Assembly (NCBI RefSeq): GCF_016786255.1
Contig: NZ_JADMKT010000078.1
Coordinates: forward strand, 124,001-188,000
Reading direction: 5' to 3'
Length of the DNA: 64,000 bases
Origin: Robertkochia sediminum
GTDB taxonomy: Bacteria > Bacteroidota > Bacteroidia > Flavobacteriales > Flavobacteriaceae
Shown here: positions 1 through 64,000 of the stretch, in pieces
Position numbering within the stretch: the stretch's first letter is position 1
Layout of the letters: each line of letters opens with the position of its first letter
Made by a program: the position numbers and the translations under genes
The notes under the pieces: generated by a model
The model's database searches: none
Seen by the model: the letters and a program-made list of their open reading frames with translations, nothing else
What the model was told of the DNA's origin: nothing

Positions 1-2551
1 CTTTTTTCGACAGTTCGGAGGCTAGTTTTACCCGTTGTGCTTCACCACCTGAAAGGGTGGTAGACTGCTGTCCCAAGGTAATATAACCTAATCCCACATC
101 CTGAATGGTCTTCAGTTTTCTGTGGATCTTGGGTATGTTGGAAAAAAAATCGACGGCCTCGTTCATGGTCATATCCAATACATCGGCAATAGACTTCCCC
201 TTATACCTGATCTCCAGGGTTTCCCGATTGAATCGTTTTCCCTGGCAGGTTTCACATTCTACGGTGACATCGGGTAAAAAGTTCATTTCGATCACTTTGA
301 CACCACCTCCCTGGCAAGTCTCACAGCGTCCGCCTTTTACGTTAAAACTAAATCTTCCGGGTTTATAGCCTCTTATTGAGGCCTCCGGTGTTTGGGCAAA
401 GAGCGATCTAATCTCACTAAAGACCCCGGTATAGGTGGCCGGATTCGATCTCGGTGTTCTCCCGATCGGGCTTTGATTGATGTCGATCACCTTATCCACA
501 TGATCTATTCCCACGATCTTTTTATACGGCATAGGCTTTTTAACCGCATTAAAAAAGTGTGCGTTCAGAATAGGATAGAGCGTTTCATTTATGAGGGTCG
601 ATTTTCCGCTTCCCGACACGCCGGTTACCGCGATCATTTTTCCTAAAGGAAAGCTCACATTCACCGATTTCAGGTTGTTTCCCGTACAGCCCTTTAGGGT
701 GATCGTTTTTCCGTTTCCTTCGCGGCGTTTTTCAGGTACTTCGATCTGTTTGGTTCCTTTGATATAGCTCGCCGTAAGGGTAGGGTCATCGAGGATCTCG
801 TCGGGTGCGCCTTGTGAGATGATCTCGCCTCCATGGCGCCCGGCCTTAGGGCCAATATCGATAACGTGATCGGCCCTTACGATCATATCTTTATCGTGTT
901 CTACAACGATCACAGAATTGCCGATATCTCTTAATGATTCCAGCGAATTGATCAAACGGTCATTATCGCGTTGATGCAATCCGATACTGGGCTCGTCGAG
1001 AATGTACAATACGCCTACGAGCTGTGACCCGATCTGTGTGGCAAGCCTGATGCGCTGCGCTTCTCCTCCAGAAAGGGACTTGGAACTGCGGTGCAGAGAA
1101 AGATAATCCAACCCTACGTCCAGCAAGAACCGGATACGGGCATTGATCTCTTTGAGGATCTCTCCCGCAATGGTCATCTGTTTCTTACTCAGCACTTCCG
1201 GAAGTTCATCAAAGAACGCCTTAAGATCGGCAATATCCAGATGGGATAGTTCGGCGATATTCTTTTCGCCCACCTTAAAGTAGAGCGATTCTTTGCGAAG
1301 GCGCGAACCTTCGCATTCCGGACACTCGATCTGGTCCATATACTCTTTGGCCCAGCGTTTTATAGAGGCTGAGCCACTATCTTCATACTGGCTCTTGATA
1401 AAGCGTTCGATCCCTTCGAAATCTATTTTATAATCTCTGGTAACTCCCAACGTCTTTGACGAAACAGAAAATTTTTCATTTCCGCCTTCCAGGATCATGG
1501 TTATAGCCTCTTCAGGAACTTCAGAAAGGGGAGTGGTTAGTTCAAAACTAAACCGCTGTGCAATGGTCTCGATCTGCTTGAAGATCCACGAGCGTTTGTA
1601 ATTCCCCAGAGGGGCGATCCCCCCGTTCTTTATACTCACAGCAGGGTCCGGGATCACCTTATTCCTATTCACCTCGTGTACGACCCCCAATCCGCTACAG
1701 GTAGGGCACATCCCCTTTGGAGAGTTAAATGAGAAGGTATTCGGCTCCGGATTGGGATAAGAAATACCACTGGTGGGGCACATAAGATTTCGACTAAAAT
1801 ACCGTGTAGCTCCTGTATCGTGGTCCATGACCATGAGTACATCATCTCCGTGATACATAGCTGTATTGATGGTCTCCATGACGCGCTTGGAAGCCTCGGC
1901 AGAGTCGGCGTCTACCGCTAAACGATCAATGACGATCTCAATGTCGTGGGTCTTATAGCGGTCTACCTTCATGCCTTTCTCGAGATCCCGAACCTCGCCA
2001 TCTACCCGCACTTTTACAAATCCTTGCTTGGATATCTGCTCGAAAAGCTCACGGTAGTGTCCTTTACGGCTTTTGATCACGGGAGCGAGGATATTGATGC
2101 GCTTGCCTGCAAAATCCTTTAGAATGAGATCGCAGATCTGCGTATCGCTATAGCTCACCATCTTCTCTCCTGTATTGTAGGAGTAGGCGTCTGCAGCCCT
2201 TGCGAATAAAAGACGTAGAAAATCGTAGATCTCTGTAATGGTACCCACGGTAGATCGCGGAGACCTGGAGGTGGTCTTCTGCTCAATGGCGATCACAGGA
2301 GAGAGTCCGTCGATCTTGTCGACATCCGGACGCTCCAGTCCGCCAAGAAACTGCCTGGCATAGGCACTAAAGGTTTCGATATACCTGCGCTGTCCTTCGG
2401 CATATATGGTATCAAAGGCCAAAGACGATTTCCCACTTCCCGACAATCCGGTGATCACCACCAGCTTTTCACGAGGTATGGTAACGTCTATATTCTTGAG
2501 GTTGTGAACCCTGGCGCCTTTAACTTCAATATTTTCTTCAAAATCGGTCAT
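1..2551 (-). CDS. uvrA: Excinuclease ABC subunit A, C-terminus cut by window edge
   Basis: UvrA is the damage-recognising ATPase of nucleotide excision repair; it loads UvrB on lesions. The minus-strand frame is open from the ATG at 2551 to base 1 (about 850 of the usual ~940 residues). Visible are the first Walker A motif GLSGSGKSS near residue 35-42, a second Walker A VSGSGKST near residue 640, a CxxC zinc-finger half with ETCQGKRF near residue 770, and the second ABC signature [11 protein letters not shown] near residue 830. The last ~90 residues, with the second Walker B, lie outside the window. No partner uvr gene is adjacent, as is common because uvr genes are usually scattered. Identification is secure. 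Confidence 0.97.
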
Positions 2552-2615
2552 ATAGAGAGCAAAGATGCGAAGTTACATATTTGATCGTTAATTTAGAAGT
2601 CCGAACTCCGGCAGT

Positions 2616-3548
2616 TCATCCTTCAGAAAAGTATTTTCGGGTGATACCCGCTGCCAGAACCTCTGCTGCTTCCGGATGAAACCGGAACCATAATTCCGGT
2701 TCGATGAGTTCCAGCTCCGCAAGGCATAACTGCCCTTTGTTGTCCCTGAAGATATCCACCCTGGCATAGGCAAGGTCAAAACCTGAGGCCTTAACACAAT
2801 CTTTGGCAAACCTGATCTCCTCGTTTGTAGGTTCATAGGGATGAACGCTACCACCAAAATCGTCCTGTACCCTGAACTCGCCTTCCCGGGCCTTCTTGAG
2901 TACCGCATGCGTGTAAATGCCGTCAATGATCATAAGCGATAGCTCTCCCCGATCTACGATGTTTCTCTGAAACTCCTGAACCATCATTGCTTCCCGGGTC
3001 AAGAGTTCATCCATGACTTGCTGGGTGCTTTCAGTGTGGCTTTCCGAGATCTTGTACGTATGTCTTCCGGCTCCCGAAACACAGGGTTTAACCACTGCTT
3101 CAGACCATTTTTTGTCTTTAAGGAGCGCTTTCAGGTCACATGCGTCAACCTTTTCAATGATCACGGTAGGAGGAATATTGATGCCGCCAGACTTCAGGTC
3201 GTTCAAGTAGTGTTTATCGATGTTCCAGTGCAGTACTTCCGGCGGATTTACAAGGATGCAGCTTTCCGACACTTTCTTCAACCAAGGGGCAAACTCGGCA
3301 AACCGGTCAAAATAATCCCAGGTGGTACGGAAGAGCAAAACCCCTGCATTTTCCCATTTAAATTGGTCGTCATCCCACGATCTGCGCTCCACACGCAGTC
3401 CCCGTTGTTTCAACGCCTTTACCACGATAGCATCTTCATGGAGTACGTTGTTAATGTAATCATTGGTCTGTTCCGGGGCCACATAACGGTGGTCGGTAAG
3501 CACCACCACATCGACCAGGGTATTGTTCGATCTATTCAATGGTTCCAT
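2616..3548 (-). CDS. ATP-grasp domain protein, substrate unknown
   Basis: ATP-grasp ligases join a carboxylate to an amine or thiol through an acyl-phosphate. The fold is indicated by the nucleotide-binding stretch VVKPCVSGAGRHTY in the middle and by the C-terminal acidic metal-binding segment LAELELIEPELWF. The N-terminal VVVLTDHRYV and FRTTWDYFD segments are typical of a cytoplasmic family related to glutathione synthetase/RimK-type enzymes. The start is uncertain: ATGs exist at 3563, 3560 and 3548. I chose 3548 because it gives the smallest overlap (17 bp) with the upstream gene and the shortest leader before the conserved VVVLTDHRY. It is the last gene of a minus-strand run starting at the ACP phosphodiesterase-like gene. 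No neighbour reveals the substrate. Confidence 0.8.
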   Translation of the reverse strand: MEPLNRSNNTLVDVVVLTDHRYVAPEQTNDYINNVLHEDAIVVKALKQRGLRVERRSWDDDQFKWENAGVLLFRTTWDYFDRFAEFAPWLKKVSESCILVNPPEVLHWNIDKHYLNDLKSGGINIPPTVIIEKVDACDLKALLKDKKWSEAVVKPCVSGAGRHTYKISESHTESTQQVMDELLTREAMMVQEFQRNIVDRGELSLMIIDGIYTHAVLKKAREGEFRVQDDFGGSVHPYEPTNEEIRFAKDCVKASGFDLAYARVDIFRDNKGQLCLAELELIEPELWFRFHPEAAEVLAAGITRKYFSEG

Positions 3549-4239
3549 AGGCGCGAACATCATTGAGCTTCAAATTAAAGAAAAGGAGTTTGTGGCCGGT
3601 AGGGAGGTAAGTGGCGGTTTCGGTGACCTTCCATTGTTTCCACCCTGCTTTTACGCCTCCGACAGGAATGATGCGCACCCACATTTTAAACGCTACAGGA
3701 AAACCTTTATCGTCTAAAAGCCACAGGTAGGAATCGCCGGGCGTAGAGCCTCCGGAAGTATAGGTAACCAGTAAGGCATCGCCGTATTCTTCGGTTTTCA
3801 CCAGGCGTCTTTCTACACCTTTATCAAATACCTTGAACGGTGCTACCAGCCAGAAAGAATCATTGTTAAAGTAATCTACAGCATCTGCGATGATAGCGTG
3901 ATTTTCTTCATCGTGAATGCGAACGCCGTTCCTGTAAACCTGGCTCTTAGCGTAATCGTTAAGGTTGAGCACGACGCGGTTTTCGTCCCAGAACACTTCG
4001 GCTATTTGTTTTTGGCGATCCCATTTATAGCGATGTATGCCGTTAAAATCCCATTCCATGAAGCGGGTTTTGTTGTAGTTCACCGCATTTACCGCCTTGA
4101 GCATCTTATTAGCCAGTGCCTCTGCTGCAGGCCCTTTTTCACCCTGCGGCAGGGGTTCGTTGTAAACAAAATAGGCTACCCCTCCGAGCAACAGCACAAA
4201 TAACAGAAATACAAGTATGCGTTTTATGATCTTTTTCAT
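3532..4239 (-). CDS. Membrane-anchored protein of unknown function
   Basis: This 235-residue protein is not assigned to a function. An N-terminal hydrophobic helix (residues ~7-26, after KKIIKR) predicts a single membrane anchor or uncleaved signal. The rest is a soluble, mostly beta-rich domain with aromatic-rich segments (FMEWDFNGIHRYKWD, YLWLLDDKGFPVAFKMWV). That pattern resembles periplasmic lipid- or hydrophobe-binding folds seen in Bacteroidota proteins of unknown function, but I do not claim a family. It lies 9 bp downstream of ggt, and its 3' end overlaps the ATP-grasp gene, so the three are probably co-transcribed. Confidence 0.75.
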   Translation of the reverse strand: MKKIIKRILVFLLFVLLLGGVAYFVYNEPLPQGEKGPAAEALANKMLKAVNAVNYNKTRFMEWDFNGIHRYKWDRQKQIAEVFWDENRVVLNLNDYAKSQVYRNGVRIHDEENHAIIADAVDYFNNDSFWLVAPFKVFDKGVERRLVKTEEYGDALLVTYTSGGSTPGDSYLWLLDDKGFPVAFKMWVRIIPVGGVKAGWKQWKVTETATYLPTGHKLLFFNLKLNDVRAYGTIE

Positions 4240-4248
4240 GCTACTAAG

Positions 4249-5940
4249 TTAATAACCTTTTGCTGCATCATCACCACGTTTATCGGCTCCGGCTTCCAGT
4301 GTTCCGTCTTCACGAACCAGAATGGCATCGACCTTCCCAATGATGCGATTATCTTCCTGGTTGATGGTATAGCCCATGCGCTCCAGTTTTCTGATCAGGG
4401 ACCTGGGGAACAATCCGGGCTCCATACGGATAACATCGGGTTTCCATTGATGGTGAAAGCGTCCGGCATCTACGGCCTCCTGCATGTTCATATCAAAATC
4501 GTAAACATTGAGTATAGTTTGCAACACCGAAGTGATAATAGTAGACCCTCCGGGCGTTCCTATAACCATGGCCAATTTACCGTCTTTTTCGACTATGGTT
4601 GGGGTCATACTGCTAAGCATGCGTTTTCCAGGGGCAATACTGTTGGCCTCTGCACCGGTAAGACCGAACATATTCGGCACACCGGGTTTAGCACTAAAAT
4701 CGTCCATTTCATTATTCAGGAAGAATCCAAGCTCATCACAGAAGAGTTTTGATCCGTAGGCCCCATTCAGGGTGGTGGTCACCGACACGGCATTCCCCTG
4801 GTCATCGACGATGGAATAATGGGTGGTTTCCATACTTTCAGCAAAATTAATTTCTCCTCTGGCTATTTCTGTGGAAGGGGTAGGGGTTCCAAATTCAAAG
4901 GAAGCCATACGGTCTTTAAGATAGGCCTCACTTAATAAGATATCGTCCGGGATGGTCACAAAATCAGGGTCACCAAGGTAGTGATTACGATCGGCAAAAG
5001 CTCTTTTTTCCGCTTCAACCAATAGTTGAACCATCTCAGGGGAATGGTGTTTAAACTCCCTGATAGAAAAGGGTTCAACCATTTTCATGATCTGCGCCAG
5101 GGTGATCCCACCACTGCTGGGTGGCGCCATGGAGATCACTTCCAGGTCGCGATAGCTGAAAAAGACAGCTTCTCTCCAGGCGACGTCATAATTCTTAAGG
5201 TCTTCCCGAGTTATATATCCGCCTTGTTCTTGTATGAAATCGGCCAGGGTAGCGGCAATACTTCCGTTATAAAAGGCATCTACGCCTTCCTTTTTTATCG
5301 TTTTTAAAGTGTTGGCAAGTGCAGGTTGCCGGAGGGTGTCTCCTGCCTTTAAATTTTGGGCGAACAGGGTTTCTTCTCCATTAACCTCTACAATAAGATC
5401 GCGGTAACGATTCAGGGTGCTGGCTTGTTTTTCAGTAATGATCACCCCGTTTTCGGCGAGGGCTATAGCCGGATCCAGCAATTCATGAAAGGGCAATTTC
5501 CCAAAGCGGGCATGCGCTTCTGAGAGCCCTTTTAAACTACCGGGAACACCTGCGGCAGTGGCGCCCAGTGTACTTTTACCCGGGATCACATTCCCTTCGG
5601 CATCCAGGTACATATCTCTGTGAGCAGCAGCAGGCGCTTTTTCACGAAAATCAAGACTCCCTTTTTCGCCATCGGCCATTCTGTAGACCACAAAGCCACC
5701 ACCGCCGAGGTTTCCTGCAAAAGGATAAGCCACAGCAAGGGTGAGATGGGTAACCACCATGGCATCGAAGGCATTACCTCCATTCCGGATGGTTTCCAGG
5801 GCCAGGGCCGATGCTTCCGGACGGGCGCTAACCACCATGGCATGCTCGGCGGTATAAGGTGCAGCCGAACGCTGTAAGGTATTGCAACCTTGTAGAATAA
5901 GCAAGAAGATGAGTAATAGAGGGAGTAGGTTTTTCTTCAT
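4249..5940 (-). CDS. ggt: Gamma-glutamyltransferase (lipoprotein)
   Basis: The enzyme hydrolyses or transfers the gamma-glutamyl group of glutathione and related peptides outside the cytoplasm. Length (563 aa) fits the proenzyme, which cleaves itself into large and small subunits. The predicted nucleophile is the first Thr of TTHYS, at about residue 372, in the conserved small-subunit start TTHYSIVDDQGNAVSVTTTLN. The downstream LNNEMDDFS and GTPGGSTI segments match the substrate pocket. A lipoprotein signal ends in LLILQGC (Cys19), so it is probably anchored in the periplasm or outer membrane. It sits 5 bp after the ACP phosphodiesterase-like gene and 9 bp before the membrane-anchored unknown, in one likely operon. 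Confidence 0.95.
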   Translation of the reverse strand: MKKNLLPLLLIFLLILQGCNTLQRSAAPYTAEHAMVVSARPEASALALETIRNGGNAFDAMVVTHLTLAVAYPFAGNLGGGGFVVYRMADGEKGSLDFREKAPAAAHRDMYLDAEGNVIPGKSTLGATAAGVPGSLKGLSEAHARFGKLPFHELLDPAIALAENGVIITEKQASTLNRYRDLIVEVNGEETLFAQNLKAGDTLRQPALANTLKTIKKEGVDAFYNGSIAATLADFIQEQGGYITREDLKNYDVAWREAVFFSYRDLEVISMAPPSSGGITLAQIMKMVEPFSIREFKHHSPEMVQLLVEAEKRAFADRNHYLGDPDFVTIPDDILLSEAYLKDRMASFEFGTPTPSTEIARGEINFAESMETTHYSIVDDQGNAVSVTTTLNGAYGSKLFCDELGFFLNNEMDDFSAKPGVPNMFGLTGAEANSIAPGKRMLSSMTPTIVEKDGKLAMVIGTPGGSTIITSVLQTILNVYDFDMNMQEAVDAGRFHHQWKPDVIRMEPGLFPRSLIRKLERMGYTINQEDNRIIGKVDAILVREDGTLEAGADKRGDDAAKGY

Positions 5941-5945
5941 AAAAT

Positions 5946-6536
5946 TTAATTTTCCAGTTGTATGAGTTTATCGTTGGCTGCCTTTTTAAGGTCTTCAAAG
6001 AACACTTTGAATTCCCCTTCAAAGGCGTCGTAATGTGCTTCCAGGTCTTCTACAGCGCGATGCATACCAGAACGCTTGCCGGTTCTTCTGTTCATACCGT
6101 CCAACACCCTGGCCACCCCATCGATCTCTGCATAGGTGTACAACCAGTTATCGGCAATGAGATAGGGCATGAACTTCTTTACATTTAAGGGCAGTACCGC
6201 GTAAAATTGCCCGAGGGTTTCGTAAAAATCAACGGTGTATTCCAGTAGGGGAGTTTCGCAGTAATCTTGCCAGTTGCTGGCCAGAAAATGATCGTAATAG
6301 ATATCTACGATCACCCCACTGTAATGACTGTAGTTCGCGTGTAAGCGCTTGGTGCTCGCACGAAACACGGGATGTGCATCGGTATACGAATCGATAAAGC
6401 GGTGCAGTAAGATCCCTTTTTGGAGGTCAGGCGCATAGTCCAGGTATTTTTTGCCACGGATACTATCGGCCATAAAATTGCCCACTTTAACAGCGTCCTT
6501 ATTTCCAGACAAGTAGATGTGCGCTAAAAAGTTCAT
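5946..6536 (-). CDS. Acyl carrier protein phosphodiesterase-like protein
   Basis: AcpH-type enzymes remove the 4'-phosphopantetheine arm from acyl carrier protein; they are small alpha-helical HD-like metal proteins. The start MNFLAHIYLSG, followed by VGNFMADSIRG and LHRFIDSYTDAHP, is the signature of the family, with the His and Asp metal ligands in HRFIDSYTD. I place the start at the ATG at 6536, which gives 196 residues and begins exactly at the family N-terminus; the frame extends further upstream without a conserved segment. It is the first gene of the minus-strand run to ATP-grasp and is divergent from glmM, with 75 bp between starts. The in vivo substrate is not certain. Confidence 0.85.
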   Translation of the reverse strand: MNFLAHIYLSGNKDAVKVGNFMADSIRGKKYLDYAPDLQKGILLHRFIDSYTDAHPVFRASTKRLHANYSHYSGVIVDIYYDHFLASNWQDYCETPLLEYTVDFYETLGQFYAVLPLNVKKFMPYLIADNWLYTYAEIDGVARVLDGMNRRTGKRSGMHRAVEDLEAHYDAFEGEFKVFFEDLKKAANDKLIQLEN

Positions 6537-6582
6537 CGGTCTAAAATACGAATAAGGCCCAAACAAAAGGGCTGTGGAATTG

Positions 6583-6590
6583 TATATTTG
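6583..6590 (+). promoter_or_regulatory. Bacteroidota -7 box (TATATTTG) of glmM
   Basis: The sequence matches the TAnnTTTG element recognised by the Bacteroidota primary sigma factor and sits 21 bp before the glmM start. No clear TTTG is seen at the expected upstream spacing, so the assignment is moderate. Confidence 0.5.
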
Positions 6591-6611
6591 CAATAACAAA
6601 ATGGAAATGAC

Positions 6612-8003
6612 ATGACGTTAATAAAATCAATTTCAGGAATACGAGGTACCATTGGCGGGCAACAGGGCGATAACCTTACCCCCCTGGATGCTGTGAAATT
6701 TGCAGGTGCTTATGGTAGCTGGTTAAGAGAGAACAACCCGGGAGATCGACTTAAAGTGGTTATCGGCAGAGACGCCAGACTTTCTGGTGCGATGATACAA
6801 AACCTGGTAAGTGCTACCCTGACAGGTTTAGGTATCGATGTTACCGATCTCGGACTTTCGACCACGCCTACGGTAGAGATCGCTGTGCCCAAAGAAAAGG
6901 CGCACGGCGGTATCATCCTTACTGCCAGTCACAATCCGAAACAATGGAACGCCCTTAAATTGCTTAATGAAAAGGGAGAATTTCTGAGTGGTAACGATGG
7001 TAAGCAGATCCTCGAGATCGCCGAGAAAGGTGCTTATGACTTTGCAGAGGTCGATGACCTGGGAACCATAACCCCGGTGAACGATTATATAGAGCGACAC
7101 ATCCAATCGGTTCTCGATCTTAAGTTGGTTGACGCCGATGCGGTAAAAGCTGCCGGCTTTAAGGTCGTGGTAGATGGGGTGAACTCTACAGGAGGTATCG
7201 CTATTCCTGCCCTGCTGAAAGCGTTGGGAGTAGACGTAGTGGAGCTGTTCTGCGAGCCTACCGGACATTTCCCTCACAATCCGGAACCGCTAAAAGAACA
7301 CCTTGGAGACATCATGGAGAAGGTCGTTGCCGAGAAAGCCGACCTCGGTGTGGTCGTTGACCCTGATGTAGATCGTTTGGCCTTTATTAGCGAGGACGGT
7401 ACCATGTTCGGAGAAGAATATACCCTTGTGGCTTGTGCAGATTACGTATTAGGTAAAACAAAAGGCAACACGGTCTCTAACATGTCATCATCGAGAGCAC
7501 TGGCCGATGTTACCGAAGCGCATGGAGGTAGCTATGAGGCTTCTGCCGTTGGAGAGGTGAACGTGGTCGAGCTCATGAAAAAGAACAATGCCGTGATCGG
7601 GGGCGAAGGTAATGGAGGTATCATTTACCCGGAAAGTCACTATGGTCGCGATGCGCTGGTTGGAGTGGCCTTATTTTTAACCCACCTGGCAGAGAAAAAG
7701 ATGAAGGTAAGCGAGCTTCGCAAAAGTTATCCTTCATACTTTATGAGCAAAAAGAAGATCGAACTCACACCGGAGCTGGATGTAGACCAACTGCTTGTTG
7801 CTATGGAAGAGAAATACAGCAATGAAAAGGTGACCACCATTGACGGAGTAAAGATCGATTTTGCCGACCATTGGGTACACCTCAGAAAATCGAATACCGA
7901 GCCCATTATCCGTATCTATACCGAAGCTCCTGACCAGGAGATGGCCGATCAAGTGGCCGACAAGGTGATCGGAGAGATCAAAGCGATCGCCGGTCTGGAC
8001 TAA
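6612..8003 (+). CDS. glmM: Phosphoglucosamine mutase
   Basis: GlmM converts glucosamine-6-phosphate to glucosamine-1-phosphate, the step before UDP-GlcNAc, and so feeds peptidoglycan and lipid A synthesis. The 463-residue protein belongs to the alpha-D-phosphohexomutase family. The catalytic phosphoserine is S106 in TASHNP, the metal loop is DPDVDR near residue 250, the sugar-binding loop is GGEGNGG near residue 335, and the phosphate-binding loop is RKSNTEPIIRIYTEA near the C-terminus. The N-terminal SISGIRGTIGG segment is characteristic. A phosphomannomutase role cannot be excluded by eye, but this subtype is the usual GlmM in the phylum. The neighbouring acyltransferase is convergent. Confidence 0.9.
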   Translation: MTLIKSISGIRGTIGGQQGDNLTPLDAVKFAGAYGSWLRENNPGDRLKVVIGRDARLSGAMIQNLVSATLTGLGIDVTDLGLSTTPTVEIAVPKEKAHGGIILTASHNPKQWNALKLLNEKGEFLSGNDGKQILEIAEKGAYDFAEVDDLGTITPVNDYIERHIQSVLDLKLVDADAVKAAGFKVVVDGVNSTGGIAIPALLKALGVDVVELFCEPTGHFPHNPEPLKEHLGDIMEKVVAEKADLGVVVDPDVDRLAFISEDGTMFGEEYTLVACADYVLGKTKGNTVSNMSSSRALADVTEAHGGSYEASAVGEVNVVELMKKNNAVIGGEGNGGIIYPESHYGRDALVGVALFLTHLAEKKMKVSELRKSYPSYFMSKKKIELTPELDVDQLLVAMEEKYSNEKVTTIDGVKIDFADHWVHLRKSNTEPIIRIYTEAPDQEMADQVADKVIGEIKAIAGLD

Positions 8004-8017
8004 CAAAGAGCATACCT

Positions 8018-8056
8018 AAGGTTCCGGTGGTGTTATTTCAATGCCGCCGGAGCCTT
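8018..8056. terminator. Convergent hairpin between glmM and the acyltransferase
   Basis: A 15-bp stem (8018-8032 with 8042-8056, including several G-U pairs in RNA) has a 9-nt loop. One arm lies in the 29-bp gap after glmM and the other in the last codons of the convergent acyltransferase gene. The T-tract on the plus side is weak (ATCTTTA). Confidence 0.55.
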
Positions 8057-8923
8057 ATCTTTATGCTTAAATCGGTTATGGGTCCACAGATAATATGCGG
8101 GATCCTTTCTGATCTGCGCTTCCAGCAATTCAGTATATTCATCGGTGATCTTATAATCAGGAACCGATTTCGGATCGTCCGACAATAATTTAAGCGTTGC
8201 GCGATAATAGCCTCGCTTGACCTTTTCAACCCCAATATACATTACGGTCATATCCAGGTTCTTTGCCAGTCGTTCTGCGTTGGTAAAAACCGGTACAGTA
8301 ACCCCCATAAAGGGCCTCCAGTAGTGTGCTTTATGCGGCTGAGGCGACTGGTCGTTCGCAAACCCATATATGGCCAGGGTGCCGTTCTTTAAATGCGATT
8401 GAATGGTTTCAATGGCTCTGTAACGCGACACCAGAAACGCATTATGCCTTGAACGGATACGTCTTACCAGGCGGTCGAAGTATTTATTAGATAAAGGTGC
8501 ATAAATGGCGTGCCCTTCGTGTTGAATAAGATACCCAAGAGACATAAGCCATTCGTAGCTGGCATAATGACCGGCCAGCAAAATGATGCTTTTACCTTCC
8601 TGCTCATATTTATGAAGGAGTTCGATATTGGTATACTGAAAACGTTTCAGCATTTCTTCTTTGGAAATGGTCATCGATTTGATCATCTCCAGGAAAAGGT
8701 CTACCATATGGGTATAAAAACGTGCTTCTATGATATCCAGCTCCTCCTTGCTTTTTTCAGGGAACGACAGCTCGAGATTACCCCGAACCACCTTCTTGCG
8801 ATACCCAATGACCCTGTATACCAGAAAACAAACAGCATCCGACACCAGGTAGAACAAACGAAAAGGAAGTATGGAAATTACCCAAAGCAATGGATATAAC
8901 AGCAAATAGACCAGTAATTGCAT
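8033..8923 (-). CDS. LpxL/HtrB-type lipid A acyltransferase
   Basis: The family transfers acyl chains to lipid A precursors at the inner membrane. The 296-residue protein starts with a hydrophobic membrane segment (residues ~3-40). It carries the catalytic H-x4-E motif in LAGHYASYEW, and the substrate-binding segment GFANDQSPQPHKAHYWRPF is typical of the HtrB/LpxL family. Its 5' end is divergent from, and overlaps the promoter region of, the rhomboid gene; its 3' end is convergent with glmM. The exact acyl position modified cannot be told from sequence. Confidence in the family is high. Confidence 0.9.
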   Translation of the reverse strand: MQLLVYLLLYPLLWVISILPFRLFYLVSDAVCFLVYRVIGYRKKVVRGNLELSFPEKSKEELDIIEARFYTHMVDLFLEMIKSMTISKEEMLKRFQYTNIELLHKYEQEGKSIILLAGHYASYEWLMSLGYLIQHEGHAIYAPLSNKYFDRLVRRIRSRHNAFLVSRYRAIETIQSHLKNGTLAIYGFANDQSPQPHKAHYWRPFMGVTVPVFTNAERLAKNLDMTVMYIGVEKVKRGYYRATLKLLSDDPKSVPDYKITDEYTELLEAQIRKDPAYYLWTHNRFKHKDKAPAALK

Positions 8924-8947
8924 TCAGAATAGTTTTGGGCAAATTTA

Positions 8948-8955
8948 TATATTTG
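8948..8955 (+). promoter_or_regulatory. -7 box (TATATTTG) of the rhomboid gene
   Basis: This TAnnTTTG match lies 22 bp upstream of the chosen rhomboid ATG at 8977, between that start and the divergent acyltransferase start. It supports the 8977 start over the longer frame opening at 8890. Confidence 0.5.
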
Positions 8956-8976
8956 ATCATAAACCAATCAGGAAAA

Positions 8977-9618
8977 ATGAATATAAGTATGCTCCTGGTC
9001 ATTGCGGCCAATGTTATCGCCTCTATAAAAGGGTTCAATGACTTTAGTTTTTTTGAACGTTATAAATTCAATATCGGGGCCATACAGCGTGGAGAGTACA
9101 TCAGAACCATCACCTCAGGGTTTTTGCATGTTGATTTCACCCACCTTTTATTCAACATGATCACCCTGTATTTTTTTGCCCCTATTGTGATCGGGTATTT
9201 TGGCTCTGAGAAATTCTTACTCATTTATATGCTTTCCCTGATAGCCGGGAGTTTGCTCGCCATGATATTTCATAAGGACGAATACCACTACAGTGCTGTA
9301 GGAGCCAGTGGTGCAGTTACAGGGATCCTCTACGCGGCCATTCTCCTGAGACCGGATATGAAATTGTTTCTGTTCTTTATTCCGATTCCTATCCCGGCGT
9401 ACATCTTCGGGATCGGGTATTTGCTCTATTCGATCTACGGAATGAAGAATCGCCTGGGGAATATCGGCCATACGGCGCATTTTGGAGGCGCCATAGGAGG
9501 TTACCTCACCACCCTTTTATTCATGCCCTCCCTTCTGGTCGAAGAAACCCTCATGGTGGTTTTGCTGGCCATTCCCATTGTGATCCTGTTTATCATGGAA
9601 AAGACCGGGAAGATCTAA
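8977..9618 (+). CDS. Rhomboid-family intramembrane serine protease
   Basis: Rhomboids cut transmembrane segments of other proteins inside the lipid bilayer. The 213-residue protein is strongly hydrophobic with about six membrane helices. The catalytic Ser is S111 in GASGAVTG, the catalytic His is H168 in GHTAHFGG, and the oxyanion-site motif HVDFTHLLFN supplies H56 and N60. The start at 8977 is preceded by CAGGA and a -7 box; the in-frame ATG at 8890 lies upstream of that box and inside the divergent gene. The SIMPL gene follows after 43 bp. Its substrate is unknown. Confidence 0.92.
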   Translation: MNISMLLVIAANVIASIKGFNDFSFFERYKFNIGAIQRGEYIRTITSGFLHVDFTHLLFNMITLYFFAPIVIGYFGSEKFLLIYMLSLIAGSLLAMIFHKDEYHYSAVGASGAVTGILYAAILLRPDMKLFLFFIPIPIPAYIFGIGYLLYSIYGMKNRLGNIGHTAHFGGAIGGYLTTLLFMPSLLVEETLMVVLLAIPIVILFIMEKTGKI

Positions 9619-9661
9619 TTCTGGCATATGAATTGCTTAGGAAGGTGAAAACACCTTTATT

Positions 9662-10342
9662 ATGAAAAGAATTCTTATCGCTTTCGCATTGGGCTTTTTC
9701 AGCCTCATCACACTACAGGCCCAGGGATCTGATGTTTCGACCATTACCGTAACCGGAGAAGGGATCGTGCGCGTGGTTCCGGATCGTGCCGATCTATATT
9801 TCGGGATCAGAACAGAAGGGCAGGAGGTAGCCCTGGTTAAAAAGGAGAACGACAGCCTCGTGATGCAACTCCTGGATATGCTCTACAGCATGGGGATCGA
9901 TAAAAAAGATGTACAAACCAAAAGGCTCAACCTGCATAAAAATTACGATCACAGGAAGAAGGAAGAAACCTATTACGCTAACCAAAGTCTTATGGTGCGT
10001 ATTCATCAACTAACCCAATACGAAGAAATTACCGCAGCCTTACTGGCTTCCGGGGTGAACCAGATCGAAAGGGTTGTTTTCGGACACTCCGATCGCGAAA
10101 CCTTCGAAGATCAGGCGCGTAGCAAAGCAGTTTCTAACGCCATGAAAAAGGTTAAAGGTTACGCAGCGGCCATGGGGCGTAAAACGGGAGACTTCATGAA
10201 GCTCGAAGAGCTCGGTGCTCATGATCCGGCGCCGGTTTACCGTATGGCCATGGACGAGAGCAGTGGTGGGGCAGGAGAAGCCTTTGCCATGGGCGAAATA
10301 GAGGTCATCGCTAAGGTCCGGTTGGTTCAGGACCTGAAATAG
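9662..10342 (+). CDS. SIMPL-domain (DUF541) periplasmic protein
   Basis: A 226-residue secreted protein. The signal peptide spans residues ~1-20 and ends at LQAQG. The mature part begins with STITVTGEGIVRVVPDRADLYFGI, the hallmark of the SIMPL/DUF541 family (E. coli YggE type), which forms oligomeric periplasmic assemblies of uncertain role linked to oxidative stress. The usual VNQIERVVFG and QARSKAVSNAMKKVKGYA segments are present. It is in the same direction as the rhomboid gene, 43 bp downstream, and ends at a bidirectional terminator. Confidence 0.88.
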   Translation: MKRILIAFALGFFSLITLQAQGSDVSTITVTGEGIVRVVPDRADLYFGIRTEGQEVALVKKENDSLVMQLLDMLYSMGIDKKDVQTKRLNLHKNYDHRKKEETYYANQSLMVRIHQLTQYEEITAALLASGVNQIERVVFGHSDRETFEDQARSKAVSNAMKKVKGYAAAMGRKTGDFMKLEELGAHDPAPVYRMAMDESSGGAGEAFAMGEIEVIAKVRLVQDLK

Positions 10343-10344
10343 TG

Positions 10345-10380
10345 AAAAAAAAAGGCGTTCCCGGAAAGGAACGCCTTTGG
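10345..10380. terminator. Bidirectional terminator between SIMPL gene and TlpA-like gene
   Basis: An 11-bp perfect stem (10351-10361 with 10368-10378) has a 6-nt loop. Read on the minus strand it is followed by a run of nine T, so it is strongest for the convergent thioredoxin gene. Confidence 0.9.
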
Positions 10381-10400
10381 TATTTGCAGGCTGAAATTAC

Positions 10401-11510
10401 TTATGGCAGCAATTCGGCGATCTTAGCCTCAAGAGCTTCACCTCTTAATCCTTTAGCAATGATCATCCCGTTCTCATCCAGAACGAAAGTCGCGGGAATA
10501 CTGGTTACATTGTACATACGTGCAATAGGATCGTTCCCTGCCTGAAGATGTGAGATCTGGTACCATGGAAGTCCGTCTTCCTCAATGGCCTTCAACCAGT
10601 CTTCTTTGGTGCGGTCCAGAGACACTCCGATCATATTAAGCCCTTTGTCGTGGTAGGCTTCGTAAAGCTTTACCATGTTGGGATTCTCCTTGCGGCAAGG
10701 CTGACACCAGGCGGCCCAGAAATCTATGATGGTCACCTTTCCAAGGACGTCTTTCAAAGCAAGTTCCTTACCTTCAGGAGTAGGTGCAGAAAATTCAGGA
10801 GCCTTGGCGCCGATCTTTACCTTATTCACGGTTTCCAGAGTTTCATTAATGAACACTCCAAAATCTGAAGATTTCACCTCTTCATCAAACGCATTGAACA
10901 ATACATCAATGGTATCCATTGGTTGCGATTTTGAACGCAACATATTGGCTAGCAATACAGCAGAGAATAAAGAAGAAGGATTCTCCTTTACAAAGTTGTA
11001 GTTCATCTCCTGAGCATCTTCGCGAAGCTCGTTATAGGTCTCGCGCATCACGTTAATGCTTACCGTATCTCTTTTGTTCGTAGCCTCGCGCATTTGTTCC
11101 TGGATAGACATAAAACGCTTTTCCAGGTTGCTTCTGTTTTCGGTAAATGTCACTGCATCCTGGTTGGTCGGGGTTCCGGTTACAAGCGATTTAGCTACAG
11201 AATCTTTGTATATGGTAATATCGATATCACCGGCCTCAATAAAGAACGGGAACCCTCCTCTGATGTTCTCCACGATCATGGCGTGAAGGCCTGGCTTGGC
11301 AGCAACACCTTCGTAGTGGGCTTTTTCACCAATAACCATGAGGGTATCTAGCATTTCGGCTTGTGAACCGGCATTTACTTTCTGGATATAGATGCTGGTG
11401 CTGTCTGCTACACCGGCAGCAGTAATGTCTATTTTATAGGCGTTTTCAGGGGTTTCTGCACAGCTCCCGAAAAGGGCGGCGAAACCGAGAATTGTAAGGA
11501 TCTTTTTCAT
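10401..11510 (-). CDS. TlpA-family thiol:disulfide oxidoreductase, lipoprotein
   Basis: A 369-residue periplasmic thioredoxin-like protein. A lipoprotein signal ends in FAALFGSC (Cys17). Residues ~25-220 form the N-terminal DUF4369-like domain with a helical stretch (FMSIQEQMREATNKRD). The C-terminal ~140 residues are an AhpC/TSA-type thioredoxin fold with the CxxC site in WAAWCQPCRKENP and the cis-Pro segment SIPATFVLDENG. It may reduce cytochrome or other periplasmic disulfides, but the partner is unknown. It is flanked by terminators on both sides and so is likely monocistronic. Confidence 0.92.
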   Translation of the reverse strand: MKKILTILGFAALFGSCAETPENAYKIDITAAGVADSTSIYIQKVNAGSQAEMLDTLMVIGEKAHYEGVAAKPGLHAMIVENIRGGFPFFIEAGDIDITIYKDSVAKSLVTGTPTNQDAVTFTENRSNLEKRFMSIQEQMREATNKRDTVSINVMRETYNELREDAQEMNYNFVKENPSSLFSAVLLANMLRSKSQPMDTIDVLFNAFDEEVKSSDFGVFINETLETVNKVKIGAKAPEFSAPTPEGKELALKDVLGKVTIIDFWAAWCQPCRKENPNMVKLYEAYHDKGLNMIGVSLDRTKEDWLKAIEEDGLPWYQISHLQAGNDPIARMYNVTSIPATFVLDENGMIIAKGLRGEALEAKIAELLP

Positions 11511-11580
11511 GAGATCTTAAATTTGATTTATGGGTTTCTGCAAATTTAACATATCGCGCTCCACAGCAAAGCGAATTAAC

Positions 11581-11613
11581 AAAAAAAGCCCCGATCCTGG
11601 GACCGGGACTTTT
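11581..11613 (-). terminator. Terminator of the small beta-barrel gene
   Basis: On minus-strand RNA a 10-bp stem (11601-11610 with 11587-11596, two G-U pairs) and a CCAG loop are followed by seven U. It lies 21 bp after the stop codon of the beta-barrel gene. Confidence 0.85.
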
Positions 11614-11633
11614 GGTATCGTGTGCAATATGTA

Positions 11634-12128
11634 TTAGAATTGATAGCGCACCCCTAGTGCGATATCAAAATCAAGGTCATCGTTGAAATCTCCGAAACCT
11701 AGTTCCGGACGGAAATCTAAGGACAATAATAAGGGGATGTCAAAGTTGTATTCGATCCCGATATCACCGGCTACGAAAATAAACGTTCCACTATCGTCAA
11801 GATCAGGGTCAAGATCAAAGCCGTTATCGTAGTCATAACTTCCCAGACCACCACCGGCTCCAACATACCAGTTAAAATTCCCATCAAGTGGCATTACCCA
11901 CTGGTAGAGTCCGGTGAGTTTAAAGGCATCCCAGTTGTTGCTGTCTCTCCATCCAAGATCGACTTCCAGTCGGTTAGCGTCACCAAGTGCACGCTGGTAC
12001 GAGATCTCTGCACCAAAACCATCGCTGTCGCCCAGTCTTAATCCAAGGGCATTTGGAGAAATACGTTGTGCCTGAGCGAAGGAGATCATTCCTCCAAAAA
12101 GCACCAAAAAGAAAAGTAACTTTTTCAT
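11634..12128 (-). CDS. Small outer-membrane beta-barrel protein
   Basis: A 164-residue protein with a signal peptide (residues 1-20, ending SFAQA) and a mature part of alternating hydrophobic strands with Gly/Asp-rich turns (GLRLGDSDGFGAEISYQRALG, YVGAGGGLGSYDYDNGFD). It ends in FDIALGVRYQF, a terminal aromatic typical of BAM-inserted barrels. It is probably an eight-stranded barrel of the outer-membrane protein superfamily. Its function is unknown. The gene is monocistronic and ends in a strong terminator. Confidence 0.85.
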   Translation of the reverse strand: MKKLLFFLVLFGGMISFAQAQRISPNALGLRLGDSDGFGAEISYQRALGDANRLEVDLGWRDSNNWDAFKLTGLYQWVMPLDGNFNWYVGAGGGLGSYDYDNGFDLDPDLDDSGTFIFVAGDIGIEYNFDIPLLLSLDFRPELGFGDFNDDLDFDIALGVRYQF

Positions 12129-12197
12129 TATAATTGATTTTGTGTTTTCCTATTTTAACGACGAATTTACATTGAAATTACTCAGGTCACCAAATAG

Positions 12198-15098
12198 ATG
12201 AAAGAAATTCTGCACCAAAAAGCAATAAAAGATACGTTTTCAGGAGAATTTTATACCGATGACCTCCACCGAATGCTCTATGCAACAGATGCGTCCGTAT
12301 ACAGGGAAATCCCTCAGGCGGTAGCCTATCCAAAAACTGTCGAAGACCTGAAAACTCTGGTGGCCTATGCTCAGGAGCAAGGCACATCGCTTATTCCGCG
12401 TGCCGCAGGGACTTCCCTGGCAGGGCAGTGTGTAGGTAATGGGGTCGTGGTCGATCTGTCAAGGTATTTCGATCGCATTCTCGAATTTCTCCCTGAAGAA
12501 CGCAAGATAAAGGTACAGCCAGGGATCATCAGGGACGAACTCAATGCTGAGATCGCCTCCAGCGGCTTGTTCTTTGGCCCTAATACCTCTACCTCCAACC
12601 GCTGTATGATCGGTGGTATGACGGCGAATAACTCTTCAGGATCTACATCTATAAAATACGGCGTTACCCGCGATAAGGTGCTCGAAGTAGATATGGTTCT
12701 GAGTGATGGGAGTGAAGTGACTTTTGGTGCGTTGTCTCCAACGGCCTATGCAGCCAAACTGGCTCAGGATGATAAGGAGGGTGAGATCTACAGGTTCTTT
12801 GACCGCGAATTACGGGACCCTGAGGTTCGCAAGCGGATAGCAGAAGGATATCCAAAGGCAGACATTCATCGCAGAAATACCGGGTATGCCATTGATATGA
12901 TCTGTGGCATGAAGCCATTTGATCCCAACGGAGAAACATTTAACCTCGCAAAATTGATCTCCGGAAGTGAAGGCACCCTTGGCCTGATCACCAGTATTAC
13001 CCTTCAGCTGGACCTGCAACCACCTAAACAGCGAACCATGATCGCTGCTCATTTTAACAGCATTCACGATACGTGTAAGGCCGTAAAACCACTTATGGAG
13101 CACGACCTTTATGCCTGTGAAATGATGGATAAGGTGATCCTGGACTGTACGAAGAACAATAAATCCCAGGCACCCAATCGCTTTTTTATTAAAGACGACC
13201 CCAAGGCTATCTTGTTATTGGAGCTCTGCAGCGATAACGAGAGCGACCTGGAAGCTCAGAAGGTGAGGTTGCTCGATACACTTTATCATGCAACCAACGC
13301 TTATGCCTGCCCTGAACTTAAGGGAGCAGAAATAAACAAGGCCTTAGAGCTCAGAAAGGCCGGTCTCGGACTACTGGGCAATATCGTAGGTGATAAAAAA
13401 GCGGTGGCCTGTATTGAAGACACTGCGGTTAGCATAGACGATCTCAGTGATTATATTGACGAATTTGAGGCCTTAATGGCATCTTATGGGCAGGAGGCTG
13501 TATACTACGCTCATGCCGGAGCAGGAGAACTTCATTTGCGTCCCATTCTCAATTTAAAGAAGCGGGAAGGGGTGAAACAATTCCGCGCCATCACCACAGA
13601 AGTAGCACATTTGGTAAAGAAATACAGAGGCGCTATGTCGGGGGAACACGGCGAGGGAAGGGTTCGCTCGGAGTTTATCACCATGTTTATTGGAACGGAT
13701 AACTACCAATTACTTCGTGGCGTTAAGAGGGCGTTTGATCCTTTGAACCTGTTCAATCCCGGTAAGATCGTAGATCCCGTCGCCATGGATACCCACCTGC
13801 GGTATGAAACCGACAGGAAAGAGCCCGTTATAGATACCTTTATGGATTTCTCAGACTCACAGGGACTCCTTAAGGCGGTAGAAAAGTGCAACGGAAGTGG
13901 CGATTGTCGCAAGACAGAACGAAGCAACGGAGCCATGTGCCCCAGCTATCACGCTACCCGTGAAGAGAAGAACACTACCCGAGCCAGGGCCAATGCGCTG
14001 AGAGAAGTGCTCAGTGATAAAGAAAAGACCGATCGCTTTAACAGCAAGGATTTAAAAGAGGTGCTTGATCTCTGCCTGAGCTGTAAGGCCTGCGCCAGCG
14101 AATGTCCTTCAAACATAGACATGGCCGCATATAAGGCCGAGTTTTTACATCAATACCAAAAAGCCAATGGCCGCAACCTCCGGGATAAACTCTTTGCTTA
14201 CAGTGGCGTGCTTAATAAATGGGCGGCTCATGCCCCGTTGCTGATAAACAACAAAATAACCGCCGGATTGATCACACGATTCGGAGGAATAGCCCCGCAA
14301 CGACGCCTGCCGGAGATCAAAAAATGTAACCTGGAGCGCTATCGGTTAAACGAGTTAAAGGGCAGGGAGACCGTCCAAAAACTCATTCTTTACATTGATG
14401 AGTTCAGTGAATATCTGGATTCCAATGTTGCTAAAGACGCGATTTCTTTGCTTATAGCTTTGGGATACGAGCCGGTACTCTTGTTCGGGGATAGCGGCAG
14501 AACCTTCATCTCTAAAGGCTTTCTTCCTGAAGCAAAAAAATGCATCGACAATCTTCTGGATACTCTGGAAAAGCTAGGGGAACCGGAACTTCCGGTCGTT
14601 GGTATAGAGCCTTCGGCTATTCTCGGATTCAGAGACGATTTCTTGCGAATGGCCTCCGATAAGAATCTGGTACAGAGCATTGCCAAAAGGGCTTTTACCC
14701 TAGAGGAGTTCTTTGCCGGAGAGTCAAGAAAGGGAGCGATCAAGGCCGAAATGTTCACTACAGAAAAACGTACCGTAAAATACCATGCACATTGCCATCA
14801 AAAGGCACTGTCTGATATTCGTTCGACCTTTGATATGCTAAACATCCCTCAAAACTACACCGTAAGTATGATCAATTCCGGCTGTTGCGGGATGGCAGGA
14901 TCGTTTGGATATGAGAAGGAGCATTACGAGGTGAGCATGAAAATAGGAGAACAACGGTTATTTCCGGCCATACGCAAAAGCGGACCGGAGGTGATCATTG
15001 CAGCGAACGGGAACAGTTGCCGCCATCAGATCTACGATGGAACAAAAAGAACTGCAAAACACCCTGTAAGCGTTCTTAGGGAGGCACTCAAAGTGTAG
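12198..15098 (+). CDS. FAD-linked oxidase / Fe-S protein fusion (D-lactate or glycolate dehydrogenase type)
   Basis: A 966-residue fusion of a GlcD-like FAD-binding oxidase and a GlcF-like Fe-S subunit. N-terminal residues ~40-250 are the PCMH FAD domain (PRAAGTSLAGQCVG, GGMTANNSSGSTSIKYG). Residues ~250-520 are the substrate cap ending in GEHGEGRVRSEF and FNPGKIVDP. Residues ~560-660 carry 4Fe-4S ligands, including DLCLSCKACASECPSNIDM. The C-terminus has a cysteine-rich CCG domain (NSGCCGMAGSFGYEKEHYEV). Fused proteins of this kind oxidise D-2-hydroxyacids such as D-lactate and pass electrons to quinone. The exact substrate is an inference. Confidence 0.92.
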   Translation: MKEILHQKAIKDTFSGEFYTDDLHRMLYATDASVYREIPQAVAYPKTVEDLKTLVAYAQEQGTSLIPRAAGTSLAGQCVGNGVVVDLSRYFDRILEFLPEERKIKVQPGIIRDELNAEIASSGLFFGPNTSTSNRCMIGGMTANNSSGSTSIKYGVTRDKVLEVDMVLSDGSEVTFGALSPTAYAAKLAQDDKEGEIYRFFDRELRDPEVRKRIAEGYPKADIHRRNTGYAIDMICGMKPFDPNGETFNLAKLISGSEGTLGLITSITLQLDLQPPKQRTMIAAHFNSIHDTCKAVKPLMEHDLYACEMMDKVILDCTKNNKSQAPNRFFIKDDPKAILLLELCSDNESDLEAQKVRLLDTLYHATNAYACPELKGAEINKALELRKAGLGLLGNIVGDKKAVACIEDTAVSIDDLSDYIDEFEALMASYGQEAVYYAHAGAGELHLRPILNLKKREGVKQFRAITTEVAHLVKKYRGAMSGEHGEGRVRSEFITMFIGTDNYQLLRGVKRAFDPLNLFNPGKIVDPVAMDTHLRYETDRKEPVIDTFMDFSDSQGLLKAVEKCNGSGDCRKTERSNGAMCPSYHATREEKNTTRARANALREVLSDKEKTDRFNSKDLKEVLDLCLSCKACASECPSNIDMAAYKAEFLHQYQKANGRNLRDKLFAYSGVLNKWAAHAPLLINNKITAGLITRFGGIAPQRRLPEIKKCNLERYRLNELKGRETVQKLILYIDEFSEYLDSNVAKDAISLLIALGYEPVLLFGDSGRTFISKGFLPEAKKCIDNLLDTLEKLGEPELPVVGIEPSAILGFRDDFLRMASDKNLVQSIAKRAFTLEEFFAGESRKGAIKAEMFTTEKRTVKYHAHCHQKALSDIRSTFDMLNIPQNYTVSMINSGCCGMAGSFGYEKEHYEVSMKIGEQRLFPAIRKSGPEVIIAANGNSCRHQIYDGTKRTAKHPVSVLREALKV

Positions 15099-15124
15099 AG
15101 GGGTAACGCCTTGCAAATGAAATC

Positions 15125-15955
15125 CTAGAGACGGGGAGTAATGGTGATCGCAGCCAAAAGGTCTTTGTAATCCATCTCCTTGAGATTTTGATCTGCAAAG
15201 AACGGACTGAGCTTATCATTTTTGAATCGGTACAATTCCCATTGTTTTCTCGAATACTCCAGGGCGGTGAGATTTTCTATCCAATCTCCCGAGTTCAGGT
15301 ATAAACAGGTGCCTTTATCGTTAACCTTACGTATCATCTGGGGTTGATGTATGTGACCGCAAACCACGTATTTATAGCCATTGTCAATAGCAAGGTCGGC
15401 TGCAACCTGCTCGAAATCATCAATGTATTTCACGGCCTTCTTCACGCTGTTCTTGATCTTCTTGCTTAGGGAATACCGCTCTTTCCCCATAAACAGCAAT
15501 GCTGCGTTCAGGAGCGTATTCACTCGAATGAGCAGCTCGTACCCCCAACCACCGAGTTTAGCGATCCACTTGGCGTGTTGGATCGAGGCGTCGAAAACAT
15601 CCCCGTGAAAGATCCAGGCCTTTTTTCCGTCGAGATCGAGCACTAATTTATTCACTACATGAATATTACCGATGTGGAGATCGGTGAACTTTCTGAACAT
15701 CTCATCATGGTTTCCAGTGATATAATACACCTTGGTGCCCTTGGCTGCCATATCCAGGATCTTCTTGATCACCTGTAAGTGTTCCTTCGGAAAATAGCGT
15801 TTTCTGAATTGCCATACATCAATGATATCCCCGTTAAGCACCAGGATTTCAGGTTGTACGCTGTTCAGGTAGGATAGTAATTCACCTGCATGGCATCCAT
15901 AGGTCCCTAGGTGGATATCCGAAAGTACGACAAGTTCTGTTCTTCGCTTTTTCAA
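15125..15955 (-). CDS. LpxH-like UDP-2,3-diacylglucosamine diphosphatase / metallophosphoesterase
   Basis: A calcineurin-like phosphoesterase of ~277 residues. All metal-site blocks are visible: LSDIHLGTYG, NGDIIDVWQF, TGNHDEMF, HGDVFD and CGHIHQPQM. This layout is that of the LpxH group, which removes UMP from UDP-2,3-diacylglucosamine in lipid A synthesis, although some homologues in the phylum have uncertain substrates. No ATG exists near the conserved N-terminus. I choose the TTG at 15955, giving KKRRTELVVLSDIHLG; another TTG at 15997 would add 14 poorly conserved residues. The gene is convergent with the FAD/Fe-S oxidase gene, 26 bp apart. Confidence 0.85.
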   Translation of the reverse strand: MKKRRTELVVLSDIHLGTYGCHAGELLSYLNSVQPEILVLNGDIIDVWQFRKRYFPKEHLQVIKKILDMAAKGTKVYYITGNHDEMFRKFTDLHIGNIHVVNKLVLDLDGKKAWIFHGDVFDASIQHAKWIAKLGGWGYELLIRVNTLLNAALLFMGKERYSLSKKIKNSVKKAVKYIDDFEQVAADLAIDNGYKYVVCGHIHQPQMIRKVNDKGTCLYLNSGDWIENLTALEYSRKQWELYRFKNDKLSPFFADQNLKEMDYKDLLAAITITPRL

Positions 15956-16093
15956 GATCAAATTGGTTTGAATGCAAGTAATAAAACTGCAGTTCAAAAC
16001 GAATTAACTGAGGTTTAACGGTTTGTGACACTTTGGTTAACCCCGCATTAAATTGGTGTGAATAAGTTTAAATTACGATAACCAGCTTAAATT

Positions 16094-16123
16094 TTTGATT
16101 ATTGGGTTTAACGTCTATTTTTG
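16094..16123 (+). promoter_or_regulatory. Bacteroidota promoter of aroC
   Basis: TTTG at 16094-16097 and TATTTTTG at 16116-16123 are separated by 18 bp, matching the TTTG-N~19-TAnnTTTG promoter of the phylum. The aroC ATG is 17 bp downstream of the -7 box. Confidence 0.7.
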
Positions 16124-16139
16124 TTTAAAAACCAACTGA

Positions 16140-17204
16140 ATGGCAGGAAATACCTTTGGAAATCTTTTTAAAATAAGCACTTTCGGTGAGTCTCACGGGG
16201 AGGCTCTGGGCGGTGTCGTAGATGGATGTCCGGCAGGGATCGACCTTGATCTCGACCAGATCCAATGGCATTTAGACCGAAGAAAGCCCGGGCAATCGGC
16301 TATCGTAACACAGCGTAAAGAACCGGACCGGGTTCGAATCTTATCAGGTATTTTTGAAGGTAAAACAACGGGAACTCCCATTGGTTTCGTCATCGAGAAT
16401 TCCAATCAGCGCTCCGGCGATTATTCCCATATCAAAGACCAATACCGTCCGTCTCACGCCGATAAGGTGTACGACGATAAATACGGTATACGTGATTATC
16501 GCGGTGGTGGAAGAAGCTCGGCCAGGGAAACGGCCAGCAGGGTAGTGGCAGGGGCTATAGCCCGCCAGTTTCTGGACGGGGTTGAGATCAAGGCCTACGT
16601 TTCGGCTGTAGGTACCCTCGAAATGAAAACACCCTACCAGGAACTTGATCTGGAGGTTACAGAAACCAATGCTGTTCGTTGTCCGGACGCCACGATGGCC
16701 GAAAAGATGGAAGCCTATATTCGCGAGGTTCGCAAAGATGGTGATACCGTAGGTGGCGTGGTTACCTGTGTGGTACGCGGATTACCATCAGGGCTTGGAG
16801 AACCGGCCTTTGACAAATTACACGCCGAGCTGGGAAAGGCCATGCTCTCCATTAACGCTGTAAAAGGATTTGAATACGGTAGCGGTTTTAATGGTGCTGC
16901 CATGCGCGGAAGCCAGCACAACGACCTCTATAATGCCGATGGAACCACAAAAACCAATTTTTCGGGAGGTATACAAGGAGGTATTAGTAATGGGATGGAT
17001 ATCTATTTCAGGGTAGCTTTCAAACCCGTGGCTACCATCATGCAAAAACAAACCACCATCGATAAAGACGGAAACGCTGTCGAAATGCAGGGTAAAGGAA
17101 GACATGACCCCTGTGTAGTGCCACGTGCTGTCCCTATTGTTGAGGCCATGGCCGCATTGGTTCTGGCCGACCATATGCTTATTAAACGAAGTAATAAAAA
17201 ATAA
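16140..17204 (+). CDS. aroC: Chorismate synthase
   Basis: AroC makes chorismate from 5-enolpyruvylshikimate-3-phosphate using reduced FMN, the last shikimate-pathway step. The 354-residue protein has the family blocks [23 protein letters not shown] at the N-terminus, [37 protein letters not shown] near residue 105-140, and [16 protein letters not shown] near residue 245. The invariant His of GESHG and the FMN-site [11 protein letters not shown] are present. A symporter gene follows after 14 bp in the same direction, so co-transcription is likely although the functions are unrelated. Confidence 0.97.
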
Positions 17205-17218
17205 CCCTAAAGTATTCA

Positions 17219-18649
17219 ATGAAGAAACTTGCTTTGCACTGGCAGATCATTATCGGGCTCGTTCTCGGTATTGTCTGGGCAGTATTATCCGGAATATTCG
17301 AATGGAGTGAATTTACGATCAATTGGATAGCTCCTTTCGGGACTATCTTTATCAACCTTCTTAAGCTCATCGCCGTTCCTCTTGTATTATTTTCAATCAT
17401 TAATGGTGTAGCCAACATCGGTGACCCTTCAAGCCTCGGTAGAATGGGAGGGAAGACCCTGTTAGCCTACCTGGCCACTACCTTACTGTCTGTAGCGGTA
17501 GGACTCACCCTAGTAAACCTGATGAAACCCGGGAAGCTTATCGATGAGCAAAGCCGTATCGATAACCGAATTAGTTACGAGCTCTGGGCCGCTTCTCAGA
17601 ACCTGGAGATCAAAGACGGGGTAAATTACCTCAAGAACCCTGAATTCTCTCAACGGGCACAGGAGATCTACGAGCTTTCTAAAGCCGATCTGGCCGATGC
17701 AACCGTTAAGGAAAAAATGGAAACCGCCAACCAGGCGAAAGAAGCAGGACCGCTTCAGCCCCTGGTAGATATGGTGCCACAAAACATTTTTATTTCTCTG
17801 GGTGATAACGGACTCATGCTACAGGTGATCTTTTTCGCTTTGTTCTTTGGTATAAGTTTATTGTTCATTCCGAGGGATAAGGCGCAGCCCGTAATGTCGT
17901 TTGTAGACGGGGTCATGGAGGTATTCCTTAAAATGGTTGACCTCGTAATGCGAGCAGCACCATTTTTCGTATTCGCACTTTTAGCCGGAGTAGTAAGCAA
18001 AATGGCCGGAGACGACCTTGGTAAGATCACAGAGATCTTTAAGGGTCTTAGCTGGTATTCACTAGCGGTATTTGTTGGATTAATGCTCATGATCTTTGTG
18101 ATCTATCCGATCATCATAAAACTCTTTATCAAAGGGGTCTCGTATACCGGATTCTTTAAAGCGATAAGTCCCGCTCAAACCCTTGCTTTTTCTACTTCAA
18201 GTAGCGCAGCCACCCTGCCTGTGACCATGGAATGTGTTGAGGATAATATGGGGGTAGACAAAAAGATCACCAGCTTTGTGCTCCCCATTGGAGCTACAGT
18301 AAATATGGATGGAACCTGTCTTTATCAGGCAGTGGCTGTAGTTTTTCTGGCTCAGTTACATATGATCGATCTTACCATTGGTCAGCAGCTTACCATTGTA
18401 CTTACAGCAACCCTGGCGTCGATAGGATCTGCAGCAGTACCAAGTGCAGGTTTGGTTATGCTTATCATCGTGCTGCAATCGGTAGGGCTTAATCCGGCCT
18501 GGATCGCCATCATACTTCCGGTAGACCGTATCCTTGATATGTGTCGTACCGTAGTAAATGTTACGGGAGATGCCACTGTTTCTTCTCTGATCGCTCAGAG
18601 TGAGGGGATGATGAACTTCCCCGGGAATGACCTCCGTAAAAACAACTAA
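17219..18649 (+). CDS. Dicarboxylate/amino-acid:cation symporter (DAACS family)
   Basis: A 476-residue inner-membrane carrier of the GltP/DctA family, driving uptake of glutamate, aspartate or C4-dicarboxylates with Na+ or H+. The serine-rich re-entrant hairpin FSTSSSAATLPVTMECVE and the motif GATVNMDGTCLYQAV are diagnostic, followed by a second re-entrant segment ASIGSAAVPSAG and the substrate-site DRILDMCRTVVNVTGDA. An insertion of ~70 polar residues after the second or third helix (about residues 105-190) is longer than in E. coli GltP. It ends at a strong terminator. The substrate cannot be fixed by eye. Confidence 0.93.
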   Translation: MKKLALHWQIIIGLVLGIVWAVLSGIFEWSEFTINWIAPFGTIFINLLKLIAVPLVLFSIINGVANIGDPSSLGRMGGKTLLAYLATTLLSVAVGLTLVNLMKPGKLIDEQSRIDNRISYELWAASQNLEIKDGVNYLKNPEFSQRAQEIYELSKADLADATVKEKMETANQAKEAGPLQPLVDMVPQNIFISLGDNGLMLQVIFFALFFGISLLFIPRDKAQPVMSFVDGVMEVFLKMVDLVMRAAPFFVFALLAGVVSKMAGDDLGKITEIFKGLSWYSLAVFVGLMLMIFVIYPIIIKLFIKGVSYTGFFKAISPAQTLAFSTSSSAATLPVTMECVEDNMGVDKKITSFVLPIGATVNMDGTCLYQAVAVVFLAQLHMIDLTIGQQLTIVLTATLASIGSAAVPSAGLVMLIIVLQSVGLNPAWIAIILPVDRILDMCRTVVNVTGDATVSSLIAQSEGMMNFPGNDLRKNN

Positions 18650-18667
18650 AAAACAACGAATTACAGC

Positions 18668-18701
18668 AAAATAGCGCTCTTTATAAGGGCGCTATTTTTG
18701 T
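18668..18701 (+). terminator. Rho-independent terminator after the symporter gene
   Basis: A 12-bp stem (18668-18679 with 18686-18697, one G-U pair) and a 6-nt loop are followed by TTTTTG. It lies 18 bp after the symporter stop. Confidence 0.9.
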
Positions 18702-18898
18702 ATGGTCTGGTGTGGCCGCTGCTCTGAAAATACCGCTAAATAGCTTTCACATACAAAAAGTAAACGTTCACAACATAATTTTTGAAGGCTATGGGTTATG
18801 CCATTATTTTATAAGTATGATTACTTGGCAGGTAAAACAGGCTCGCCTTAGAGCTGTGATACCTGCTGTGAATAGCCCCCAAAAACCTGAATTGATTT

Positions 18899-19270
18899 AT
18901 GTCGAACACAACAGAAAAAAATCAGCTTGCCAATATTTCAAAGCTATTTGAATATTGCCTGAACGACCGCCAGCACCTGGAGGAGTTATTGCAATTGCTC
19001 GATGAGCGCGTTGAGGAGTTTCTCACTACCGCCAGAGTGTATTTAAAGGCCAAAGACCGGTATTCACTCTCAAGAGTAAGCCACAGGTTGAGAAACAGCT
19101 TGTTGATGATCGATGCTCAGAGCCTGCTTGACTTTCTGGATATTATCGAACACGAGTGTCAGCAATTAGACACCCTGATCGTATTGGAAAGATTGCTTAA
19201 GGATTTTGAAACAGAATACAAATTGGTAAACGCTGAAATTCAGCAACAACTCAAGAGCATCTATGCCTGA
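18899..19270 (+). CDS. Hpt (histidine phosphotransfer)-like protein
   Basis: A 123-residue all-helical protein. The segment SRVSHRLRNSLLMIDAQSLLDFLDIIEHECQQ near residues 58-90 has the form of an Hpt domain, whose phospho-accepting His sits in an HxLK(G/N) motif; here it is HRLRNS. No kinase domain or transmembrane segment is present, so it would act as a free phosphotransfer protein. The next gene overlaps its 3' end by 8 bp and encodes a receiver lacking the acceptor Asp, so the two are translationally coupled. The partner kinase is not in the window. The upstream ~200 bp hold no other convincing gene. Confidence 0.72.
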   Translation: MSNTTEKNQLANISKLFEYCLNDRQHLEELLQLLDERVEEFLTTARVYLKAKDRYSLSRVSHRLRNSLLMIDAQSLLDFLDIIEHECQQLDTLIVLERLLKDFETEYKLVNAEIQQQLKSIYA

Positions 19271-19646
19271 CAAGAAACTCATACTCATTGCCGAAGAAGA
19301 TAAAATGCAGGCCACCCTTCTCGCGTTCAGATTACGTCGTAAAGGCTTTCGTGTAGAAATGGTACACCACGGAGAAGGCGCCATGCGTTACCTTAAAGAA
19401 TACCATCCTAACCTGATCATTTGCGGACTCGAACTTCCGGGGTTGCACGCCTTTGATCTTTTAAAGATCGCCCGTAATCGCTTCCGTGAAAGCCTTCCTG
19501 TTGTTGTGCTTACCAATAACTCAGAAAACAGGCTTCATCCCCGTTTATTTGAAGCAGGAGCTACAGAGTGCATGACCAAACCTGTAGATCCGGCTGCATT
19601 TGTGGAAATGGTCGAACTCGAATTAAATCAGTTCACAGCTCTATAA
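19263..19646 (+). CDS. Atypical response-regulator receiver (pseudo-receiver)
   Basis: A stand-alone 127-residue CheY-like receiver. The acidic pocket is present (ILIAEEDKM, E11-D13), the switch Thr lies in VVVLTNNSE, and the conserved Lys lies in CMTKPVDP. At the phosphorylation site, however, the usual LDxxMPG is PNLIICGLELPG, with Gly55 (codon GGA) where the acceptor Asp should be. It therefore probably cannot be phosphorylated in the normal way. There is no output domain. It overlaps the Hpt-like gene by 8 bp, which suggests binding between the two products. A signal-independent or sequestering role is an inference. Confidence 0.8.
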   Translation: MPDKKLILIAEEDKMQATLLAFRLRRKGFRVEMVHHGEGAMRYLKEYHPNLIICGLELPGLHAFDLLKIARNRFRESLPVVVLTNNSENRLHPRLFEAGATECMTKPVDPAAFVEMVELELNQFTAL

Positions 19647-19680
19647 TTCAATCCTACTGTAAACAAGGGGAGCGGACTTC

Positions 19681-19703
19681 CACTTAAAGTTTAGCTTTAA
19701 GTG
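19681..19703. repeat. Inverted repeat after the pseudo-receiver gene
   Basis: A perfect 9-bp stem (CACTTAAAG, then TTTAG, then CTTTAAGTG) lies 35 bp after the stop codon. It may end the transcript, but no T-run follows, so a terminator call is weak. Confidence 0.55.
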
Positions 19704-20133
19704 ATTTAGGTTCAGACTTATAGGTCGAAACAATGCTATTTCACATTTAGACATCTAAAATCCTGACCTTCACAACATAAAGTTTTTTCTTACAGATGTA
19801 CAGGGTATATTTAAATTGTATTTGAAGGTCACTGCCCTTGATCTTCAACATCTTAAACAAGTACCTGCCTGTTGGTCTTATCAAAGAGCTTAACCTGCTT
19901 ACCCCAATAGTGCTATTTAGAAAATATTTTGGAAGCTTTTAACGTATGCCGTAGCTTTCATTTAAACGTAGTTTTTTCGGGTTTTCATTAAAACCGATTG
20001 GTTGTTTTCATGGCCGGCCTTACTTTGATCCTGCAGACGCTGTCTAAAGAATTTGAGTAAGGCCGGTCGCTTTTCGTATCCCTCTGAAAATAAGAGATAA
20101 ATTCGTATCTTTTGGGGAGAAAAAATTATAGCT
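19704..20133. other. Gene-free gap with a nested inverted repeat
   Basis: This is the larger part of the ~490 bp gap before the CarboxypepD_reg-like gene. No convincing coding frame is present on either strand. The notable structure is an 11-bp perfect inverted repeat (20014-20024 with 20056-20066, CCGGCCTTACT and its complement) enclosing a smaller AGAC-GCT-GTCT hairpin. The outer hairpin ends 68 bp before the gene start and could be part of its 5' leader. Elsewhere the gap is AT-rich and unremarkable. Confidence 0.6.
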
Positions 20134-21435
20134 ATGACAACCCTTTCTATACATTTAAGATCACTCTTATTATTCGTAGTCATGACCGCACTATCTGTGC
20201 AATCTCATGCCATGGCAGCCGATATACCTATGGTCCAGGACTCGACCCTTGTCAAGGAGTTTAAAGGTAAGGTTTTGGGAGAAACCACCGGTGAACCGCT
20301 GGTATTCGCAACCCTTACAGTAAAAGGTTCCAACATAAGCACCATAACCAACGCAGAAGGCGACTTTTCGTTAAAGGTGCCTCTGGAAATGGCAGAGAGC
20401 GATCTCGTGGTGTCCTTTTTAGGATATAAGCCGAAAACCGTAAACCTGAGCAGATTTACCAGGAACGGGAATACTATCTATCTTACCCCGGCAACCATTG
20501 CCCTGGAGGAGGTTAGTGTAAGCACGCCCAAGAGTGCGTTGGAATTGGTTAAGACCATGATCAGGAAACGTGGAGACGTCGCCATAAAAGATCCGGTTAA
20601 AATGACCGCCTTTTACAGGGAAACCATCAAAAAGCGCAGGAGAGATGCTTCACTGTCGGAAGCTGTGGTGAATATATACAAACAGCCCAATCTCAATTCC
20701 CGTAACGATATCATTACCTTGTACAAATCGCGAAAGAGCACCAATTACAACCGATTGGATACGGTATCTGTAAAGCTTCAGGGAGGTCCTTACACGCCTT
20801 TGAATCTCGATATCATGAAGTACCCTGAAAATATCTTCACGGATGATATGATAGGGGGGTATCGGTTTTCTTTTGACAATCCTACCGAGATCAATAACAG
20901 GCTGGTCTATGTAGTGAACTTCGAACAAAGCCCCAACGTTATAGATCCGCTTTATTATGGAAAACTCTACATCGACATGAATAGTTATGCGCTGGTGAGT
21001 GCAGTATTCAATCTCAACGTGGAAAATCGTGATCTGGTGAGCGCGCTTCTCGTTAAAAAAAGGCCAGCCCGAACCGAAGTGTATTTTACCAATGCCTCTT
21101 ACCGGGTCGATTATCGTATTAAAGATGGTTTGTGGTATTACGGATATAGCAATGTGCAATTGGCCGTTGTAGTGAATAAGAAGGGAAAACTTTTTAATTC
21201 CAAGTATTACCTCAACAGTGAAATGGCGGTTACCGATTGGGAAGCCTATGACGACGACAAGCGCATTCGAAATCGCGAACGTCTGCGCCCTACGGTGATC
21301 CTGTCTGATGAAGCTTCCGGATTCTCAGATCCCGATTTCTGGGGACCTTATAATGTTATCGAACCCGAAAAATCCATTGAATCGGCTATTAAAAAGATCC
21401 AGCGCCAGCTTGAAAAAGGGGATAGCGCACCTTAG
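20134..21435 (+). CDS. CarboxypepD_reg-like secreted protein
   Basis: A 433-residue exported protein with a signal peptide (residues ~1-29, ending HAMAA). Residues ~43-130 are a carboxypeptidase-regulatory-like beta-sandwich (FKGKVLGETTGEPLVFATLTVKG, TNAEGDFSLKVP, VSFLGYKPK), the domain that precedes TonB-dependent receptors and DUF5686-type proteins. The remaining ~300 residues have strand-rich segments (YGKLYIDMNSYALVSAVFNL, YRVDYRIKDGLWYYGYSNVQLAV) but no receptor barrel of full size. It is probably periplasmic or attached to the outer membrane. The role is unknown. It is followed by another secreted unknown 93 bp downstream. Confidence 0.82.
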   Translation: MTTLSIHLRSLLLFVVMTALSVQSHAMAADIPMVQDSTLVKEFKGKVLGETTGEPLVFATLTVKGSNISTITNAEGDFSLKVPLEMAESDLVVSFLGYKPKTVNLSRFTRNGNTIYLTPATIALEEVSVSTPKSALELVKTMIRKRGDVAIKDPVKMTAFYRETIKKRRRDASLSEAVVNIYKQPNLNSRNDIITLYKSRKSTNYNRLDTVSVKLQGGPYTPLNLDIMKYPENIFTDDMIGGYRFSFDNPTEINNRLVYVVNFEQSPNVIDPLYYGKLYIDMNSYALVSAVFNLNVENRDLVSALLVKKRPARTEVYFTNASYRVDYRIKDGLWYYGYSNVQLAVVVNKKGKLFNSKYYLNSEMAVTDWEAYDDDKRIRNRERLRPTVILSDEASGFSDPDFWGPYNVIEPEKSIESAIKKIQRQLEKGDSAP

Positions 21436-21528
21436 TGGCAGCTTTGATAATAATTTAACAGCATGTCATAGGATTATTTTCCTGCTTTGGCATTATTTTC
21501 GCTGTAAACAGAAAAAGTACACATCTAC

Positions 21529-22164
21529 ATGAAGCGTTTATTTCTGCATATCTTCTTACCGGCTATATTCCTGTTTGCCGGTCTTGTACCTGCAATGGCC
21601 CAGGGTGACCTGCCGGGTGCACCGATCAAGATCGAAGGAATAAACACCAAAAAGAACAATAACAACAATACGCTTAACTTGTTGCGAAGGAACAACATGA
21701 ACACCCCTTCGCTTTCCGACCTCGAAGAAAAAAAGAACTTTATGATCGGGGAGGAGTTCATGGATCCCGGCGAGAGGTATAAGAAAAAAGTGAAAACCCC
21801 GGAAGGTGAGAACCAGATCGGAGCTACGAGCAATCAGTTCCTGGGAGATTTCAAGAGTAATGGGAAGTTTGTAAAGATCGTTTGCAGGGACCACCAGTAC
21901 GTTGATGGAGACCGGGTGCGAATTTTTATGAACGATAAGGTCGTACAACCCAATGTTTTGCTGGACGCTTCATACAAAGGTATATATGTAGACCTGGTCC
22001 CGGGTTTCAATAAGATCGATTTTCAGGCGCTCAACCAGGGAAGTTCGGGTCCTAACACCGCTGCACTGGCCGTTTTTGACGACCAGGGGAATGTGATCTC
22101 TGTCAAAGAATGGAATCTGGCAACAGGGGTTAAGGCCACCATGATCATCGTCAAAGAAAAATAG
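21529..22164 (+). CDS. Secreted protein of unknown function
   Basis: A 211-residue protein with a clear signal peptide (residues 1-24, ending VPAMAQ). The mature N-terminus has an Asn-rich linker (KKNNNNNTLN) and a Lys/Glu-rich segment. The C-terminal ~110 residues form a predicted compact beta domain (VKIVCRDHQYVDGDRVRIFMND, YVDLVPGFNKIDFQALNQG, ALAVFDDQGNVISVKEW) that looks like an immunoglobulin-like or binding module. I do not recognise a named family. It lies 93 bp after the CarboxypepD_reg-like gene in the same direction. Confidence 0.78.
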   Translation: MKRLFLHIFLPAIFLFAGLVPAMAQGDLPGAPIKIEGINTKKNNNNNTLNLLRRNNMNTPSLSDLEEKKNFMIGEEFMDPGERYKKKVKTPEGENQIGATSNQFLGDFKSNGKFVKIVCRDHQYVDGDRVRIFMNDKVVQPNVLLDASYKGIYVDLVPGFNKIDFQALNQGSSGPNTAALAVFDDQGNVISVKEWNLATGVKATMIIVKEK

Positions 22165-22329
22165 GGGAGTACCGCTATTCCCTTGGGTGAAAACCTCTGC
22201 TTCAACTTTGTTTTTATCCCTGTTTTTTGGATGCATTTTTTTAAGGCGAAAGGCTTTAAATCAAAGGTTAAGTCGTTGTAAATGATTAAATTGCAAATAC
22301 TAAACCTTCGTTCATTAAATAATCCAGTT

Positions 22330-23022
22330 ATGACTACGAATAAACCGACTTCCGAAGCACCGGAAGATTTCGGCAAACGAATTCTTTCGGTTACACCCCA
22401 TATCTATCCGTATTTGAAACACCGATTATATGTTGCTGAAGCCACAGGTTTAATTCCCCGTAATATGTATAAGGCCAACGGACTTCTCGATGATGCTATT
22501 GTAGATCTTTACGATGAGGCAGATGACCTGGAAGATGACATGAAGCTAAAACTTCGTTTGTTCGCCCTGGTCGATAAAAGATTGGATGACCTGTATGAGA
22601 ACGAATCCTTTCATAAAAACACCATGAGTACCAGTGAAATCCTAAGTAAAGAATTGGCATCTCTGGAAGAAAATTACGTGATGGATGCTGATGACGATCT
22701 GATGATGAACGAGGATCTTGACGATATTTCCTATCACCAGCAAGATGAACATAAGCAGGTATTTCTCTATGATGATGCCGAAAAGAACCTGATCAAAAGT
22801 CTGGACCTGACCGATCCTGAAAGAGACCTTAAAAAATCGGAACGACTGAGGTTTAATAAGGTGTATACGTGGTTACCCCACAAAACCTCCAATATTCTAG
22901 ACCTCTATGTCTTTGGGAAGATGTCGGTGAATGAGATCTCTCAGATCAAGGGCATAGACACCCATGAAATACATAAACTCCTGCATACCGTGCGTAAAAG
23001 CTTTAGGCAGAATATGGGATGA
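22330..23022 (+). CDS. Divergent sigma-70-like protein, function unknown
   Basis: A 230-residue, very acidic, helical protein. The C-terminal ~55 residues (VYTWLPHKTSNILDLYVFGKMSVNEISQIKGIDTHEIHKLL, then HTVRKSFRQ) look like the helix-turn-helix of sigma region 4. The N-terminal part (GKRILSVTPHIYPYLKHRL ... LLDDAIVDLYDEADD) vaguely resembles region 2. The middle is an Asp/Glu-rich segment with MDADDDLMMNEDLDD. It could be a degenerate ECF-type sigma factor or an unrelated DNA-binding protein; the sigma assignment is an inference. The start at 22330 skips an upstream extension that has no conserved look. It is followed by the heptanucleotide array. Confidence 0.65.
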   Translation: MTTNKPTSEAPEDFGKRILSVTPHIYPYLKHRLYVAEATGLIPRNMYKANGLLDDAIVDLYDEADDLEDDMKLKLRLFALVDKRLDDLYENESFHKNTMSTSEILSKELASLEENYVMDADDDLMMNEDLDDISYHQQDEHKQVFLYDDAEKNLIKSLDLTDPERDLKKSERLRFNKVYTWLPHKTSNILDLYVFGKMSVNEISQIKGIDTHEIHKLLHTVRKSFRQNMG

Positions 23023-23036
23023 TGGGGTAAAGTATA

Positions 23037-23197
23037 GTGAGTAGTGAGTAGGGAGTAGTGAGTAGTGAGTAGTGAGTAGGGAGTAGGGAGTAGTGAGTAG
23101 GGAGTAGTGAGTAGTAGTAAAGAGTGAAGAGTGAAGAATTCAGCTTAAAGCTTAAAGCGTAATGTCTAAAGCGTAAAGCCTAAAGCCTAAAGCAGGG
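23037..23197. repeat. Degenerate heptanucleotide tandem array (23 units)
   Basis: The 161 bp can be read as 23 consecutive 7-bp units in one unbroken register. Units 1-11 are GTGAGTA or GGGAGTA, unit 12 is GTAGTAA, units 13-14 are AGAGTGA, unit 15 is AGAATTC, and units 16-22 are AGCTTAA, AGCGTAA or AGCCTAA (one TGTCTAA), with a decayed last unit. The unit sequence changes along the array while the period is kept. It lies between the stop of the sigma-like gene and the terminator shared with the OmpA gene. Confidence 0.92.
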
Positions 23198-23237
23198 CAG
23201 AGCGCAATAAAACAGCTGAAACCGTCAACTAAATAGC

Positions 23238-23276
23238 AAAAAAAAGAGGGGATGTTTGTCATCCCCTCTTTTTCAG
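23238..23276. terminator. Bidirectional terminator before the OmpA lipoprotein gene end
   Basis: A 14-bp perfect stem (23241-23254 with 23260-23273) has a TTTGT loop. It is flanked by an A-run on one side and a T-run on the other, so it can stop transcripts from both directions; the OmpA gene ends 25 bp away. Confidence 0.92.
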
Positions 23277-23301
23277 TTAACATTTATGTTACAACCAACA
23301 A

Positions 23302-24132
23302 TTAGTTGTTTTGCATAAGAGCAAGGAACTGATCGATATTTGGAAGAATAACGATTCTTGTTCTTCTGTTTTGTGCACGACCTTCTTTAGTATCGTTGCT
23401 TGCAACTGGCTTGTAGCTACTTCTTCCTGATGCGATAAGTTTTTCCGGAGCAATTCCGAACTCATCCTGAAGCTTGTTCACTACAGAAGCAGCTCTGAGT
23501 ACACTTAGGTCCCAGTTACCTCTTAGTTGCTCTGTTCTTACCGGACGATCGTCTGTGTGACCTTCAACCATTACAGAGATGCTTGGCTCAGAATTTACAA
23601 CATCTGCGATCTTCTTAAGAATGTTGTCAGCCTTGTTGCTAACTCTGAAGCTTGCAGTGTTGAATAAAAGCTCATCTGCAATAGAGATCATTACTACAGT
23701 CTCGTCAATGCTTACAGAGATGTTGCTTTCTTCGTCCATATTACTTTCACTAACGTGCTTTTTAAGCTTGTGTGAAAGTGCAATATTCATAGAATCTTTA
23801 AGGGTTTTGGCTTCGGCCAGAACAGCAGGATCAACCTCTTTAAGGGTTTCAAGCATAGCAGCCTTAGCATCATTAGAAAGTACCGCTACATCGTCTACAT
23901 TAACGAGTCTTGCATTGTTCTCTTCAGTAAGTGAATTGATCTTGTCGTTGTATGCAGCAACACGACTTTCGATCTCAGCAAATTTTTCCTCGAGTTCCTC
24001 TTTTTCTACAGTAGTTTGAACAAGCTCACTTTTTATTTGTCCGTTCTCTTCCTGAAGTGCAACATATTTCTTTTTAGAAACACATGAACTCATGAGTGCG
24101 ATAGCAAGAACTGCAATTGAAATTTTTTTCAT
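23302..24132 (-). CDS. OmpA-family lipoprotein with coiled coil
   Basis: A 276-residue outer-membrane lipoprotein. The signal ends in ALMSSC (Cys17). Residues ~22-75 form a coiled coil (LQEENGQIKSELVQTTVEKEELEEKFAEIESRV). The C-terminal ~120 residues are the peptidoglycan-binding OmpA/MotB domain with VMVEGHTDDRPV and the NRRTRIVI end motif. It should tether the outer membrane to the cell wall. It is flanked by a strong bidirectional terminator and long gaps on both sides, so it is monocistronic and probably well expressed. Confidence 0.93.
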   Translation of the reverse strand: MKKISIAVLAIALMSSCVSKKKYVALQEENGQIKSELVQTTVEKEELEEKFAEIESRVAAYNDKINSLTEENNARLVNVDDVAVLSNDAKAAMLETLKEVDPAVLAEAKTLKDSMNIALSHKLKKHVSESNMDEESNISVSIDETVVMISIADELLFNTASFRVSNKADNILKKIADVVNSEPSISVMVEGHTDDRPVRTEQLRGNWDLSVLRAASVVNKLQDEFGIAPEKLIASGRSSYKPVASNDTKEGRAQNRRTRIVILPNIDQFLALMQNN

Positions 24133-24481
24133 AATGATTATTTAGATTTTGTTATATGTACGAGCATTTTTCCGAATTAGATCTTTTAAAATCACTTTTA
24201 TTTTAACAAAAAATTACGCCACCAATTCCTGCACTTCCTAGCATTTTATAATTCAATAAGTTACAGGAAGTAATGAAGTTGAGTTTTTTTAAAAAAAAAT
24301 GGACCTGAGACAGCCATTTGAGACTAATCAGGTCGATATTCCCGATAAATTAGCTAAACAAAACCGGAAAGGGGATACATGAGAATTAATATTGACCGAA
24401 AATTCCCGTCATTCATGGACGCTTGGTATCCCTCTGGCCGATTTAACCTAACTTGCTGGCCGACAATAATTTCCCTGAATT
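24133..24481. other. Gap with no clear gene
   Basis: This gap of about 350 bp separates two divergently transcribed lipoprotein genes. It is AT-rich and holds a short 7-bp inverted repeat (ACTTCCT near 24234 with AGGAAGT near 24267), a T7-A9 tract near 24285-24300, and an 8-bp direct repeat (CTGGCCGA, near 24435 and 24461). I see no coding frame or RNA gene. Confidence 0.6.
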
Positions 24482-25168
24482 ATGAATTTTAGAGTAGGCC
24501 TTGTGATTTTGCTATTATCAGTTGCCTTGTTTTGGTCTTGTGAGCGGGACGATCCGCCGGCCATCAATGAGGTCCCTTCGGCGCCGATACCACAAAGTCC
24601 TGAAAACTACAGCATACTAACAGGGAAAACAGTACTTTTTACCTGGAATGCCGCAAAAGATCCGGAAGGGCAGAAGATCTCCTATAACCTTCAACTTTCT
24701 ACAAATGCCGACTTCACGGAGATCATATTCTCTGATGTATTGCACACACCCGGTCACGAGATAACTGTTCCCGATTCAGGTTTTTATTTTTGGCGGGTGA
24801 GGGCCAGAGACGATTCAAAAAAGACCAGTGCGTTCTCAGAAAGACAGAACTTTTGTATCGCATCATCAGAAATCACCAATTATCCGCCATTCCCACCAGA
24901 ACGTCGGTTTCCGGAATTAGATGAAGTGGTAAATCCCGATCAGGTAGATCTGGGATGGTCTGCTTTTGATCTCGATGATACCTCCCTTAGTTACAATGTT
25001 TATGTAGGTACCGAATACGGTAGTCAGAACCTGGTGGCCCAGGACATTACTGAAGATGCTATAACCCTCAAACTGGAGGAAGCAGATGTATATTATTGGA
25101 AGGTCGAGGCCATAGACCCTTCAGGAAACCGCACGGAAAGCCCAATTTGGTGGTTTACGTCTATATGA
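24482..25168 (+). CDS. Lipoprotein with two fibronectin-III-like domains
   Basis: A 228-residue lipoprotein; the signal ends in ALFWSC (Cys20), followed by ERDD, an acidic start that resembles surface-export signals of the family. Two repeats of ~95 residues have the Fn3-like pattern PxxPxSPExxxxLxGxTVLFTWNAAKDPEGQ...YNLQLST...FYFWRVRARDDS and ...VDLGWSAFDLDDTSLSYNVYVGT...VYYWKVEAIDPSGNRTESPIWWF. It is probably a binding or adhesion module exposed at the cell surface. No T9SS C-terminal domain is seen. The gene stands alone between two long gaps. Confidence 0.85.
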   Translation: MNFRVGLVILLLSVALFWSCERDDPPAINEVPSAPIPQSPENYSILTGKTVLFTWNAAKDPEGQKISYNLQLSTNADFTEIIFSDVLHTPGHEITVPDSGFYFWRVRARDDSKKTSAFSERQNFCIASSEITNYPPFPPERRFPELDEVVNPDQVDLGWSAFDLDDTSLSYNVYVGTEYGSQNLVAQDITEDAITLKLEEADVYYWKVEAIDPSGNRTESPIWWFTSI

Positions 25169-25811
25169 CAGCAAACACCCGCAGGCTCTCAGACCTTTAT
25201 GATCCTAAAAAATACTCCAGATACTTGAGCTGAATTGCCATATTAGTAACAACTCTCCCAAACCTATGAAATTGGTGATTATTCCTATGGGCAGGAAAAA
25301 AACCGCACACAGCTAAATGTGGCGATAATGGCCTATGTACATTATTTATCGCATTTGAACAGCCACTGGATGCCCATGAGGTTAAGGATTGAAATTGGAT
25401 GACATCTGGAAATGTGTCCTCATAATTCTTGTAAAACCGTTCGCAGCGAATAGTTGGTTAAATACCAAAGTATTTGGAAACACTTCATGAAAACCATTTC
25501 TGGTAATATATGAACCAATTTGGTTCAGGATCCCTATAGCTGCGTATGATGATAAAATCGCTGCGCTATATGAGATATATTCCAATTGCACTATAGATAT
25601 CCGGGTAATTATTAATTACCTAATAGGGTTGCCATACATCACTTTTACATAATACCTGACGATATGGTTCAGAAGGCCCCATATCTGATATTATGCTAAA
25701 ATAGCTTCGCTATGCGTGATGTATTTCATTTGCACTATAATTTATATTATGTAAAATAGGATATTTTGAATACCACATATACTACCCGGATTTATAACGT
25801 ACTTTTGCCAA
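25169..25811. repeat. Non-coding gap with two imperfect ~90-bp direct repeats
   Basis: No convincing coding frame exists in this 643-bp gap. Two copies of a degenerate sequence can be aligned: about 25504-25594 and 25650-25739. The best-matching core starts at TGGTTCAG (25521 and 25665) and ends at TTGCACTATA, with about three quarters of positions identical over ~75 bp. The second copy holds a perfect small hairpin ATAGC-TTC-GCTAT; the first has one mismatch there. The copies may be remnants of a dispersed repeat. Confidence 0.65.
25800..25807 (+). promoter_or_regulatory. -7 box (TACTTTTG) directly before the MFS gene
   Basis: The match to TAnnTTTG ends only 4 bp before the ATG at 25812, which would make the transcript nearly leaderless. 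No TTTG is seen at the expected upstream spacing. Confidence 0.4.
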
Positions 25812-27038
25812 ATGATCCAAAAACGTATTCCCTCCCAATTTGAGTTTATAGCTCTAATGGCTTCCCTTATGTCTATTGCCGCCCTGGCCATAGATGCCTT
25901 ATTGCCGGCCTTAGACCTGATCGGGATCGATATCGGGATCACCAATACTGCGAACAACCAGCTTTTGATCACCATGATGTTCCTCGGCCTTGGTACGGGT
26001 CCGCTGTTATTCGGCCCGCTTTCTGACAGCCTTGGTCGTAAACCCATTGTATTCATGGGCTTCTTTGTATTTATTATAGCAAGTATCATTTGCGTAAAGG
26101 CGCCAAATCTTGAAGTTATGATCATGGGCCGTATTCTTCAAGGTGTCGGACTCTCTGCGCCAAGGACGATAAGTATTGCCATGGTTCGCGATCTCTATCG
26201 CGGCGACCATATGGCCCGTATCATGAGCTTTATCACGGTAGTATTTCTGCTCGTACCTATTGTGGCACCGGCTATGGGCCAGATGGTGATCGATAGCTAT
26301 AACTGGCAGGCCATTTTTTATATACAGCTCCTATTCACCCTTTTGGTATGCCTTTGGTTTTGGAAAAGGCAGCCCGAAACCCTTGAATACGACAAGCGAA
26401 CCCCGCTAAAAATGAATTTGTTTTCAAGAGGTACGCGAGAACTCTTTAAATATCCACGCACCATAGGTTTTACCCTGATATCCGGTTTTATAACCGGGTC
26501 TTTCCTGGTATACCTCAGTGCTTCTCAACACATTTTCCAGGAGCAATACGGACTCAAAGAAGAGTTTCCTTATATATTCGCAGCACTGGCCATTTCTATT
26601 GGCCTGGCCACCTTTATGAATGGGTCTTTGGTATTACGACTGGGTATGGAGCGCCTGGTAACCATTGCCCTGGGAGGCTACTTTATTTTTTCGGCCACCT
26701 ACCTCCTGCTGTTCTTTGCTGCGCCCAACCCTCCTGTAGTAGTCTTACTGGTATTCTTTGCCCTGCAATTTTTCTCTGTAGGATTTCTTTTCGGAAACTT
26801 AAGAGCGCTTGCCATGGAACCCGTGGGGCATATTGCGGGGATCGCTGCAGCCATTACGGGACTCATATCTACCCTTATGGCGGTTCCCATTAGCACCTTT
26901 ATCGGACGCTTTGTTTCTGGCGCAAGAGTGTATCCGCTGTTTATCGGCTTCACGGTATGTGCATTTCTCTCGATCTGTATCCTCGTTTACCTGAAAACCT
27001 ATGGGTTCAGGCTAAAAAGGATGCGTTCCCGAAATTAA
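25812..27038 (+). CDS. Bcr/CflA-type multidrug efflux MFS transporter
   Basis: A 408-residue inner-membrane protein with 12 predicted helices. The motif between helices 2 and 3, GPLSDSLGRKPIVFMG, is the MFS signature, and MGRILQGVGLSAPRTISIAMVRDLY is the helix 4-5 segment of the drug:H+ antiporter (DHA1, Bcr/CflA) group. The arrangement PALDLIGIDIGITNTANNQLLITMMFLGLG in the first periplasmic loop is also typical. It probably exports small hydrophobic compounds. It stands alone after the repeat-containing gap. If the -7 box just upstream is used, an internal Met at residue 16 or 20 could be the true start. Confidence 0.9.
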   Translation: MIQKRIPSQFEFIALMASLMSIAALAIDALLPALDLIGIDIGITNTANNQLLITMMFLGLGTGPLLFGPLSDSLGRKPIVFMGFFVFIIASIICVKAPNLEVMIMGRILQGVGLSAPRTISIAMVRDLYRGDHMARIMSFITVVFLLVPIVAPAMGQMVIDSYNWQAIFYIQLLFTLLVCLWFWKRQPETLEYDKRTPLKMNLFSRGTRELFKYPRTIGFTLISGFITGSFLVYLSASQHIFQEQYGLKEEFPYIFAALAISIGLATFMNGSLVLRLGMERLVTIALGGYFIFSATYLLLFFAAPNPPVVVLLVFFALQFFSVGFLFGNLRALAMEPVGHIAGIAAAITGLISTLMAVPISTFIGRFVSGARVYPLFIGFTVCAFLSICILVYLKTYGFRLKRMRSRN

Positions 27039-27285
27039 TTAACCACTCACCTATTTTAAAAGGAGATCACGACCCTTGTTTTAACTCAAAGCTTTGCTTT
27101 CTGAAATGGTCTCTGCAGATCGTTGAAAAATACCTTTCAATTCGTTAAAAATCTTGGAGGGCCATCATAATTTATTTACCTTTCTAAATCATGATACAAG
27201 TCATCTTTCTTAGCAATAGATGGTTGTATCTTAGAGATAGTAACGGTTGGAAAAACCGTATTGTTTAACCCATAAAGTAAACACT

Positions 27286-27591
27286 ATGCAAATAAATTTT
27301 GAGTATGATGCCGTGACCGCCAGCAGCCGATTAGAAGAAATGGTAAGCAAGAGAATCGACAAACTCGTTGATAAGTACGATTTTATAGTTCGTGCCGATG
27401 TGTTCTTTAAAACAGAAAATACATCATCTCCTGATACCGGTAAAATTTGCAATATTCGGCTAAGTGCTCCCGGCCCGCGTTTGTTTGCTCAGGCTAATAC
27501 CAAAAGCTACGAAATGTCTATTGCCGAGGCATCAGACGAACTTGAGATCCAATTACGTAAGCGTAAAGAAAAAATGAAAACTCATCACTAA
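27286..27591 (+). CDS. hpf: Ribosome hibernation promoting factor (short form)
   Basis: A 101-residue protein of the HPF/YfiA (RaiA) family, which binds the small ribosomal subunit and holds ribosomes inactive during starvation. The start MQINFEYDAVTASSRLEEMVSKRIDKLVDKYDFIVRADVFFK has the characteristic beta-alpha fold, and the C-terminal helix ASDELEIQLRKRKEKMKTHH is the basic RNA-binding part. The length is that of short HPF, without the dimerising C-terminal domain. I start at 27286, where the family N-terminus begins. A 247-bp AT-rich leader or gap lies upstream; a terminator follows. Confidence 0.9.
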   Translation: MQINFEYDAVTASSRLEEMVSKRIDKLVDKYDFIVRADVFFKTENTSSPDTGKICNIRLSAPGPRLFAQANTKSYEMSIAEASDELEIQLRKRKEKMKTHH

Positions 27592-27610
27592 GGGTACAAC
27601 AACCATCATA

Positions 27611-27646
27611 AAAAAAGGGGCCACAGCGCCCCTTTCTTTTTGCTTT
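27611..27646. terminator. Bidirectional terminator between hpf and the hydrolase gene
   Basis: An 8-bp stem (27614-27621 with 27628-27635) has a 6-nt loop. It is followed on the plus strand by a T-rich tract and preceded by an A-run that serves the convergent gene. Confidence 0.88.
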
Positions 27647-27655
27647 TTATGGACA

Positions 27656-28507
27656 TCATTCAAATACCTCGTCAAGCATCGATCGTAATGCTTCCCATGA
27701 TCTGCGATCGGCCTCTTCATTATAGGCCAAAGGCAATCCGAACTCTTCGCCCAGGGCATCGGCCTCTTTCGAGGTAAAGGCGTGAACAGCATTTTCATAG
27801 GCTATGTATTCGTAATTTGCTCCGGCCTCGTCCATGGCCGCCTTAAAGGCTGTTACATCTTCCTGAGTCACCATAGGATCGTCGGCCCCGTTACATACAA
27901 GAACCCTGGCCTTTAGGTCTTCCCCCGGTGGTACCGGAAGGGCGATCCCACTGTGAAAAGCGGCAACCGCATCGACATCGGCACCTGCATTAGCCATGGT
28001 GAGGGCTACAGAACCTCCGAAGCAATACCCGATAACGGCGATCTTTTCCGGATCCACTTGTTCATTATTTTTGAGCACCTCCATGGCGGCATTGAATCGT
28101 GCCTTAGCTTCGGGCATGTTTTTCATCACCATCCCGGCAAATTTTCCTGCCTCCTCAGGGTGTTTGGCTTGTTTCCCTTCACCATACATATCTATCGCAA
28201 AGGCCACATACCCCATTTCGGCAAGCATATCTGCTCGTTCGCGCGTATAATCATTATGCCCCCACCATTCGTGGATCACAATAATTCCGGGAACCTTCCC
28301 CGTTATTTGTTCATTCCAGGCCATATAACCTTTCATCAGGGTAGTGTCGCTCTGATATTCGACCTCCTCCCCTCTTATATTCACTTCAACTATTTCTTCA
28401 ACGGTCTCTGTTACCGCAGGTGCTTCTGTTGCTGCCTTTGGTCCCTGTTTACAGGCACTAACGGCAAGCAACAAAAAGCATACACTAATTACAGATGTAA
28501 TTTTCAT
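27656..28507 (-). CDS. Dienelactone hydrolase family lipoprotein
   Basis: An alpha/beta-hydrolase of 283 residues with a lipoprotein signal ending in LAVSAC (Cys19). The oxyanion-region segment GIIVIHEWWGHNDYTRERAD, the nucleophile elbow GYCFGGSV (catalytic Cys as in dienelactone hydrolases), the Asp segment VCNGADDPMV and the His segment ENAVHAFTSKEA form the catalytic set. In this family such enzymes often have unknown esterase substrates. It is exported, unlike the cytosolic aromatic-degradation enzyme, so a periplasmic hydrolase is more likely. It lies upstream of the bidirectional terminator. Confidence 0.9.
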   Translation of the reverse strand: MKITSVISVCFLLLAVSACKQGPKAATEAPAVTETVEEIVEVNIRGEEVEYQSDTTLMKGYMAWNEQITGKVPGIIVIHEWWGHNDYTRERADMLAEMGYVAFAIDMYGEGKQAKHPEEAGKFAGMVMKNMPEAKARFNAAMEVLKNNEQVDPEKIAVIGYCFGGSVALTMANAGADVDAVAAFHSGIALPVPPGEDLKARVLVCNGADDPMVTQEDVTAFKAAMDEAGANYEYIAYENAVHAFTSKEADALGEEFGLPLAYNEEADRRSWEALRSMLDEVFE

Positions 28508-28524
28508 GAGTTTTGATTTTTAAT

Positions 28525-28556
28525 TAAAAAAAGGTTCGCTAATTGCGAACCTTAAT
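28525..28556 (-). terminator. Terminator of the glycine-zipper OmpA gene
   Basis: On the minus strand a 9-bp stem (28545-28553 with 28531-28539) and 5-nt loop are followed by seven T. It lies 25 bp after the OmpA lipoprotein stop. Confidence 0.85.
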
Positions 28557-28577
28557 ATAAAACTATTTTACTGAAGA

Positions 28578-29267
28578 TCAGTTTCCTTCTTTTGCCTCTT
28601 CGATCATTTCCTCTGAAGCCACGATACCCAATTCTACCCTCCTGTTCTTAACACGGCCTTCTTCTGTAGCATTGTCGTATTTAGGTTGTGTTTCTCCATA
28701 CCATTTGGTTTTAAGTCGGCTTGAAGCCACTCCGTGAGAGATCAGGTAATCGGTAACAGACTGGGCTCTCTTCTGAGAAAGGGTCATATTGTAGTCGTCT
28801 CTTCCCGAACTATCAGTATGTCCTTCTACTAGTATATTCGTATCGTCATACTCAACGAATACCTCGGCCATTTTATCTAAGGTAGCCTTTCCTTCGGATG
28901 TAAGCTCTGCCTTATTGATCTCGAATTGAACGCCACTATTTTCATCGAAGGTTACATTGATGCCCTCTCCTATCCGGGTTACCTCTGCTCCGGGTACCGA
29001 CGCCTCAATGGCCTCTGCCTGCCTGTCCATCTTATTTCCTATTCGGTTACCCACAGCACCACCAATGGCGGCACCAATTATGGCTCCGATCACCGAATTG
29101 TTCTTATCACCGACATTATTCCCGATGATCCCTCCGATCACAGCTCCCGATGAAGCACCGATCGCTGTACCTTTCTGAGTACTGTTAGAATTCTGGATGG
29201 CATCGCATCCCGTGATGAGCACCAGGCCTAAACAAAGCAGGGCGATCTTTTTAATTACTTTTTTCAT
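28578..29267 (-). CDS. OmpA-family lipoprotein with glycine-zipper segment
   Basis: A 229-residue lipoprotein (signal ends VLITGC, Cys21). Residues ~34-85 are glycine-zipper helices (GTAIGASSGAVIGGIIGNNVGD and AIIGAAIGGAVGNRIG), a membrane-associating module. The C-terminal ~120 residues form the OmpA peptidoglycan-binding domain (ILVEGHTDSSGRDDYNMTLSQKRA ending KNRRVELGI). This two-part layout resembles the YiaD group. It should help anchor the envelope. It is in tandem with the lipocalin-like gene, 9 bp downstream of it. Confidence 0.93.
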   Translation of the reverse strand: MKKVIKKIALLCLGLVLITGCDAIQNSNSTQKGTAIGASSGAVIGGIIGNNVGDKNNSVIGAIIGAAIGGAVGNRIGNKMDRQAEAIEASVPGAEVTRIGEGINVTFDENSGVQFEINKAELTSEGKATLDKMAEVFVEYDDTNILVEGHTDSSGRDDYNMTLSQKRAQSVTDYLISHGVASSRLKTKWYGETQPKYDNATEEGRVKNRRVELGIVASEEMIEEAKEGN

Positions 29268-29276
29268 AACGCTATT

Positions 29277-29777
29277 TTACATTGATTTTTTACTGAATTC
29301 AAAGGTCATTCCAACCGAGTCTCCTCCTGCACTTTCAGTACTGCTAAGCACCATGGAATTAGGAGTTATACTTTCGATGTTAAAGGCATATCCCACCCCT
29401 CCATAAAGGTCCTTTTTCTTCTCGTCGGTAAATTTGAACGTAAAGGTCGACGGATTACCATTCGCATCGTTCTGGATCGACCATCTGATATAGCGAATTC
29501 CGGGGTTGCAATCTTCATTGTAAAGGGTATAGGTCCCGGTACTGTTGTTGGACCTGAAGAACCACTCGCTCCCATTAAAACATTTGGTATCGGCGTCGTT
29601 AAAGAGTACAGATTTAAAATAGCCCTCAGACTGATAAGAAACCTGATCCAGGTTCCATGTGCCATCGAGACCACTTCGAAGCCCCTTGTTTTCCTTTCCT
29701 AAGTTCGAACTCCCCCCACAGGAAAGAAAAAGTAACACTCCTGAAAGTGTTAAAAAGAATTTGATGTATTTTTTCAT
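29277..29777 (-). CDS. Lipocalin-like lipoprotein
   Basis: A 166-residue lipoprotein; the signal ends in LLFLSC (Cys20), followed by GGSSN. The segment LDGTWNLDQVSYQSEG and the terminal strands with ESITPNSMVLSSTE have the lipocalin-like pattern of the phylum: a G-x-W near the start and an eight-stranded barrel of ~120 residues. The ligand is unknown. It is 9 bp upstream of the glycine-zipper OmpA gene, so the two are probably one operon for outer-membrane lipoproteins. Confidence 0.75.
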   Translation of the reverse strand: MKKYIKFFLTLSGVLLFLSCGGSSNLGKENKGLRSGLDGTWNLDQVSYQSEGYFKSVLFNDADTKCFNGSEWFFRSNNSTGTYTLYNEDCNPGIRYIRWSIQNDANGNPSTFTFKFTDEKKKDLYGGVGYAFNIESITPNSMVLSSTESAGGDSVGMTFEFSKKSM

Positions 29778-29859
29778 AACTATCTAATTATTAGCTACAT
29801 AAAAATACTACAATAACATTTCCCTACCAAAATATAGGAAGAATGAACAGGAAAATCGG

Positions 29860-31869
29860 TCAATACTCCAGCAAGTCATCGAGGGTATTCACAAGCCTTT
29901 CTTTAGGAAGGAATTCTTTCTCCAGATTCTTCGCAAAAGGCACCGGGGTATCTAAGCTTCCTACTCTTTTTACCGGAGCATCGAGATATTCAAAACAGTT
30001 TTCCTGGATCAAGGCTGCCAATTCTGCACCAAACCCCATAAAAGAGGTGTCTTCATGCACCACCAGCACCTTTCCTGTGCGCTTTACCCAGGTATAGATG
30101 GTTTCGGTATCCAAAGGTTGTAAACTGCGCAGATCGATCAAAGCAACCTCTTGATATGATTCTTGTTCCAGAACTTCCATGGCCCAATGCACACCGGCAC
30201 CATAGGTAATGATCACCGCTTTAGCACCTTCTTTCAGTACGGCTGCCTCCCCAAGGGGAAGCGAATAATACGCTTCAGGAACTTCCTGCCTTATCGTTCG
30301 GTATAAGGCTTTATGCTCAAAGAACAATACCGGATTAGGGTCTTCGATGGCTTCGGTCAACAGACCTTTAGCATCTGCCGGAAAGGCCGGATAGACCACC
30401 TTCAAGCCAGGTGTTTTTAGGAACCAGGCCTCATTGGTCTGTGAGTGAAACGGACCGGCACCGACACCACCTCCACAGGGCATCCTAACCACTACATCGG
30501 CATTTTGGCCCCAACGGTAGTGTACTTTGGCCAGGTAGTTAACGATCGGATTAAATCCGGAAGACACGAAATCGGCAAATTGCATCTCTACCACAGATTT
30601 GACGCCTTTGACCGATAGGCCCATGGCTGCAGAGAGCACGATCGATTCACAAATAGGAGTGTTCCTTACGCGTTCTTTCCCAAATCGGTCTGAAAATCCT
30701 TCGGTGATCTTAAATACCCCACCGTATTCGGCGATATCCTGCCCCATGATCACCATCTCCGGGTACCTTTCCATAGCCTGGTATAGGGCTTCAGATACAG
30801 CGTCAACGAACCGGAGTTCCTTAGAACTTCCTATGGCCGGCACGGCTTGTGATCGATAGGGTGCATAGACATCGCTAAGCTCGTTTGCACTGTTGGCCGT
30901 CACAGCATCTTCAGCAAAAGCCTGGGCTAAACCTTCATTGATCTCCTTTTTAATAGACGCTCTCAGGTGGTCATCAGCATCGGTGTCAAGAATACCTTCT
31001 GCTATTAAAAATTCCCTGTAATTGGTCACAGGATCCTTTTCTTCCCAGGCGCGAATAAGATCATCAGGAACGTAGGCAACCCCACTGGCTTCCTCATGTC
31101 CGCGACGCCTGAAGGTTTTAAACTCGAGTAATACAGGTCTTGGATCTTTCCTGATGCTCTGCGCTACAGCGTTCACCTTTTCATAGACCTCAAGAATATT
31201 ATTTCCTTCAATAATATGAGATTCCATACCATAGCCAGCACCACGATCGGCAATATGCTCACAGCGGTACTGTTCTGATGAAGGAGTGGATAACCCATAC
31301 CCATTGTTCTCCACACAAAAGATCACAGGCAGGTCCCAGACCGAAGCCAGGTTAAGGGCTTCGTGAAAATCTCCTTCACTGGTGGCCCCTTCTCCTGTAA
31401 ATACGGCTACTGCCTCTTGATTATTGCGCAACTTGGCCGCCAGGGCAATACCGTCGGCAACACCCAGCTGAGGGCCCAAATGAGAGATCATCCCGACAAT
31501 ATTATAGTCGTTGGCACCAAAATGAAAACTGCGGTCTCGACCCTTGGTAAATCCGGACATCTTACCTTGCCATTGGGCAAATAACCGCGGTAACGGAATA
31601 CCACGGGTGGTAAATACCCCGAGATTTCGGTGCATGGGCAAAATGTATTCATCTGCCTGCATGGCCATGGTCACTCCTACAGCAATAGCCTCCTGCCCGA
31701 TCCCGCTAAACCATTTGGAGATCTTGCCCTGCCGTAATAAAATGAGCATCTTTTCTTCTATAAGCCTGGACCGCAACATATGGCGGTACAGATCAAGCTG
31801 TACTTGCTGTGATATATTTCTGTTTTCGTATGAGAAAACGGTTGTTCCGGAAAAACCTGACATAAGCAT
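29860..31869 (-). CDS. 2-oxoisovalerate (branched-chain 2-oxoacid) dehydrogenase E1, alpha-beta fusion
   Basis: This thiamine-diphosphate enzyme decarboxylates branched-chain 2-oxoacids and passes the acyl group to the E2 lipoyl domain. The 669-residue protein joins E1 alpha (residues ~25-330; MHRNLGVFTTRG, ThDP motif GEGATSEGDFHEALN ... NNGYGLSTPS) and E1 beta (~340-669; GQDIAEYGGVFKITEGF, VRMPCGGGVGAGPFHSQ, PNPVLFFEHKALYR). The fusion is common in Bacteroidota. Alternative starts are the Met at residue 1 or 3. No E2 or E3 gene is in the window. It is divergent from the dioxygenase gene and shares a 142-bp gap with it. Confidence 0.93.
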   Translation of the reverse strand: MLMSGFSGTTVFSYENRNISQQVQLDLYRHMLRSRLIEEKMLILLRQGKISKWFSGIGQEAIAVGVTMAMQADEYILPMHRNLGVFTTRGIPLPRLFAQWQGKMSGFTKGRDRSFHFGANDYNIVGMISHLGPQLGVADGIALAAKLRNNQEAVAVFTGEGATSEGDFHEALNLASVWDLPVIFCVENNGYGLSTPSSEQYRCEHIADRGAGYGMESHIIEGNNILEVYEKVNAVAQSIRKDPRPVLLEFKTFRRRGHEEASGVAYVPDDLIRAWEEKDPVTNYREFLIAEGILDTDADDHLRASIKKEINEGLAQAFAEDAVTANSANELSDVYAPYRSQAVPAIGSSKELRFVDAVSEALYQAMERYPEMVIMGQDIAEYGGVFKITEGFSDRFGKERVRNTPICESIVLSAAMGLSVKGVKSVVEMQFADFVSSGFNPIVNYLAKVHYRWGQNADVVVRMPCGGGVGAGPFHSQTNEAWFLKTPGLKVVYPAFPADAKGLLTEAIEDPNPVLFFEHKALYRTIRQEVPEAYYSLPLGEAAVLKEGAKAVIITYGAGVHWAMEVLEQESYQEVALIDLRSLQPLDTETIYTWVKRTGKVLVVHEDTSFMGFGAELAALIQENCFEYLDAPVKRVGSLDTPVPFAKNLEKEFLPKERLVNTLDDLLEY

Positions 31870-31946
31870 ATTTAAGTATCACCCCAAAATAGTAAAAAAG
31901 ATGAAGCTCGTATTCAGTCTAAAATATTTTTCTTACAAAAACCTTC

Positions 31947-31976
31947 TTTTAGGGGAATACGAAAATATGTACCTTT
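31947..31976 (+). promoter_or_regulatory. Promoter of the 2OG-dioxygenase operon
   Basis: TACCTTTG at 31969-31976 matches the -7 box. TTTA at 31947-31950 lies 18 bp upstream, one base from the -33 TTTG. The gene starts 36 bp downstream. Confidence 0.55.
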
Positions 31977-32011
31977 GCATGCATCAATGCACGTTAAAAC
32001 ACTGATTAACA

Positions 32012-32962
32012 ATGGATAGGATACCAAGTGTGGATCTGGGAGAATTTCTGTCGGAGGATCCGAAATTAAAGCAAAAATTTATCGACGAGATCGGAAAGGC
32101 CTACGAAGAGATCGGATTTGTAGCCCTGAAAGGACACTTCCTTTCCGACAGTTTGATCGAAGACCTCTACGAACAAGTGCGTAATTTCTTTGCGCTGCCT
32201 GAAGATGTGAAGAAGAAATATGAAATAGAGGGTATTGGCGGTCAACGCGGGTACACCGCTTTCGGTAAAGAACATGCGAAAGGCCGTAAGGAAGGTGACC
32301 TGAAGGAATTCTGGCACTTTGGACAATATGTCGAAGACAACATGGAATTAGAAAAGGCTTATCCTCCTAATGTCCTGGTAGAGGAAATACCTGAATTCAA
32401 CGCTGTGGGTAAAAAGGCGTATAAGGCGCTGGAGAACACCGCGCGCTATGTACTTCGGGCCCTTGCACTCCACCTGGGATTGGAAGAAACCTATTTTGAC
32501 GGATACATCAAGAACGGAAATTCCATTTTAAGACCCATCCACTATCCACCAATCACCGAAGAGCCTAAAGATGCTGTAAGGGCTGCCGCTCACGGTGATA
32601 TTAATCTTATTACCCTCCTCATGGGAGCTCAGGGTCGCGGACTCCAGGTGCAGAATCACCAGGGAGAATGGATAGACGCCATTGCAGCTCCTGATGAACT
32701 CATGATCAATGTTGGTGATATGCTGTCGAGACACACCAATAACAGGTTAAAATCGACCATCCACCGCGTGATCAATCCACCTAAAGAACTTTGGGGTAGT
32801 TCCAGATACTCCATTCCTTTCTTTATGCACCCTGTAAGCGATATGCCTTTAAACGTGCTGGATAGCTGTGTAGATAGCGATAATCCTAAACAATACGAGG
32901 ATATTACCGCCGGGGAGTTCCTACATGAACGTTTGGTAGACCTCGGACTCATAAAAGAATAA
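32012..32962 (+). CDS. 2-oxoglutarate/Fe(II)-dependent dioxygenase (isopenicillin N synthase-like)
   Basis: A 316-residue oxygenase of the IPNS-like superfamily. The N-terminal non-haem domain has IPSVDLGEFLSEDPKL and GFVALKGHFL. The 2-His-1-Asp iron site is visible as AAHGDINLITLL (His and Asp) and STIHRVINPP (second His), and the 2OG-contact RYSIPFF follows. The first domain segment KKYEIEGIGGQRGYTAFGKEHAKG is typical of plant-like members. The substrate is unknown. A SUI1-like gene follows after 24 bp. Confidence 0.9.
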   Translation: MDRIPSVDLGEFLSEDPKLKQKFIDEIGKAYEEIGFVALKGHFLSDSLIEDLYEQVRNFFALPEDVKKKYEIEGIGGQRGYTAFGKEHAKGRKEGDLKEFWHFGQYVEDNMELEKAYPPNVLVEEIPEFNAVGKKAYKALENTARYVLRALALHLGLEETYFDGYIKNGNSILRPIHYPPITEEPKDAVRAAAHGDINLITLLMGAQGRGLQVQNHQGEWIDAIAAPDELMINVGDMLSRHTNNRLKSTIHRVINPPKELWGSSRYSIPFFMHPVSDMPLNVLDSCVDSDNPKQYEDITAGEFLHERLVDLGLIKE

Positions 32963-32986
32963 GAACCCTTTAAACATACTGCCTCA

Positions 32987-33313
32987 ATGGATCTTCAGGA
33001 TCAACTCAAAAATCTTTTTCCCGACCACGAATTCCAGGAAGAAACACAGAATACCCAGGACGATGGCCTATGGCTACAGGATGAGCCGTTGCTGTGTAAA
33101 TACGAAAAAAGAAAAGGGAAACCGATCACCATTATAGAAGGATATACCGGAGCCGACTCCGATTTTAAAAAACTGGCCAAAGATATCAAGACCACCTTAA
33201 GCGTTGGCGGTAGTTTTAAGAACGAACGCATTATTATTCAGGGGGATTACCGCGATAAGATCATGACGCTTCTGAAGGAAAAAGGCTTTAAGGTAAAACG
33301 GGTAGGCGGTTGA
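32987..33313 (+). CDS. SUI1/eIF1-like translation initiation factor (YciH type)
   Basis: A 108-residue protein whose C-terminal ~75 residues match the SUI1 domain: KRKGKPITIIEGYTGADSDFKKLAKDIKTTLSVGGSFKN and IIIQGDYRDKIMTLLKEKGFKVKRVGG. YciH-type proteins resemble eukaryotic eIF1 and are thought to monitor initiation. It follows the dioxygenase gene closely and probably shares its transcript. The link between the two functions is not clear. Confidence 0.9.
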   Translation: MDLQDQLKNLFPDHEFQEETQNTQDDGLWLQDEPLLCKYEKRKGKPITIIEGYTGADSDFKKLAKDIKTTLSVGGSFKNERIIIQGDYRDKIMTLLKEKGFKVKRVGG

Positions 33314-33385
33314 TCGATCTCTGGTTAGGATACGGGGCATATTAAAGTTATTTTATTACTTTTATAGCTACCTAACTAACTAAAA

Positions 33386-34318
33386 ATGAAGACTCCACTA
33401 CACATTACCAACGGGGATGCACTAACGCAAACCCTGGAGCAGCTGGATCTCGAAGGTTACATCGTGACCTGGCGTGAAATGCTTTGTGAAGGAAAGACCA
33501 CCACCGATGTGGGTAGTGAATCCTTCTGGCGACAGCGCTTTGAATTTCTTAATTCCCGCTACAAAGTCTCCAAAAAGAAATTTATCGACCTTACCCTGAA
33601 AGAGTATCGGAACCTCTGTAAACACAAAAAAGAGGATGAGATCGTACTCTGGTTCGAAGACGACCTGTTTTGCCAGGTCAACATGCTCGCCGTCCTGAGC
33701 TGGCTTTTGAAACATCGCAAGCATGCTAATATCTTCCTGGTCAAACTTACCAAAAAAGACAAGAAGGGTCGTTGGGTGCCGCTGAGCGATCTGAACGAAA
33801 AAGAACTCAGAAAGTGTTATGAAAAACGCCAACTACTTTCTGAAGACGATATAGAATACGCCGATTACATCTGGCAGTTGTACTGTGAAAGCAATCCGAT
33901 GAGGCTGCAAAATGCCATTAATGAGCATAGAGAAGCCTTCCCTTTCCTTTCACCTGCCCTGGAGGCACATTACAGAAGATTTCCTTCGGTAAAGAACGGA
34001 CTAAATTTTCTGGAAAACAGGATGCTGGAAATTACCGACACCCATACCCCGGCTAATAAAAGCAAACTTATAGGTGCAATGCTGGGTAACCAAGAGAATT
34101 ACGGATTCACAGAACTCCAGTACGAGAGCATGAGCAAACGACTCCGTCCCATGTTCCAGGCCATAAATCCCGTTCGCCTGAGCAAACTTGGAAAAGAAGT
34201 ATTGGCCGGAACCACGAATTACTACCCTGTACTTCGCAATGACAACGATTACCTGGGTGGAGCATCCAAATACGCCTATTTGTTCTACGAAGAAGAAAAT
34301 CAATTACTAAAACTCTGA
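33386..34318 (+). CDS. DUF1835-domain protein
   Basis: A 310-residue protein. The start LHITNGDALTQTLEQLDLEGYIVTWREMLCEGKTT is the N-terminal signature of DUF1835, and the following EIVLWFEDDLFCQVNMLAVL segment fits the same domain. The function of the family is unknown. A nucleoside phosphorylase gene begins 4 bp after its stop, a strong sign of a two-gene operon. The upstream gap of 72 bp to the SUI1-like gene contains no obvious terminator. Confidence 0.85.
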   Translation: MKTPLHITNGDALTQTLEQLDLEGYIVTWREMLCEGKTTTDVGSESFWRQRFEFLNSRYKVSKKKFIDLTLKEYRNLCKHKKEDEIVLWFEDDLFCQVNMLAVLSWLLKHRKHANIFLVKLTKKDKKGRWVPLSDLNEKELRKCYEKRQLLSEDDIEYADYIWQLYCESNPMRLQNAINEHREAFPFLSPALEAHYRRFPSVKNGLNFLENRMLEITDTHTPANKSKLIGAMLGNQENYGFTELQYESMSKRLRPMFQAINPVRLSKLGKEVLAGTTNYYPVLRNDNDYLGGASKYAYLFYEEENQLLKL

Positions 34319-34322
34319 TCAC

Positions 34323-35201
34323 GTGCTGCAAGCCTCAGAACTCATACTAAATAGTGACGGGAGTATTTATCATCTGGCCCTGAAGCCGGAAGATATTGCT
34401 CCCAGCATTATTACTGTGGGCGATCCGGGTAGGGTTGGCATGGTTTCACGATATTTTGATCATATTGAAGTGAAGCGTGAAAAAAGAGAGTTCGTAACCC
34501 ATACAGGCACCTTTAAATGCAAACGCATTACGGTGATCTCTACCGGGATCGGTACCGATAATATCGATATTGTCCTGAACGAATTGGATGCCCTGGTTAA
34601 TATCGACCTTGAAAAAAGGGCCATTAAAGAACATCTCACCCCACTTAACATTATCAGAGTAGGAACTTCGGGATCCCTGCGCAGAGAGCTTGAAGTAGAT
34701 AGTTTCGTGGCATCGGCCTATGGTATAGGTTTTGATAACCTTTTACACTTTTATCAGGATGGGAATATCGTAGAAAAAGCGATGTCTAAAGCCCTCTACG
34801 ATCATATGAACTGGCCTAAGGAGAACAGCACTCCCTATATTGTAAAGGCCCACCCTGATCTTATTGCGCTGTTCTCCGGAACAGAGATCACCTCTGGAGT
34901 TACCACGACCAATTCCGGGTTCTATGGGCCTCAGGGGCGCCAGCTTCGCACCCCAATCAAAGACCCGGTGTTTAATGATAAATTATTTGATTTTGAGTTT
35001 GAAGGTCTTCGTATCACTAACCTGGAGATGGAAACCTCAGCTATCTACGCCCTTTCTGCCCTGATGGGACATCGCGCCATGTCTCTTAATGTTATTCTGG
35101 CCAATCGCGCCAGCGGTACGTTCACTAAAAATGGGAAAGCAGCTGTAGACAGCCTCATACAATACACCCTGAATAAGATCGCCCTGTCCCCTATTTTTTA
35201 A
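34323..35201 (+). CDS. Nucleoside phosphorylase (uridine phosphorylase-like)
   Basis: A 292-residue member of the NP-I nucleoside phosphorylase superfamily, which splits nucleosides to base and ribose-1-phosphate. The phosphate-binding blocks are visible: ITVGDPGRVGMVSRYFD near residue 30, VISTGIGTDNIDIVLNELDAL near residue 75, and IRVGTSGSLRRELEVDSFV near residue 120. The C-terminal NLEMETSAIYALSALMGHRAMSLN is the ribose/base-site acid segment. The start is GTG at 34323, 4 bp after the DUF1835 gene. The substrate (uridine or other) is not decided. Confidence 0.88.
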   Translation: MLQASELILNSDGSIYHLALKPEDIAPSIITVGDPGRVGMVSRYFDHIEVKREKREFVTHTGTFKCKRITVISTGIGTDNIDIVLNELDALVNIDLEKRAIKEHLTPLNIIRVGTSGSLRRELEVDSFVASAYGIGFDNLLHFYQDGNIVEKAMSKALYDHMNWPKENSTPYIVKAHPDLIALFSGTEITSGVTTTNSGFYGPQGRQLRTPIKDPVFNDKLFDFEFEGLRITNLEMETSAIYALSALMGHRAMSLNVILANRASGTFTKNGKAAVDSLIQYTLNKIALSPIF

Positions 35202-35285
35202 TTTTAGGCGATTTTTTTCGCCCATATATCGCTAAACCGCTAAATCCACCTTAATTTTAACGAACGATCACAAAATACCATCTCG

Positions 35286-36137
35286 ATGAAAACCATCAAA
35301 ATCGTTGGAGTCCCCGAGCACTTTAACCTGCCATGGCATTTAGCCATTGAAGAAGGGGCCTTTGAAGACCGGGGCATCGAAGTGGTTTGGACCGATATCC
35401 CGGAGGGAACGGGACGTATGTGTAGCATGCTCAGAGCGCAAGAGGCCGACCTGGCCATTATCCTTACCGAAGGGATCACTAAAGACATTGCTGAGGGCAA
35501 CCCCAGTAAGATCCTCCAGGAATACATCGCTTCTCCTCTTTATTGGGGTATTCACGTAGATGCGCATAGTCCTTACCGGGAGATGAGCGATATACGTGGT
35601 AAAACAGCAGCTATAAGCCGCTATGGCAGCGGAAGTCACCTCATGGCATTTATCCATGCAGACAACCAGGGATGGGACACAAATAACCTTTCCTTCAAAG
35701 TCGTTGACCATCTCCAGGGGGCTGTAGCTTCTCTGCAAAATGGGGGATCTGATTACTTTATGTGGGAACATTTTACGACCAAACCCCTGGTCGACCAGGG
35801 CATATTCCGAAGGCTGGGCGATTGCCCGACACCATGGCCCTGTTTTGTGATCGCCGCCAGTGATCATGCCATAAAAAAACATGGTTCAGCACTTAAACAT
35901 ATACTTGAAGTGATCAATACATTTACGGCTGAATTCAAGGATATCCCCAGTATAGACCGAATGCTGTCTAACCGCTACGAACAGGACCTCGGAGATATCA
36001 GGGAGTGGTTGGCACTAACCCGCTGGAGCCAGCAACAATTGCCGCCGGCCATCCTTAAGAACGTACAGGATCAGCTTATGAAATTAGGCCTCCTTAAAGA
36101 ACAACTTTCCTATAGCGAAATCACTACCACTCTATAG
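35286..36137 (+). CDS. Cytosolic substrate-binding-domain protein (NMT1/THI5-like fold)
   Basis: A 283-residue protein with the periplasmic-binding-protein type 2 fold: KTIKIVGVPEHFNLPWHLAIEEGAFEDRGIEVVWTDIPEGTG, EADLAIILTEGITKDI and GKTAAISRYGSGSHLMAFIHADNQGWD. It resembles the substrate-binding part of nitrate/sulfonate/thiamine-precursor uptake systems, but there is no signal peptide or lipobox and no permease or ATPase gene nearby. It may therefore work in the cytoplasm as a sensor or enzyme. The function is unknown. Its 3' end overlaps the convergent ung gene by 14 bp. Confidence 0.82.
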   Translation: MKTIKIVGVPEHFNLPWHLAIEEGAFEDRGIEVVWTDIPEGTGRMCSMLRAQEADLAIILTEGITKDIAEGNPSKILQEYIASPLYWGIHVDAHSPYREMSDIRGKTAAISRYGSGSHLMAFIHADNQGWDTNNLSFKVVDHLQGAVASLQNGGSDYFMWEHFTTKPLVDQGIFRRLGDCPTPWPCFVIAASDHAIKKHGSALKHILEVINTFTAEFKDIPSIDRMLSNRYEQDLGDIREWLALTRWSQQQLPPAILKNVQDQLMKLGLLKEQLSYSEITTTL

Positions 36138-36792
36138 GTTTCCTGTTCTTGTTTTTCAGCCAGGTATTGCACTGGGAGAAATGCCCGTTACCAAACCAAT
36201 AGCCCCTGTTGGCGCTTAGCGGTGATGGATGTCCGCACTCAAGAATGAGATGCTTCTCCCTATTAATGAGCTTTTTCTTTTTTCTGGCATAGCCACCCCA
36301 TAACATAAATACCACATGTTGCTGTGATGCCGACAAACGGGCGATCACCTGGTCGGTAAATCGCTCCCACCCTTTTCCCTGATGACTTCCTGCTTGTGAT
36401 GCCCTAACCGTTAAGGTGGCATTAAGCAGTAGCACCCCTTGTTGGGCCCAATGAGTAAGGTCTCCGGATACCGGCACAGGGTTTCCAGTATCAGCATGGA
36501 TCTCCTTAAAGATATTCACCAGGGATGGAGGGTGTTTTACCCCCTCATTTACAGAAAAGCAAAGACCATGGGCCTGGCCTTCCCCGTGATAGGGATCCTG
36601 CCCAAGGATCACCACCTTAACCTCTTCAGGAGCACAATATTCAAAGGCCTTATACACATAAGCTTCAGGCGGATAACAGGTGTGCTGATCGTATTCCCGC
36701 GCTACGTGATCCATAAGCGATTTAAAATAAGGCGCCGCTAACTCGTCCTTCAGTAGGGATCGCCATTCACGGGGTAGTTGGTTCATGATCAT
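36124..36792 (-). CDS. ung: Uracil-DNA glycosylase
   Basis: Ung excises uracil from DNA as the first step of base excision repair. The 222-residue protein has family motif 1, VVILGQDPYHGEGQAHGLCFSV (catalytic Asp in GQDPYHG), motif 2, GVLLLNATLTVRA, and the His-loop GHPSPLSANRGYWFG. It is convergent with the substrate-binding gene (14-bp overlap of the 3' ends) and divergent from mutS2, with 97 bp between starts. Identification is secure. Confidence 0.97.
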   Translation of the reverse strand: MIMNQLPREWRSLLKDELAAPYFKSLMDHVAREYDQHTCYPPEAYVYKAFEYCAPEEVKVVILGQDPYHGEGQAHGLCFSVNEGVKHPPSLVNIFKEIHADTGNPVPVSGDLTHWAQQGVLLLNATLTVRASQAGSHQGKGWERFTDQVIARLSASQQHVVFMLWGGYARKKKKLINREKHLILECGHPSPLSANRGYWFGNGHFSQCNTWLKNKNRKPIEW

Positions 36793-36854
36793 AGGGTTAT
36801 TTTTTTGGGTTAGCCGATTTCTGAATTGAATTCAGAATTGCCGTATAAGTTATG

Positions 36855-36862
36855 TAAATTTG
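36855..36862 (+). promoter_or_regulatory. -7 box (TAAATTTG) of mutS2
   Basis: This TAnnTTTG match lies 27 bp before the mutS2 ATG at 36890, in the short divergent region with ung. No TTTG is seen at the expected spacing upstream. Confidence 0.5.
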
Positions 36863-36889
36863 TGCTGCTCAAAAAGCCTCCTAAAAGCA

Positions 36890-39070
36890 ATGCATAAAAT
36901 AACAGAAAAAACATTGAACGACCTTGAACTGAACAAGGTTCTGGAACAAATAAGCGAATGCTGCGTTACCGGACCGGGCCGGGCCCTGGCACTGAAAACT
37001 GCACCATTTCGCGAGGAGGAAGCTATCATGTCTTCGCTGAAGCAAACGCATGAGTACCTGGCATCGTTCGAAAACAACAATACCATACCCAATCACTACT
37101 TTGACCCTATTCATGAAGAGCTCAAGATGCTACAGATCGAAAATAGTGTTCTTGAAATTGAAAGCTTCAGAAAGATCGCCGGCATTTCGGCCACAGTGAA
37201 TGAGCATCTCAAGTTCTTTAAGAAGTTCGAAGAATACTATCCGCATTTGGCTTCGGCTTGCAACCATATGGAACTTACCACTCTTTTTGTGGATGAGACC
37301 GGAAAAGTGATCGATCGTTTTGGAGAGATCAAAGACAACGCCTCAGAAGCCCTTTATCACATCCGAAAGGCCATGGGCATGGTGCGCAACAAGATCAACC
37401 AAAGTTTTGGCAGCGCGCTTTCCAATTATGCATCTGCCGGTTATCTTGATGATATTCGCGAAAGTGTGATCGACAATAAACGCGTATTGGCTGTGACGGC
37501 CATGTACCGCAAGCGTATTAAGGGTTCTATCCTTGGCCATTCCAAAACCGGCAGTATAGTCTATATGGAACCGGAATCTACCCATCAGTACAACAGGGAA
37601 CTGGACAACCTGAAATACGAAGAGACCGAGGAGATCCAGCGTATCTTAAAGGCGCTTACCAATACATTCAGGCCGTTTACGGCATTATTGGCCGATTACC
37701 AGGATTACCTTTCCATGACCGACCTTACTGCGGGAAAGGCGAAATATGCGGCTTCTATTAACGCCTTATTGCCTGAGATCACCAAAGAAAGGGTCATGCA
37801 TTTCAGGGAAGCCTACCACCCCTTATTGCTTGTGGCCAACCGCAAGGAAAATAAACCCACCTATCCGCAAACCGTAACCCTGGAGCAGGAAAACAGGATC
37901 ATCGTGATCTCCGGACCCAATGCCGGAGGAAAGAGTATCACCCTCAAGACCGTCGGATTACTACAGCTCATGCTGCAATGCGGTATTCTGATCCCTGTAC
38001 ACGAACGAAGCTCTACGTTTCTGTTTGACCGTATTCTCACCGATATTGGCGACAATCAATCTATAGAGAATCATCTGAGTACCTACAGCTACCGACTGAA
38101 GAACATGAACTACTTTTTGCGAAAATGCAATGATCGCACCTTGTTCCTGATCGATGAGTTCGGAACGGGGAGTGATCCTGAGCTTGGTGGAGCCCTTGCT
38201 GAAACCTTCCTGGAAGTATTTTACGAGCGGGAAGCCTATGGTATTATAACCACCCACTACTCCAACCTTAAAATGTTGGCCAACGAACTTCCGCACGCCA
38301 TGAATGCCAATATGATGTTCGATCGCCGAACACTTGAGCCTGTATTTCAATTGGTACTCGGAGAAGCCGGTAGCTCCTTCACATTCGAGGTTGCTCAAAA
38401 GAACGGGATCCCGTACAGTCTGATCAACAGGGCTAAAAAGAAGATCGAACGCGGAAAGGTTCGATTTGACGCCACCATCGCCAAACTGCAAAAAGAACGC
38501 AGTAAAATGGCCAAGACCTCAAGTTCCCTGAAGGATGAGGAGGAAAAAACCAGAGAGGAAGCCAGGAAAATGGAACAGCTCAATACCCGTTTAAAGAGCA
38601 AGCTGGAAAGTTACCAGGAACTCTTTGACCATAACCAACGTATGATCTATCTCGGGAATAAGATCAACGAGATCGCCGAGAAGTATTTTATCAACAAGAA
38701 GAAACGACCACTCATTTCTGAATTCCTCAGGATCGTAGAAACAGAAAATTCGAAGCGGAAGAAAGAATCGGCGGCCAAAAAGCGATCAGAGCGCGAACGT
38801 AAGGAGGTTATTGCGAAAGAATTGGAGAAAAAGGTTGCCGTGATCCGGGAAAAGAAAAAAGAAGAGAAGAAAAAGAAAGCTGCAGAACAGGTTAAACCAA
38901 AACCAAGACCGGCCTTGAAAGTGGGCGACCGCGTGCGCCTGGAAGACGGGCGTGCCGTTGGAAGCATTGACACCATAGAAAAGAACAAGGCCATTGTAAA
39001 TTACGGCATGTTCACGACCTCTGTGGCATTGGATAAACTGGAATTGGTCGAGGCCAAAAAACGATCCTGA
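36890..39070 (+). CDS. mutS2: MutS2-family ATPase lacking a Smr domain
   Basis: A 726-residue MutS2 protein. N-terminal residues ~1-300 are the helical core and lever (MHKITEKTLNDLELNKVLEQISE). The ATPase domain has Walker A GPNAGGKSITLKT near residue 345, DEFGTGSDPELGGALAE (Walker B/signature) near residue 420, and TTHYSNLKML after it. Residues ~530-660 are a long basic coiled coil (KKERKEVIAKELEKK). The C-terminus is a short KOW-like beta module (ALKVGDRVRLEDGRAVGSIDTIEKNKAIVNYG), and the endonuclease Smr domain found in other MutS2 proteins is absent. A role in ribosome rescue or suppression of recombination is known for the family. The start at 36890 follows a -7 box. Confidence 0.93.
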   Translation: MHKITEKTLNDLELNKVLEQISECCVTGPGRALALKTAPFREEEAIMSSLKQTHEYLASFENNNTIPNHYFDPIHEELKMLQIENSVLEIESFRKIAGISATVNEHLKFFKKFEEYYPHLASACNHMELTTLFVDETGKVIDRFGEIKDNASEALYHIRKAMGMVRNKINQSFGSALSNYASAGYLDDIRESVIDNKRVLAVTAMYRKRIKGSILGHSKTGSIVYMEPESTHQYNRELDNLKYEETEEIQRILKALTNTFRPFTALLADYQDYLSMTDLTAGKAKYAASINALLPEITKERVMHFREAYHPLLLVANRKENKPTYPQTVTLEQENRIIVISGPNAGGKSITLKTVGLLQLMLQCGILIPVHERSSTFLFDRILTDIGDNQSIENHLSTYSYRLKNMNYFLRKCNDRTLFLIDEFGTGSDPELGGALAETFLEVFYEREAYGIITTHYSNLKMLANELPHAMNANMMFDRRTLEPVFQLVLGEAGSSFTFEVAQKNGIPYSLINRAKKKIERGKVRFDATIAKLQKERSKMAKTSSSLKDEEEKTREEARKMEQLNTRLKSKLESYQELFDHNQRMIYLGNKINEIAEKYFINKKKRPLISEFLRIVETENSKRKKESAAKKRSERERKEVIAKELEKKVAVIREKKKEEKKKKAAEQVKPKPRPALKVGDRVRLEDGRAVGSIDTIEKNKAIVNYGMFTTSVALDKLELVEAKKRS

Positions 39071-39095
39071 GGTTAAAAATCCTTAACTTTTACCC

Positions 39096-39521
39096 ATGGA
39101 ACTGGAACAAGGAAAAAAGATCATACTCTTTGACGGGGTTTGCAATTTGTGCAACGGTGCAATAAATTTTGTAATCGACCGCGACCGAAGGGATGTATTC
39201 CGATACGCTTCTCTACAGAGTGAAACGGGATCCAGGTTACTGTCTGAGCGCAATATAAACCCCGAAGAAACCGATTCTATCGTCCTCATAGAGCCGGGAA
39301 TGGCTTGGTTCGTTAAATCTGACGCGGCCATGGAAATAGCCAAAGACCTGGGATGGCCATGGAAGGCCTTATCCGTGTTCAGCTATATACTTCCGGGGGT
39401 TTTTCGCGACAGGATCTACGACCTTATTGCAGCCAACCGCTATAAATGGTTTGGCAGGAAAGAACAGTGCATGATCCCCACCCCAGACCTTCGCTCCAAG
39501 TTTCTTGACGACCTGGAATAG
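39096..39521 (+). CDS. DCC-family thiol-disulfide oxidoreductase-like protein
   Basis: A 141-residue protein of the DUF393/DCC family. It is recognised by the N-terminal IILFDGVCNLCNGAINFVIDRDRRDVFRYASLQSETG, which contains the CxxC of the predicted thioredoxin-like active site; the family name comes from the DxxCxxC pattern. The C-terminal YKWFGRKEQCMIPTPDLRSKFLDD is also typical. The function is unproven. It follows mutS2 by 25 bp and may share its transcript. Confidence 0.9.
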   Translation: MELEQGKKIILFDGVCNLCNGAINFVIDRDRRDVFRYASLQSETGSRLLSERNINPEETDSIVLIEPGMAWFVKSDAAMEIAKDLGWPWKALSVFSYILPGVFRDRIYDLIAANRYKWFGRKEQCMIPTPDLRSKFLDDLE

Positions 39522-39599
39522 GCGATTTTTTTTATCCCGGCATACTTTTGAACAGCGTCTCGTCGTTATTTAGGTATAACCAAAGCTTAAACGCATACG

Positions 39600-40658
39600 A
39601 TGAGACTACCTATTCTTTATCCGGCTTTCCTATTATTTTCTCTTTTATTTCTATCCTGTGGCAATGCCGATGACGGCCCCAACACCCAAGGCATAGATCC
39701 CTGCCTCGACCTGGGGAAAAGTGAACTCCGCGTGACCATACAGGAAGAATACACCACCCTGCCCGGTAAGGTTTCGGTTTTCTTTAAGGTTAACGATGTC
39801 TCCGGTGATCCGGTACCCGGGCTCACCGCAAGTAGCTTTAATATTTACGAGAAAGGAAGGAATGACAATTGCTTTAATCCGATCTCTGCAACCGAATCGA
39901 ACGCGCGCATTTCTCCCAACGAGCAGATCTTCAGGCAGCATACCCTGCTAGTACTCGATCTCTCTAATAGTGTGCTCAGTCAAAGTCTCCAGGAGCTCAA
40001 GAGCGCCTCGGTAAGTTTTATAAGAAATGTCATGCCCGTAAATCCGAATCCCGCCTATCAAATGGGGATCTTCTGGTTTGACGGGGAAGATGTACTTCAC
40101 GAGCTTCAAGGCTTTACCGAAGACCGCGATGTGCTCACAGCGGCCATCGAAAGTATTACTACCAATATTAGCCAGGACCCTTCTACAGACCTTTACGGAG
40201 CAGTGATCAAATCGACCGCTATCGCCAATGACCTGGTTATGGCTGCCGATAACGAGGAGATCATTTCTGCGGCCTCTGTGGTATTATTTACCGACGGAAC
40301 CGACCAGGCTGGGCGCTACACGCGAAATCAAGCCTTGGGAACCGTGGAAAGTGCCGACGAGAACATCAGCTTTTTCAGTATAGGACTGGGATCAGAGATC
40401 GACGAGGCCGTTCTCCTGAACATTGGGAAGACCAGTAGTGTTTTTGCAAATAATAAAGAAGAACTGGAAGCCACTTTCAATGAGATCTCCGAAGCTGTTG
40501 GCGGACAAGCCCGTAGTTTTTATCTTTTCGAGTATTGCAGCCCTAAACGAGATGGTAGTGGTATCAATCAACTGGTGATACAGGCCGTAGACGGATCCCG
40601 AAGCGGAGCCGTTCAAACCAAATTCGATGCTACCGGATTTACCTCGGGTTGCCGGTAA
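39600..40658 (+). CDS. VWA-domain lipoprotein
   Basis: A 352-residue lipoprotein; the signal ends in LLFLSC (Cys20), followed by GNADDGP. Residues ~110-320 form a von Willebrand A domain with the MIDAS start LLVLDLSNSVLSQ (D-x-S-x-S) and the segment SVVLFTDGTDQAGRY. Before it, residues ~40-105 are a strand-rich segment of the form seen in Ig-like presenters. It probably binds another protein at the cell surface in a metal-dependent way. It is followed by a bidirectional terminator. Confidence 0.9.
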   Translation: MRLPILYPAFLLFSLLFLSCGNADDGPNTQGIDPCLDLGKSELRVTIQEEYTTLPGKVSVFFKVNDVSGDPVPGLTASSFNIYEKGRNDNCFNPISATESNARISPNEQIFRQHTLLVLDLSNSVLSQSLQELKSASVSFIRNVMPVNPNPAYQMGIFWFDGEDVLHELQGFTEDRDVLTAAIESITTNISQDPSTDLYGAVIKSTAIANDLVMAADNEEIISAASVVLFTDGTDQAGRYTRNQALGTVESADENISFFSIGLGSEIDEAVLLNIGKTSSVFANNKEELEATFNEISEAVGGQARSFYLFEYCSPKRDGSGINQLVIQAVDGSRSGAVQTKFDATGFTSGCR

Positions 40659-40677
40659 CTCACGGCTTGTCCTATAA

Positions 40678-40722
40678 ACAAAAGATCCCCCCGTTTTTGC
40701 GGAGGGATCTTTTGTTTTTATT
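40678..40722. terminator. Bidirectional terminator between VWA and helicase genes
   Basis: A 10-bp stem (40680-40689 with 40704-40713) extends through a C/A mismatch to a closing CCG/CGG and a T-rich loop. It is flanked by A-rich sequence and TTTTGTTTTTA. It overlaps the last codon of the convergent helicase gene. Confidence 0.88.
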
Positions 40723-42220
40723 GGTATGCTTTGACAATGTTTACCCGAAGCTTTTTAAAGTAATCATCGGCAAGCCAGTCTCTGTAGTTTTTGGTACTTT
40801 TTGCTATACACTGGGAGTATCTGTTTATGCGGCAATCGATATCGTCTCTGAGCTCCATGGCCAGCATTCTTGCCTCGTAGGCATCCTCACTGTTTTCGAC
40901 ACACATGCGTGTATGTTGCTCTAAGGATCGCTCCAGGATCACCTTAGAACGTTGTCCGTTCTTCAACACCTCGTCGTAAATACTTTCCACATCAAAGGTT
41001 ACCACCGGGGTATTCGCGAACTTCTCGCGAATGTGGTTAGGCATCTGGTAGAAGAAATTACGTTCGATCTCTTCATCGTCTTTAATGCTTTCCAGGTAAA
41101 AATCAGGGAATTTAAAGATGTGTTGCCAATCTACGGGATCGCTCCACAATCCGAAGCGGGCAACGTTATTCCCCAGGTCGATCACCGTAAAGTTCTTCTT
41201 ATTGGCCAGAACCCTTGATCCCCTACCGATCATCTGGAAATAAAGCGTTAAAGAACGCGTAGCCCTGTTCAGGATAATGCTCTCCACTGTAGGCTCATCG
41301 AATCCGGTAGTAAGAATACTTACCGAACTCAAAATAGCATCCGGGGTATCTCTGAACCACCTCAGGATCTCCTTACGCTCGTTACTACTATGGGTATTAT
41401 CCAGGTGACGAACGGGGTATCCCGCTTCCCTGAACAATTCATAAACGTACCAGGAGGTGTTGATCCCGTTATTAAATATCAGGGTCTTTTTACCCTTAGA
41501 ACGCTCCTCATATGCCGTAAGCAGCTTTTCCTGCATATCGAGCTTTGAGTAAAGAGCCTCAGACGACTTAACGGTATAATCGCCATTGATACCTACCTTA
41601 AGAGAAGTTAGCCCTACGTCATAAGAATAGATCTCTGCCTTGGCGAGGAACCCCTTATCTATAAGGGCCTGAATAGGTTCTCCTGTAATGAGTTCGTTGT
41701 AATTATCCTTCATCGGAAGTTTAATATTAGAACTCAGCGGGGTGGCTGTAACCCCAATGATAAAGCTCTTTTTAAAGAACGAAAGGAGTTTACGGAACGA
41801 ATTGTAATGCGCCTCATCAATAATGACCAGGCCAACATCGTCAATTTCCAGTTTCTTATCGTAAAGTCGGTTCTTGAGCGTCTCGACCATGGCTACGAAA
41901 CACATGTATTCGTGCTGATCGGGCAGCTCCTTCACCTTGCTGTTTATGATCTTATTCTTGACTTTGAAGCCACGTAGCATCTTAGAGGTCTGCTTACTCA
42001 ATTCGATACGATGGGTAAGCACAACCACCTTCTTTCCGGTTTCTTCAATATACCTTCTCACGATCTCCGAGAAGATCACCGTTTTACCACCACCCGTAGG
42101 TAGCTGGTAAAGCAAATGATAGTTATCAGGGCGGTTATTAATGCGATCGAAGATCTCGTCTATGGCGCCTTTTTGATAGTCATAAAGCTCTTTTTTCTCT
42201 ATTTCATCTATCGCATACAT
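40718..42220 (-). CDS. DEAD/DEAH-box helicase (SF2)
   Basis: A 500-residue SF2 helicase. Motif I is QLPTGGGKTVIF near residue 40-50, motif II is IIDEAHYN (DEAH) near residue 135, motif III is TATPLSS, and the C-terminal RecA-like lobe has the Q/R-rich motif VI QMIGRGSRVLANKKNF near residue 345. The N-terminal LYDYQKGAIDEIFDRI is the Q-like entry. It has no extra domain that names a pathway. DNA repair or RNA processing are both possible. It is convergent with the VWA gene and divergent from FKBP. Confidence 0.92.
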   Translation of the reverse strand: MYAIDEIEKKELYDYQKGAIDEIFDRINNRPDNYHLLYQLPTGGGKTVIFSEIVRRYIEETGKKVVVLTHRIELSKQTSKMLRGFKVKNKIINSKVKELPDQHEYMCFVAMVETLKNRLYDKKLEIDDVGLVIIDEAHYNSFRKLLSFFKKSFIIGVTATPLSSNIKLPMKDNYNELITGEPIQALIDKGFLAKAEIYSYDVGLTSLKVGINGDYTVKSSEALYSKLDMQEKLLTAYEERSKGKKTLIFNNGINTSWYVYELFREAGYPVRHLDNTHSSNERKEILRWFRDTPDAILSSVSILTTGFDEPTVESIILNRATRSLTLYFQMIGRGSRVLANKKNFTVIDLGNNVARFGLWSDPVDWQHIFKFPDFYLESIKDDEEIERNFFYQMPNHIREKFANTPVVTFDVESIYDEVLKNGQRSKVILERSLEQHTRMCVENSEDAYEARMLAMELRDDIDCRINRYSQCIAKSTKNYRDWLADDYFKKLRVNIVKAYQ

Positions 42221-42446
42221 AATTCCAGGGCAGCTTAAATTTCAATCCAGCAAAATTAATCGAAATAAGGGATACACTGAAATTTTAGGCGGCTAAATCT
42301 GAAAATTAACACAACCGTATGAATGTCAGGATATCAACGAGCGTTTTCACGAATCTTAACAAAATTCATATGGTTGTCCGATATATTAGGAGTAGTTTCG
42401 TAGCTTATTTAAAATCGGGCCACTGGCCCACCCTAAAAATAATTTT

Positions 42447-42875
42447 ATGAGTCAAGTAAAAGCTAACGACACTGTAAAAGTTCATTACACCGGTAAACTC
42501 ACAAACGGGCAGGTTTTTGATAGTTCCCTGGAAAGAGAGCCCCTTGAATTTACCCTCGGTAAAGGAATGCTTATCCCCGGATTCGAGAACGGGATCCTTG
42601 ATATGAAAGTAAACGAAAAGAAAACTATTGAGATACCTGCAGAGCAAGCCTATGGTGATACCCGCGAGGAACTCATCCAGGAAGTACCAATGAGTGAGCT
42701 TCCGGAAGAGATAAAGCCTGAGGTAGGAATGCAACTTATTTCTAAGGCGCCTGACGGACGTGAAATTCCGCTTATGGTTTCTGAAGTAAAAGAAGAAAGT
42801 ATCATGGTAGACGCCAACCACCCACTGGCTGGAAAAGACCTGATCTTTGATGTAGAGGTGATCGAGATCCTCTAA
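42447..42875 (+). CDS. FKBP-type peptidyl-prolyl isomerase (SlyD-like)
   Basis: A 142-residue cis-trans isomerase. The start VKANDTVKVHYTGKLTNGQVFDSSLEREPLEFTLGKGMLIPGFENGILDM is the FKBP fold, with the active-site residues around VFDSS and FTLGKG. The segment YGDTREELIQEVPMSELPEEIKPEVG is the insert-in-flap chaperone loop of SlyD-type enzymes; the protein lacks the His/Cys-rich metal tail of E. coli SlyD. It helps protein folding. A terminator follows, and a weak hairpin (GGGCC-ACT-GGCCC) lies near 42416-42431 before the start. Confidence 0.93.
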   Translation: MSQVKANDTVKVHYTGKLTNGQVFDSSLEREPLEFTLGKGMLIPGFENGILDMKVNEKKTIEIPAEQAYGDTREELIQEVPMSELPEEIKPEVGMQLISKAPDGREIPLMVSEVKEESIMVDANHPLAGKDLIFDVEVIEIL

Positions 42876-42894
42876 TTCTTTCTCAACATACATT

Positions 42895-42938
42895 CAAAAG
42901 CACCGATGGCATGAACTTGCTGCCGGTGCTTTTTTTAT
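42895..42938 (+). terminator. Terminator of the FKBP gene
   Basis: A 9-bp stem (42897-42905 with 42924-42932) is followed by a T-run (TTTTTTT). It is 21 bp after the FKBP stop. Confidence 0.85.
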
Positions 42939-43091
42939 GACGATATATCCTTCTACCTTCATGGTTTTTTAAATAAATTTTCTTAAAAAAACCTTAAAGT
43001 TATTGTATTTCAGGCGTTTAAGATTTGTTTTACTTGCTTTTCTCACAAAAAAATGTTATTAAGAGGATAATTCCTTAATAAGAGAAAATAT

Positions 43092-43955
43092 ATGAGACAA
43101 CTAAAGATCGTTAAGCAGGTTACCAACCGCGAATCCAAATCCCTTGATAAATACCTACAGGACATCAGCAAGATCGATATGATCACCGCCGAAGAAGAGG
43201 TGGAGCTGGCCCAGCGTATCAAACAAGGAGATCAACTGGCTCTTGAGAAACTCACCAAGGCCAACCTGAGATTTGTGGTGTCGGTGGCCAAACAGTACCA
43301 GAATCAGGGACTAAAGCTTGCCGATCTTATTAATGAGGGAAATATAGGACTGGTAAAAGCCGCTAAAAGATTTGATGAGACCCGTGGTTTCAAGTTCATA
43401 TCGTATGCGGTTTGGTGGATTCGTCAATCGATCCTTCAGGCCCTGGCCGAACAGTCGCGAATTGTGCGTTTACCGCTAAACAAGATCGGCTCGATCAATA
43501 AGATCAATAAGGCCTTTTCTTTCCTCGAACAAAAACACGAGCGTCCGCCTTCTGCAGAAGAGCTGGCACGGGAGCTTGACATGACCGTTAAAGATGTCAA
43601 GCAATCGCTAAAGAATGCCGGAAGGCATGTCTCTATGGACGCCCCGCTCAAGGAGGGCGAATCTTCAAGCTTATACGACGTTGTCAAATCGGCAGAATCA
43701 CCTAATCCAGACAAAAAGTTGCTGCATGATTCTTTGTTCACAGAGATCACCAGGGCACTTGACACCTTGTCGACACGTGAGGCCGATGTGATCAAATTGA
43801 ATTATGGCATTGGGCAGGAACAACCCATGACCCTGGAGGAGATCGGAGATATCTTTGATCTTACCAGAGAACGGGTAAGGCAGATAAGGGAAAAAGGTAT
43901 TAGACGCCTTCGCCACAATTCCAGAAGTAAGATCCTGAAAATGTACCTGGGGTAA
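43092..43955 (+). CDS. rpoD: Primary RNA polymerase sigma factor
   Basis: A 287-residue sigma-70 that directs RNA polymerase to housekeeping promoters. Region 1.2 is at the N-terminus ([27 protein letters not shown]). Region 2 has [56 protein letters not shown], region 3 has [19 protein letters not shown], and region 4 has [28 protein letters not shown]. Region 1.1 is absent, as is usual in Bacteroidota, and this fits the TTTG/TAnnTTTG promoters seen in the window. The gene is preceded by ~200 bp without clear promoter motifs. Confidence 0.96.
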
Positions 43956-44021
43956 CCATACCACTTTTTATTAGTGACAAACATCTATTTCTGCATTCCT
44001 TACGTATAATATTTAAAATGC

Positions 44022-46292
44022 GTGAAGATGAAGTGGAGATTTCCCGGTAATTTCAAAAAAATACTGGCTATCTTTTTAGGTAGCCTTTTCTTTTTATCCC
44101 TCTTATTCCTGATATCTGTATTTTCCGGATTCTGGGGTCCACTACCCGGCAAAAAAGCACTGGCATCCAAAAACCTGGATCTGGCCACCGTACTGGTAGA
44201 CCACCACGGACAAACCATTGGAAAATTATTCAGGGAAGACCGCATTCCTATATCGATCGAAGACATGCCTCCTCACCTTCTTGAGGCCCTCGTGGCAACT
44301 GAAGATGCCAGGTTCTACGAGCATAGTGGTACGGATACAAAAAGTCTTTTTCGCGTTTTCATTAAGACCATTGTCCTGCAAAATGCCTCTTCAGGAGGTG
44401 GCAGTACCCTGACCCAACAATTAGCAAAGAATCTTTATGGAAGGGAAAGATCGGGGAATCTGGCCCTGGTTGCCCATAAGATCAGAGAGTCTGTGATCGC
44501 ATCACGCCTGGAAGAACTTTACACTAAGGAGGAACTATTGGAGAAATACCTTAATACGGTTTCCTTTCCCGACAATACCTACGGCATAGAAAGCGCCTCA
44601 AGGCGTTTTTTCAGTAAACCTGCAGCAGCATTAACATTACCTGAAGCAGCCGCGCTCATCGGGTCTCTAAAAGCAACCCATACCTATAACCCTCGTTTAT
44701 TTCCTGAACGAAATATGCAAAGGCGTAATGTGGTATTACATCAAATGCTGAAATACGGCAAGATCGATGAAGCCTCCTACCTCGAATTAAGCGAACAACC
44801 TTTGATTCTCGAACTGAATTCCAAACGAATAACCCACGATCGCGCAGCCTATTTCAGAGAACAGGTGAGAAAAGAGCTGGAAGCCTGGGTAGCGACCTTT
44901 CAAAAGGAGAATGGTGAAGAGATCGATCTATACAGGGACGGACTCATCATTAAAACTACCCTTGACCTGGATATGCAGGTCATGGCCGAAGAAAGTGTAA
45001 AACAGCACATGGAGTCCCTGCAAAAGGTATTTGAGGCAAGTTATGGCAAACGCGCTCCATGGGATAAGAATACCACCCTTGCCAAAGCCGTGATCAAAGA
45101 ATCTGCCCCCTATAAGAAATGGGCCGCGCAAGGATGGCCTCATCAAGCGATCATGGATTCGCTCGAGGCCAGATCAGAGAAACAAATATTCACCTGGCAG
45201 GGCACAAAAAAACGCAACCTGAGCACTACAGACAGCTTATTGCACTACCTTAAACTGATCAATGTAGGCTGGGTAAGCCTGGATCCTCCAAGTGGCGCCG
45301 TAAGAACCTGGATCGGGGGCATCGACTACGATCATATCCAGTACGATCACGTAGTACAAAGTAAAAGGCAGGTGGGCTCTGTCTTTAAACCCATAGTCTA
45401 TGCCACCGCCATCGAACAGGGAATCCCTGCATGCACCTATTATGACCTGAGAAAGATCGCCTACAAGAACCTGGGCGGTTGGACCCCTGAGAATGCCTCG
45501 GAAAAAGACGATAAAAAGTACATGAACTATTCTATGGAATACGCCTTAAGTCGCTCTGTAAATACAGTTTCAGTTAAGGTGATGGAAGATGCCGGTATAC
45601 CCAATGTCATAAGTACCGCCAGGAACATGGGAATCTCCTCCCCCCTGCCGCCAGTGCCATCGCTGGCGCTTGGAACGGCCGAGCTTTCGGTACTGGAAGT
45701 AGCCCGTGCCTATACAGCCTTTGTGAATAATGGAATACCCAGTGACCCCTATTTTATAGAAGAGATCACCACCAATGATGGTAAGGTCTTATTTACCCGT
45801 GAACCGCAACAACCCAATACAGCTGCCTTTTCAAAACGAACAGCACAAACCATACGTGAAATGCTCAGGTCGGTAGTGAGAGAAGGTACCGCCAGCCGAC
45901 TGGCCGGACGTTACGGAATACATGCCGAGATAGCAGGTAAAACAGGTACCACCCAAAATAATAAAGACGGATGGTTCGTTGGCTTCAACCCCGGGATCGT
46001 AAGCGTTTCCTGGGTCGGGTTAGACGATCAACGACTTGGATTTAATTCGACCGCAATTGGTCAGGGAGCGAATTCGGCACTGCCCCTATTTGCCTTGTGG
46101 TGGCAACAGCTGGAAGATCACAGACCTTCGAAAGCCTTGACTACAGCCAAATTCGAAACCCCTGAAGCAGAGGTGCTGGAAGCCTTAGACTGTAAGACAG
46201 AAAAAAGGGACGGATTCTTCAAGCGGCTATTCAAGAACCCGAACAAGACCCGCAACAAGGATTTTAAAGGCATTCCAAACCAGGGGAAATAA
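44022..46292 (+). CDS. Class A penicillin-binding protein (bifunctional peptidoglycan synthase)
   Basis: A 756-residue PBP1-type enzyme that polymerises and cross-links peptidoglycan. An N-terminal membrane anchor (residues ~10-35) precedes the glycosyltransferase domain: ATEDARFYEHSGTD (catalytic Glu), GGSTLTQQLAKNLYG and EKYLNTVSFPDNTYGIESASRRFF. The transpeptidase domain has SVFKPIVYATA (S-x-x-K nucleophile), SRSVNTVS (SxN) and GKTGTTQNNKDGWFVG (KTG). The start shown is GTG at 44022; an ATG at 44028 is equally possible. It stands between rpoD and the MscS-like gene. Confidence 0.94.
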   Translation: MKMKWRFPGNFKKILAIFLGSLFFLSLLFLISVFSGFWGPLPGKKALASKNLDLATVLVDHHGQTIGKLFREDRIPISIEDMPPHLLEALVATEDARFYEHSGTDTKSLFRVFIKTIVLQNASSGGGSTLTQQLAKNLYGRERSGNLALVAHKIRESVIASRLEELYTKEELLEKYLNTVSFPDNTYGIESASRRFFSKPAAALTLPEAAALIGSLKATHTYNPRLFPERNMQRRNVVLHQMLKYGKIDEASYLELSEQPLILELNSKRITHDRAAYFREQVRKELEAWVATFQKENGEEIDLYRDGLIIKTTLDLDMQVMAEESVKQHMESLQKVFEASYGKRAPWDKNTTLAKAVIKESAPYKKWAAQGWPHQAIMDSLEARSEKQIFTWQGTKKRNLSTTDSLLHYLKLINVGWVSLDPPSGAVRTWIGGIDYDHIQYDHVVQSKRQVGSVFKPIVYATAIEQGIPACTYYDLRKIAYKNLGGWTPENASEKDDKKYMNYSMEYALSRSVNTVSVKVMEDAGIPNVISTARNMGISSPLPPVPSLALGTAELSVLEVARAYTAFVNNGIPSDPYFIEEITTNDGKVLFTREPQQPNTAAFSKRTAQTIREMLRSVVREGTASRLAGRYGIHAEIAGKTGTTQNNKDGWFVGFNPGIVSVSWVGLDDQRLGFNSTAIGQGANSALPLFALWWQQLEDHRPSKALTTAKFETPEAEVLEALDCKTEKRDGFFKRLFKNPNKTRNKDFKGIPNQGK

Positions 46293-46354
46293 CCTTTTAC
46301 AGGATTTTAATACTCTGAAAATCCTGCTAATTTTGTATTCCAAATAGTACAACC

Positions 46355-47626
46355 ATGATCGACAACGAAAACCTGCCCAAGGTCTTTAGTTTAATAAAAA
46401 ATCTATTACTCGAACAGGGCTATTCTGAAACCCTGGCCAAGCAGGTCAACCTCGGAATAAACCTCGTGCTGGCGTTGGTTATGCTCATTGTGCTTGACCG
46501 GTTACTGCGAAAACTTATCATTACCGGATTCAAAAGGTTCTCTGATAAGACCAACACGACCTTCGATGATTTCCTCGCAACCAGTAATTTCCCGAAATAC
46601 ACGGCCCATATTATTCCTTTCGTCATTTTTGAAAGGATGATCCCTTCTTTATTTCACGATTTCCCCTTTTGGGAAGATCTTTTTTTGAAAGCAACAGACA
46701 TCTATCTCATCCTGCTTATTGTCTGGATCATACGCAGTGTGATCAAGTCGACCAAGGAATACCTTAAAACCAAGGAGTATTTTAAGGATAAACCCCTTGA
46801 CTCATACAGCCAGATCGTGATCATCTTCTTATGGGCCTTTGCCGCACTGGTGATCTTTTCGCAGGTCATGAATCAGGATATTTTTCAGTTCCTGGCCACG
46901 TTGGGAGCAGCATCGGCCATTATCCTGCTCGTATTCAAAGACACCATTCTCGGATTTGTAGCGAGCATACAGGTATCTGTAAACGATATGGTGCGTATTG
47001 GCGACTGGATCACTATTGAGAAATTCGGAGCCGACGGTGATGTGATCGAGATCAATCTCACCACGGTAAAAGTGCGCAACTTTGACCATACCATTACTAC
47101 CATCCCTACCTATTCCCTTATTTCTGATTCGTTCAAAAACTGGAGAGGCATGACTCAAAGTGGTGGCCGCAGGATCAAACGCTCTGTTTTTATCGCTTCA
47201 TCAAGTGTTCGCTTTCTTTCGGAAGAAGAGATCGAGCATATTTTGAGGATCCAGCTTATAGCTCCTTATGTAAAGAAAAGGCAAAGCGATATCAACCGTT
47301 TCAACACCGATCGAAGTGCAGACAAGTCACTGGCCATAAACGGGAGAAACCAAACCAACCTTGGCATCTTTCGTAAATATTGTGACCATTACCTGGAAAA
47401 CCATCCGGCGGTCAATAAAGACCTCATGATCATGACAAGGATCCTGCAGCCTACTGCTCAGGGCATTCCATTGGAGATCTATGCCTTTTCGGCCGATAAA
47501 GTTTGGCAGAACTACGAACGCATACAAGCCGATATCATGGAACACCTCATTGCAGCTGTACACTACTTCAAGCTCGAGCTACACGAACAACCTACCGGCA
47601 AGGATGTAAAATGGCTAAAAAGCTGA
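46355..47626 (+). CDS. MscS-like mechanosensitive channel
   Basis: A 423-residue membrane protein. After four or five predicted N-terminal helices, the pore helix region FLATLGAASAIILLVFKDTILGFVASIQVSVNDMVRIGDWITIEKFGADGDVIEI is the MscS core. The YEND-like beta domain follows (DVIEINLTTVKVRNFDHTITTIPTYSLISDSFKNW). The long cytoplasmic C-terminal part (residues ~250-423) is larger than in E. coli MscS. It should open under membrane tension and release solutes. It follows the PBP gene by 62 bp and may be co-expressed with it. Confidence 0.92.
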   Translation: MIDNENLPKVFSLIKNLLLEQGYSETLAKQVNLGINLVLALVMLIVLDRLLRKLIITGFKRFSDKTNTTFDDFLATSNFPKYTAHIIPFVIFERMIPSLFHDFPFWEDLFLKATDIYLILLIVWIIRSVIKSTKEYLKTKEYFKDKPLDSYSQIVIIFLWAFAALVIFSQVMNQDIFQFLATLGAASAIILLVFKDTILGFVASIQVSVNDMVRIGDWITIEKFGADGDVIEINLTTVKVRNFDHTITTIPTYSLISDSFKNWRGMTQSGGRRIKRSVFIASSSVRFLSEEEIEHILRIQLIAPYVKKRQSDINRFNTDRSADKSLAINGRNQTNLGIFRKYCDHYLENHPAVNKDLMIMTRILQPTAQGIPLEIYAFSADKVWQNYERIQADIMEHLIAAVHYFKLELHEQPTGKDVKWLKS

Positions 47627-47686
47627 TTTTTAGCTATTTATTAAGATGTTTTAACCTGATAATCGCGTATTTTTTGGAAAAAAGCT

Positions 47687-47908
47687 ATGCGATCAACAGC
47701 TATTATTCTGGTTTACGCCGTAAGTATCTTTCTGGTATTCTTTGTCGCCCTCACACAAATGGACGTTCGCTTCGACCTCGTGTTCTACGCCATGGTCCTG
47801 GGACAGTTTCTTGTAGGGGTTATGGTCTATATGGTACTTAAAGACAATTACAAAACCGATAAAACCTTTGACCATTGGTATGAGGATCATCCCAATGAAA
47901 TAGAGTAA
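47687..47908 (+). CDS. Small membrane protein, unknown
   Basis: A 73-residue protein with two predicted membrane helices (residues ~5-24 and 31-50) and an acidic, polar C-terminal tail (KDNYKTDKTFDHWYEDHPNEIE). The frame is intact, follows the MscS-like gene by 60 bp and has a plausible start. No family is recognised. The conserved-looking DHWYEDHP tail argues for a real gene. Confidence 0.7.
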   Translation: MRSTAIILVYAVSIFLVFFVALTQMDVRFDLVFYAMVLGQFLVGVMVYMVLKDNYKTDKTFDHWYEDHPNEIE

Positions 47909-48042
47909 AATTTTTTGAACTCTTTCACATTTACATTTCTATTTCTAAGGGATTCGTTAAAACTTCTGTAAAGTAATCTTAAGGCTTACGATTTTACAAC
48001 CAGGTAGTTATAAATTCATGGTGACCAATAAATACATCAATT

Positions 48043-48234
48043 ATGAAATCGCTTGTCTACCTTTTACTTATGTTGCTTACCGCAGCCATAAGTGACGATC
48101 CTGAAAACGAAAAATTCGAGGATAAATCATCAAAATGTCTTAAAGCCCGTACTTCATGTACCGTTAAAACCGTATGCACTTACAACCTTGAACAGCGTGC
48201 AAGGGTATGCACCAAACCTGAGGGAGTATCTTAA
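48043..48234 (+). CDS. Possible small secreted cysteine-containing protein
   Basis: A 63-residue frame with a short N-terminal hydrophobic segment (residues 4-17, possible signal peptide) and four cysteines (CLKARTSCTVKTVC ... RVC). An A-rich leader precedes the ATG, but no strong ribosome-binding site is seen. It sits in a ~340-bp gap between the small membrane protein and the convergent aldehyde dehydrogenase. It could be a real secreted peptide or a chance frame; I give it moderate weight. Confidence 0.45.
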   Translation: MKSLVYLLLMLLTAAISDDPENEKFEDKSSKCLKARTSCTVKTVCTYNLEQRARVCTKPEGVS

Positions 48235-48251
48235 TAAGTTACTTAAAGCAA

Positions 48252-49604
48252 TTATTGAATATACACGGTCTTTTTATTGACAAAAGCCAGGATACCCTCC
48301 TGCCCTAACTCCCTGCCATAACCGGAGTTCTTTATGCCTCCAAAAGGCAATCGAGGGTCTGACTTTACCATCTCATTGATAAACACCGCCCCTTCTTTAA
48401 AGTCATGGATCACAGGTGTGATACGCTCAGGGTACGCTGTAAAAAGACTTACCCCCAGACCAAATCCAGTATGGTTCGAAAGCGTTACCGCTTCTTCAAG
48501 ACTACTAAATGTTGAAACAGTTACCAGTGGTCCAAAGGTTTCCTCCCGCATTAGCGGGTTCATCGGATCCTGAGTGCGTACTACCGTAGGCTCAAAATAA
48601 GCTCCTTTTCGAGATCCGCCGATCAGCACCTGAGCTCCGGCACCTATAGCACGTTCCAGTTGATCTTCCAATTCTTTAGCAAGATCCTCCCTGGCCATTA
48701 CACCAATATAGCTCTCCTCATTTTTCGGATCTCCTGAACAGAGAAGATTAACTTCTTCGAGAAAGCGGGTGATAAAGCTATCGGCTATCTTCTCATGCAA
48801 GAGTATGCGCTTGGCTGCGATACAACTTTGTCCTGTATTCTGATACCGGGCTTGAACTGCTGTGGTCACCGCCTTGTCGAGATCGGCATCATCCAGTACG
48901 ATAAAGGCATTACTCCCCCCCAGTTCCAGTAAGGATGTTTTGATCTCTCGTCCGGCTATTTCTGCCACGGCACTACCCGCCTTTTCACTACCGGTCAAAC
49001 TTACTCCTCTCACAAAATCGTGACTTAGTATGTATGCTACGAGATCGCTCTTTATAGGTAATTGCTGAAATACGCTATCAGGGAATCCGCAATCGCGAAA
49101 GATCTGTTCAATAGCTGTGGCGCAACCCATCACATTAGAAGCGTGCTTCAAAAGAGCGGTATTACCACTTATCAAGGTCGGAACAAGGAAACGGAAAACC
49201 TGCCAAAAAGGATAGTTCCATGGCATAACTCCCAAAATAACCCCTAAAGGTTCGTAGCTCACATAGCTTCGGGAAGCATCGGTTTCTATCACCTTGTCTT
49301 TCAAATAAGCCTTAGCATGATCTGCGTAATGATCACAAAGCCACGCACATTTCTCTACCTCTGCCTCTGCCTGTTTCACCGGCTTCCCCATTTCCCTGCT
49401 CATGAGCAATGCAAAGGTTCGTTTGTGCTGTTTAAGGTGTACGCTTACTTTATGAAAGTATTGGCAACGTTCTGCCACAGGCAGCTTTCTCCAGGTGTTA
49501 AACTGTCGGTTTCCGCGAGTAATAGCAGCAGCAACACCTTCTTTGGACATTTCCTGATAAGTGGCAATCACTTTACCTGTGTATGGATCAATACTCTCGA
49601 TCAT
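48252..49604 (-). CDS. NAD(P)-dependent aldehyde dehydrogenase (succinate-semialdehyde dehydrogenase-like)
   Basis: A 450-residue ALDH-superfamily enzyme. The N-terminal cofactor domain has [31 protein letters not shown] and the nucleotide-loop [13 protein letters not shown]. The active-site motif [20 protein letters not shown] holds the catalytic Glu, and [15 protein letters not shown] holds the catalytic Cys. The C-terminus has [13 protein letters not shown] and [15 protein letters not shown]. It oxidises an aldehyde to the acid; the overall pattern is closest to succinate-semialdehyde dehydrogenases, but the substrate is an inference. It is divergent from the next gene. Confidence 0.92.
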
Positions 49605-49737
49605 GCTTTCTGGTTCTAATTAAATGTGCTCCTCAAGTTAAGAAATGTTTCATTGTTCATAACTGCGTTAAAAACCTTAACGCAACCTTAAATATATGCC
49701 TTAACGAATTCGCTATCTTTAAGAAAACTACTTCATT

Positions 49738-50145
49738 ATGGCTACACGTAAAGAGCTTCTGCTCCAACTCCGACCCCAACTCCCAAATGCAGTGATCACC
49801 GAAAACATGAGCAAGGATGAACGTTTTCAAAACGCCACCCTGCGCCCGGTTTTAAAACTACAGACCGATCTTTTGATGGAAGCCTTTCGAAATTACGTAA
49901 GGAAACATAAGGGTACATATTACAATCTCAATCTTCAGCAAAAGATGAGGTATATCGAAAATGCCATTCAGAGAGATATTAAGTTCAGAAATTCGCTTAA
50001 AGGGATGATCATAGGTCAATTCACCCTGGAGGAATACCATACCTATACCAGCAATTCGTCTGCATTGAACAAGCGAATGATGAAAATGGTCATTGAACGT
50101 ATTAAAGACCACTCTCAACTTCTTGAATCGGAGACTGTTGCATGA
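49738..50145 (+). CDS. Conserved protein of unknown function
   Basis: A 135-residue helical protein (RKELLLQLRPQLPNAVITENMSKDERFQNATLRPVLKLQTDLLMEAFRNYV ... FRNSLKGMIIGQFTLEEYHTYTSN). I recognise it as a pattern conserved in flavobacteria, and I recall from memory that databases sometimes label such proteins 'glyoxalase', but no glyoxalase metal site is visible, so I do not use that name. It precedes the GreA/B-like gene by 56 bp on the same strand, suggesting a shared transcript. Confidence 0.75.
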   Translation: MATRKELLLQLRPQLPNAVITENMSKDERFQNATLRPVLKLQTDLLMEAFRNYVRKHKGTYYNLNLQQKMRYIENAIQRDIKFRNSLKGMIIGQFTLEEYHTYTSNSSALNKRMMKMVIERIKDHSQLLESETVA

Positions 50146-50201
50146 TTTTTAGTACTTTTACGGTAGCCTGAAGGCAAAACATCAAGCAATGCAGAACGAA
50201 T

Positions 50202-50648
50202 ATGTTAAAAGAAGAGATCTACCGTAAATGTCAGGAACTGCTCAATTCCCGCATAGAGAAATACCGCAATGAGATCGCCATGTTAAAAGAATCTCTGGAG
50301 AACGAAGACCATCACAGTGAAGGTGGCGAAGACAGTTCTTCAGACTCCAGTGTAGATGAACACTACACACAGACCATGCGCTATCTCGATGAGGCGATCA
50401 ACTTAAAGGAACAGCTAAAACACGTCGATATTTTTCAGGACCCCGCAACGGTGAAACTGGGAAGCCTCGTTCACACCAACAGAGGCATCTTTTTTCTAAG
50501 CGTTCCTCTGGGAGCTGTGAATGCAGACGGGAAAACGATCATTGCCATATCACGTGAGGCACCGGTATCTCAGCTTCTCATAGGCAAAGCAAAGCATGAC
50601 ACGATCAATTTCAACGGTAATCTCTATACGGTAGAAGCTATCGAATAG
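50202..50648 (+). CDS. GreA/GreB-like transcription elongation factor-related protein
   Basis: A 148-residue protein with the two-part shape of Gre factors. An N-terminal helical coiled-coil segment (YRKCQELLNSRIEKYRNEIAMLKESLENE) is followed by a C-terminal FKBP-like GreA/GreB domain (VKLGSLVHTNRGIFFLSVPLGAVNADGKTIIAISREAPVSQLLIGKAKHDTINFNG). The coiled coil is shorter than in GreA, and the acidic loop has EDHHSEGGEDSSSD. It could modulate RNA polymerase backtracking or compete with GreA. Its stop codon directly abuts the stop of the convergent DUF2461 gene. Confidence 0.8.
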   Translation: MLKEEIYRKCQELLNSRIEKYRNEIAMLKESLENEDHHSEGGEDSSSDSSVDEHYTQTMRYLDEAINLKEQLKHVDIFQDPATVKLGSLVHTNRGIFFLSVPLGAVNADGKTIIAISREAPVSQLLIGKAKHDTINFNGNLYTVEAIE

Positions 50649-51329
50649 TTATTCCAATAGGGATACACCGTTAAGATCGGTGGTAAGCACTTCACTCATG
50701 TAATCGAACCACTCGCGAACGGCTCTGAAACTCTTATCCACTTCCCCGGAAAAGGATGCCGAGGTCACCTGCTTATCGGTAAACTTCTTAACCAGGATAA
50801 ATTGCTTTTTACGAATGAGGTCTATCGCCTCATGGTCCCTGTCAAATCCTTTTGGTGCTGTTTTCAGTTCTTCTCCTTCCAAACCGTTGAACACCTCGGT
50901 AAATGCTTCTGATGCAAGAAACTTTCTCATAGGAGCATCGTCTATTTCAAATTCTTTTCTGATCCTGAAGAGATCTTCTTTAGAAGGCCCCCAAAATCCG
51001 GCAGCCAGGAAGCTGTTTCCCGGTTCAATATGCAGGTAATATCCACCCCTGTTCTTTGGTTTTGTCCGCTGGAATGAGGCAGAAAAGTGAGTTTTATAAG
51101 GTGTCTTGTTCTTGGAGAATCGAACATCCCGATAAATCCTGAATACCTTGAACGCGTCTAATTCATCATGGGCGTTCATAAGATGAAAGATATGCTCAAA
51201 AAAGGTCTTGGCTATGGCTTGTTCTCCCTTGAACTGTTTTTTATGATCTTCGAACCAGGTGCGGTCATTATTATTTTTTAAGGCTGCTAAAAAATCCAGA
51301 ATTGAGGGTTTTACCCTTGGTGTCTCCAT
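50649..51329 (-). CDS. DUF2461-domain protein
   Basis: A 226-residue protein of the DUF2461 family. It is recognised by ILDFLAALKNNNDRTWFEDHKKQF at the start, FRIYRDVRFSKNKTPYKTHFSASFQR in the middle, and GGYYLHIEPGNSFLAAGFWGPSKE near residue 100. The function is unknown. The start at 51329 is chosen because it begins 7 residues before the conserved ILDFLAAL. Its stop codon abuts the GreA/B-like gene, so the two are convergent with no spacer. It is divergent from cysE. Confidence 0.88.
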   Translation of the reverse strand: METPRVKPSILDFLAALKNNNDRTWFEDHKKQFKGEQAIAKTFFEHIFHLMNAHDELDAFKVFRIYRDVRFSKNKTPYKTHFSASFQRTKPKNRGGYYLHIEPGNSFLAAGFWGPSKEDLFRIRKEFEIDDAPMRKFLASEAFTEVFNGLEGEELKTAPKGFDRDHEAIDLIRKKQFILVKKFTDKQVTSASFSGEVDKSFRAVREWFDYMSEVLTTDLNGVSLLE

Positions 51330-51395
51330 AACTTCTATTTTGATCAGATCGACTAAAGTTAGCACAATTTTAGGGTTAAGACCTTACAGATTGCG

Positions 51396-51403
51396 TAAAT
51401 TTG
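51396..51403 (+). promoter_or_regulatory. -7 box (TAAATTTG) of cysE
   Basis: The TAnnTTTG match lies 18 bp before the ATG at 51422, after AGGAA. It rules against a start at the TTG inside this box (51401). Confidence 0.6.
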
Positions 51404-51421
51404 AAAGGCTATATACAGGAA

Positions 51422-52213
51422 ATGATGAGAAAAGAACTGGTAAAGAAAATCGAAGCACACAAGATCATTCCCCATCTTAAATTACGGTTAAAAGAGCGGG
51501 CAGAACTTTTTACAAAAGACCTGTTCTACACGCTTTTTGACATGGAAACCGATGTGGCTTCTTATATGAGCGAGCTTGGTGAGATCTTTTCAGAATTGGT
51601 CGAAATGGCCTGCTGGGAGCCGGACAAACCATGTGTGGAGATCTGGGATGACTACATCGAAAAACTACCCCATATTCTCGAAGTACTCCACCACGATGCC
51701 AAAGCCATTCACGACTGTGATCCCGCCGCCCGGTCGGTAGAACAGGTATACCTGTCCTACCCGGGATTTTACGCCATTGCCGTATACCGGTTGGCTCATG
51801 AATTGCATAAGATCGGATTTCCACTAGTTCCGCGACTTATGACAGAATACGCTCACCGGGTTACGGGTGTCGATATTCATCCCGGAGCCCATATTGGGCC
51901 GTCCTTTTTTATTGACCATGCCACAGGAGTGGTTATTGGAGAAACCAGTATTATTAAAAACAATGTGCGTATTTATCAGGGGGTAACCCTTGGAGCCCTG
52001 TACGTAGCGAAAAATCTCGAAGATGTCAAAAGGCACCCCACCATAGAAGAAGGCGTTACCATATATGCCAACGCCACCATTTTGGGAGGCGATACCGTGA
52101 TCGGATCGCATAGCATCATTGGCGGTAATGTCTGGTTAACGGCCTCGATACCTCCAAATTCGATCGTAACACATACCCCTGAGATCAAAATAAAAACTGC
52201 AAATGAAAAGTAG
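51422..52213 (+). CDS. cysE: Serine O-acetyltransferase
   Basis: CysE acetylates L-serine with acetyl-CoA, the first step of cysteine synthesis. Residues ~1-140 form the helical domain (MRKELVKKIEAHKIIPHLKLRLKERAELF). Residues ~150-263 form the left-handed beta-helix of hexapeptide repeats with the conserved TGVDIHPGAHIGPSFFIDHATGVVIGETSIIKNNVRIYQGVTLGA. The catalytic His and Asp are in IDHATG and the preceding HPGA. The start at 51422 follows AGGAA and a -7 box. The next gene, cysM, overlaps its 3' end by 11 bp, so the two are coupled. Confidence 0.94.
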   Translation: MMRKELVKKIEAHKIIPHLKLRLKERAELFTKDLFYTLFDMETDVASYMSELGEIFSELVEMACWEPDKPCVEIWDDYIEKLPHILEVLHHDAKAIHDCDPAARSVEQVYLSYPGFYAIAVYRLAHELHKIGFPLVPRLMTEYAHRVTGVDIHPGAHIGPSFFIDHATGVVIGETSIIKNNVRIYQGVTLGALYVAKNLEDVKRHPTIEEGVTIYANATILGGDTVIGSHSIIGGNVWLTASIPPNSIVTHTPEIKIKTANEK

Positions 52214-53090
52214 ATCCATTCTCGATCAGATCGGAAATACCCCCCTGGTGCGTTCCAATGCTTTAGTAACCAAACCCGGAATAGAGCTCTGGTTCAAACT
52301 GGAAGGACACAACCCCGGAGGTAGTGTAAAAGACCGCCCGGCCTACAATATGATCAAAAGTGCCCTCGATCGCGGGGATATAGATGAAAGCTCTAAACTT
52401 ATTGAAGCGACCAGTGGTAACACCGGGATCGCCCTGGCCATGTGCGCAGGATTGTTTGGACTGGACCTGGAATTGGTGATGCCCGAAAACTCGACCGAAG
52501 AGCGCATTCTTACTATGAGGGCTTTCGGTGCCAAGCTCACCCTTACCCCGGCAGATATGGGAATAGAAGGCAGCAGGGATTACGCTGAAAACAAGGTTAA
52601 GAATGAAGGGTATATCATGCTCAACCAGTTCGGGAATAACGATAACTGGAAGGCTCATTACAAGACCACAGGTCCTGAGATCTGGGAAGATACATCAGGT
52701 AAGGTCACCCACTTTGTTTCTTCTATGGGTACCACGGGAACCATTATGGGTACGTCGACCTATTTAAAAGAAAAAGATCACCGCATAGAGATCGTCGGAG
52801 TTCAACCTACCGATAATTCCCGGATACCGGGGATACGTAAATGGCCCAAGGAATACCTGCCCGCTATCTTCGATAAAAGTAAGGTCGATCGCATCATAGA
52901 GGTGAGTGAAGCGGAAGCGGAAGCCATGGCCCGACGTCTGGCCAAAGAAGAGGGAGTTTTTTCCGGTATGAGCAGCGGAGGTGCCGTTACAGCGGCATTA
53001 AAACTTATAGAAACCCTTGACAAGGGCGTTATGGTGGTCATTATTTGTGATCGGGGAGATCGCTATCTGTCTTCCGACCTTTTCCGGTAA
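52203..53090 (+). CDS. cysM: Cysteine synthase (O-acetylserine sulfhydrylase, CysM/CysK type)
   Basis: A PLP-dependent enzyme that forms cysteine from O-acetylserine and sulfide. The 295-residue protein has LDQIGNTPLVRSNAL, the PLP-Lys motif GHNPGGSVKDRPAYNM near residue 42, the substrate loop EATSGNTGIALAM near residue 67, and the C-terminal GVFSGMSSGGAVTAALKL. The KDRPA motif and length are closest to the CysM type. Overlap with cysE by 11 bp makes this a compact cysteine-synthesis operon. It is convergent with corA (5-bp gap). Confidence 0.93.
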   Translation: MKSRSILDQIGNTPLVRSNALVTKPGIELWFKLEGHNPGGSVKDRPAYNMIKSALDRGDIDESSKLIEATSGNTGIALAMCAGLFGLDLELVMPENSTEERILTMRAFGAKLTLTPADMGIEGSRDYAENKVKNEGYIMLNQFGNNDNWKAHYKTTGPEIWEDTSGKVTHFVSSMGTTGTIMGTSTYLKEKDHRIEIVGVQPTDNSRIPGIRKWPKEYLPAIFDKSKVDRIIEVSEAEAEAMARRLAKEEGVFSGMSSGGAVTAALKLIETLDKGVMVVIICDRGDRYLSSDLFR

Positions 53091-53095
53091 ACCGA

Positions 53096-54187
53096 TTAGA
53101 GCCACCTCTTCTTCCTGAAGTATATGAGCATGCCTACCACCAAAACACCCATTACGGTCAATACCAAAGGGTATCCCAGCGGATGTTGAAGCTCCGGCAT
53201 GTATGTAAAGTTCATCCCGTATATGCCCGCTATAAAGGTCAGAGGAATAAAAATACTGGCCATAATGGTTAATACCTTCATGACCTCGTTCATTTTATTG
53301 CTCATGCTACTCATGTACATTTCCATAAGGCTCATGGTCATTTCCCTGTAAAGGTCTATACTATCTTGTATCTGATTACAATGATCCTGAATATCTCTTA
53401 AAAATGGCTTGGTTTCATCTTTAATAAGCGGATGCTCTAAATTGATGAGCTGACTGATGAGCTCTTTTACGGGGCGGATGTTCTTTCTCAATTCAAGAAC
53501 CTCCTTTTTTAAGGCCTGGATCTCGTGAACAGTTTCGGGTTTCGGGTGGTTATAGACCTTTTCTTCAAGGTCTTCGACCTTGTTTCCAAGGTGTTCTATA
53601 ACCAAGAAATACTCATCTACAACAGCATCGAGAAGGGCAAACAGCAAATAATCGGCACTGCGCTGCCTTATGCGGCCGTAAGCATTCCTGAGTCGAACTC
53701 TCACCCCATCAAAAACATCCTTTTCCACTTCCTGAAAAAGCAAAACCTCGCTTTCAAGAAGTACAAGAGCCACATGTTCAACGTTGATATTTCCCGATGG
53801 GTCCAGATAGATCATTTTTATGACCACAAAAAGGTAATTATCAAAATGATCGACCTTAGGACGTTGATCGGTATTTACAATATCCTCCAGGGTAAGAGGG
53901 TTCAAACCGAACGATCGTCCCATGGCTTCTACCTGTTTGGTTTCAAAAAGACCCTTAACGTTATACCAGCGCACCCCATTTGGGATCCCCTTTTCAGGAG
54001 GCATAACGAATTTTTCTTCAGTAACCTTTTCAGAATATTCACCTTCACTATAATAGGTCAGGGTAACCTGAAATTTGCCCTCTTTGCGTTTTCCCAGGTA
54101 AATAACCGATCCCGGTGCCTGCCCAATCTTAGAGTGACGCCTGAAGGGCCTCCGCAAGGTTTCTGTTATGCCGTTTATTTTTCTCAA
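53096..54187 (-). CDS. corA: CorA-family magnesium/cobalt transporter
   Basis: A 363-residue pentameric Mg2+ channel of the CorA family. The N-terminal ~280 residues form the cytoplasmic funnel (GVRWYNVKGLFETKQVEAMGRSFGLNPLTLEDIVNTDQRPKVDHFDNYLFVV). The C-terminal two helices carry the diagnostic GMN selectivity motif in FIAGIYGMNFTYMPEL, followed by PLGYPLVLTVMGVLVVGMLIYFRKKRW. It lies downstream of the his operon on the same strand, 55 bp after hisIE; a shared transcript is possible. It is convergent with cysM. Confidence 0.95.
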   Translation of the reverse strand: MRKINGITETLRRPFRRHSKIGQAPGSVIYLGKRKEGKFQVTLTYYSEGEYSEKVTEEKFVMPPEKGIPNGVRWYNVKGLFETKQVEAMGRSFGLNPLTLEDIVNTDQRPKVDHFDNYLFVVIKMIYLDPSGNINVEHVALVLLESEVLLFQEVEKDVFDGVRVRLRNAYGRIRQRSADYLLFALLDAVVDEYFLVIEHLGNKVEDLEEKVYNHPKPETVHEIQALKKEVLELRKNIRPVKELISQLINLEHPLIKDETKPFLRDIQDHCNQIQDSIDLYREMTMSLMEMYMSSMSNKMNEVMKVLTIMASIFIPLTFIAGIYGMNFTYMPELQHPLGYPLVLTVMGVLVVGMLIYFRKKRWL

Positions 54188-54219
54188 TACTTCAGTGTTT
54201 AATAATCAATTTACGTATT

Positions 54220-54263
54220 CTTAAGGAAAGCAGATCATCCTTTCATGAATGTCTTTCCTTAAG
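54220..54263 (-). terminator. Inverted repeat at the end of the his operon
   Basis: A perfect 11-bp inverted repeat (54220-54230 with 54253-54263, CTTAAGGAAAG) spans the hisIE stop codon, with a 22-nt loop. No T-run follows on the minus strand, so it could be a weak terminator or an mRNA-end stabiliser before corA. Confidence 0.45.
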
Positions 54264-54839
54264 AACTTTACTGATATCAGACAGGGTATACCCTTTAGCC
54301 TGAAGCAAGATCAAGTAATGAAACAATAGATCGGCAGATTCGTTCAGAAACAACTCCTCGTTATCATCCTTGGCTTCGATCACGGTTTCTACCGCCTCCT
54401 CTCCCACTTTCTGGGCGATCTTATTAATGCCTTTTTCAAACAGACTGGTGACATAACTTCCTTCGGGGCGTTCGGTTCTGCGTTGGGCAATAACGGCTTC
54501 CAGTTCACTTAAAAATCCGAACTGCTCCGTGTTCGCATCACCCCAACACGTATCGGTACCGGTATGGCAAACCGGGCCAGCAGGCTTTGCTTGTACTAAA
54601 AGGGTGTCGCGATCGCAATCCAGTTCCATATGGACAACATCGAGGAAATTGCCGCTCTCTTCGCCTTTAACCCACAGTCGCCCCTTGGATCGGCTAAAGA
54701 AACATACCCTGCCATTTTTTTTAGTGGCTTCAAATGCTTCATTGTTCATATAGCCCAACATAAGGACTTTCATGGTGGCATTGTCCTGAACGATCGCAGG
54801 GATCAATCCGTCTTTACTCTTTGAAAAATCTGGTGACAT
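54243..54839 (-). CDS. hisIE: Bifunctional phosphoribosyl-AMP cyclohydrolase / phosphoribosyl-ATP pyrophosphatase
   Basis: HisIE carries out steps 2 and 3 of histidine biosynthesis. The N-terminal HisI domain (residues ~1-105) has MLGYMNNEAFEATKKNGRVCFFSRSKGRLWVKGEESGN and the zinc-site CDRDTLLVQAKPAGPVCHTGTDTCW. The C-terminal HisE domain (residues ~110-198) has SYVTSLFEKGINKIAQKVGEEAVETVIEAKDDNEELFLNESADLLFHYLILLQAKG. It is the last his gene, 13 bp after hisF. An inverted repeat spans its stop codon. Confidence 0.97.
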   Translation of the reverse strand: MSPDFSKSKDGLIPAIVQDNATMKVLMLGYMNNEAFEATKKNGRVCFFSRSKGRLWVKGEESGNFLDVVHMELDCDRDTLLVQAKPAGPVCHTGTDTCWGDANTEQFGFLSELEAVIAQRRTERPEGSYVTSLFEKGINKIAQKVGEEAVETVIEAKDDNEELFLNESADLLFHYLILLQAKGYTLSDISKVLKERHS

Positions 54840-54852
54840 ACTCCTATTTATT

Positions 54853-55608
54853 TTAAATTCTTACGGGAATCTCTTGTTGGTCAAGGTAGGCTTTTAATTC
54901 CGGGATCGGGATCTCCCCATAATGAAAAACACTGGCTGCAAGAGCAGCATCGGCCTTACCTTGAATGAACGTATCTTTAAAGTGTTCGGCTTTTCCGGCA
55001 CCACCGGAGGCAATTACGGGTATATGAAGCATGGTCGATAATTTGGCCAGGGCCTCATTGGCGAATCCGTTCTTGGTGCCATCGTGGTCCATGGAAGTAA
55101 AAAGGATCTCCCCGGCTCCGCGTTCCTGCACTTCATATGCCCATTCGAACAGATCTACCGAGGTCGGAACCTTACCTCCTACCAGGTGCACCAACCATTG
55201 GTCTTCCACCTGCTTGGCATCAATGGCCACCACCACGCATTGGGATCCAAACCGCTTGGCCAGTTCATTTATGAGTTCCGGGCGCCTTACAGCTGCAGAA
55301 TTCACTGCGATCTTATCGGCACCTGCGCGCAATAATACCGCCACGTCGTCAACGCTGGATATACCCCCTCCTACCGTAAAGGGGATATTGACCTTCTCAG
55401 CGACGTGATATACGAGATCGGCCAGGGTACGACGTTTCTCCTCGGTGGCCGAAATGTCTAGAAAAACCAACTCATCGGCGCCTTCAAGGGCATAGCGCTC
55501 TGCTAATTCCACAGGGTCTCCTGCATCGGCAAGAGCTACAAAGTTAACCCCCTTAACAGTACGTCCGTCTTTGATATCCAAACAAGGAATAATTCTTTTT
55601 GTAAGCAT
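54853..55608 (-). CDS. hisF: Imidazole glycerol phosphate synthase, cyclase subunit
   Basis: HisF combines ammonia from HisH with PRFAR to form imidazole-glycerol phosphate and AICAR. The 251-residue beta/alpha barrel starts with [36 protein letters not shown], with the first catalytic Asp in CLDIKDG. The second phosphate-site region reads GGISSVDDV and [15 protein letters not shown]. The true start is the ATG at 55608 rather than the one at 55614. It is 58 bp downstream of hisA, with a hairpin between. Confidence 0.97.
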
Positions 55609-55641
55609 GATCACGCTTTTAGTTCTTTTCTGATTTTCATG

Positions 55642-55659
55642 ATACCGGTCTTCCGGTAT
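55642..55659 (-). repeat. Hairpin in the hisA-hisF spacer
   Basis: A perfect 7-bp stem ATACCGG/CCGGTAT with a 4-nt loop lies in the 58-bp spacer, the longest gap inside the his operon. It may protect or cut the transcript between hisA and hisF. Confidence 0.55.
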
Positions 55660-55666
55660 GGTGTGC

Positions 55667-56395
55667 TTAACGCACTATAAAATTTTCAAGATCCTTTAGG
55701 GCAATGGTTCCCTCATAGATCGCCTTTCCAATGATGGCCCCTTCACAGCCGGACTCGCTTAATACTGTTACATCGTCCATGGTGGTTACACCTCCGGAAG
55801 CGATCAGGTTTAATGCCTTACCATTAGTAGCCTCAAGGATCTCCTGATATAATGCCGTGGCTGGTCCCTGTAGCAATCCGTCCTTAGATATATCGGTGCA
55901 GATCACATAGGTGATGCCTTTTTCGAGGTAATCTGTAATGAAGGGTATCAATGCCTTATCAGACGTATCCATCCATCCGGAAACAGCGATCTGGCGATCT
56001 CTTGCATCGGCACCCAGAATAATGCGGTCGCTACCATAGGTATCGATCCATGAAGTAAAGGTTTCAGGATCCTTTACGGCAATGCTTCCTCCGGTTACCT
56101 GTTTTGCACCGCTGTTAAAGGCGATGTTCAGGTCTTCCCCGGAACGCACCCCACCGCCAAAATCGATCTTTAGGGAAGTATGGCCGGCAATGCGCTCGAG
56201 CACTTTGTAATTAATGATCTTTTTGGCCTTAGCCCCGTCCAAATCAACAAGGTGAAGGTGCTGTATGCCGTGATCTTCAAATCTCCGGGCCATATCTAAC
56301 GGATCTTCGTTGTATATTTTACTGGTGTTGTAATCCCCTTGAGACAGGCGTACACATTTGCCGTCTATCAGGTCTATTGCAGGTATGATTCTCAT
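55667..56395 (-). CDS. hisA: Phosphoribosylformimino-5-aminoimidazole carboxamide ribotide isomerase
   Basis: HisA catalyses the Amadori rearrangement of ProFAR to PRFAR. The 242-residue barrel begins [32 protein letters not shown], with the catalytic Asp in [13 protein letters not shown] second Asp is in [16 protein letters not shown]. The phosphate loops are [12 protein letters not shown] and [11 protein letters not shown]. It is 16 bp after hisH in the his operon. Confidence 0.97.
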
Positions 56396-56411
56396 GTTGG
56401 TAGTTATGCGG

Positions 56412-56993
56412 TTATAGCTTCAAAAAATTCTCCAGTACACGTGCTCCGACTTCACCGCTTTTTTCAGGGTGAAACTGGGTCCCGTAAAAATTATCTTTCT
56501 GCAGGGCCGATGCATAAGGTATACCGTATTCGGTTCTTGCGATGGCCTGACCATTATCGGGCACGTAGAAACTGTGTACGAGGTACATAAAACTATTTTC
56601 TTCAATGCCGTCAAAAAGAGGCGAGCGAAGGTCTCTAATGGTATTCCAACCGATCTGCGGCACCTTTAAACCGGACTCAAAGCGTTCTACATTGAGATCG
56701 AAGATCCCTAGTCCGTTGGTATCTCCCTCCTCACTGTGTCTGCACATTAATTGCATCCCCAGGCAAATGCCTAACACGGGTTGCTTAAGGTCAGGGATCA
56801 CCGATTCTAAACGGTGTTCTCTGAGTTTATTCATGGCGCTACCGGCTTCGCCCACTCCGGGAAAGATCACCTTATCTGAAGCCTTCAAGATCTCGGGGTT
56901 ATCGGTGACCTCGGGGGTAACTCCCAGCCTGTTGAAAGCGAAAATGAGGCTTTGAATATTACCGGCTCCGTAATCTATGATACTTATATTCAT
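56412..56993 (-). CDS. hisH: Imidazole glycerol phosphate synthase, glutaminase subunit
   Basis: HisH makes ammonia from glutamine and channels it to HisF. The 193-residue class I amidotransferase has [37 protein letters not shown], the nucleophile Cys in [17 protein letters not shown], and the His-Glu pair in [21 protein letters not shown]. All active-site residues are present. It follows hisB by 17 bp. Confidence 0.97.
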
Positions 56994-57010
56994 TTTGGAT
57001 CTACAGTTGA

Positions 57011-58144
57011 TTATAACATGCCTTTGGTCGTAGGCAATATCATTTTTTCAGGATCTTGTTTTATCGCCATTTTAATAGCTTTTGCAAAAGCTTTGAAGAT
57101 CGCTTCGATCTTGTGATGCTCATTGGTTCCTTCGGCCTTGATATTCAGATTGGCCTTGGCGCCGTCTGAGAACGATTTAAAGAAATGCAGAAACATCTCT
57201 GTTGGCATTTTTCCGATCATCTCCCTGTTGAATTCGGCATCCCACACCAGCCAGTTTCTTCCACCAAAATCAATAGCTACCTGCGACAGACAGTCGTCCA
57301 TTGGCAAACAAAATCCGTAACGTTCAATACCCCGTTTATCACCCAGAGCCTGTGCAAAAGCTTCTCCCAGGGCTATGGCCGTATCTTCTATGGTGTGATG
57401 CTCATCGACCTCCAGATCACCATCTACAGTAATTTCAAGATCTACTTGTCCGTGTTTCCCAAGTTGATCGAGCATATGATTAAAAAAAGCAATTCCGGTA
57501 TTGTTCTTCGTCTTTCCGGTACCGTCGAGGTCCAGGGCTATAGTAATATCAGTTTCTTTGGTAGTTCTTTTGATCAACGCCCTTCGACTTCCGCCAAGTA
57601 ATAATCTGGTAATGGGCTCCCATGATGCAGATTCGAGTGCAATGGTATTGGCCAGCGCTATTTTATCGTCTTTCAGTTCTGCACTTCCCAGGTTGCGGCC
57701 GTTATCAATAAAGATCCCCTTACACCCTAGATTCTCTGCCAATTTCATATCGGTAAGACGGTCACCGATCACATAGGAGCCTTCCATGTCGTAAGTACCT
57801 TCCATATAGGCGGTTAAAGCTCCGGTATTGGGTTTTCTAAAAGGGGAGTTTTCCTCGGGAAAGGTCTTATCGATCACCACCTCTTTAAAGAAGATCCCTT
57901 CTCCTTCGAGCGTGCGCATGATAAAGTTGTGTATGGGCCAGAATGCATCATCCGGGTATGCGTCTGTACCCAAACCATCCTGGTTGGTTACCATGACCAG
58001 TTCGTAATCTCCCTTTTGACAAACTTTAGCCAGACCGCTAAGTACCCCGGGGAGAAACTCCAGCTTCTCCAGGCTATCTACCTGTTCGTCTTCAGGTTCC
58101 CTGATCAGGGTTCCGTCCCTGTCTATAAATAATATCTTTTTCAT
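57011..58144 (-). CDS. hisB: Bifunctional histidinol-phosphatase / imidazoleglycerol-phosphate dehydratase
   Basis: The fused HisB carries two histidine-pathway steps. Residues ~1-165 are a HAD-type histidinol phosphatase ([14 protein letters not shown], catalytic Asp in [18 protein letters not shown]). Residues ~185-377 are the IGP dehydratase with the metal-binding [23 protein letters not shown] and the C-terminal [18 protein letters not shown]. The fusion order matches enterobacterial HisB. It is 8 bp after hisC in the operon. Confidence 0.97.
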
Positions 58145-58152
58145 CGGTAGGT

Positions 58153-59220
58153 TTAATTTAGTTGATTTAAAACGGTTAACAGTACTTCATTTTCAGTAAT
58201 GGTACCGATACTTACCCTAAGGGTATTATCGCATCCGGGGAGTCCGTGGCGCTTACGAACCACGATGCCTTTTGCCAGCAGTTCATCATAACGCCTTTGA
58301 GCATCGTCTACCCTGAAGAGTATGAAGTTGGCCTCGCTTTCAAAAACCTGCTCCACATAATCCAAAGCTTTGAACCCATCAATAAGCCTGAATTTTTGCT
58401 CTTTGACGGTGGCCAAAAACCGTTTAGCATCTTCCGGATCACGCAACGTTTCCAGGGCCTTCTCCTGGCTAAGGGCATTGACGTTATAAGGCGGCTTTAT
58501 CTTGTTGAGAATGGAGATGATCGCTTCAGAGGCTATGGCGAATCCAACCCTTGCTCCCGCTAATCCATAAGCCTTTGACAGTGTTTGTACCACAACAAGA
58601 TTTGGATGATCGTCTAACATGGACGACCAACTATCTGATGAAGTAAAATCTATATAAGCCTCATCTATGACTACGATACCGGCAAATGCTTGAAGTATTT
58701 CTTTAACCTTGTTAGACTGCATCAGGTTTCCTGTTGGGTTGTTGGGAGAACAGAAAAAGATCATTCTTGTCTGGTCATCAACCGTTTCCAGGATCTCATC
58801 GGTCCTGGGCTGCCATTGATCATCCAAAGGCACCTCGCGAACTTCGACATTATTGACCCCTGCAAGTACACCATACATTCCGTAGGTAGGCGGCAGGGTG
58901 ATCACATTAGCATCTCCCGGTTCACAAAAAACTCTAAAGAGCAAGTCCAGAACCTCGTCACTTCCATTACCGATAATGAGTTGTTCCGGGCGCACCCCTT
59001 TAAGCGATGCAAGCACACTTTTCAATGCATTCTGATAAGGATCGGGATAGCGGTTAATACCATCACCATAAGGATTTTCATTCGCATCGAGAAAGATCAT
59101 TTCTCCCCCGGGGGTACTGTATTCATCCCTCGCCGAACGATAGGGTTTTAATTGCGCTATACATGGCCGTACGAGCTTGCGCAGGTCAAATCGTGAGCGT
59201 ATTGCCTTTTCCTCTTTCAT
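58153..59220 (-). CDS. hisC: Histidinol-phosphate aminotransferase
   Basis: A PLP-dependent class II aminotransferase of 355 residues that makes histidinol phosphate. It shows [20 protein letters not shown] near the N-terminus, [34 protein letters not shown], the PLP Asp segment [11 protein letters not shown], and the PLP-Lys region [23 protein letters not shown]. The start ATG overlaps the hisD stop (ATGA), so the two are translationally coupled. Confidence 0.97.
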
Positions 59221-60515
59221 CGTTGTGAATTCTTAAGGTCATTTAATCTTAAGGTGACAGCATTTTTGTGACCATAAAGTCCTTCTGCCTCTGCCATCTC
59301 TTCAATAACAGGACCCAACGCCATCATACCTTCTTCATTGATCTTTTGATAGGTAATACTTTTAGTAAAACTATCGAGGTTCACTCCGCTATACTGTCGT
59401 GAGTATCCGTTCGTCGGAAGGGTATGATTGGTCCCCGAGGCGTAATCACCAGCACTTTCAGGGGTATAATTTCCAAGAAAAACCGAACCGGCATTCGATA
59501 CCGCTGCACTGATCTCTTGTTCGTTTTCGGCAGCAATAATAAGGTGCTCAGGACCGTATTCATTGATCACGGATATTAGCGTTCCGGTACTATCCACAAC
59601 GATCATACGCGAATTAGCTATGGCTTTAGCGGCGATCTCTTTTCGCGGTAGTTCCGGTAATTGACGGTCGATCTCTTGCTTAACCGCATCACAAAAGGCT
59701 TCGGAGGTACTGAGCAGGATCACCTGGCTATCGACCCCGTGTTCTGCCTGCGATAACAGATCGGCCGCCACATAGGCCGGTTGGGCCGTTGTATCTGCAA
59801 CTACCATGAGTTCTGAAGGCCCGGCCGGCATATCAATAGACACCTGGTAACGGGTTGCCCATTGTTTAGCAGCGGTGACATATTGATTTCCTGGACCAAA
59901 GATCTTATATACCGCCGGAATGGTTTCGGTTCCCAGGGTCATGGCGGCAATGGCCTGCACCCCTCCTACCTGGTAGATCTTTTCGATTCCGCAGAGGGAG
60001 GCAGTAAAGAGGATCACCGGATTGACACCACTACCATCCTTTCCGGGAGGTGTGCAAATGATCACTTCCTTACACCCGGCTACTTTGGCGGGAATAGCCA
60101 GCATAAGCACCGTAGAAAATAAGGGGGCGGTTCCCCCCGGAATATAGAGCCCGACCTTTTCGATAGGCTTCTTCTCCTGCCAGCATACCACCCCGGGCAT
60201 GGTCTCAACCTGTACCCGGTCTGTTTGTTGCGCCCTGTGAAATTTTTCAATATTCGCAGCAGCCTTGCGTATCGAATCTTTTAATCCCTGAGGTACACGT
60301 TGAGTCGCTGTAGCGATCTCTTCTTCTGAAACCCTGTACCGGATCGTGTGTACTCCATCGAAAAGTTCGGTGTATTTGGCAACGGCCTGATCGCCTTTCT
60401 GGGCTACCTCTTCGAAGACCTGGGCTACCAGTGGTTCTAATTCTGAAGCAGCCTCTGTTGGCCGTTTCAACAATTCGTTCAATAACTCCGGAGTTGGATT
60501 TATGTTCTTTTTCAT
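59217..60515 (-). CDS. hisD: Histidinol dehydrogenase
   Basis: HisD oxidises histidinol to histidine in two NAD+-dependent steps. The 432-residue protein has GVVCWQEKKPIEKVGLYIPGGTAPLFSTVLMLAIPAKVAGCKEVIICTPPG, KIFGPGNQYVTAAKQWA, the zinc-ligand region LLSQAEHGVDSQVILLS, and the C-terminal GTNHTLPTNGYSRQYSGVNLDSFTKSI. It follows hisG by 9 bp and overlaps hisC by 4 bp. Confidence 0.97.
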   Translation of the reverse strand: MKKNINPTPELLNELLKRPTEAASELEPLVAQVFEEVAQKGDQAVAKYTELFDGVHTIRYRVSEEEIATATQRVPQGLKDSIRKAAANIEKFHRAQQTDRVQVETMPGVVCWQEKKPIEKVGLYIPGGTAPLFSTVLMLAIPAKVAGCKEVIICTPPGKDGSGVNPVILFTASLCGIEKIYQVGGVQAIAAMTLGTETIPAVYKIFGPGNQYVTAAKQWATRYQVSIDMPAGPSELMVVADTTAQPAYVAADLLSQAEHGVDSQVILLSTSEAFCDAVKQEIDRQLPELPRKEIAAKAIANSRMIVVDSTGTLISVINEYGPEHLIIAAENEQEISAAVSNAGSVFLGNYTPESAGDYASGTNHTLPTNGYSRQYSGVNLDSFTKSITYQKINEEGMMALGPVIEEMAEAEGLYGHKNAVTLRLNDLKNSQR

Positions 60516-60524
60516 AAGCGTTTT

Positions 60525-61388
60525 TTAGAGCACCATTTTTTCAATAGGACAAACCAGAATACCTTCAGCACCCTGTGCTTTGAGCTCATCGATGATCTGC
60601 CAGAATTTATCCTTTTCAATAACGGTATGCAGGGAACTCCACCCCTCCTCTGCCAAAGGCAATACAGTTGGACTACGCATTCCCGGTAAGATCTTAATAA
60701 TGGCATCTACCTTTTCATTAGGGGCATTGAGCAATACATATCGGGAATCCCTTGCCTTAAGGACCGAACGCAAACGGAACAAGAGTTTGGCAAGCAATTC
60801 ACGCTGTGCTGAACCTATTTGTGGTGAAGTAGCCAAAACAGCCTCACTCTCGAGAATGGTTGATACCTCCTTCAGGTTATTTTTAAAAAGGGTACTACCA
60901 CTCGATACGATATCGACGATAGCATCTGCAAGACCTATGTTCGGAGCGATCTCAACACTCCCACTGATCATGTGAAGTTCTGCATTAATACCCTCTTGTT
61001 CAAGAAAGCGATTTACCGTGTTCGGATAAGAGGTAGCAATTCTTTTGCCTTCTAAATCGCCGAGACCATTTAGTTCCTGCTCTTTTGGGATCGCCAGAGA
61101 AACGCGGCACTTAGAAAATCCCAGGCGCTCGACGATCTCAAGCTCTTCTCCTTTCTCAATAAGAAGATTCTCCCCGATGATCCCTATATCGGCTACGCCA
61201 TCGCGGAGGTATTTAGGGATGTCGCCGTTGCGAAGGTACATGACCTCAAGTGGGAAGTTACGCGCTCTTACCTTAAGCTGATCATGCCCGTTATCAATGG
61301 AGATCCCGCAATCTTTGAGGATCTTTAAGGATTCTTCAAAAAGTCTGCCCGACTTCTGAATTGCGATCTTTAAAGGTGTTGTACTCAT
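60525..61388 (-). CDS. hisG: ATP phosphoribosyltransferase (long form)
   Basis: HisG is the first, feedback-controlled enzyme of histidine biosynthesis. The 287-residue length is that of the long form. Residues ~1-205 form the catalytic domains (PLKIAIQKSGRLFEESLKILKDCGI, IPKYLRDGVADIGIIGENLL, ADAIVDIVSSGSTL). The C-terminal ~75 residues form the ACT-like regulatory domain (RYVLLNAPNEKVDAIIKILPGMRSPTVLPLAEEGW), so no HisZ is needed. The ATG at 61388 is chosen because the family starts near STTPLKIAIQKSGRL; the longer frame would run into the attenuator. It is the first gene of the operon. Confidence 0.97.
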   Translation of the reverse strand: MSTTPLKIAIQKSGRLFEESLKILKDCGISIDNGHDQLKVRARNFPLEVMYLRNGDIPKYLRDGVADIGIIGENLLIEKGEELEIVERLGFSKCRVSLAIPKEQELNGLGDLEGKRIATSYPNTVNRFLEQEGINAELHMISGSVEIAPNIGLADAIVDIVSSGSTLFKNNLKEVSTILESEAVLATSPQIGSAQRELLAKLLFRLRSVLKARDSRYVLLNAPNEKVDAIIKILPGMRSPTVLPLAEEGWSSLHTVIEKDKFWQIIDELKAQGAEGILVCPIEKMVL

Positions 61389-61430
61389 ATTAAAAGTCTT
61401 TTTTTTAATGGATTTGAGCACAGGCCGGTA

Positions 61431-61466
61431 ATAAAAAACACCCGCCTGAATACTCAAACGGGTGTT
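61431..61466 (-). terminator. Attenuator terminator of the his operon
   Basis: On minus-strand RNA a 13-bp stem (AACACCCG with CGGGUGUU, extended by U-G, U-G, U-A, G-C and A-U pairs) encloses a GUAU loop and is followed by UUUUUU. It lies between the His-rich leader peptide and hisG, 43 bp before the hisG start. The 5' arm (61453-61460, ctcaaacg on the plus strand) can instead pair with the leader segment at 61504-61511. Confidence 0.9.
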
Positions 61467-61497
61467 AATGATATTTTATGTACTGCACATAACCATC

Positions 61498-61554
61498 CTA
61501 CCTCGCCTGAGCCAGTGGAAAATGATGATGATGATGTACAAATACGGTGTTCAT
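61498..61554 (-). CDS. hisL: his operon leader peptide (18 aa, five consecutive His codons)
   Basis: A short open frame encodes MNTVFVHHHHHFPLAQAR and ends at TAG. Codons 7-11 are five CAT histidine codons. It lies 110 bp before the end of the leader region, just downstream of a promoter (61577-61609) and upstream of an intrinsic terminator (61431-61466), with hisG beyond it. This is the architecture of ribosome-mediated transcription attenuation. When His-tRNA is scarce the ribosome would stall in the His run, leaving codons 15-17 (CTCAGGCG in RNA sense) free to pair with the 5' arm of the terminator (CGTTTGAG), blocking it. When His-tRNA is plentiful the ribosome reaches the stop, covers that segment, and the terminator forms. 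The mechanism is established for his operons in enterobacteria; here it is inferred from sequence. Confidence 0.88.
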   Translation of the reverse strand: MNTVFVHHHHHFPLAQAR

Positions 61555-61576
61555 GTTTTCTTTAAAAAGATATGAA

Positions 61577-61609
61577 CAAATATAACGTATAAAATTTCAG
61601 AATTACAAA
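61577..61609 (-). promoter_or_regulatory. Promoter of the his operon
   Basis: On the minus strand TTTG (61606-61609) and TATATTTG (61577-61584) are separated by 21 bp, close to the Bacteroidota promoter consensus. The leader-peptide start lies 22 bp downstream, giving a 5' leader of roughly 15 nt. Confidence 0.65.
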
Positions 61610-61770
61610 CATTAGCATCCTGATTAACGTAAATTTTACAAATAGCACAACAAAGTCCTCTAAACGAATGATTTATGATGATTGCGCAATATTTTTTATA
61701 TATTAGAGACAGCGAAATCTTACTTTTAGTTAATTATAAATTGTATATCCCCATCTAATACTTATCTATA

Positions 61771-62322
61771 ATGGAATCTTCGGTCATCTATTTTACCTCT
61801 GCTGCTTTCTGGACCTTTATCATCCTGTCCTTTGGTATGGGCTATCTGATCGCTAATATTTTTACCCGTAATAAATACCGACAACAATTGGATAAATGCC
61901 AGTTGGAAAAAAGTATGCTCCTCAACAATGTCAAAGAGCAGGAAGAAGAGATCGTAGAACCGATCGGCGTCAAGGCCATACAAACGCGTGGTCGTAGCGG
62001 GATTCCGGTAAAAGAACCTGCCAAACGAGTCGTGAAGCCAAAAAAGAACGAAGAAAAGATCGATTTTGATCGTATAGGAGAAGGGTCTCCTGAGAACCGT
62101 GATGACCTGCAAAAGATAGACGGTATAGGCCCGTTTATCGAACAGCAATTAAATGAAACAGGCATCTACAAGTACCTTCAGATAAGCAGGTTGAACGAGA
62201 GCGATATCAAGATCATTACAGCACAATTGGATTTTTTCCCCGGACGCATAAAACGCGACAGGTGGATCGAACAGGCTGCAACTCTTTATCATGAAAAAGA
62301 ACGTGTTGCCAAAGAAGCTTAA
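61771..62322 (+). CDS. Membrane protein with helix-hairpin-helix domain
   Basis: A 183-residue protein. Residues ~10-30 form a single membrane helix; residues ~35-60 are a charged helix (RQQLDKCQLEKSMLLNNVKEQEEE). After a basic linker (PAKRVVKPKKNEEK), residues ~105-175 hold a helix-hairpin-helix-like module: RDDLQKIDGIGPFIEQQLNETGIYKYLQISRLNESDIKII. Similar modules occur in proteins of unknown function that bind nucleic acid or act as protein-interaction domains. The function is not known. It is divergent from the his operon and convergent with the SPFH gene. Confidence 0.82.
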   Translation: MESSVIYFTSAAFWTFIILSFGMGYLIANIFTRNKYRQQLDKCQLEKSMLLNNVKEQEEEIVEPIGVKAIQTRGRSGIPVKEPAKRVVKPKKNEEKIDFDRIGEGSPENRDDLQKIDGIGPFIEQQLNETGIYKYLQISRLNESDIKIITAQLDFFPGRIKRDRWIEQAATLYHEKERVAKEA

Positions 62323-62328
62323 GTAAAT

Positions 62329-62363
62329 AAAAAAAGCCCTGTAATCATACAGGGCTTTTTTTA
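62329..62363. terminator. Bidirectional terminator between HhH and SPFH genes
   Basis: A 13-bp perfect stem (62331-62343 with 62348-62360) and ATCA loop are flanked by an A-run and a T-run. It serves both convergent genes. Confidence 0.93.
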
Positions 62364-62382
62364 TTTGATACCAAATGATCTA

Positions 62383-63198
62383 TTAATTATTACCGAGAAT
62401 AATAGGAAGACCGTCTCCGCCCCCTCCTACTACGATAACCTTGGAATTTGGCGATTGAGACAATTTAAGTGTCGCCTCAATACCTTTATCCTGAAGGATC
62501 TTATCGGTAAGTGAAGCACTTAGAATACGGTTGGCATCTGCCTTACCCTGTGCCTCGATACGTTGCTTTTCGGCCTCTTTTTCTGCCTTTTCAAGACGGA
62601 ACTCATATTCCAGTGATTCTTGCTCTTGTCTTAATTTACGCTCAATAGCCTCTTTGATGGTTGGTGGCAAGGTCACATCTCTTACCAGGATCTCATTGAG
62701 CTGGATGTATTGTTTATCCACGATCTTTTTGGTCTCTTCAAAGATCTCCTCCTGAATGGCATCACGCTTACTGGAATAGAGCTGTTCGGGAGTATAACGT
62801 CCTACAACACTTCTCGCAGCCGAACGAATAGATGGAAGTAAGATTCGTGAAACATATTCCTCACTCTTCTCCTTATGTAACTTTCCAAGCACCTCATATT
62901 TAGGTTGGAACCAAGCAGAAGCATCGATCTTGATCTCCAGACCGTTAGATGATAGTACGGTCATTTTCTCATAGGCCTCCTGCTGTCTTACTTCATAAAC
63001 AAAGATCTTATTCCAGGGTGCTACCAGGTGAAATCCTTCCCCTAATGGCGGTTCATCGATCACTACCCCACCACCGAAGGTGCGGTACAATACTCCGGCT
63101 TCTCCTGACCCGATGGTCACTGCCGATTTAGAAATTAAAATAATGGCGGCAATGATCACAATAATAAGTGGTATGCCGATCTTAGGTAATCTGTCCAT
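62383..63198 (-). CDS. Prohibitin-like SPFH-domain membrane protein
   Basis: A 271-residue protein with one N-terminal membrane helix (residues ~6-27) and a PHB/SPFH domain: SGEAGVLYRTFGGGVVIDEPPLGEGFHLVAPWNKIFVYEVRQQEA, followed by SRILLPSIRSAARSVVGRYTPEQLYSSKRDAIQEEI. A long charged coiled coil follows (RKLRQEQESLEYEFRLEKAEKEAEKQRIEAQGKADANRIL). Such proteins form ring assemblies that organise membrane domains and proteases. The start at 63198 gives the family N-terminus; the longer frame is unlikely. It is 17 bp downstream of the next gene on the minus strand. Confidence 0.93.
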   Translation of the reverse strand: MDRLPKIGIPLIIVIIAAIILISKSAVTIGSGEAGVLYRTFGGGVVIDEPPLGEGFHLVAPWNKIFVYEVRQQEAYEKMTVLSSNGLEIKIDASAWFQPKYEVLGKLHKEKSEEYVSRILLPSIRSAARSVVGRYTPEQLYSSKRDAIQEEIFEETKKIVDKQYIQLNEILVRDVTLPPTIKEAIERKLRQEQESLEYEFRLEKAEKEAEKQRIEAQGKADANRILSASLTDKILQDKGIEATLKLSQSPNSKVIVVGGGGDGLPIILGNN

Positions 63199-63215
63199 AT
63201 TGATCTGATTTAAAT

Positions 63216-64000
63216 TTATATTAATCCGTTGTATTTTCTTATGATCCACTCTGCCCCAAACAGAAGGCAGATCGCCAATAAGAGCCAGGGCCATTCAACC
63301 AGGCTTACGGCTTCGGCCTTTTGTTTTTGTACAGGCATATAGGTATCATCCTTCAACAAACCTGTCACTATATCCGGAAGACCATCCAGAGTTGCATATG
63401 CGCCACCGGTACGTTCTGAAAGATTATTCATCCGGTCAACATCTGCATTTACAAATTGCTTTTCCACATCGTACTCCAGTACGGTAAACTGGCCTTTAGC
63501 GCTAATACCCTGATCGGTAACGGTGACCTCAAACCGGTAATCGCCCGGAGCTAATCCGTTAAGGTTGGCTCTGTACGCTCTTGTTTCGGCCATCATCGGA
63601 ATCACCTCCACAGACTGATCGTCCTGATCACTTAATCGTATTTCCAGGTTTTCTGAAGGGTCAAAAACAAAATTCTTATCGTAATACCCGGCATTTATGG
63701 TAACGGGTGAATTCGCATAATAGAACGACTTATACGTGAGATCCAGGCGATTTCTTTGAACACCGGTTAGCAGGTATTGTGCCAACGTATTCCAAAAACC
63801 ATCGAATGCCACAAAACTTTCATTTTGTGCAAAATGCCACAAACGCCATTTCCAAAGTCCGCTACCGTCAAGAACGGCAACCCTGCGTCCCGAATTATCT
63901 GTAGTGAATAAGAGCGGCCTCTCGGTTTCAATACCATTAATATTTTTATAGATCAAAATATCGTAAGGGGTATTTATAATAAAATCGCCCAGTAACGAAT
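63216..64000 (-). CDS. C-terminal part of a large membrane protein, N-terminus outside the window
   Basis: The frame is open from the stop at 63216 to the window edge (at least 261 residues), so it is the C-terminal part of a longer protein. The visible part has a beta-rich periplasmic segment (YYDKNFVFDPSENLEIRLSDQDDQSVEVIPMMAETRAYRANLNGLAPGDYRFEVTVTD) and ends in a membrane helix near the C-terminus (WPWLLLAICLLFGAEWIIRKYNGLI). This resembles the C-terminal half of large membrane VWA/glutamine-amidotransferase-like proteins common in Bacteroidota, but the defining N-terminal domains are not visible here. The SPFH gene follows 17 bp downstream and may be co-transcribed. Confidence 0.75.
   Translation of the reverse strand, partial: SLLGDFIINTPYDILIYKNINGIETERPLLFTTDNSGRRVAVLDGSGLWKWRLWHFAQNESFVAFDGFWNTLAQYLLTGVQRNRLDLTYKSFYYANSPVTINAGYYDKNFVFDPSENLEIRLSDQDDQSVEVIPMMAETRAYRANLNGLAPGDYRFEVTVTDQGISAKGQFTVLEYDVEKQFVNADVDRMNNLSERTGGAYATLDGLPDIVTGLLKDDTYMPVQKQKAEAVSLVEWPWLLLAICLLFGAEWIIRKYNGLI

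Follow-up and report, generated by a model that had tools for sequence, protein, structure and literature searches.

The window, i.e., the whole stretch of 64,000 nucleotides analyzed here, carries on its minus strand a his operon whose first gene downstream of a short leader is hisG. According to Pfam, the genes that follow hisG encode a histidinol dehydrogenase, a class I aminotransferase, an IGPD/HAD fusion, a class I glutamine amidotransferase and two His_biosynth proteins, for which the Pfam order suggests the names hisD, C, B, H, A and F that we use here. The HisB protein (window 57011-58144, minus strand) joins a HAD-like phosphatase part to IGPD, the bifunctional arrangement known from E. 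coli. A divergent ORF of 183 amino acids (window 61771-62322, plus strand), which adjoins the his promoter, matched no Pfam family at an E-value of 0.001. Ahead of hisG, the leader ORF that the initial annotation had described, with 18 codons, five of them for His, and a TAG stop, was read directly from the sequence, and the 13-bp terminator and U-run that the annotation had placed 31 bp past this stop are likewise present, every one of its coordinates being correct (Table 1). The leader RNA (61572-61430) has a predicted folding energy of -40.4 kcal/mol against a mean of -24.9 for shuffled sequences (z = -4.84; none of 200 shuffles was as stable).

Table 1. Elements of the his leader locus (window coordinates).
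Feature	Position	Strand	Remarks
Promoter-like site	61577..61609	-	TTTG 61609-61606, 21 nt, TATATTTG 61584-61577; read directly
Leader ORF MNTVFVHHHHHFPLAQAR, 18 codons	61498..61554	-	ATG at 61554, TAG stop at 61498
Five CAT (His) codons, sensing site	61522..61536	-	Read directly
Hairpin P1, 17 bp	61480..61545	-	61545-61527 (codons 4-10) with 61497-61480; minimum free energy fold of the leader
Segment A, antiterminator arm	61500..61512	-	End of the leader frame, into the stop codon
Small hairpin TTATGT-GCAGT-ACATAA	61476..61492	-	In the antiterminator domain, exclusive with P1; predicted folds
Terminator hairpin AACACCCGTTTGA-GTAT-TCAGGCGGGTGTT, 13 pairs	61437..61466	-	Starts 31 nt past the leader stop
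Terminator parts		-	5' arm B 61466-61454; loop 61453-61450; 3' arm C 61449-61437
Terminator U-run TTTTATT	61430..61436	-	Read directly
Segment D	61412..61428	-	Interrupted 16-bp complement of B, the loop and part of C
hisG	60525..61388	-	ATG at 61388; Pfam HisG and HisG_C

To place the leader in a comparative setting, HisG was searched in 60 relatives, 149 family genomes and 197 class genomes (with matches in 42, 134 and 87, respectively) and also in GTDB contigs, from which the best 80 loci were retained. Upstream regions were taken from all 134 family genomes, seven order-level genomes and, of the 79 that matched hisG at class level, 60; four genomes at order level (G044, G052, G053 and G057) and the other 19 at class level were left out. 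Robertkochia marina belongs to the genus of the window, and loci L002 and L031 are identical DNA; after identical leader-terminator DNA had been dropped, 213 distinct Flavobacteriaceae regions were left. A His-rich leader ORF (at least three His in eight residues) together with a terminator was found in 211 of these 213 regions, and the remaining two retain the terminator and have a His-poorer frame that is readable by eye. Runs of three or four His codons occur in 204 of 219 family leaders, where this and all later counts with 219 family loci predate the last removal of duplicates (eight more; four shared by the first and second sets used below). Leader and terminator were also present in all seven order-level regions. 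Among the 60 class-level regions, 37 had both, 16 had a leader without a strong terminator, two had only a terminator and five had neither, calls that were made mechanically and of which some are doubtful by eye (L241, L244 and L273). The initial annotation had proposed to look for a His run and an alternative pairing in relatives, and both were found, the latter as the covarying pairing A:B described below.

Since CATCATCATCAT has seven matches in the genome, two of them overlapping within the his leader, the CAT run alone is weak proof, and the run and hairpin could be taken for an accident before an ordinary operon. This reading is scarcely credible and is already contradicted by the comparative data, namely the conservation of the leader at the same place in 211 of 213 regions and its covarying pairings, as well as by the stability of the leader fold. 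A Bacteroidota-type promoter ahead of the leader, as initially annotated, is moderately supported because 85 of 219 family loci, versus 22 of 219 after shuffling, have TAnnTTTG, part of what we take to be the promoter consensus, no more than 60 nt from the start of the leader.

The enterobacterial his attenuator (RF00514, His_leader) resembles the leader described here in that hisG is preceded by a His-codon leader peptide whose reading frame is covered by a hairpin, and by an intrinsic terminator that has an antiterminator as its alternative. The window leader scores 30 bits against this model, which has a gathering score of 49, and the 64-kb window contains no gathering-level match to RF00514; as the leader matches no other Rfam family at that level either, routine annotation would miss it. 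The model was also tried as a finder of sister leaders and was discarded: its matches in eight genomes were scattered over many places, none exceeded the cut-off, and the matches listed did not include the leader of the window itself. Neither a T-box nor Bacteroid-trp (RF01692) nor Flavo-1 (RF01705) was among the matches up to an E-value of 10 in 61300-61700. For flavobacteria, strong clues that amino-acid operons are preceded by leader-peptide attenuators have been reported, together with a structured hisG 5' element of Flavobacterium psychrophilum that is conserved within the family (PMC9723704). The latter is very probably the same element as the window leader; the leader peptide, P1, A:B and D are not given in the accessible part of that article. 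In Firmicutes, bacilli among them, His leaders likewise comprise a short ORF, a run of His codons and candidate alternative hairpins, but they belong to another phylum, the genes in PMC2965389 are hisS/hisZ, and the accessible parts of these articles do not mention a D-like arm (PMC2965389, PMC9413887).

The initial annotation had paired CTCAGGCG (61511-61504) with CGTTTGAG (61460-61453), and these segments are indeed complementary, their 8 bp forming the core of a 12-bp duplex between A and B that contains one bulged A (-16.9 kcal/mol). The suggestion that this layout is simpler than the enterobacterial one does not hold, because the predicted 17-bp hairpin P1 joins codons 4-10, and with them the first His codons, to RNA past the stop, and this pairing covaries. 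The small TTATGT-GCAGT-ACATAA hairpin, which had been proposed as a pause site, is present, but its reading as a separate pause site is unsupported since it shares its 5' strand with P1 and sits, in the predicted folds, inside the antiterminator domain. Within the family, the motif C[TA]CA[AG]GCGA[GAC] was found in 128 of 219 leaders, in one frame in 125 and in another frame in three. In L005 and L030, a CTCARGYGAG segment is kept though it is in another frame or spans an earlier stop, suggesting that the constraint acts on the RNA rather than on the peptide. In the class set, A and B differ in sequence yet still match (e.g., GGTAAGT with GCTTACC in L261). Compared with shuffled sequences, A:B was better (p<0.05) in 176 of 219 family loci and in 17 of 44 order- and class-level loci, and P1 in only 72 of 219 and in 19 of 43, respectively.

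Covariation was assessed by permuting partners and by comparing closest pairs. In a family set with one genome per genus (n = 109, after dropping L222-L224), permutation gave z-scores of -9.8 for P1, -8.0 for A:B and -15.5 for the pairing of B plus the terminator loop with segment D (B+loop:D), compared with -1.0 and 0.8 for two control pairings; at order and class level (n = 41 to 44), the corresponding values were -5.7, -6.8 and -4.6, with controls at -0.5 and 2.7. Permutation overstates significance among related genomes, and the closest-pair test, in which the 213 regions were scored with their own versus a swapped partner and relatedness was taken from leader similarity rather than a tree, is safer. 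By this test, the own partner was better in 73 pairs and the swapped partner in 17 for B+loop:D (10 ties), and in 47 versus 26 for P1 (30 ties). For A:B, which varies little within the family, the result was marginal (23 versus 11, 69 ties, p = 0.058). The test is not perfectly neutral, as one control, post-stop RNA with the region before hisG, gave 32 own versus 58 swapped, a lean that disfavors own pairs; for the second control, the figures were 29 and 26. The leader ORF, P1, A:B and B:C are shown by sequence, folding and covariation together, and so is B+loop:D for about two thirds of the family.

The effect of a translating ribosome on these structures was modeled with assumed footprints. 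In an RNA ending at the terminator loop, a ribosome stalled at any of the first four His codons left the full A:B duplex, and a stall at the fifth left a shorter A:B. A ribosome at the leader stop left only the terminator (B:C). This agrees with the two-state switch with an antiterminator arm inside the leader frame that the initial annotation had envisaged. Once arm C was present, B:C was the best fold in every modeled ribosome state, whereas A:B, not P1, was the best fold of the ribosome-free RNA up to the loop; the decision of the switch would thus have to be kinetic. The whole leader without a ribosome folded best as P1 plus the terminator, and P1 may have a protecting role.

Three features expected of a ribosome-mediated his attenuator are therefore at hand, i.e., a His-codon leader ORF ahead of his genes, an intrinsic terminator with 13 pairs and a U-run, and a predicted, covarying antiterminator that excludes the terminator, the last with only a marginal result in the closest-pair test. 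In our judgment, the leader very likely controls the his operon as a ribosome-mediated transcription attenuator, and we infer its regulatory steps as follows. When His-tRNA is scarce, the ribosome would stall in the His run and P1 would open, because the first His codons lie on the 5' side of this hairpin, so that A is freed. Free A would pair with B, the terminator could not form in time and hisG would be transcribed. When histidine is plentiful, the ribosome would reach the stop and cover A, B:C would form and transcription would stop.

The novelty of this leader lies mainly in segment D, which is located between the terminator and hisG and is complementary to B plus the variable terminator loop. 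We know of no counterpart in the enterobacterial his attenuator. In the accessible parts of the open PMC literature, found by a search that was not aimed at D, we saw no mention of it. The pairing of D in the window has a predicted energy of -19.3 kcal/mol (p = 0.001, 1000 shuffles) and ends 22 nt before the hisG AUG; with a shorter query it was not loop-specific (swap rank 0.5). At four other loci of the same genus, p was 0.001 or less and D ended 14 to 30 nt before the AUG. Against dinucleotide shuffles, D reached p<0.05 in 68 of 104 loci of a first set and 69 of 109 of a second, and at 51 of 104 and 57 of 109 loci, respectively, no more than 5% of all loops did as well as the locus's own. 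When D was anchored on the stem part alone and six loop-side positions were scored (before the last duplicate removal), the mean numbers of loop-side pairs were 3.60 with the own loop versus 2.74 with permuted loops in the first set (104 anchored) and 4.23 versus 2.97 in the second, which included order loci (106 anchored), with none of 5000 permutations as high in either case; the result held in both sets after collapsing to unique combinations.

The distance of D to the hisG start is nearly constant: of 136 family loci at which D is present (p<0.05 and -8 kcal/mol or lower), 94 have its 3' end 13-16 nt upstream of the AUG. Under a stricter rule, D was present in 131 of 213 family regions, in 47 loop contexts. 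It is weak or missing in roughly one third of the family, and 24 of 86 D-less regions have less than 35 nt of room (counted before the last duplicates were removed). At order level, D reached p<0.05 in five of seven regions, and at order and class level combined in 11 of 45, including L242 and L274 (before the last duplicate removal). At L086, L105 and L110, a REP-like inverted repeat lies between the terminator and hisG at the place expected for D.

What D does can be read in several ways. In F. johnsoniae, initiation regions are poorly structured between -20 and +20, and the effect of structured elements is mostly inhibitory; initiation is favored by adenines at -12/-13, which bS1 may recognize (PMC6847099). 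A stem whose end is near -13 would reach into this region, and for this reason we propose that D may add a second, translational tier on the read-through mRNA, which could act in either direction. In the version that we prefer, though only tentatively, D would take B unless A holds it, and the resulting stem, usually ending 13-16 nt before the AUG, would lower hisG translation. A similar two-tier arrangement is found in the B. subtilis trp leader, where a terminator switch is combined with a separate structure that sequesters the ribosome binding site of the first gene; there the sensor is a protein (TRAP), whereas here it would be the leader ribosome and the translational effect of D is putative (PMC3913778). 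As regards such a dual tier, B+loop:D covaries and usually ends 13-16 nt before the AUG, and B:C is predicted to be the stabler of the two pairings, by a median of 3.6 kcal/mol over 153 loci; B:D is lower than B:C in 19 of these and within 3 kcal/mol in 62.

That B:C is predicted stabler in 134 of 153 loci, and that the third of the family with weak or absent D still has leader and terminator, would fit an only slightly less probable alternative, in which P1, A:B and B:C regulate alone and D just provides a stem for the folding or stability of the read-through mRNA. It accounts less well for the way in which D follows the variable loop in closest pairs (73 to 17) and for the near-constant spacing between D and the AUG (13-16 nt in 94 of 136), which suggest a role at initiation. 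It is unlikely that D instead hides the hisG start codon (D:E), with B releasing the start and B:D being the ON state. In some lineages, among them those of the window (L001, 61428-61386), L207 and L222-L224, D also complements the hisG start AUGAGUAxx, and in the window this pairing appears in the read-through fold. Between L207 and L222, which belong to one genus, the start changes in step with D and the loop. D:E reached -6 kcal/mol or lower in 28 of 56 loci with ATGAGTAAA and in all four with ATGAGTACA, and the D zone and start gave a permutation z-score of -4.9 in the one-per-genus set (-2.8 at order and class level). On the other hand, D:E was absent from loci with starts ATGACAAAA (0 of 20) or ATGTCAAAA (0 of 8), only 12 of 71 loci were significant over -12 to +60 of hisG, and closest pairs divided 43 to 37 (21 ties, p = 0.58; 43 to 41 before duplicate removal). 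Because of this division and since most other lineages are without it, pairing of D with the start codon was rejected as the general role of D.

The trp leader RNA of S. meliloti acts in trans, and the same complementarity would in principle allow the terminated his leader RNA to act on D of hisG mRNA. We regard this as quite improbable, given that the cis partner sits on the same molecule and that, for one 13-mer of a shared D searched in 11 genomes, 11 of 15 exact matches were at hisG and four were elsewhere, in two genomes. No wider set of D targets was seen with this one exact 13-mer in the 11 genomes.

Since the his attenuator is kept family-wide and is widespread in the class, transcription and translation are probably coupled in these Bacteroidota, at least over the leader. 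If the proposed translational role of D is correct, one leader ribosome would act on both transcription and translation, and a ribosome-based sensor would extend from the former to the latter through a segment that tracks a fast-changing terminator loop. At class level, other forms of leader occur. L281-L285 have a His-rich leader without a strong terminator, in which the region of the stop can pair with the last His codons (e.g., the L281 hairpin CATCGCC-GATAGGCGATA), possibly a different kind of his leader. In L255, L262, L269, L286 and L287, also without a strong terminator, the leader ends in HHSS-stop, with a palindrome of the TTCCTCY...RAGGAA type across the stop.
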